Part shown: in pieces, positions 1 through 21,642 of the stretch
Layout: each line of letters begins with the position of its first letter
Position numbering within the stretch: position 1 is the first letter of the stretch
Virus record (IMG/VR): IMGVR_UViG_3300025655_000340
Coordinates: 1 to 21,642 of that record
Length of the DNA stretch: 21,642 nt
From: a virus
Strand: one strand, 5' to 3'
Notes under the pieces: model-generated
Seen by the model: only the letters and a program-made list of their open reading frames with translations
What the model was told of the DNA's origin: nothing
Database searches by the model: none
Position numbers and translations under genes: made by a program

Positions 1-462
1 CGGTTTATTGGTTTGTTTGAAGTCTATGATTGCATCCTCACCTTTGTGTATGCCTACTAAATCTGTTTGGCCTGCGTATAAACCAGGATAATATAAGGTA
101 CACTCTGTACCATAAAATTCTGTAACATTAGATAGTCCACTTTGTATAACTTGTAATGCCATATTGTGTGCTTGTTTACCAACTGTTGTCTCATCAAGAT
201 AACCCTCACCCAATACATACTTCTCTAATATCTTGTGCATAGCAGTCCCACGCGTTGCTGCTTCATCCATTATCCGCGCTGCACTGTCCTCGCCCACTCG
301 TTCTCGCCACGCTTTCAACGATTCGCGCTTCTCGGCTGATTGAGTTTGGTCCAAGATAGTCGTAACGCTCGGTAGTTTTTCTTTATCAAACACATAGTGT
401 CGTTTACCTTCTATCTTCTCTCGTTGAGTCTTGGGGTATCTATAACTATTATTCTTTTTCAT
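1..462 (-). CDS. RecB/Cas4-like PD-(D/E)XK exonuclease, C-terminus cut by window edge
   Basis: The first 154 residues are visible; the reading frame is open to base 1, so the C-terminus is missing. The ATG at 462-460 overlaps the stop of the upstream gene as ATGA. Signatures of the phage RecB-family exonucleases can be read: PSVTTIL at residues 31-37, RGTAMHKILE at 71-80 with the family histidine (H76), an aspartate in the segment LYAGQTDLVG (D134), and the catalytic D-x-K in AIIDFKQTNKP (D147, K149). In related phages this enzyme is thought to process DNA ends during replication, recombination or host DNA breakdown. Bases 245-345 are clearly richer in G+C than the surroundings. The fold assignment is quite sure; the exact role in the phage is inferred. 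Confidence 0.88.
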   Translation of the reverse strand, partial: MKKNNSYRYPKTQREKIEGKRHYVFDKEKLPSVTTILDQTQSAEKRESLKAWRERVGEDSAARIMDEAATRGTAMHKILEKYVLGEGYLDETTVGKQAHNMALQVIQSGLSNVTEFYGTECTLYYPGLYAGQTDLVGIHKGEDAIIDFKQTNKP

Positions 463-986
463 ATATTTTTTAAATCCTTGATATCATTTAATTTATTTAA
501 CTTCTCTTGTTTTATCTCATAGAGCGGTGCGTAAGTTTTAAAAGAAGTTCCATCATCTCTTGTTCGAAGATCACCCTTATTATAAAAGTCAGCAGTCTCT
601 AAAAATTTTTTCTTATCCAACCAACCACAAAGTTGTACGGTCTTTGTGTTACGATTTATATTTACAAATAACAAAACATCAGAAGATATTTCTTTTTGAT
701 AGCCAACAAAATTGTGTACCCAATCATCTCTCATATCGTGTTTACGAAGCATAGATTTTACATCTACCTTTTTATTATTTACTAAAATATCAGTATCAAT
801 TCTACCTTCATTATAATTAGGAGGATCCATTTCTAACAATCGATGCACAGTTAAATCTCCAATTAAACCTGTATATTGTTTTTCATAGTTACCATTAAAT
901 CCAGAACTACGGTTACCAAAGTTTTTATATTTTAAAACTTCAACTGCTTTTTGTCTGTCATCATTATTTATTTCTACATTAATCAT
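459..986 (-). CDS. Predicted PD-(D/E)XK-fold nuclease-like phage protein (175 aa)
   Basis: A longer frame opens at 1007, but the ATG at 986 is the likely start: it has GAGAGG a few bases upstream and overlaps the preceding stop as ATGA. The protein has a helix around residues 40-53, then DTDILVNN followed by KKVDVKS, which fits the D...(D/E)-x-K active-site spacing of PD-(D/E)XK nucleases (D64 or D66, D75, K77). The next strands and the C-terminal half (GWLDKKKFLETADFYNKG) resemble small phage restriction-endonuclease-like proteins. I recognise the fold pattern but not a named family, so activity and substrate are inference. It sits between a homing endonuclease and a RecB-like exonuclease. 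Confidence 0.75.
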   Translation of the reverse strand: MINVEINNDDRQKAVEVLKYKNFGNRSSGFNGNYEKQYTGLIGDLTVHRLLEMDPPNYNEGRIDTDILVNNKKVDVKSMLRKHDMRDDWVHNFVGYQKEISSDVLLFVNINRNTKTVQLCGWLDKKKFLETADFYNKGDLRTRDDGTSFKTYAPLYEIKQEKLNKLNDIKDLKNI

Positions 987-1384
987 TGGTTCCTCTCTGT
1001 TATCCACATTCTGTAATGATCTAAATTTACTACATTATCTTTCTTTTGTATGGTTGAATAATGTTCGATCACTTGTTGTATCTTATCTAACTTTACGTGA
1101 GCGTAAGGAAACAATAAACAACACACGTGAAAGCAATCTCTAAACACACAACGCCATCTGTATTGCATCTTGTGCCCGTTCTTTCTAGGTTTTTTATTTA
1201 AAGTACCACAACCTAAAACTTCTGTTAACCAAACTAAAACAGATTTATCAGTCATTGCAATCTCCATCGAGATTCTCCAACAATCATAGGTCCCTTTAGC
1301 TTTCTTTTCTTTGTATTTTTTGTAAGTGATAGTTCCTTCGCCATCAAATAATCCTGCAATGTACGCAGCTTCGGCCTCTGTCAT
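983..1384 (-). CDS. Free-standing LAGLIDADG homing endonuclease-like protein
   Basis: 133 aa with one clear LAGLIDADG helix near the N-terminus, AAYIAGLFDGEGTI at residues 6-19; the last acidic residue of the motif is E16. A single motif suggests an enzyme that would work as a homodimer, as in the I-CreI class. The central part is Cys-rich (RWRCVFRDCFHVCC), and it ends in a helical segment. The ATG has AAGGAGAAGAA just upstream, a good ribosome binding site, and overlaps the previous stop as ATGA. No intron or interrupted gene is visible around it, so it looks free-standing and expressed as part of the operon. It could be a mobile selfish gene or one recruited for phage use. Confidence 0.85.
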   Translation of the reverse strand: MTEAEAAYIAGLFDGEGTITYKKYKEKKAKGTYDCWRISMEIAMTDKSVLVWLTEVLGCGTLNKKPRKNGHKMQYRWRCVFRDCFHVCCLLFPYAHVKLDKIQQVIEHYSTIQKKDNVVNLDHYRMWITERNQ

Positions 1385-1536
1385 TTCTTCTCCTTATATA
1401 AAGTCTCACTCTTATCATTGTAGCCATCATAATAATAACCTACAACTTCTTTACGATTATATTTCTTTTTACTTTCTACTTTTCTTTGTCTGTATTTTGG
1501 TTTTCGAAGGTCTTTGGCTACAGGATTCTTTTTCAC
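1381..1536 (-). CDS. Small basic conserved phage protein (51 aa)
   Basis: Found by reading the gap directly. It begins with GTG overlapping the preceding stop as GTGA and ends with TGA overlapping the next ATG as ATGA, so both junctions support it. The N-terminus (KNPVAKDLRKPKYRQRKV) is very rich in Lys and Arg and resembles a widespread family of tiny phage proteins beginning with a K-NPVAK-L pattern. The C-terminus carries YYYDGYND. A nucleic-acid-binding role would suit the charge but is only inference. There is no hydrophobic segment or cysteine. Confidence 0.78.
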   Translation of the reverse strand: MKKNPVAKDLRKPKYRQRKVESKKKYNRKEVVGYYYDGYNDKSETLYKEKK

Positions 1537-1715
1537 TGTAGCCTCGCCAATGTTGCCATTGCGTTTAATTCCTCAAGTGTCGGTTCTTCTAATCGAAGTT
1601 CACCTTCTGATTTACATTTATCACACTGTACAATCATATCATAAACTTTGTTGTAACCATTCCCTTTGCACTTTGGACAAATGTATTTATGATTAACTAC
1701 TTTTACTTTTGCCAT
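1533..1715 (-). CDS. Small DnaJ-type zinc-finger protein (60 aa)
   Basis: Two CxxC pairs, CPKCKGNG at residues 13-20 and CDKCKSEG at 31-38, match the CxxCxGxG zinc-binding repeat of DnaJ-like domains, followed by an acidic helical tail. The frame also opens with a GTG at 1727, but AGGTGG lies eight bases before the ATG at 1715, which therefore looks like the real start. It overlaps the end of the ribbon-helix-helix gene upstream by 23 bases and shares GTGA with the next gene. Its partner is unknown; small Zn-ribbon proteins of this type are common in phage early regions and may bind nucleic acid or host proteins. Confidence 0.8.
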   Translation of the reverse strand: MAKVKVVNHKYICPKCKGNGYNKVYDMIVQCDKCKSEGELRLEEPTLEELNAMATLARLQ

Positions 1716-1866
1716 TTGCTTTACCACCTTTGTTATCTAAAAAAAATCTAATAAGTCTTCCAATCATTTTTGACCGGGTCCTATTAGTTTTTGTTGCAAG
1801 TACACCCAATTGTTCCCAGTCAGTTTTGTTAACTGATAGAGATTTATATTTATTTGGATCTGCCAT
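1693..1866 (-). CDS. Small ribbon-helix-helix-like protein, candidate regulator (57 aa)
   Basis: Read directly from the sequence. The ATG at 1866 is preceded by AAAGGAACACA, a good ribosome binding site. The protein has a short strand region (KYKSLSVNKTDWEQLG), then a helix (LATKTNRTRSKMIGRLIRFF), the layout of Arc/MetJ/CopG ribbon-helix-helix DNA-binding domains, and a Lys/Ser-rich tail. It is the first gene behind the promoter candidate at 1905-1933, so it may control its own operon. The assignment comes from pattern and length; no profile comparison was possible. Confidence 0.72.
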   Translation of the reverse strand: MADPNKYKSLSVNKTDWEQLGVLATKTNRTRSKMIGRLIRFFLDNKGGKANGKSKSS

Positions 1867-1894
1867 TGTGTTCCTTTCTTTGATTTGTTCTTCT

Positions 1895-1902
1895 CATATA
1901 TG
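1895..1902. promoter_or_regulatory. Palindromic octamer at the promoter start region, possible operator
   Basis: CATATATG is a perfect palindrome three bases downstream of the -10 element and about 30 bases before the gene for the ribbon-helix-helix protein. Such proteins often bind short palindromes at their own promoters. A second palindrome, TAATATATTA at 1946-1955, lies upstream of the -35. Short AT palindromes are common by chance at this base composition. Confidence 0.25.
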
Positions 1903-1904
1903 GG

Positions 1905-1933
1905 AATTTACAATAATAAAACAAGCCTTGCAA
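1905..1933 (-). promoter_or_regulatory. Sigma70-like promoter candidate for the leftward nuclease operon
   Basis: On the minus strand TTGCAA (1933-1928) is separated by 17 bases from TAAATT (1910-1905), with an A/T-rich stretch upstream that could act as an UP element. It lies in a 161-base gap within an otherwise overlapping gene string and precedes the 57-aa ribbon-helix-helix gene. The same -10 hexamer with the same 17-base spacing is seen in the candidate at 21323-21351. Confidence 0.5.
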
Positions 1934-1986
1934 GTATTATTTTTTTAATATATTATTGTGATCTCTTCTCACACCTTTTGTTTGTT

Positions 1987-2004
1987 CGTCCCTTTCTTGG
2001 GACG
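1987..2004. other. Perfect stem-loop in intergenic gap, possible transcript end or processing site
   Basis: CGTCCC, a six-base loop, then GGGACG. It lies just downstream of the stop of the 78-aa gene on the minus strand, in the gap before the next promoter, where a terminator would make sense. There is no T-tract after it on either strand, so it is not a canonical intrinsic terminator; it may stabilise a 3' end. Confidence 0.45.
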
Positions 2005-2027
2005 GGCAGACAACTTTAGAATGATTC

Positions 2028-2264
2028 TTAAGTAACTATTTTGCCTTCGTCTTTTTTAGGAATACAAGTAAATTTAGGATACAACTGATTATTATTTATT
2101 TCTTCTTTAGTAAAATTACCTTCAGCATATATAATCTCGTAAGACTCTGATAGCCCTGCTCTGATACAGTCGTGATGATCTGGAAATACTTTTGGATAGT
2201 CTTTGTTGGTGTAGCACTCTCCGCTCATTGCAGAGCAAATATAAACCGTTAATAAAAATTTCAT
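2028..2264 (-). CDS. Small secreted or membrane-associated Cys protein of marine-phage type (78 aa)
   Basis: The start is taken at the ATG at 2264, where the stop of the upstream gene overlaps as TAATG and AGGGG sits six bases before the start; the frame could extend to 2294 but without such a signal. The N-terminus (MKFLLTVYICSAMSGECY) looks like a short signal or membrane-insertion segment with Cys10 and Cys17. Two more cysteines follow, in DHHDC and FTCIPKK. This resembles a family of small MKFLL-type proteins common in marine phages, whose function is unknown to me. Four cysteines in a probably exported protein suggest disulfides or a metal site. Confidence 0.75.
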   Translation of the reverse strand: MKFLLTVYICSAMSGECYTNKDYPKVFPDHHDCIRAGLSESYEIIYAEGNFTKEEINNNQLYPKFTCIPKKDEGKIVT

Positions 2265-2401
2265 TATTTCCCCTGGCCGCGATACTTCTTCCACGAACGA
2301 CGTTTTGATTTATTCATTTTACATTTACTTGGAGTACGTCCAATCGATGTTTTATGAAAGATAGGTTCATGTGATACGTGATCTTTAAATTTTTTCGCCA
2401 T
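2264..2401 (-). CDS. Tiny basic conserved marine-phage protein (45 aa)
   Basis: Read directly from the sequence. The ATG at 2401 lies inside the end of the Zn-ribbon gene (17-base overlap) and the stop forms TAATG with the next gene. The protein starts MAKKFKDHVSHEPIFHKTSI, continues with GRTPSKCKMNKSKRRSWKKY and ends RGQGK. The KDHVSH, IFHKTSIGR and KKYRGQG stretches match a tiny family I recognise as frequent in marine phages, of unknown role. It is strongly basic and histidine-containing, which would fit nucleic-acid contact (inference). The ribosome binding site is weak, so translation probably depends on coupling. Confidence 0.78.
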   Translation of the reverse strand: MAKKFKDHVSHEPIFHKTSIGRTPSKCKMNKSKRRSWKKYRGQGK

Positions 2402-2624
2402 CGTCGTCTAACCATTCCTTAACAAATGGTTTTGCTCCTTTAGGTGCTGTTATAACTGGTAGATAAGTTATCTTACCATTTATGTGTTGTTCTAAATCTG
2501 CTCCACAATTCATACACCTAAAAAAATCTCGGTCGATACCCACTAACATAGTGAACTGATCACACGTTGGACATTTACCGTTGACGACTTCTGCTTGAAA
2601 TTTTATAGTTTTATTTTTTTTCAT
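2385..2624 (-). CDS. Zn-ribbon protein (79 aa)
   Basis: KCPTC at residues 17-21 and RCMNCG at 36-41 give a CxxC-x15-CxxC zinc ribbon, followed by an acidic C-terminus (EWLDDDGEKI). The ATG at 2624 overlaps the preceding stop as TGATG; a TTG one codon upstream is less likely. Similar small Zn-ribbon proteins are typical of the accessory gene strings of marine phages. No enzyme motif is present; it may bind DNA, RNA or a host polymerase component, but that is not shown by the sequence. Confidence 0.8.
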   Translation of the reverse strand: MKKNKTIKFQAEVVNGKCPTCDQFTMLVGIDRDFFRCMNCGADLEQHINGKITYLPVITAPKGAKPFVKEWLDDDGEKI

Positions 2625-2836
2625 CAATCAAGTATTAACTTCTTAATTGAAAAAGATCCATCTATATTTGTCTCAAGTTCTGCTGAACCAGTATAGCATT
2701 TATAGGATACACTTTCTGAATATTGTCTCTCCGCCTGGCGCTTACCACGTAAACACGTAGCCATTGATTCTTGAATACGTGCTTCATTAATACTTCCATT
2801 AACAAACATAAGAAGAGCTACTACAGTTTCTATCAT
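2624..2836 (-). CDS. Small protein with hydrophobic N-terminus, marine-phage family (70 aa)
   Basis: The N-terminus (MIETVVALLMFVNGSINEAR) is a short hydrophobic segment, then a helical region with two cysteines (ATCLRGKRQAERQ and YKCYTG), ending ETNIDGSFSIKKLILD. I recognise the NIDG...SIKKLIL ending from small proteins in marine phages; the function is unknown. It is probably exported or anchored in the inner membrane. The ATG overlaps the preceding stop as ATGA, with AAAGG about nine bases upstream. Confidence 0.75.
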   Translation of the reverse strand: MIETVVALLMFVNGSINEARIQESMATCLRGKRQAERQYSESVSYKCYTGSAELETNIDGSFSIKKLILD

Positions 2837-2997
2837 AGTATTTTACCTTTGTTGGTTCCTTGCTTTACAACGTATTTTTGTGTACCATGCTTGCCAGTTT
2901 CAACTTCTTTTTTTAAATTTTTTACAAAGCTCATTTGTTTAGCTTTCTTTTCCATATCTTCCAGATACTGTAAAATTTTTCTAGTTACTCGTTCCAT
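2833..2997 (-). CDS. Small basic protein of unknown function (54 aa)
   Basis: Read directly from the sequence. The ATG at 2997 lies inside the end of the 140-aa gene (17-base overlap) and the stop makes ATGA with the next gene, so it fills what would otherwise be the only hole in this string. The sequence begins MERVTRKILQYLEDMEKKAK and ends QGTNKGKIL: a charged helical first half and a basic, strand-like second half with no cysteines or hydrophobic segment. I do not recognise a family. Confidence 0.65.
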   Translation of the reverse strand: MERVTRKILQYLEDMEKKAKQMSFVKNLKKEVETGKHGTQKYVVKQGTNKGKIL

Positions 2998-3403
2998 TTT
3001 TATATACTATCTCTCTGTTGGCATCTTTTAATTCTTCTACATCTACTAATAATTTATTAATCTGACCTTCCATAAATTCTATTTTTAATTTATTACTCAT
3101 GTTCATTTCAATATTTTTTTGTAGTTTTTCTACTTGTTTATATAGATCTTCGATTAACATGTACTGCTCCGAGTCCGCAGGAAGTGAACCTAATTGTCCT
3201 CTTGGCCATTTTATTCTAAAGTCTGTGTTCTCTGTTAAATCTTTCTCCATTAACTGAAGTCTAGTGTCTGCAATATTAAGACGCTCTACAATCTGAAAAT
3301 AGCCCATGGTGCCGAGGGCGACGATTATAATCAGGGAGACTACCGTCTTCATAGGCATTTGCACGGCAGCCTCTTCTCCGATATGTAATGGTTTATTACT
3401 CAT
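2981..3403 (-). CDS. Single-pass membrane protein with coiled coil, marine-phage conserved (140 aa)
   Basis: A short cytoplasmic N-terminus (MSNKPLHIGEEAAVQMPMKT) is followed by one membrane span at about residues 20-38, then a long helical, coiled-coil-like domain. The stretch RIKWPRGQLGSLPADSEQ in the middle is familiar from many marine phage genomes. The topology would place most of the protein in the periplasm, resembling an inner-membrane spanin-like or superinfection-exclusion protein, but it is far from the lysis genes and there is no proof. The ATG overlaps the stop of the 27-aa peptide as ATGA. Bases 3300-3380 are G+C-rich compared with the neighbours. Confidence 0.82.
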   Translation of the reverse strand: MSNKPLHIGEEAAVQMPMKTVVSLIIIVALGTMGYFQIVERLNIADTRLQLMEKDLTENTDFRIKWPRGQLGSLPADSEQYMLIEDLYKQVEKLQKNIEMNMSNKLKIEFMEGQINKLLVDVEELKDANREIVYKNGTSN

Positions 3404-3483
3404 CTAGGTAAATACCCCGGTTCCATAAAGAAAGCCATTAGAACAAGTAATATAATTAAAGTTCCTGTAAAATAGTAATTCAT
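3400..3483 (-). CDS. 27-aa single-span membrane peptide
   Basis: Read directly from the sequence. The ATG at 3483 is preceded by GAGGTAGCCAGGA, and the stop overlaps the next ATG as ATGA. Almost the whole peptide is a hydrophobic span (residues 3-20, YYFTGTLIILLVLMAFF) followed by MEPGYLPR. Immediate coupling to a one-span membrane protein suggests the two act together at the inner membrane. An overlapping 33-codon frame in the same bases is less convincing. Confidence 0.65.
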   Translation of the reverse strand: MNYYFTGTLIILLVLMAFFMEPGYLPR

Positions 3484-3521
3484 TCCTGGCTACCTCTATA
3501 TTCATAGCCAAGTATTTTACA

Positions 3522-4160
3522 CTATTTGTCTTCTATTTTGTAGAACATTTTGTCCGTATCTTCTGTAATCCAACCTTGATTCTCAACATTCCATTCCGTA
3601 GTTTGAACCTTATAGTCTGGAATGTCGTTTCTAGTGGTAAAATTACTAATATTCCAAAGGATACGATTGTTAGGCTGAATAGCATAATTCCCATTATCAA
3701 GAGCAAGAACGTGTCCACACTTATGCTCGTGAGGAATCTCACTATGTTCAGTGTCCAAGATATTAGTTTCAGGATGACACCAATCAATCGTGAAGAGATA
3801 CTCTCCAAAATATTCTTTTTTATCTTTTCCGAAATATTTACCGCGTTGGGATGTTAGATAACCAAAATGATGCACACTAGGATAATAACTAAAGCTATTC
3901 CACAGCTGAAGGGTGTCCACTTGCATATCTGGCACTGCGTTTCTGTCAAATTCTTTTTGAAAAAACGCTGATATAGGCAATCTAAAAAAGACCGCACCGT
4001 TTGGTAACATAATGTGAAATAGTGTTGCAGCTCCTGCCATAGATGCGAGCCCGAAGACAACACACTCTTCACTTTCTCCGTGATGTTTTTTAAAGTCATA
4101 AAGATACTCCTTTCGTACTTTACAATACATTGGTGGGATATCAGCATTCAATAAAGCCAT
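3522..4160 (-). CDS. Conserved phage protein of unknown function (212 aa)
   Basis: No named domain is recognised. The N-terminus (MALLNADIPPMYCKVRKEYL) and an internal region rich in His, Tyr and Trp (TIDWCHPETNI, IPHEHKCGHVLALDNGNYAI) look like a compact globular, mostly beta protein; the His/Cys cluster HEHKCGH at about residues 144-150 could bind metal. I recall similar proteins next to the DNA polymerase in marine phages. Its ATG shares one base with the polymerase stop (TAATG), so it is translated together with the replication genes. Other frames open over the same bases give shorter and less sensible proteins. Confidence 0.75.
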   Translation of the reverse strand: MALLNADIPPMYCKVRKEYLYDFKKHHGESEECVVFGLASMAGAATLFHIMLPNGAVFFRLPISAFFQKEFDRNAVPDMQVDTLQLWNSFSYYPSVHHFGYLTSQRGKYFGKDKKEYFGEYLFTIDWCHPETNILDTEHSEIPHEHKCGHVLALDNGNYAIQPNNRILWNISNFTTRNDIPDYKVQTTEWNVENQGWITEDTDKMFYKIEDK

Positions 4161-6022
4161 TACTTAATATCGCCCCAATTTTCTCCTTGTTCGTAATCCA
4201 CTTTGTTTGGAACTTTTAAATCTACTGCGGATTCCATTATGCTAATTATTTCTTCAGCTTTTTCTGGAGATTCAACAGAGATATCCACTTCATCGTGAAT
4301 TTGTATGTGTGGTATTATACCATTTTCATACAATGCTACCATACTTTTTTTAGTCATATCTGCTGCACTTCCTTGTATTAATTTATTCAATGCTTTGTAT
4401 GTAAACGCACGTTTAAGTGGTTCATCATATTCTTTTCGCGCTTGTTCTAACGGTAATGGTTTAAATATACCAAACTGTGTAGGTTGCCATAAATCAAAAT
4501 GACACGCTCTACCAAGTAAAGTTCTAATCTTACCACGATCATTTGCTTTACGAGATACATTGTCCATTAGTTGTTTAACAAATGGTGCCTTTGTGTGATA
4601 TTGTTTTATTAATTTTTCTGCAGATTCTTTCATCAAACCTAACTCTGCCATTAATTTATTTTTACCCATACCATACATCAAACCCAAGTTAATTGTTTTT
4701 GCTTGCTTACGTTCAATGCCTGCCATATCTGCAACAACCTGGTGAAAGTCTGCGTCACCTGCATTGTATGCATCTACAATTTCATCTACACCAGATAAGT
4801 TTTGTAACTTTGCGTAGTGCACTAAAATTCTAGGTTCTTGTTGTGAGTAGTCAAAAGATCCCCACGTAGTATTTTCTTCTGGAATAAAAATAGATCTAAT
4901 CATTGGTCCTAGTTCTGGATGTCTTGCAGGAATTTGTTGTAGGTTTGGATTACTCATAGAGAATCTACCTGTCACCGTTCCGCCTGCATCTGATCTAATT
5001 TGATTTATGTCTGCGTGTATTCTACCATCAACTGCGTGTTTAGTTATTGAATCTATAAATGTAGTGTGAGCTTTGTTTATCTCTCTTGCATCTGCAATTA
5101 GCTTTGGTAATTCGTGTGGATGGTTTTGTAAAAAGTTTTTTGTAAAACTTGGTTCTTTACTTTTTTCTGTCCTGTCATACGGAAGTTTTAATTTATCAAA
5201 AGCTTTTGCGATACTTCGAGCTGCGTGTATTTCTACATTAATTCCTGTTAAGTCTTTGATTTTACTTATGATTTTAGACTCACGTTGCATAAGATTTTTT
5301 TTAATTTTATCTGCTTTCTCAAGATCAACTCTTACACCTTTGAATCTCATATCAACTAAACAAGGAAATAGTTTTGTCTCCAGGTTAAATACATCCCAAA
5401 GTTCTTGTGTGTATAGTTCTGTTTCTAATCTCTTCCAAAGTTTAAGTGTAGACTCCGCATCACGTTCCGCGTACTGTCCAACAAAAAGCGCTGGCAATCT
5501 CCACATATCTTTTTTAGGATCTAAACCATATTCTTTTGCTGCTGCATTAAGAATACTTTCGTCTTTACCCATACCTATATAAAATCTTGCTAGTGTATTT
5601 AATTGATAAGACAATCTGTTCTCATCAATCAAAGACGCTGCTATCATAGTATCAACTACTTTACCTTTAACTATTACTCCTGCTGATCTTAACCAACAGA
5701 TATCATACATTGCATTGTGAAATATAAAGGTAGTATCTGGTTGATTACAAATATCTTGTAACCACGATAAAACCAATTTTTTGTCCATATTACCACCAGA
5801 CTCGTGGTGGATAGGAAAGTACCCTGACCAGCCCTCTACGGCCACCGCAATGCCAGCAATGTGGCCTTTTCCAGTGACATTACCAGAGCCTAGCTCTTTT
5901 AAGTGTGGATCATTAGTCTCTAAATCGATTGCTATTTCCTTATGTCCTCGAAGATCTTTTAGTTCTTCTGGCATTACCCATTCCGTTTCTGGAGTAAACA
6001 ACGGGATCTGGGTACTTCTCAC
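4160..6022 (-). CDS. Family A DNA polymerase with 3'-5' proofreading exonuclease
   Basis: 620 aa, the usual length of phage Pol I-type replicases without a 5'-3' exonuclease. The exonuclease domain shows Exo I (AIDLETND; D33, E35), Exo II (FHNAMYD; N103, D107) and Exo III (YAERDA; Y184, D188). The polymerase domain shows TVTGRFSMSNPNLQQIP at 349-365, motif A FDYSQQEPR with D391, motif B RKQAKTINLGLMYG at 438-451 and motif C HDE at 576-578. In motif B the residue equivalent to E. coli Pol I Phe762 is Leu446 (R438, K442, then L446, Y450), a variant known to be widespread in marine phages. All catalytic residues are present, so it should be the replicative polymerase. ATGA overlap with the DUF3310 gene upstream. 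Confidence 0.97.
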   Translation of the reverse strand: MRSTQIPLFTPETEWVMPEELKDLRGHKEIAIDLETNDPHLKELGSGNVTGKGHIAGIAVAVEGWSGYFPIHHESGGNMDKKLVLSWLQDICNQPDTTFIFHNAMYDICWLRSAGVIVKGKVVDTMIAASLIDENRLSYQLNTLARFYIGMGKDESILNAAAKEYGLDPKKDMWRLPALFVGQYAERDAESTLKLWKRLETELYTQELWDVFNLETKLFPCLVDMRFKGVRVDLEKADKIKKNLMQRESKIISKIKDLTGINVEIHAARSIAKAFDKLKLPYDRTEKSKEPSFTKNFLQNHPHELPKLIADAREINKAHTTFIDSITKHAVDGRIHADINQIRSDAGGTVTGRFSMSNPNLQQIPARHPELGPMIRSIFIPEENTTWGSFDYSQQEPRILVHYAKLQNLSGVDEIVDAYNAGDADFHQVVADMAGIERKQAKTINLGLMYGMGKNKLMAELGLMKESAEKLIKQYHTKAPFVKQLMDNVSRKANDRGKIRTLLGRACHFDLWQPTQFGIFKPLPLEQARKEYDEPLKRAFTYKALNKLIQGSAADMTKKSMVALYENGIIPHIQIHDEVDISVESPEKAEEIISIMESAVDLKVPNKVDYEQGENWGDIK

Positions 6023-6258
6023 GAATAGTCCCTTTCCAATATCATTTCTAAATAGTGTATTGCCTTCTTCACGTCCTCTTCTTTTCCTTTAGATTGATGT
6101 CTACAGATATACTTTATAGCGTTGCCTTCTGCAAAAAGCAACTTGTTTTCGTTTATAAAGTGTGCTGGCTGTATGCGAAAATTTTTATAATGCTTCCCGC
6201 CGACCTGTTTTTCTAAACTATCATATGTTGTTCCTTTAAATAATTCTTTATTTGTCAT
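6019..6258 (-). CDS. DUF3310 family protein (79 aa)
   Basis: The segment QVGGKHYKNFRIQPAHFINE, then NKLLFAEGNAIKYICRH and KGKEEDVKKAIHYLEMIL, is the signature of the DUF3310 (SaV-like) phage family, sometimes labelled nucleotide kinase without good biochemical support. The start is taken at 6258 because AAAGGAGG sits just before it; the longer frame to 6282 lacks such a signal. It overlaps the upstream gene by 11 bases and the polymerase start as ATGA, suggesting tight coupling with DNA synthesis. The histidines of GKHY and PAHF and the CRH motif are kept. It may take part in nucleotide metabolism or bind nucleotides. Confidence 0.9.
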   Translation of the reverse strand: MTNKELFKGTTYDSLEKQVGGKHYKNFRIQPAHFINENKLLFAEGNAIKYICRHQSKGKEEDVKKAIHYLEMILERDYS

Positions 6259-6565
6259 TTTTTCCTCCTTTAATAACTTCAAATTTTACAGGAGGTTTCC
6301 AACCATCCAATACATCTTGAACAAAAGCTTTATAAGCTAAAAATCCTTTTTCTGTCATATGACCTTTTGAATTATAAATAATATCCATTGTTAATAAACA
6401 AGGAACTTGAGTTTCATCTTTTGCATACAAAGGAAAATTGTCTTCTATTATTTTTTGATGTTTATCATAGTCATCTAAAAAACTATGACGACTTTTCATA
6501 AACGCATCTTGTATTATTTGTCTCTCTTCTCTGGTATTTTGTTTATGTTGTTTTGGTATTTTCAT
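6248..6565 (-). CDS. Unknown replication-operon protein (105 aa)
   Basis: No domain recognised. The sequence starts with a basic stretch (MKIPKQHKQNTREERQIIQD), is mostly charged helices, and holds TMDIIYNSKGHMTEKGFLAY in its second half. No signal peptide or membrane span. It lies between the helicase and the DUF3310 gene with overlaps on both sides (ATGA with the helicase stop), so it is co-translated with the replication enzymes and may be a helper of the helicase or polymerase (inference from position only). Confidence 0.75.
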   Translation of the reverse strand: MKIPKQHKQNTREERQIIQDAFMKSRHSFLDDYDKHQKIIEDNFPLYAKDETQVPCLLTMDIIYNSKGHMTEKGFLAYKAFVQDVLDGWKPPVKFEVIKGGKNDK

Positions 6566-8070
6566 AATATATAAGCTCTGTCAAAGTCTCTTGGATCTAG
6601 CACGTGTAATTCACGCTTCGCTCTTGTTGCACCAGTATAAAATAATCTATGTAATTCATCTGGATCATAACTCATTGTTTCAAGCGCCGCGTTCGTTATA
6701 TCTTGCATCAATAAAACTTTGTCTGCTTCTCCTCCCTTCGCTCCGTGTATTGTTGACATTATTATACGAGGATTTTTATTTAGTGTTTCACCATTCGCCC
6801 TCATATTACGAATGTAATTCTCTGTCATAGGATCTAGTCCTTCAAATGCTTCGTACCATACATTGTCTGTAACTAAACCGTGTTTTATTTTACAATCTGT
6901 AATTAAATATTTTTGATCTGCGTGTAATGTTTTACCTTTTCTAAATCCTTCTAGTACATTTGATCCTAGGTATTCGTATATGTTTTTTATCTCCAGGTGA
7001 TTTAATTTTGCACCTTTACGCCAAGCTTCCCAATTGTTTAATGCTAACAATAGTTTAAGTGGTATAGAGTTACGTCCTTTAAATTGATAGTACCAACCTC
7101 GAAGTTCGCATACTTCTTTTACAGAATCTAAAAAATGATTTGCAGAAGATAAGACTAACCAATTACCTTCTGACATATCTACCTGCGTAATATCAGAATA
7201 TCTTTTTAAGACTCCGTGTTCTTCTCTAGGTTTATAATTTTTATCAAATCTGTTTTGTACTTGACCAATTATCTTTTGTGATAGTTCGTGTATGGGTCCG
7301 CCAGGAATCCTGTAAGATTGATCTAATGTTTGTATGTCATCTACTTCTTCTTTGAGTGCAATGAAGTGATCCACATCTGCACCAGCCCACTTAAATATAG
7401 CCTGGTCATCATCACCTGCAATATAAGTTTTCTCTGCACGACTCCACATCTTTCTTACCATTTCCCATTGTAACAAAGATAAGTCTTGTGCTTCATCTAT
7501 AAATAACACTTCAAACTTATTGTGTTTTTCTTTTGCAATATAATCTTCTAGTAAGTCATTAAAATCTTTCAAACCTTTTTCTTTTTTAAATCTTTTTAAT
7601 TCTTCTGCTAATAAAAATAATGTGTTTCGTTCTATGTCTAGTATATTTTTTCTAGAATCATAATACTCTAATAGATCTATTCTTTTGACTGCTGCTGTAT
7701 TTATTATTGTAAGATATTCATTGTCTGAATTAAACGTACCATCACCTTCAGAGAATCTTGCTACCTTAATTGGTATACCACACTTCTCACCAAACTCTTT
7801 GTAGTCTTCACTACCCATCATTTTTTCTCTCGTCATACCTACTTGATTAAATGCATATGAGTGTAATGTTCTAAAGTAACTTAAATCATTATCTATGTCC
7901 AGGCCAAACTTATCCGCGGCCCTCGATGCTGCTTCTGTTGCAGCTTTTTTAGTAAATGAGAAATACCCAATCTGTTTTGGTCTAACGCCGTCCTGTATGA
8001 ACTGATCGACTAGATTCAACAGTGTTGTTGTCTTCCCTGTTCCTGGTGGTCCTAATATTATTGTTTTCAT
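6562..8070 (-). CDS. UvrD/Rep-like superfamily 1 DNA helicase
   Basis: 502 aa carrying the helicase motifs in order: Walker A GPPGTGKT at 7-14, motif Ia FSFTKKAATEA at 38-48, RTLHSYAF near 67, motif II IDEAQD at 191-196, motif III GDDDQAIFKWAGA at 219-231, motif IV QSYR at 251-254, motif V STIHGAKGGEAD at 439-450 and motif VI YTGATRAKREL at 468-478. It is shorter than bacterial UvrD (about 720 aa), with reduced 1B and 2B subdomains, as usual in phages. It should unwind DNA with ATP at the fork or in repair. The protein begins almost directly with the Walker A strand, and its first 89 bases overlap the end of the coiled-coil gene. Confidence 0.95.
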   Translation of the reverse strand: MKTIILGPPGTGKTTTLLNLVDQFIQDGVRPKQIGYFSFTKKAATEAASRAADKFGLDIDNDLSYFRTLHSYAFNQVGMTREKMMGSEDYKEFGEKCGIPIKVARFSEGDGTFNSDNEYLTIINTAAVKRIDLLEYYDSRKNILDIERNTLFLLAEELKRFKKEKGLKDFNDLLEDYIAKEKHNKFEVLFIDEAQDLSLLQWEMVRKMWSRAEKTYIAGDDDQAIFKWAGADVDHFIALKEEVDDIQTLDQSYRIPGGPIHELSQKIIGQVQNRFDKNYKPREEHGVLKRYSDITQVDMSEGNWLVLSSANHFLDSVKEVCELRGWYYQFKGRNSIPLKLLLALNNWEAWRKGAKLNHLEIKNIYEYLGSNVLEGFRKGKTLHADQKYLITDCKIKHGLVTDNVWYEAFEGLDPMTENYIRNMRANGETLNKNPRIIMSTIHGAKGGEADKVLLMQDITNAALETMSYDPDELHRLFYTGATRAKRELHVLDPRDFDRAYIL

Positions 8071-8194
8071 ATTTCTTTATTTTCCTTGTTAATAATCTGT
8101 TTTTCATTTTAAGATATTCGTTTTCTTTTTGTAGTTCCTCTAACTTCAAACGAAACCTTAAGTGCCAATTTTCTCCAACGTCCGTATCAAACAT
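7982..8194 (-). CDS. Short coiled-coil protein overlapping the helicase gene (70 aa)
   Basis: Residues 10-45 (RFRLKLEELQKENEYLKMKN, then a basic run) form a leucine-heptad coiled coil; the tail is polar (NNNIRTTRNREDNNTVESSR). Its ATG shares a base with the primase stop (TAATG), so it is well placed for translation, and it fills the 123 bases between primase and helicase. The last 89 bases overlap the helicase in another frame, a long overlap even for a phage. It may bridge primase and helicase, but only its position suggests this. Confidence 0.6.
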   Translation of the reverse strand: MFDTDVGENWHLRFRLKLEELQKENEYLKMKNRLLTRKIKKYENNNIRTTRNREDNNTVESSRSVHTGRR

Positions 8195-9714
8195 TAAAAA
8201 TCTTCTTGTTGATATGGTGTTTTAGAAACAGAAGCTTCTGTCTGCTTCATTGTTTTAATTTTAATTAGCCTTGGTTGTTGTTTCTTTATTCTTACTCTCT
8301 CCTCTCCTACAAATTCATCTAATCTTTTAATTAAATTACCTGTTTGATTCTTATCTTTCTCCCAATGATTTCGTTTACAAAAATTATAAAAGTCTTCCAT
8401 TCTAAAGTATGTGTATTCTCTCTTCTCATCTGTGTATGGTAGTTTGTTAAATACATCATCTATTGTTCTTGCTGATTGTCTATTCGTTGTCCAATCTTGC
8501 AAGAGTCCTGTAAGTTCATTCATTGGATTCAAAGACTCTAGTGGTTCTACTTCTTGTAGTCCCTCCATCATCGGTTTTAAAAAATGTTGTTTCCAATCTT
8601 TTGGTTTTGGTATTGGTACTACCAGGTTTGCTTGATCTAAACACGCCAACGCGAATAAGTTTGGACTATAAAGTTGTTCTGATTTTAGTTCTATTCTTTT
8701 TTTATCTACATCTAAAAACCATTGTGGTGGTGCTGATGCATACTTTGTAAGACTACCTAGTACAGGCATTTCTTCTTCACCAAAACCTACACCAAATCTT
8801 TTTGTTCTACACAAACCAGACTGACATACTGCATTGATGGGTGCATCTTTACATCTATACTTATCGTAACCTTTTCGATTAACTGATTTAATTAATTGTT
8901 GGACCTCACTATTACTTAATGGTGGTTCCATAAATTTCATATTTGCTTTTACAATTTCATCTTCCCAAGTATCTGGTGATGATTGTTTATAATAAACTGC
9001 TATGTTAAATAGTGCATTGTTCCTGGAACCTTCACCAAAACCTGTTGTTGCAAGTTTATTTAAACAAGGTGGACCTCCAGGAAATGCTTCTTCTATTTTT
9101 TTCTTTTCTGTTTTGATTGCTTCGACTGTCTCTTTGGTACAAACAAATTTATCATAGAGCTGATAAAATTCTTCAAGTGAACAACCGGCGCCATTATCGT
9201 TGATAGCATAACGTAGTCCTTTCATCTCATTGTAGTAGGGTAAGTTTAAAAAGTTTCCAGTGTCCCCACGATCCACTAAAATTTCTGTTTGTTTTGGAAA
9301 TATTTCTGATCCTTCATACCCAAGTATGACTGACATCTCTTTTAATTTTGATTGCATCAAAGATGCAGGAATGTTTTCTTTGGTAAATAAAAATACGTGT
9401 GCTCCGCCAGATTTACTACGGCAGACTATGAGAGGAAGTTTATGATCCCGAATACTTTTAACGAGGCTAGTATGATCAAAATTATATTCGTCAATATCAA
9501 TACACCCCCACCTACAATCATTGTTCTCCGTAATGGGGATGATGCCCAAGGCTGCGCCTTTTCCTTCAAGGTGATTTGTCCAGAGTTCATCGGTGACGTC
9601 TTGACGAACAATAAAAGCTTTGCCTTGTTGCTTTCCGTTGCTGCCTCGCTCACCGGGTTGATATTGTCCATAAGCGATTTCTAATCCTAAAAATATTGAT
9701 TTAAATTTGTTCAT
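8194..9714 (-). CDS. AEP-superfamily DNA primase (TOTE/bifunctional type) with Cys cluster
   Basis: About 506 aa. The archaeo-eukaryotic primase core is readable: motif I GCIDID (D73, D75), motif II SKSGGAHVF (S100-H106) and motif III EILVDRGDTGNFLNLPYY (D148). After it comes a helical domain starting PPCLNKLATTGFGEGSRNN, and four cysteines (C217 in PPC, C288, C297, C302) spaced as in primases that carry a metal or iron-sulfur cluster. The rest (about 310-500) is a helical C-terminal domain of unknown role. It should make primers at the fork. I chose the ATG at 9714, eight bases after GAG; the ATG at 9720 is possible. The gene follows the hairpin at 9739-9758. Confidence 0.9.
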   Translation of the reverse strand: MNKFKSIFLGLEIAYGQYQPGERGSNGKQQGKAFIVRQDVTDELWTNHLEGKGAALGIIPITENNDCRWGCIDIDEYNFDHTSLVKSIRDHKLPLIVCRSKSGGAHVFLFTKENIPASLMQSKLKEMSVILGYEGSEIFPKQTEILVDRGDTGNFLNLPYYNEMKGLRYAINDNGAGCSLEEFYQLYDKFVCTKETVEAIKTEKKKIEEAFPGGPPCLNKLATTGFGEGSRNNALFNIAVYYKQSSPDTWEDEIVKANMKFMEPPLSNSEVQQLIKSVNRKGYDKYRCKDAPINAVCQSGLCRTKRFGVGFGEEEMPVLGSLTKYASAPPQWFLDVDKKRIELKSEQLYSPNLFALACLDQANLVVPIPKPKDWKQHFLKPMMEGLQEVEPLESLNPMNELTGLLQDWTTNRQSARTIDDVFNKLPYTDEKREYTYFRMEDFYNFCKRNHWEKDKNQTGNLIKRLDEFVGEERVRIKKQQPRLIKIKTMKQTEASVSKTPYQQEDF

Positions 9715-9738
9715 TATCATTTCTCAATTCTTTGTAAA

Positions 9739-9758
9739 GGGGGAAGTTGCCTTCCCCC
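9739..9758 (-). terminator. Strong stem-loop with GNRA tetraloop between ssDNA-binding protein and primase genes
   Basis: On the minus strand GGGGGAAG, loop GCAA, CTTCCCCC: eight perfect pairs closed by a GNRA-type tetraloop. It lies nine bases after the stop of the ssDNA-binding protein gene and about 25 before the primase start. Only a TTT follows, so termination would be partial. A plausible job is to stabilise the 3' end of the abundant binding-protein message and lower read-through into the primase and helicase. Confidence 0.65.
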
Positions 9759-9767
9759 AATATTAAT

Positions 9768-10538
9768 TTAGTACGGAGTTGAATCCGATACTTTCTCTTC
9801 CACATCAGCTTTTGTTTGAACGGTCCCTTTAGATACATTTCCAGAAAAGTCTTTTGCACTTAAGTACAAAGCCTTATCTTCTTGTCCTAAAATTCTGTCC
9901 TGTGTAACAACCCAGCCATACCAAGAACCTTTATCGTTCTTTTGTAGCGTAGATGTTAGATTATACACAACTCCGTGCATAGGAGGGATAGCAAATCCAC
10001 CCTTGCCATCAGCAATTTGTATGGTTTTCATCATAGAATTCCATTTTTTACTGACATTTAATTGAGTTGATTTCATTGTGATCAAAGCAGGAGTATAACC
10101 ACCAGACTTTGTCTCAATCATTACATAGTAAGATGCAGTCTCTTCAAGATAATTACCATTAGGTAATCTAATCTTTGAGCCATCTCTCTTACCTGTAGCG
10201 ATTACCGCGCTGTTCGGTAGGTGAATTGCCACAGGTGCTCCTGGACCATCCCCTCTATCCGACCATTCTGGATAATCTTTTTTGTAGTAGCAAGGAATAA
10301 CCTTGATACCTTTTTTACCATCGTATAACTCGCTGGTAACAGTATTGTAGATCATACCAGGTTTGGCACCATCTATATACTTTGCATCACCATCAGTTAC
10401 CTGCGGTGATAACTGTCCCAAGATTCTGACAAAAGGCAAAGCCATATCGTCTTGTGTCATATTCTCGAAACCTTTAGCTGCATCATCACCAAACAAGGCA
10501 AGTGATCCAGTATCTTTTTTCATTACTTCATTACTCAT
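9768..10538 (-). CDS. Predicted phage single-stranded DNA-binding protein (256 aa)
   Basis: The start is taken at 10538, which has GGAG eight bases upstream; the longer frame to 10601 would run into the neighbour. After a polar N-terminus comes GFENMTQDDMALPFVRILGQ, LSPQVTDGDAKYIDGAKPGM and IKVIPCYYKKDYPEW, a pattern I recognise from a phage family usually annotated as ssDNA-binding or hypothetical. The middle is beta-rich with many glycines, consistent with an OB-like fold, and the C-terminal region is acidic (VEEKVSD), as in many SSBs. It lies next to the primase and the strong hairpin. The function is inferred from family memory and context; the OB fold is not proven. Confidence 0.72.
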   Translation of the reverse strand: MSNEVMKKDTGSLALFGDDAAKGFENMTQDDMALPFVRILGQLSPQVTDGDAKYIDGAKPGMIYNTVTSELYDGKKGIKVIPCYYKKDYPEWSDRGDGPGAPVAIHLPNSAVIATGKRDGSKIRLPNGNYLEETASYYVMIETKSGGYTPALITMKSTQLNVSKKWNSMMKTIQIADGKGGFAIPPMHGVVYNLTSTLQKNDKGSWYGWVVTQDRILGQEDKALYLSAKDFSGNVSKGTVQTKADVEEKVSDSTPY

Positions 10539-10551
10539 TATTTTTTCTCCA

Positions 10552-11112
10552 TTATTTCCGAGTGATTTTAGTTTTGTCTTTAATCCAAGTACTAAAGACA
10601 TCAGATGGCATATCGAGCCCGGACTCGATACGCTCTCTGAATAGAGCAGTTAATGTCATCCAAGCCACATCAGATTTCTGTTGCGGCTCATACCCATTGG
10701 CTGCTGCAAGGTCCAACAATTGTTTCGCCTTGTCATCTTCTCCTTTACCAAAAGTTACAAAGACATTGTTTTTAATAATATCTCCTAACCCCTGTTGTCG
10801 AAGCCATTCATAGGCTGCTTCCCTCTTCATTTCATCTTTTGGAAGAGTGCACCTAAATTCTTTTTTTACAGATACTTTAGATCCATCAGCTAATTTTATT
10901 TCTGACAATCCTTGCTCTGCAAGTAATTCTGGTATCACACGAGAACTGATATCATCAGCCTCTGCTTTTTTATTTTTAAGTTGCTCCTCTAACGCAGCAA
11001 TCTCATCTTCTTTTTGTTTCAACTTTACACATTCATCTGCAACAGTTGTAACTTCTACGCTGTCTAAAAGATCTTTAGAATCTTCTAGCATCATATTTCT
11101 TACTTCACTCAT
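10552..11112 (-). CDS. Conserved phage protein with N-terminal coiled coil (186 aa)
   Basis: Residues about 25-57 (CVKLKQKEDEIAALEEQLKN) form a coiled coil; the second half contains SEIKLADGSKVSVKKEFRCT, AAYEWLRQQGLGDIIKNN and a C-terminal ALFRERIESGLDMPSDVF...KITRK. This matches a widespread phage family of unknown function (I recall it as DUF7173, not with certainty) usually found beside SSB or recombination genes. AAAGGAT lies just upstream of the ATG. It is probably a DNA-replication accessory, judged from company rather than motifs. Confidence 0.78.
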   Translation of the reverse strand: MSEVRNMMLEDSKDLLDSVEVTTVADECVKLKQKEDEIAALEEQLKNKKAEADDISSRVIPELLAEQGLSEIKLADGSKVSVKKEFRCTLPKDEMKREAAYEWLRQQGLGDIIKNNVFVTFGKGEDDKAKQLLDLAAANGYEPQQKSDVAWMTLTALFRERIESGLDMPSDVFSTWIKDKTKITRK

Positions 11113-11114
11113 TG

Positions 11115-11513
11115 TTATCCTTTCTGATATCCGTCCACTTCTAATGGATAGTATCTATATTCACGTTTGTCCCACTTCAACATATTAAACTGTCCGTTTG
11201 TAGTTTCACCTACTAGCCAAGTTGAGATACCTATTATTACAGGATCTCCTACAGCAAGTAAATAATCTTCTTTACGAAAATCTTGTAAATTTTTTCTCAT
11301 TTTTTGCACGTATGGTGCAGTAGAAAATATTGCTTGGTCCCTGTTGGGTAAGCATATTACAAGATAACCAAAATCAGACGCACTTAATATATTTATATTA
11401 GGTGGTGGTTGTTGAATTACATAAACAAATTTTTCTTTAGGATTGCTTTTATGAAATTCTAAAAAGCTTGCCAAAGAATCTGGTTTGTATAACTCAAATA
11501 TTTTATTTTTCAT
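11115..11513 (-). CDS. Conserved hypothetical, first gene of the leftward replication operon (132 aa)
   Basis: No known domain recognised. The protein has a VYVIQQPPPNINILSASDFG segment, LVICLPNRDQAIFST and KEDYLLAVGDPVIIGISTWL, which look like beta strands of a compact domain. It is the promoter-proximal gene behind the leftward promoter at 11533-11560, with a very short leader and only a weak ribosome binding site. Being first in the operon hints at an early role. It ends two bases before the next gene. Confidence 0.72.
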   Translation of the reverse strand: MKNKIFELYKPDSLASFLEFHKSNPKEKFVYVIQQPPPNINILSASDFGYLVICLPNRDQAIFSTAPYVQKMRKNLQDFRKEDYLLAVGDPVIIGISTWLVGETTNGQFNMLKWDKREYRYYPLEVDGYQKG

Positions 11514-11523
11514 TTCTTACTTC

Positions 11524-11552
11524 TTGACAAGAGATATAATAGTATTTATATA
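11524..11552 (+). promoter_or_regulatory. Rightward sigma70-like promoter for the SNF2 gene
   Basis: TTGACA at 11524-11529 is a perfect -35; TATATA follows at 17 bases (11547-11552), or TATAAT at 19 bases (11549-11554). Transcription would begin near 11559, about 22 bases before the ATG of the helicase. It is one of two promoters sharing these bases. Confidence 0.7.
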
Positions 11553-11560
11553 ATTGTCAA
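11533..11560 (-). promoter_or_regulatory. Leftward sigma70-like promoter for the replication operon
   Basis: On the minus strand TTGACA (11560-11555) is a perfect -35, and TATATC lies 16 bases later (11538-11533). It would start transcripts near 11526, just ahead of the 132-aa gene. The -10 region of each promoter falls inside the spacer of the other, so both cannot be occupied at once. Confidence 0.65.
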
Positions 11561-11580
11561 CTAGAAAGAAGAAAAAAATT

Positions 11581-13014
11581 ATGAATTATAAATTTAAAAC
11601 AAAACCATACGCCCATCAAATTACTGCGTTAGAAAAATCGTGGGATAAAAAAGAGTATGCATACTTTATGGAAATGGGTACAGGTAAATCAAAAGTGTTA
11701 GTAGATAATATTGCTATGCTGTATGATAAAGGTAAAATAAATGCGGCACTAATTATAGCACCAAAGGGTGTTTATAGAAACTGGTTCTCTCAAGAAATAC
11801 CAAATCATTTAGCTAGTCATATAGATCATAAAACGGTACTATGGACTGCGACTACATCTAAAACAAAGGATAAAGAGTATCAGCAATTATTTAAAGTAGA
11901 CATAGACCTTCACATCCTTGTAATGAATGTAGAAGCATTTTCGACAAAGAAAGGCCTAGAGTTTGCCACAAAGTTTCTTAACTGCCACAATACACTGATG
12001 GCTATAGATGAATCTACAACTATAAAAACACCTACGGCTAAAAGAACTAAAGCTATTCTTGCATTAGGTTTACTTGCTAAATACAGAAGAATACTTACAG
12101 GTTCTCCTGTAACTAAATCACCACTAGATTTGTATACACAGTGTGGTTTTCTTGACAGTTTTTTACTAGGGTTTGATAGCTATTATGCATTTAGAAATAG
12201 ATATGCAACAATGCTAGATCGTAACTTTGGTGGACGTAAAGTACAGATTGTAGGTGGTTATAAAAAACTAGGTGAGTTATCAGAAAAACTAAAACCTTTT
12301 TCTTACAGAGTATTGAAAGAAGATTGTCTGGACCTACCAGAAAAAACTTACATACAAAGAGAAGTAGAACTAACTGATGAACAGAAACAAATATATTCTA
12401 CTATGAAATCCGCGGCCCTCGCTTCTCTAAAAGGTAAGATGGCAACCGCGCCTCACATACTTACACAAATGATGCGTTTACACCAGATCACCTGTGGTCA
12501 TTTAAAGAATGATGATGACACTATTACAGAAATTAAAAACAATCGTATGACATCGTTGTTAGAATTGCTTGAAGAAGTAGAAGGTAAAGTAATTATATGG
12601 GCTAATTATGTGTATGATATTAAACAGATAGTCAAAGCTATATCTAAAAAATACGGCGAGAATTCTATAGTACAATATTATGGCGCAATTCCAGCAGAAA
12701 CAAGGCAAAAAAATATAGAAAGATTCCAGGACCCAGACTCCGATGCACGATTCTTTGTTGGTAATCCACAGACAGGTGGTTATGGTATTACCTTAACGGC
12801 TGCTAACAATATGATTTATTATTCTAATGGATATGATTTAGAAAAAAGGCTACAGTCAGAAGACAGAGCACACAGAATAGGTCAAAAGAAGTCGGTAACA
12901 TACATCGACCTTATAGCACCAAAAACTATAGATGAAAAGATTAGAAAAGCTTTACGTAAAAAGATCAATATAGCTACAGAAATTATGGGTGAGGAGTTAA
13001 GAGATTGGATCTAA
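11581..13014 (+). CDS. SNF2-like superfamily 2 DNA translocase/helicase
   Basis: 477 aa from the ATG at 11581; an upstream TTG in frame lies inside the promoter, so it is unlikely. Motifs in order: Q-like YAHQITALEKS at 10-20, motif I EMGTGKS at 31-37, motif Ia ALIIAPKGVYRNW, motif II as DEST (143-146), motif III LTGSP at 172-176, IIWANY near 338, motif V GGYGITLTAA near 399, and motif VI QSEDRAHRIGQ at 425-435, the classic SNF2 box. No extra DNA-binding or nuclease domain is attached. Such stripped-down proteins are common in phages and may remodel or clear proteins from DNA. It is the main member of the only rightward unit. Confidence 0.94.
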   Translation: MNYKFKTKPYAHQITALEKSWDKKEYAYFMEMGTGKSKVLVDNIAMLYDKGKINAALIIAPKGVYRNWFSQEIPNHLASHIDHKTVLWTATTSKTKDKEYQQLFKVDIDLHILVMNVEAFSTKKGLEFATKFLNCHNTLMAIDESTTIKTPTAKRTKAILALGLLAKYRRILTGSPVTKSPLDLYTQCGFLDSFLLGFDSYYAFRNRYATMLDRNFGGRKVQIVGGYKKLGELSEKLKPFSYRVLKEDCLDLPEKTYIQREVELTDEQKQIYSTMKSAALASLKGKMATAPHILTQMMRLHQITCGHLKNDDDTITEIKNNRMTSLLELLEEVEGKVIIWANYVYDIKQIVKAISKKYGENSIVQYYGAIPAETRQKNIERFQDPDSDARFFVGNPQTGGYGITLTAANNMIYYSNGYDLEKRLQSEDRAHRIGQKKSVTYIDLIAPKTIDEKIRKALRKKINIATEIMGEELRDWI

Positions 13015-13211
13015 TAATTTTAAATGATGGTCTGTATCAATTGATACCTGTTACAAAACAAATTATGGAAGGCATAGTAATAACTGGTGATGTAGATTGT
13101 TTTGATTTATGTGACATATTTCGAGAAAAACTTACGGGCTATGTATATACTTTGAATCTACATATAATGAATGATGGCTCTGGTAATTTTATGGGTTGCA
13201 TTTGTAGGTAG
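13005..13211 (+). CDS. Small ORF after the SNF2 gene, unknown function (68 aa, TTG start)
   Basis: The TTG at 13005 overlaps the helicase end by ten bases and has GAGGAG eight bases upstream, a better ribosome binding site than many real genes here. The protein begins MDLIILNDGLYQLIPVTKQI, has DVDCFDLCDIF in the middle and ends SGNFMGCICR, with four cysteines. It is slightly acidic and compact; no family recognised. Coupling to the helicase suggests a small partner protein. A later ATG (13065) would give 48 aa but lacks a comparable signal. Confidence 0.5.
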   Translation: MDLIILNDGLYQLIPVTKQIMEGIVITGDVDCFDLCDIFREKLTGYVYTLNLHIMNDGSGNFMGCICR

Positions 13212-13254
13212 GATATTATAGGATAAAAATAATTTCTTTTAAAAAATTTTAAAC

Positions 13255-13399
13255 TGAAAGCTCAAGGGCGTACAAATCTTGCCACTGGCATTTCCCTGGA
13301 CGTTACCGATGACCTGCAAGGGTAGGGACCTGGAGTTTGGCCGGCTGTTAGTACGTGCACGGAAAGCAGCTGGTTTGATATGACTAAACTAATTTTTTT
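13255..13399 (+). ncRNA. G+C-rich intergenic segment, candidate structured RNA ending in a T-tract
   Basis: The gap between two converging units (13212-13383) holds no convincing gene. From about 13258 to 13376 it is clearly richer in G+C than the rest of the window. Pairings visible by eye: CTTGC 13278-13282 with GCAAG 13316-13320; TCCCT 13293-13297 with AGGGA 13324-13328, crossing the first as a pseudoknot; CCGGCTG 13341-13347 with CAGCTGG 13367-13373; and AGTTT 13334-13338 with AAACT 13386-13390 enclosing it. A run of seven T follows at 13393-13399. One pair is a G-U only on the plus strand, favouring a rightward RNA. It could be an independent small RNA, the 3' end of the SNF2 transcript, or a terminator region. 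Unproven. Confidence 0.5.
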
Positions 13400-13860
13400 G
13401 CTGAACCTAATACAGGTTTGTATTTTGTTTTACCTTCTGACTTATATGCGTGTAAGAATGATGCTCTTGGTTGATCTGGTATCCAACTACAGTGGATCCA
13501 TCCCGAGTTGGGTTCTCCGGGTGTGTAGAACTCGAGTATGAGCTGGTCTGGTGTAAGGTTATTTTTAATCCAATCAAAAAGTTCAGCGTTGTCAACTCCA
13601 ATACATTCAAAATCTGCCGCCTCTGCTTTGGCGTGTTGTGAATTAACAGAGCTACCGATAGCTATACATAATTCTTCGCTACGGAATCCCGATGTGATCT
13701 TAACTCTGCCGAAGTGGTCACGTACCGGCTGTAAAATATTTTCACACAGTGCTTTTAATTTTTCTATTTGTTCTGCATTAGGATTATTGTTGATACCTTT
13801 CCTGATAGCAGTATCTGATTTGATTAATTCTGATAAAGTAAAGTTACGACTTAAGTTCAT
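13384..13860 (-). CDS. M15-type Zn peptidase, endolysin candidate (158 aa)
   Basis: The start at 13860 gives an ATGA overlap with the upstream membrane protein; the frame extends to 13917 but only through that gene. The sequence starts NFTLSELIKSDTAIRKGI, a hallmark of the peptidase M15A family, followed by ITSGFRSEELCIAIGSSVNS, then QHAKAEAADF and GWIHCSW. The zinc ligands would be H76, D83 and H123. Proteins of this type cut peptide cross-links in peptidoglycan and serve as phage endolysins. No signal peptide is visible, so release would need the membrane protein encoded just upstream. Confidence 0.88.
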   Translation of the reverse strand: MNLSRNFTLSELIKSDTAIRKGINNNPNAEQIEKLKALCENILQPVRDHFGRVKITSGFRSEELCIAIGSSVNSQHAKAEAADFECIGVDNAELFDWIKNNLTPDQLILEFYTPGEPNSGWIHCSWIPDQPRASFLHAYKSEGKTKYKPVLGSAKKLV

Positions 13861-14072
13861 ATAAATTTTTCTAACACGAAAAGTACAGCAGTTCCCGCTG
13901 CCGCTAAAAGAACCCAATAGACTTTATCTATCTTACCGCCCAATTTTTCTACATCTTCGTGTATGTGTTTAAGATGATTGTTCTTAATTTGGTTAATATC
14001 TTTTTTTAGACCTGTTATGTGTCCGTAAAGCGATATGATATGTTCTCGTGTATTTTTAGGTTCTATTGCCAT
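13857..14072 (-). CDS. Small membrane protein, holin-like candidate (71 aa)
   Basis: The first 48 residues are a polar coiled coil (ISLYGHITGLKKDINQIKNN), then one C-terminal membrane span at about residues 51-68 (VYWVLLAAAGTAVLFVLE). This layout resembles XhlA-type hemolysin/holin-like proteins, and the next gene, in ATGA overlap, is an endolysin candidate. A role in letting the lysin reach the cell wall is therefore likely but not shown. A single span at the C-terminus is unlike the classic two- or three-span holins. TAATG overlap with the giant virion gene upstream. Confidence 0.75.
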   Translation of the reverse strand: MAIEPKNTREHIISLYGHITGLKKDINQIKNNHLKHIHEDVEKLGGKIDKVYWVLLAAAGTAVLFVLEKFI

Positions 14073-17000
14073 TATACTGTTCTTTGTTTTTTTCTGTAAG
14101 ATTGTTCTAGTGGACTTAAATAAGTTTCTTCCGCTAATGTTAATCTACTTACGGGATCGATATTACCAAACTGTGCATTGTTTACAAGTGCTGAATTTGG
14201 CATAGGTGGTAGGCCTGGTAATGACGCTGCAGGGCCTAATGTGGGTTCTGGTAAATTACTAAAAGGGTTTTCTATATTAGGAAATACATCTCCTCTTAAA
14301 GAAGTTTCTGATAATACATCTTTTATTCTATCTAAAACATCCGCAGCTTGTTCAAAAGCATTTGGTGCTCCTATTTCTGCTGATCTTATATCAAACAATT
14401 CTGCTACATCTCTTGATACAGAGTAAGGTCTAAACAATCCTTCATTTAAAAAACCAAACGCTCTTCGTTCACCTCTGTTAATCATATTCTCTGCAATAGA
14501 ATCTTCATTCATACCTAATACTTTTGCTGCGTCTATATCTAAAAACATTCTTCTATTAACATCATACAAAGCTCTATTAGCATTTAAATATGCATCTACA
14601 ATTTGTTCAGGTGTAACTACACCACCTTTTAAAGTTTCTCTTGTAAATAAATTTCTAGCATTTCTAATACCATCTTTAAAATTTGTAATTTTATAATTTA
14701 AAGATTTTCTTGGATCTACATTAACCCTACGCATACCTGCAATACCAAGTAATTCATTTCCTAATTCATATTCATTACCACGTTCATCAAACCTACCTAA
14801 ACTATCTATAGGTCTAATCGCCAAACCTAATCTACCAAGTTGTCTCCAGTTAAGGGGTGCTTGTGCTTCAACAAGGTGTGCAACTGATTTCATAATTTTA
14901 CTACCAATGGGATCAATTGCAGGATCTTTGTTATAAATTTCTCTACCCGATGCATCTACACCACCTCTTCCAAGTATAGGAGCTACATCTTGTAATGCTT
15001 CTGTCCAAATAGATTCTGATATAAATGGTTGACCAATTTCTTTTGTAGATTCAATTAAACCTAAAATAAAATCATCCATAATACCGTCTTTGTCCGCTCT
15101 ACCAGAGTTAACTGCATTAACTACAGTTTGTAATGGTCTTGTCAAAGTATCGTATGCATTTAAATGTGAAAAATCTACGTAAGATAGTTTACCTTCTTTA
15201 TCTTTAAATGGTACAAGAACAGAATTTTTAGACCATTCAGGTACATATCTTCTCATTGCTTCAAGTTCTTCATCACTTACATCGTTTAAAGTTTGCATCA
15301 TTGCAACTGTACCAAGAGGTAGTGCCGCTGTTGTAGCAGTCATACCTGTTAATCTTTGTAATCCTCTAGCTCTTAATGGATTAACTTCTTTACCATTTAT
15401 TTTTGCAGTAAAAAATATTTCATCTAACGCTGTTTGAACTATATTTGTACCTGTTCTCATAATCTCTGCAGGGAAAGCTACAAAGTTTCCAACAGGTAGT
15501 TTTCTTAAACCTTTAATAAACTCTGATACGAAAGCATAGTTAGGTATATTATTTTTAACTAATTTAGCTGATTGTTTTTTTAAATACTCTTCATTAAACA
15601 CACCAATCTTTCTGTCAAACTTTCTACCTTCTGCATCTGTAATAACCTCAACAATATCATCACCAAACTGTAGACCTTTTGATTTAAATGCTTGTTCTAA
15701 TCTTGATTGCTCACCGAGGTATGTAAATATTTTCCAGAAATCATCTTCAGCTGTGTATGCATCTTGTGCAAACTTTTGTGTTTTCTTTAATCCTTTCATA
15801 AAAGTATTAAAACCATTGTAGTCTGCGCCTACTTTGTTTAACACTTCACCAAACTTAACATCTTCCATTAGATCCATAACTTGTCTTACTTGTACTTGTG
15901 AGTTAACCACACCAAGCTCTAATAGCTCTTGATAAAATTCATTATCTTTTCTAAATCCTTTTAATTGCAATGCATCAAATGCTCTCTTAACATCTTTAGT
16001 ATTACCAAATGGTACAAAACCATTTGCAGCTGCAAACGCAGCAGCACTAATAAAGTTTCTTGCGTGAGTGAATGGTGCAAGAATTGTTTTAGCCATCTGT
16101 GACGTAGCTTTAGGATACAACACAAGGTTTTGATATAATGTTGCTGGTAAATCTTTTTTCTTTAAATTGTCTACTTCTTTTAATGCCTGTGCATAATCAG
16201 ATAGTGCATATTTACCAGCAATAGGATTTGTAAGTTCATCTATAATTCCTAGTTCCTCTAATCTTGCTGCTTCTATCTCATCAACAGGTTTAATTTTTGC
16301 ATCTATATCTTCAAATCTACCAAGTTTTGTAGATCTAATTGACCCACCTTTTGCAGGTGCAATAATTTCATAGTCAACATTGTTCTTTGCATTTGCACCA
16401 AAATATTTTTTAGCTTCACCAGGGTTGTCTACAAGAAAAGGCACTCTTGGTTCTGGTCCAACTCTACCACCAGCATTCCACTCATCCCAGTTTTTTTTTA
16501 AAACATTGGATTGTTTAACAAGATCATCTAGGTATTGATTTAATCTTACTTGTATTGACAAAGCATTAGTGCCTTCAACGATAGTTGACATAGGGTTTTC
16601 TGCTTTACCTAATAATTTTTTTATAATTTCTTGTCCAACACCTGTTAAGTCCGACAAGTTTTTACCACCAGACGTTTTTACAAAATCACCTTTTTTAGAT
16701 AACAAATTATCTGCTTCTGATTTTAAAAAAAAATTAGGAACTGATCCTAGTCTTACTACACCAGACTTTGTTCCTTCATTTAACATTACACCTCTAGGTA
16801 ATTTAGCATTGGCCCATACTTCATTAACCATATTTTTTGCTACATCATCAGAAAGTGTAATACCCTTGTCTGCTGCTACGTCTTTAAAATCTTGAACTGC
16901 TTTATTAATTACTTTACTACTTGGTCCATAGTTATCCGCAACAGACATAGGATTATTTTTAAATACTTCATAACCTCTATCTAATACATCGTTAATTTGT

Positions 17001-18118
17001 TTTGGTATTACTTTTTGAAAGTCTTCTAATGCAGATGGTGTTAATCTTGAACCCATTAATGTAAATAGTTCTGACCACGTTCCACGCATATCGTTAAAGT
17101 TTTCTACAAGCTCTGCTACGTCTTTAGGATTTGCTTTGTAATTATTTATTAAATCATTAGAAAAATCTATAACTTTGTCAGGATCAATAGTTCTTAATGT
17201 AACTTTACCCGCATCATCAATACTAGGATTTAAGTTGTTGCCATCTGTTAAGATGTCATTCATCTTTTTTAATAATTCTTTTCTTTTGTCTGCGTCTACT
17301 TTATTACCAGATCGTTTAAAGTTTTTAAGAATTCTGTTTGTAATTGTATCTATTTTAATCATAGCATTTTCAGCTATGTTAGTATCTCTACCTAGTAATC
17401 CTTGGTATGCTTTTTCTGCCTCAAAACCTTCTTGTGCTGCAGGTCCTCTTGCTCTTAATGGTCTTGATATCCATTTATCAATCCATTTTGATACAGGGTC
17501 TGTAATAGCCTTACCTGATCCTGCTTGGTTTCTTAATTTAGATATACCTCTTGCACCTGCTCCAATACCTAAAGTAAATAATCCACCTTCAATACCAAAT
17601 TTTAATCTGTTTGCTAATTCTGCTTCTGGTGTATTAGATTCTCTATCTATTTCTGTGGGTCCTCCTAAAAAATCTCCAAAGGTTCCTGCGTCTTCTACAT
17701 CACCAACAAAAGCTGCCTCTGCTGCACCGCCTGCTAATGCACCTTTACCATATCTTTTTAACTTTTCATTTCTACTTAAATACTTACCAGCTTTTTTTGC
17801 TTGTAATGTTGCTTTAGTTAAACCTGATCCTACTTTAAATGCAAGACCACCAGGTACACCAATGTTAACGATGAGTTCTGTAATTTTACCAGCAGCTGTT
17901 GCTTCCGCTGCTTCATCAAAAGGATTGATGTCATCAAAAAATGCTTCAACTGCTTCTGCTCTGTTTTTATCTACACCTAAATCTAAAAGAGTTGCGCCTA
18001 ATGTAGCTGCACCTTCAAATATTTTAAATATACCTGAACCTAATCCAGCTGCAATTGATGTTGCTAAACCTGTATCTTTTACTTTATCTTTGGAATTTGG
18101 GTTATTAATAAAAGGCAT
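14072..18118 (-). CDS. Giant virion-associated protein, likely internal/ejection protein (1348 aa)
   Basis: The largest gene of the window. The N-terminal 200 residues are Gly/Ala-rich with hydrophobic, membrane-active-looking stretches (TSIAAGLGSGIFKIFEGAAT near 20-39; EGGLFTLGIGAGARGI near 176-191); the middle is helical and charged; more hydrophobic patches occur near residues 680-705 and 930-955. I saw no transglycosylase, peptidase or polymerase motif. Size, place after smaller virion genes and just before the lysis pair match the internal core or ejection proteins of podoviruses, which pass into the host envelope with the DNA. The ribosome binding site GGAGGGTAA is strong. The long open frame on the opposite strand (17175-18143) is a shadow of its composition. 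Confidence 0.8.
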   Translation of the reverse strand: MPFINNPNSKDKVKDTGLATSIAAGLGSGIFKIFEGAATLGATLLDLGVDKNRAEAVEAFFDDINPFDEAAEATAAGKITELIVNIGVPGGLAFKVGSGLTKATLQAKKAGKYLSRNEKLKRYGKGALAGGAAEAAFVGDVEDAGTFGDFLGGPTEIDRESNTPEAELANRLKFGIEGGLFTLGIGAGARGISKLRNQAGSGKAITDPVSKWIDKWISRPLRARGPAAQEGFEAEKAYQGLLGRDTNIAENAMIKIDTITNRILKNFKRSGNKVDADKRKELLKKMNDILTDGNNLNPSIDDAGKVTLRTIDPDKVIDFSNDLINNYKANPKDVAELVENFNDMRGTWSELFTLMGSRLTPSALEDFQKVIPKQINDVLDRGYEVFKNNPMSVADNYGPSSKVINKAVQDFKDVAADKGITLSDDVAKNMVNEVWANAKLPRGVMLNEGTKSGVVRLGSVPNFFLKSEADNLLSKKGDFVKTSGGKNLSDLTGVGQEIIKKLLGKAENPMSTIVEGTNALSIQVRLNQYLDDLVKQSNVLKKNWDEWNAGGRVGPEPRVPFLVDNPGEAKKYFGANAKNNVDYEIIAPAKGGSIRSTKLGRFEDIDAKIKPVDEIEAARLEELGIIDELTNPIAGKYALSDYAQALKEVDNLKKKDLPATLYQNLVLYPKATSQMAKTILAPFTHARNFISAAAFAAANGFVPFGNTKDVKRAFDALQLKGFRKDNEFYQELLELGVVNSQVQVRQVMDLMEDVKFGEVLNKVGADYNGFNTFMKGLKKTQKFAQDAYTAEDDFWKIFTYLGEQSRLEQAFKSKGLQFGDDIVEVITDAEGRKFDRKIGVFNEEYLKKQSAKLVKNNIPNYAFVSEFIKGLRKLPVGNFVAFPAEIMRTGTNIVQTALDEIFFTAKINGKEVNPLRARGLQRLTGMTATTAALPLGTVAMMQTLNDVSDEELEAMRRYVPEWSKNSVLVPFKDKEGKLSYVDFSHLNAYDTLTRPLQTVVNAVNSGRADKDGIMDDFILGLIESTKEIGQPFISESIWTEALQDVAPILGRGGVDASGREIYNKDPAIDPIGSKIMKSVAHLVEAQAPLNWRQLGRLGLAIRPIDSLGRFDERGNEYELGNELLGIAGMRRVNVDPRKSLNYKITNFKDGIRNARNLFTRETLKGGVVTPEQIVDAYLNANRALYDVNRRMFLDIDAAKVLGMNEDSIAENMINRGERRAFGFLNEGLFRPYSVSRDVAELFDIRSAEIGAPNAFEQAADVLDRIKDVLSETSLRGDVFPNIENPFSNLPEPTLGPAASLPGLPPMPNSALVNNAQFGNIDPVSRLTLAEETYLSPLEQSYRKKQRTV

Positions 18119-18126
18119 TTACCCTC

Positions 18127-19326
18127 CTATCCTGAATAAATAGGAACAGGTTGATAATTTGTGTTGAATTCGTACACTTTTTTAGTATCTTTTTCTATAA
18201 ATACTTTACCTATATCTTCTGGTCCGGGTTTAAAATTACCTTCGGACATTGATTCAGAATCTGTAACTACAAATTCTAACGCTCCACCTCTTGATCTTTG
18301 AAGACCTTGTTTAACTCCGGATACAAAACCTGTAGATTTTTGTAATGCATCACTAATATAAGCAGCATCTCCCAAGTCTGTTTTTGCTTTATCAAGTGCT
18401 AATAATTTATTTAATTCTGCTCTAGATATTTCACCTTTAATATATTTATTAATAGCTAATTGTGCAGCTGCTTGATCTACTTTTGTTTTGCTACTTGGTC
18501 GTTTAGCTTCTTCCTCGAAGAATTCACTAAATGAACTTTTAACTGTTGCATCATCTTTTAATGCTTTACCTGCAAAACTTAATAACATATTAGAAATGTC
18601 TTCACCTCTAGCTTTGTCTCCACCTAATAATTCTGCAAATTTTTCTTTGTCTATATTTAATAAATCATCACTAGATCGTTCGTTTGTGCCAGTGCCAGTG
18701 CCTGTGCTTGTATCTGTTTCTTTGTTTTTATTTGCTTTTTCTTCTTTTTTAATACGAATATCATCTATTATTTTAGACAAATCTTCTTGACTTGTAGTTA
18801 GTCCTACACCAGAATCTTTTAAAGGTGTTCCAGTTTGATTTAATATATCAATTTGTTTTGTAAAAGCTTCATAATCTCCTGGTCCAGCAGTTTCATCAAA
18901 CACACCACTATCATTCATACTTTTCATATATTCTAAAGCTTCTACAGTTCTAGGTTCATTAGCTTTAGCCATAAAATAACTTGGTGCAAAAGGTAATGCC
19001 ATTGTTATACCTGCTGCAGAAAAAGGATTAAATCCAGCTAGTCTACCTAACATACCTTTACCACCTGTTTTCATTGCATCTAATATTCCCCGATAAGTTA
19101 ATCCTTTGGGTAATTGTGGTCCAGCAGGACTTGAATATATTGCTCTACCCGAAGAAACGGAAGGGTTTCCACCTCCTAAATTAATATTAAAAGGATTACC
19201 CGTGCTTCCACCTGTAAGATAACCAACTCTACCGCCTTTTTCATAACCTAGACCAGACGTAATCCCCGTTCCGCGACTATCGACACGCCCACCTCTAAAC
19301 ATTGGTCTTCTTAAAATTCTACTCAT
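18127..19326 (-). CDS. Virion protein candidate with RRPMFRGGR N-terminus (399 aa)
   Basis: The N-terminus MSRILRRPMFRGGRVDSRGT, followed by GYEKGGRVGYLTGG, is a form I recognise from marine phage structural genes. Then comes a Gly-rich region, a hydrophobic patch (SAAGITMALPFAPSYFMA, about 103-120), a low-complexity linker with alternating Thr and Gly (STGTGTGTNE) and an acidic helical second half. It lies between two virion candidates, with TAATG to the preceding gene and eight bases to the next. Probably an internal virion or ejection component; no enzyme motif seen. Confidence 0.72.
   Translation of the reverse strand: MSRILRRPMFRGGRVDSRGTGITSGLGYEKGGRVGYLTGGSTGNPFNINLGGGNPSVSSGRAIYSSPAGPQLPKGLTYRGILDAMKTGGKGMLGRLAGFNPFSAAGITMALPFAPSYFMAKANEPRTVEALEYMKSMNDSGVFDETAGPGDYEAFTKQIDILNQTGTPLKDSGVGLTTSQEDLSKIIDDIRIKKEEKANKNKETDTSTGTGTGTNERSSDDLLNIDKEKFAELLGGDKARGEDISNMLLSFAGKALKDDATVKSSFSEFFEEEAKRPSSKTKVDQAAAQLAINKYIKGEISRAELNKLLALDKAKTDLGDAAYISDALQKSTGFVSGVKQGLQRSRGGALEFVVTDSESMSEGNFKPGPEDIGKVFIEKDTKKVYEFNTNYQPVPIYSG
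18686..18709. repeat. Short tandem repeat of a 6-base unit inside the 399-aa gene
   Basis: Four copies of GTGCCA or near versions in a row (the third ends in T, the fourth is GTGCTT). On the coding strand they encode alternating Gly and Thr in a flexible linker. Such tracts can change length by slippage in steps of two residues without breaking the frame. Confidence 0.7.
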
Positions 19327-20069
19327 TAGCCAAATATTCCTAACTTACCTAATACACCGCCAGCTCCTGCTGCGCCTCCTAGGAAGCTAGACATTGGACT
19401 TGCCGGTGCTGCGCTTGATTGATAACCAACAGTTGTTGAACCAAATGCACCAGGGTTAATTGCTGCTAGTTGTTGTCCAACTAAACCTAATCTTGTAAAC
19501 GGTTCATATAAAGCTTCTCTTTGTGCAAGTAAGTTTGCGTCTAATCCTGCTTGTGCAAATGCTTGATCTGCTTGACCTAATTGTTGTTGGTAAGCTCCTA
19601 AACCTTGTCTTGCTGCAAGATCTGCTCCTGCTGCTTGTTGTGCTTGCATAAATCCTTGATTTAATAATTGTGCTTGTAGTTGTGCTCTGTTTGCTGCACC
19701 TTGATTCATATATTGTGCCTGCATTACACCTTCTCTACCACCACCATAAGCACCTGATGCAATGGCTTGATCTCTTAAACCTTGTTGGTTAATAGTTTGT
19801 TGTCTGTCAAATTCTGATAACGTTGCATCCATTACCTGTTGTTGGTATGGAGACATAAAAGGTTTGTATGCATCTGGACCAACTAAAGATCCTAAACCTT
19901 GTGCTGCTTGTGACGCTCCAGTTTGTAATGCTGTCTGTGCCGCTACTTGTGGTGCGTATTTAGAAGTATCAATCTGTTGTCCAATTAAAGGTTCTAATTT
20001 TTTTGTAAAGGCTGTAAGCGCGCCTTCTAATACCGGTGCTGGTAATATCTGTGTTTGTTCTATTGCCAT
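19326..20069 (-). CDS. Ala/Gln-rich virion protein candidate (247 aa)
   Basis: Strikingly rich in Ala, Gln and Gly with long amphipathic helices (NRAQLQAQLLNQGFMQAQQA), no cysteine, and a flexible Gly/Ala C-terminus. FMSPYQQQVMDATLSEFDRQ and ASGAYGGGREGVMQAQ are stretches I associate with marine phage structural genes, where the protein is usually unnamed. The composition resembles internal or ejection proteins of podoviruses (gp14-like in size). TAATG overlaps on both sides tie it to the 395- and 399-aa genes. Confidence 0.72.
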   Translation of the reverse strand: MAIEQTQILPAPVLEGALTAFTKKLEPLIGQQIDTSKYAPQVAAQTALQTGASQAAQGLGSLVGPDAYKPFMSPYQQQVMDATLSEFDRQQTINQQGLRDQAIASGAYGGGREGVMQAQYMNQGAANRAQLQAQLLNQGFMQAQQAAGADLAARQGLGAYQQQLGQADQAFAQAGLDANLLAQREALYEPFTRLGLVGQQLAAINPGAFGSTTVGYQSSAAPASPMSSFLGGAAGAGGVLGKLGIFG

Positions 20070-21256
20070 TATGCCCTTGCCTCTAATCTGTTCATTATAT
20101 CATACATACGTTGTGCTCCTTTATTAACACTGCCACCACCTGCTGCTCTGACTGCATCTGCTGTCATTACAAATTCGTTTTTAGAAAGTCTTGCAGGTAC
20201 GTCATCTGCTCTTTCTTTTTTACCAATAGGTACAAATCCACCACCTCTTAAATCCATTTCTCTACCACCGAAGTCTAACATACCACCTTCTTTAAGTCCA
20301 ATGATTCCACCTTGAGCCATATTTTCTGAAAGTTGTTTTATAGCTTCTGCAATTGCTTCTTCTTGACTAAAACCGTCTTCTCTTAACTTTGATACAAGTT
20401 CCATAAACTCATCGTCTGGTATACCTCCATCTTTTAAGCTAGCTATTCCTCCATCTGCAAAATTTAATAATCCTAATTGGTCTAATGTTTCATCAATTTC
20501 ATCTTGATCGAATGCTGCTGCTAACATAGATGAAGTAATAGCATCTCTTCTAGCTAGCATCATTTCTGTTTCACTTAAACCTGCTTGTCTTAATTCTTCT
20601 AATTCAGCTTCTTCAAAGTCTCTCATCGCTTTACTTGCAAAAGCATAAGCTAGGTCTCCTGAACCTTGAGCTGTTGGTATTGCTGCTGCTTTACCTAATG
20701 CTTTTGCTCCTTCTTTTGTAAATAAATCCATTTCACCACTACCTAATTTGCCTAATGTTTCTCTACTACCACCTAAAAAATCTGCTGCTTTAGCTGTTCC
20801 TGTTAATCCTAAATCTTTTGCTTTAGTAAAAAATCCTCTATTTTTATAAACACCTTCAGCTAATCCAGGATCTACTCCTTCTATACCTTTAGGTGTTCTT
20901 AAACCTCTTAATGCATCTCCAGCTCCTTCTGCAGAACCTGCTCCAGTTAAACCAGCTAACGCTGTAGATAAATAATTAATATCTCCTTCAGGATCTAAAG
21001 CTTCTTGTGAAGTTGCATTAGCAAGAGCGGACACTATACCTCTACTTAACATAGGGTTAAGTCCACCCAACATAAAACCACCAGGTAACATAAAAGGTAC
21101 CGCTGCTGATAAAAATGGTAAAGCTGGTCTTAATTCTCTTGGTGTAAGTTTTCTTACTGCTCTTCCTGTTTTTTTAAAAGTATCTGTTCCAAAATCTAAA
21201 AATTTATCAACTGGTCTTTTTAATTCTTTGGGTATGTATTTATCGTAAAATGCCAT
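20069..21256 (-). CDS. Virion protein candidate with conserved marine-phage C-terminus (395 aa)
   Basis: The first half has hydrophobic patches (LPFLSAAVPFMLPGGFMLGG, about 48-67) and a Gly/Ala-rich body. The last 60 residues read RGGGFVPIGKKERADDVPAR, LSKNEFVMTADAVRAAGGGS and VNKGAQRMYDIMNRLEARA, a strongly conserved ending that I recognise from many marine phage virion genes. Short repeats of the type FADGGIASLKDGG and AQGGIIGLKEGG occur before it. First gene behind the promoter candidate at 21323-21351; the nearest ribosome binding signal is a modest GAG. No enzyme motif. Confidence 0.75.
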   Translation of the reverse strand: MAFYDKYIPKELKRPVDKFLDFGTDTFKKTGRAVRKLTPRELRPALPFLSAAVPFMLPGGFMLGGLNPMLSRGIVSALANATSQEALDPEGDINYLSTALAGLTGAGSAEGAGDALRGLRTPKGIEGVDPGLAEGVYKNRGFFTKAKDLGLTGTAKAADFLGGSRETLGKLGSGEMDLFTKEGAKALGKAAAIPTAQGSGDLAYAFASKAMRDFEEAELEELRQAGLSETEMMLARRDAITSSMLAAAFDQDEIDETLDQLGLLNFADGGIASLKDGGIPDDEFMELVSKLREDGFSQEEAIAEAIKQLSENMAQGGIIGLKEGGMLDFGGREMDLRGGGFVPIGKKERADDVPARLSKNEFVMTADAVRAAGGGSVNKGAQRMYDIMNRLEARA

Positions 21257-21322
21257 AGTTTCTCATTATAATATTAATATTAAAGCAAGTACGCAACACT
21301 TGTAAATAGGCGAGTATTACAC

Positions 21323-21351
21323 AATTTACTAGGTTTTTGTACATTCGTCAA
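21323..21351 (-). promoter_or_regulatory. Sigma70-like promoter candidate for leftward virion genes
   Basis: On the minus strand TTGACG (21351-21346) and TAAATT (21328-21323) are 17 bases apart. The -35 overlaps the stop codon of the 83-aa gene, and the predicted start near 21316 leaves a leader of about 60 bases before the 395-aa gene. It lies in the only 91-base gap among the virion genes. Confidence 0.55.
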
Positions 21352-21599
21352 TCGCTGATGTTAAAGTCAGCGCCTATTTTTACTTCTTCTACAGTCACAT
21401 TTACATCTCTTCGTATATGCTCTGCTTTTGTAGCTGTATTAGCATCTTGAACGTCTGCTAAAGCTTCAGCATCTGACATATACTCTTGACCTGTTTCTGT
21501 ATTAGTTAAAGTTACCTCTGTTTTAGGTGTAATTACTGGTACTCTTTGACCATTAATTGTTTCATACCTAACTGAAGCTTCTGTTTCTACAAACGGCAT
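21348..21599 (-). CDS. Small conserved phage protein next to virion genes (83 aa)
   Basis: Acidic protein beginning MPFVETEASVRYETINGQRV, followed by PVITPKTEVTLTNTETGQEY and a C-terminus RRDVNVTVEEVKIGADFNIS. It is mostly beta-strand-like, with no cysteine or hydrophobic segment. I recognise the MPFVETEA...RYETING pattern from marine phages, always unnamed. The ribosome binding site GGGAGG is strong and the ATG overlaps the upstream stop as TAATG. A small structural or decoration protein is a fair guess from position and composition. Confidence 0.78.
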   Translation of the reverse strand: MPFVETEASVRYETINGQRVPVITPKTEVTLTNTETGQEYMSDAEALADVQDANTATKAEHIRRDVNVTVEEVKIGADFNISD

Positions 21600-21642
21600 T
21601 ATCTGTCCTCCCTGTTGATTTCTAATATTGATGCTACAACGT
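21599..21642 (-). CDS. C-terminal end of an upstream gene, cut by window edge
   Basis: The last 13 residues read VVASILEINREDR, then TAA, whose final base is the first base of the 83-aa gene's ATG. The TAATG overlap is the same type seen at many other junctions here, so this frame is very likely the end of a real gene, presumably a virion protein. Nothing can be said about function. Confidence 0.6.
   Translation of the reverse strand, partial: VVASILEINREDR

Follow-up and report, generated by a model that had tools for sequence, protein, structure and literature searches.

A conserved 37-base site with two opposed promoter-like sequences between the SNF2 helicase gene and the replication operon of an HTVC023P-type pelagiphage

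Phage lambda carries two close divergent promoters, PR and PRM, which stand back to back, are associated with the CI/Cro operators and serve lysogeny. The overlapping opposed promoters Pc and Pr of plasmid pLS20 exclude each other (PMC4207663). Mutual exclusion has also been described for bidirectional promoters of E. coli, where competition makes a difference only when activity is high, and where improvement of one -35 box represses the opposite direction in most cases (PMC12825309). Bidirectional promoters of E. coli and Salmonella are defined by a shared -10 element, with starts 7-25 bp apart (PMC12825309, PMC10268837). The type of arrangement that we describe here is already known from pLS20 Pc/Pr and from these bacterial promoters.

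We analysed a 21,642-base stretch of viral DNA (hereafter the window), which protein searches identified as a fragment of an HTVC023P-type pelagiphage; the hosts of these phages are SAR11 alphaproteobacteria. The SNF2 protein of the window is 86% identical to that of phage 023Pt_psg01 (MW574966), 60% to that of HTVC027P and 46% to that of HTVC023P. The deposited records of these three phages start at the junction of SNF2 and the Pam3 gp32-like gene, and have the same divergent layout. One published account describes HTVC023P-type phages as widely distributed and counts them with the most abundant pelagiphages (PMC9599517). HTVC027P, which is of this type, was described as lytic and was reported to lack an RNA polymerase gene and to depend on the host enzyme, and RNA-seq data of its infection are public (PRJNA1253180; PMC12753301). 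Promoters are not mentioned in the published accounts of HTVC023P-type phages that we searched. In the window, the leftward operon begins with homologues of Pam3 gp32, gp33 (Gam-like) and gp34, followed by primase, helicase and DNA polymerase A. The block SNF2-gp32-gp33-gp34 is co-directional in Pam3, whereas SNF2 is divergent in the window and in DSL-LC04.

The two gene starts are separated by a gap of 67 bp, which contains TTGACA and its inverse TGTCAA with 25 bp between them, together spanning 37 bases (Table 1). The opposed perfect -35 boxes claimed in the first-pass annotation are thus exact. This is the sole pair at this spacing in the window. According to first-order Markov shuffles of the window, the chance expectation for such a pair is 0.003 per window for a gap of exactly 25 bp and 0.035 for gaps of 20-30 bp.

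The site resembles pLS20 Pc/Pr in that the -10 and -35 boxes of one promoter coincide with the -35 and -10 boxes of its partner, in that one start, predicted in the case of the window, is only a few bases away from the -35 box of its partner, and in that one polymerase would be accommodated at a time. It differs from pLS20, where a strong promoter is combined with a weak, regulator-dependent promoter (RcoLS20 and DNA looping), in that both -35 boxes match the consensus. With the bidirectional promoters of E. coli and Salmonella it shares a pseudo-symmetric sequence and, as predictions, divergent RNAs and steric exclusion. However, it falls outside the Warman/Grainger definition of a bidirectional promoter, with separate -10 elements, predicted starts ~34-35 bp apart and two perfect -35 boxes. 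In contrast to lambda PR/PRM, the promoter cores overlap in the window, and at the site itself we found neither a repressor nor a lysogeny module.

Table 1. Coordinates of the putative promoter elements and flanking genes in the window.
Feature	Position	Strand	Remarks
-35 box, rightward (SNF2) promoter	11524..11529	+	TTGACA, preceded by C (CTTGAC); 0 changes in 5 of 6 bases (83 tips)
-35 box, leftward (replication operon) promoter	11555..11560	-	TTGACA on the - strand; 0 changes in 5 of 6 bases
-10 region, rightward promoter	11546..11554	+	three candidate hexamers; 4-6 changes in columns 11547-11552
-10 region, leftward promoter	11533..11539	-	TTATAT 11539-11534 or TATATC 11538-11533
Predicted rightward start	11559..11563	+	A near 11559-11560, in leftward -35 box; predicted from the -10 to +1 distance
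Predicted leftward start	11524..11526	-	A near 11525, in rightward -35 box
SNF2 leader	11563..11580	+	AGAAAGAAG, Shine-Dalgarno-like; other genes here carry AGAAAGGA ahead of ATG
SNF2 family helicase, first gene of rightward unit	11581..13014	+	PF00176 (1.2e-22), PF00271 (1.4e-12)
68-aa ORF after SNF2, rightward unit	13005..13211	+	no family
Pam3 gp32-like, first gene of leftward operon	11115..11513	-	PF23992 (3.8e-31); leader AAGAAGTAAGAA
Pam3 gp33-like, second gene of leftward operon	10552..11112	-	PF23984 (2.7e-34); relatives annotated as host-nuclease inhibitor or DNA-end-protecting

Conservation and specificity of the paired boxes

Relatives were retrieved from IMG/VR by their SNF2 protein, and hence were not selected for the 37-base site. 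The pattern TTGAC[AT]-N24..26-[TA]GTCAA was present directly upstream of SNF2 in 90 of 96 distinct loci, with SNF2 proteins 73-100% identical to that of the window. Both boxes were perfect in 82 of these 90 loci, and the gap measured 25 bp in 78, 24 bp in six and 26 bp in six. In four further loci the pair was found upstream of a gene inserted ahead of SNF2. The remaining two loci were left out because their contigs were incomplete. Hence, both -35 boxes and their spacing (24-26 bp) were kept in all 94 informative loci; we looked for a close relative that had lost one of the two boxes and found none among them.

Parsimony changes were counted on a tree that FastTree built from 83 SNF2 genes. 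The six bases of the left box had 0, 0, 0, 0, 0 and 3 changes, and those of the right box 2, 0, 0, 0, 0 and 0. The absence of changes at 10 of the 12 positions indicates purifying selection on these elements. The three bases just inside the left box each changed 24 times, the rightward -10 element 4-6 times and the leftward -10 element 6-16 times per base, while fourfold-degenerate sites of SNF2 had a mean of 16 changes and a minimum of 4. The -35 boxes are better kept than the -10 elements, which is unusual compared with E. coli promoters and speaks against the promoter reading.

Specificity was assessed by scanning IMG/VR for TTGACA-N17-TATATA-N2-TGTCAA, which matched at least 80 loci. Among the matches listed, 77 of 80 were oriented as expected and adjoined SNF2, gp32 or both, in some cases on incomplete contigs, and two (L408 and L427) lay at the SNF2/gp32 junction but matched on the opposite strand. 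Thus, 79 of the 80 matches listed were at this junction or beside one of its genes, and a single one (L387) had neither SNF2 nor gp32. The strong conservation over ~100 relatives implies that the 37-base site is very likely a real common start point for two phage gene sets.

In several loci the site at first appeared to be lost (L017, L026, L171 and L243, and L142 and L149 in the sister clade), but it was displaced by an inserted gene. All six carry extra sequence with apparent genes between the site and SNF2, and are otherwise similar phages. The region just downstream of the promoter site may be a hot spot at which genes are inserted. We also considered whether SNF2 might start at a TTG codon at 11554, within the right box; this start was rejected because 1-base insertions separate this TTG from the ATG in relatives (e.g., L016).

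The -10 elements and the proposed initiation

The rightward -10 element has three options, namely TTATAT at 11546-11551 (the alphaproteobacterial frame, N17 after CTTGAC), TATATA at 11547-11552 (N17) and a perfect TATAAT at 11549-11554 (N19). The leftward options, TTATAT and TATATC, have a spacing of N15-16, so that there is no perfect E. coli -10 element in this direction. Taken as TTGACA-N17-TATATA rightward and TTGACA-N16-TATATC/TATATA leftward, the -35 to -10 spacing is within 16-19 bp on both strands. The core elements interleave, with each -10 element inside the partner's spacer. This bears out what had been stated in the first-pass annotation, once the -10 elements are defined; TTATAT can be read both ways in the window.

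A mechanical scan for E. coli promoters (N16-18, T at position 6) reported neither promoter, owing to its spacing and T6 rules. Scoring with an E. coli -10 matrix was abandoned, as it picked hexamers at N18-19 and its leftward signal fell short of that obtained with the alphaproteobacterial consensus. The latter, CTTGAC-N17-CTATAT, derives from Sinorhizobium meliloti (PMC2873474) and was judged suitable because the SAR11 hosts are alphaproteobacteria. A CTTGAC -35 box, a TTATAT/CTATAT -10 element and a spacing of 16-17 bp are common to the site and to this sigma70 consensus, which is not from SAR11. We scored matches to CTATAT at N16-18 after TTGAC, using the Sinorhizobium consensus rather than one measured in SAR11. 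At most one mismatch was found for the rightward -10 element in 60 of 67 distinct sites and for the leftward -10 element in 47 of 67, compared with 6% of shuffled spacers in either case.

The two-promoter reading of the site is well supported. We consider it probable (roughly 80%) that the site consists of overlapping divergent sigma70-type promoters that are used by the RNA polymerase of the SAR11 host and feed both units. The rightward promoter (TTGACA, N17, TATATA) would drive SNF2, and the leftward promoter (TTGACA, N16, TATATC or variants) would drive the operon with gp32, the Gam-like gene, primase, helicase and DNA polymerase. Transcription would start near 11560 (+) and 11525 (-). Since each -35 box coincides with the partner's predicted start and each -10 element lies in the partner's spacer, a polymerase bound one way would exclude the other. 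The idea that polymerase can sit in one direction at a time, already put forward in the first-pass annotation, thus follows from the geometry together with published work (PMC4207663, PMC12825309). With two consensus -35 boxes, polymerase competition at the site is plausible. In its simplest form, initiation would be constitutive, shared and alternating between the two directions, presumably early in infection, and one compact site would supply both units.

These results point to a specific and highly conserved site of control, at which transcription of the replication operon probably begins. The site may offer a clean test case for polymerase competition in a lytic phage. If the reading is true, it would be a solid but modest step forward and would not establish a new principle.

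A second geometry in the sister clade

Loci with ~60% SNF2 identity, of the HTVC027P type, have the pattern TTGACT-N17-TATATA-N16-AGTAAA instead. Read leftward, this gives TTTACT-N16-TATATA, which implies that a single palindromic -10 element serves both directions. The sister clade fits the Warman/Grainger definition of a bidirectional promoter, with one TATATA used both ways. The pattern matched 55 of 60 loci, 51 of them with exactly N17 and N16. The five exceptions were HTVC027P itself, which fits across the start of its record, L142 and L149, in which the site was displaced, a variant (L134) and one locus of the 25-bp type (L160). Zero change counts in the sister-clade boxes arise by construction, as the pattern itself picks the loci. 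AGTAAA holds its position even though it lies nearer to, or farther from, the SNF2 start codon in different loci. The symmetric TTGACA pair is absent from the sister clade, where the boxes TTGACT and AGTAAA surround one -10 element; hence the exact boxes and their spacing are clade-specific. Neither the 25-bp pair nor the shared -10 arrangement was present in HTVC023P itself or in DSL-LC04. Being members of one phage group, the two clades lend themselves naturally to a comparison of two designs of a two-way promoter.

Alternative readings and further features

The leftward -35 box hardly varies, although the leftward -10 element is poor in ~30% of distinct sites, which suggests that this box may have an additional role. 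Conceivably, the paired boxes are one dual-use element, whose invariant bases serve as -35 box for transcription one way and as start region, or as contact for a regulator, for transcription the other way; we regard this as rather unlikely. If it were true, a lytic marine phage would fix the ratio between two early gene sets by a single polymerase-occupancy toggle, and this logic would have been rebuilt in sister clades in two geometries, a 25-bp interleaved pair and a shared palindromic -10 element.

The first-pass annotation had also suggested a switch early in infection. This would require unequal overlapping promoters at which a regulator tips the polymerase, as in pLS20 Pc/Pr. The overlap geometry equals that of pLS20, and with a perfect -35 box in each direction, occupancy could reach the high level that brings out competition in E. 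coli. However, two equally perfect boxes favour joint use, the phage group, including its cultured member, is called lytic (PMC12753301), and the E. coli bidirectional promoters that were tested did not compete at basal activity (PMC12825309). Overlapping promoters need not be switches, and the suggestion is left unsupported; we consider a regulated switch unlikely.

A phage-encoded dimer might instead bind TTGACA...TGTCAA as an operator and repress, or select between, the two promoters. The near-perfect symmetry, which places the half-site centres at a distance of 31 bp (roughly three turns of the helix), is in line with this natural operator of the first-pass annotation, as is the stronger constraint on the boxes than on the -10 elements. 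The only candidate regulator that we saw, among some of the proteins of a window that covers part of the genome, is a 57-aa ribbon-helix-helix-like protein below the Pfam cutoff, whose gene (1693-1866, -) belongs to the leftward operon. Yet the altered boxes in eight loci (five AGTCAA, three TTGACT) were in all cases accompanied by an unaltered partner box, the gap varies between 24 and 26 bp, and changes have reached saturation at the positions immediately inside the boxes. Moreover, no second copy was found in the window or in 50 kb of MW574966, the sister clade does without the symmetric pair, and one-way TTGACA-N16-TATATA promoters stand ahead of another gene in sister-clade phages. The uncompensated changes, the variable gap, the lack of a second copy and these one-way promoters favour promoters over an operator, which we consider quite improbable. 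An outer 26-bp inverted repeat, which takes in both of the purine-rich leaders that precede the start codons, was dismissed as an operator.

It is very improbable that the rightward promoter alone is real, that TGTCAA is retained as the discriminator or start region of this promoter, and that transcription of the leftward operon comes from elsewhere: the rightward -10 element is better kept and the leftward one often poor, but leftward -10 elements are still far above shuffles, TGTCAA is an exact -35 match at N16 from the leftward -10 element, and the sister clade keeps its leftward -35 box (AGTAAA) independently of the SNF2 start codon distance.

Several other features were observed in these phages. 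The ribbon-helix-helix-like protein (RHH_1, E 0.026) is 91% identical in MW574966 and 32% identical in HTVC027P, and its gene has a promoter-like upstream region of its own. Just downstream of the SNF2 unit and on the same strand, positions 13258-13375 (+) match the Flavobacterium-1 RNA (Rfam RF02976; 93.5 bits, E 9e-17); this match also occurs in the near-identical L001 and L002, and is absent from nine other relatives scanned. MW574966 (L084) has ~400 bp of unannotated sequence at 10194-10601 with a perfect TTGACA-N17-TATATA at 10437 on the - strand, possibly an unannotated RNA, for which Rfam gave no match. A TCCCATA-like motif recurs near promoter-like sequences, at ~1870-1910 in the window, at ~10580, 16945 and 17065 in L084, and at ~7955 in L086. 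Finally, a 133-aa ORF of the window at 983-1384 (-) resembles a LAGLIDADG homing endonuclease by eye (AAYIAGLFDGEGT), and the matching region of MW574966 carries an annotated HNH homing endonuclease.
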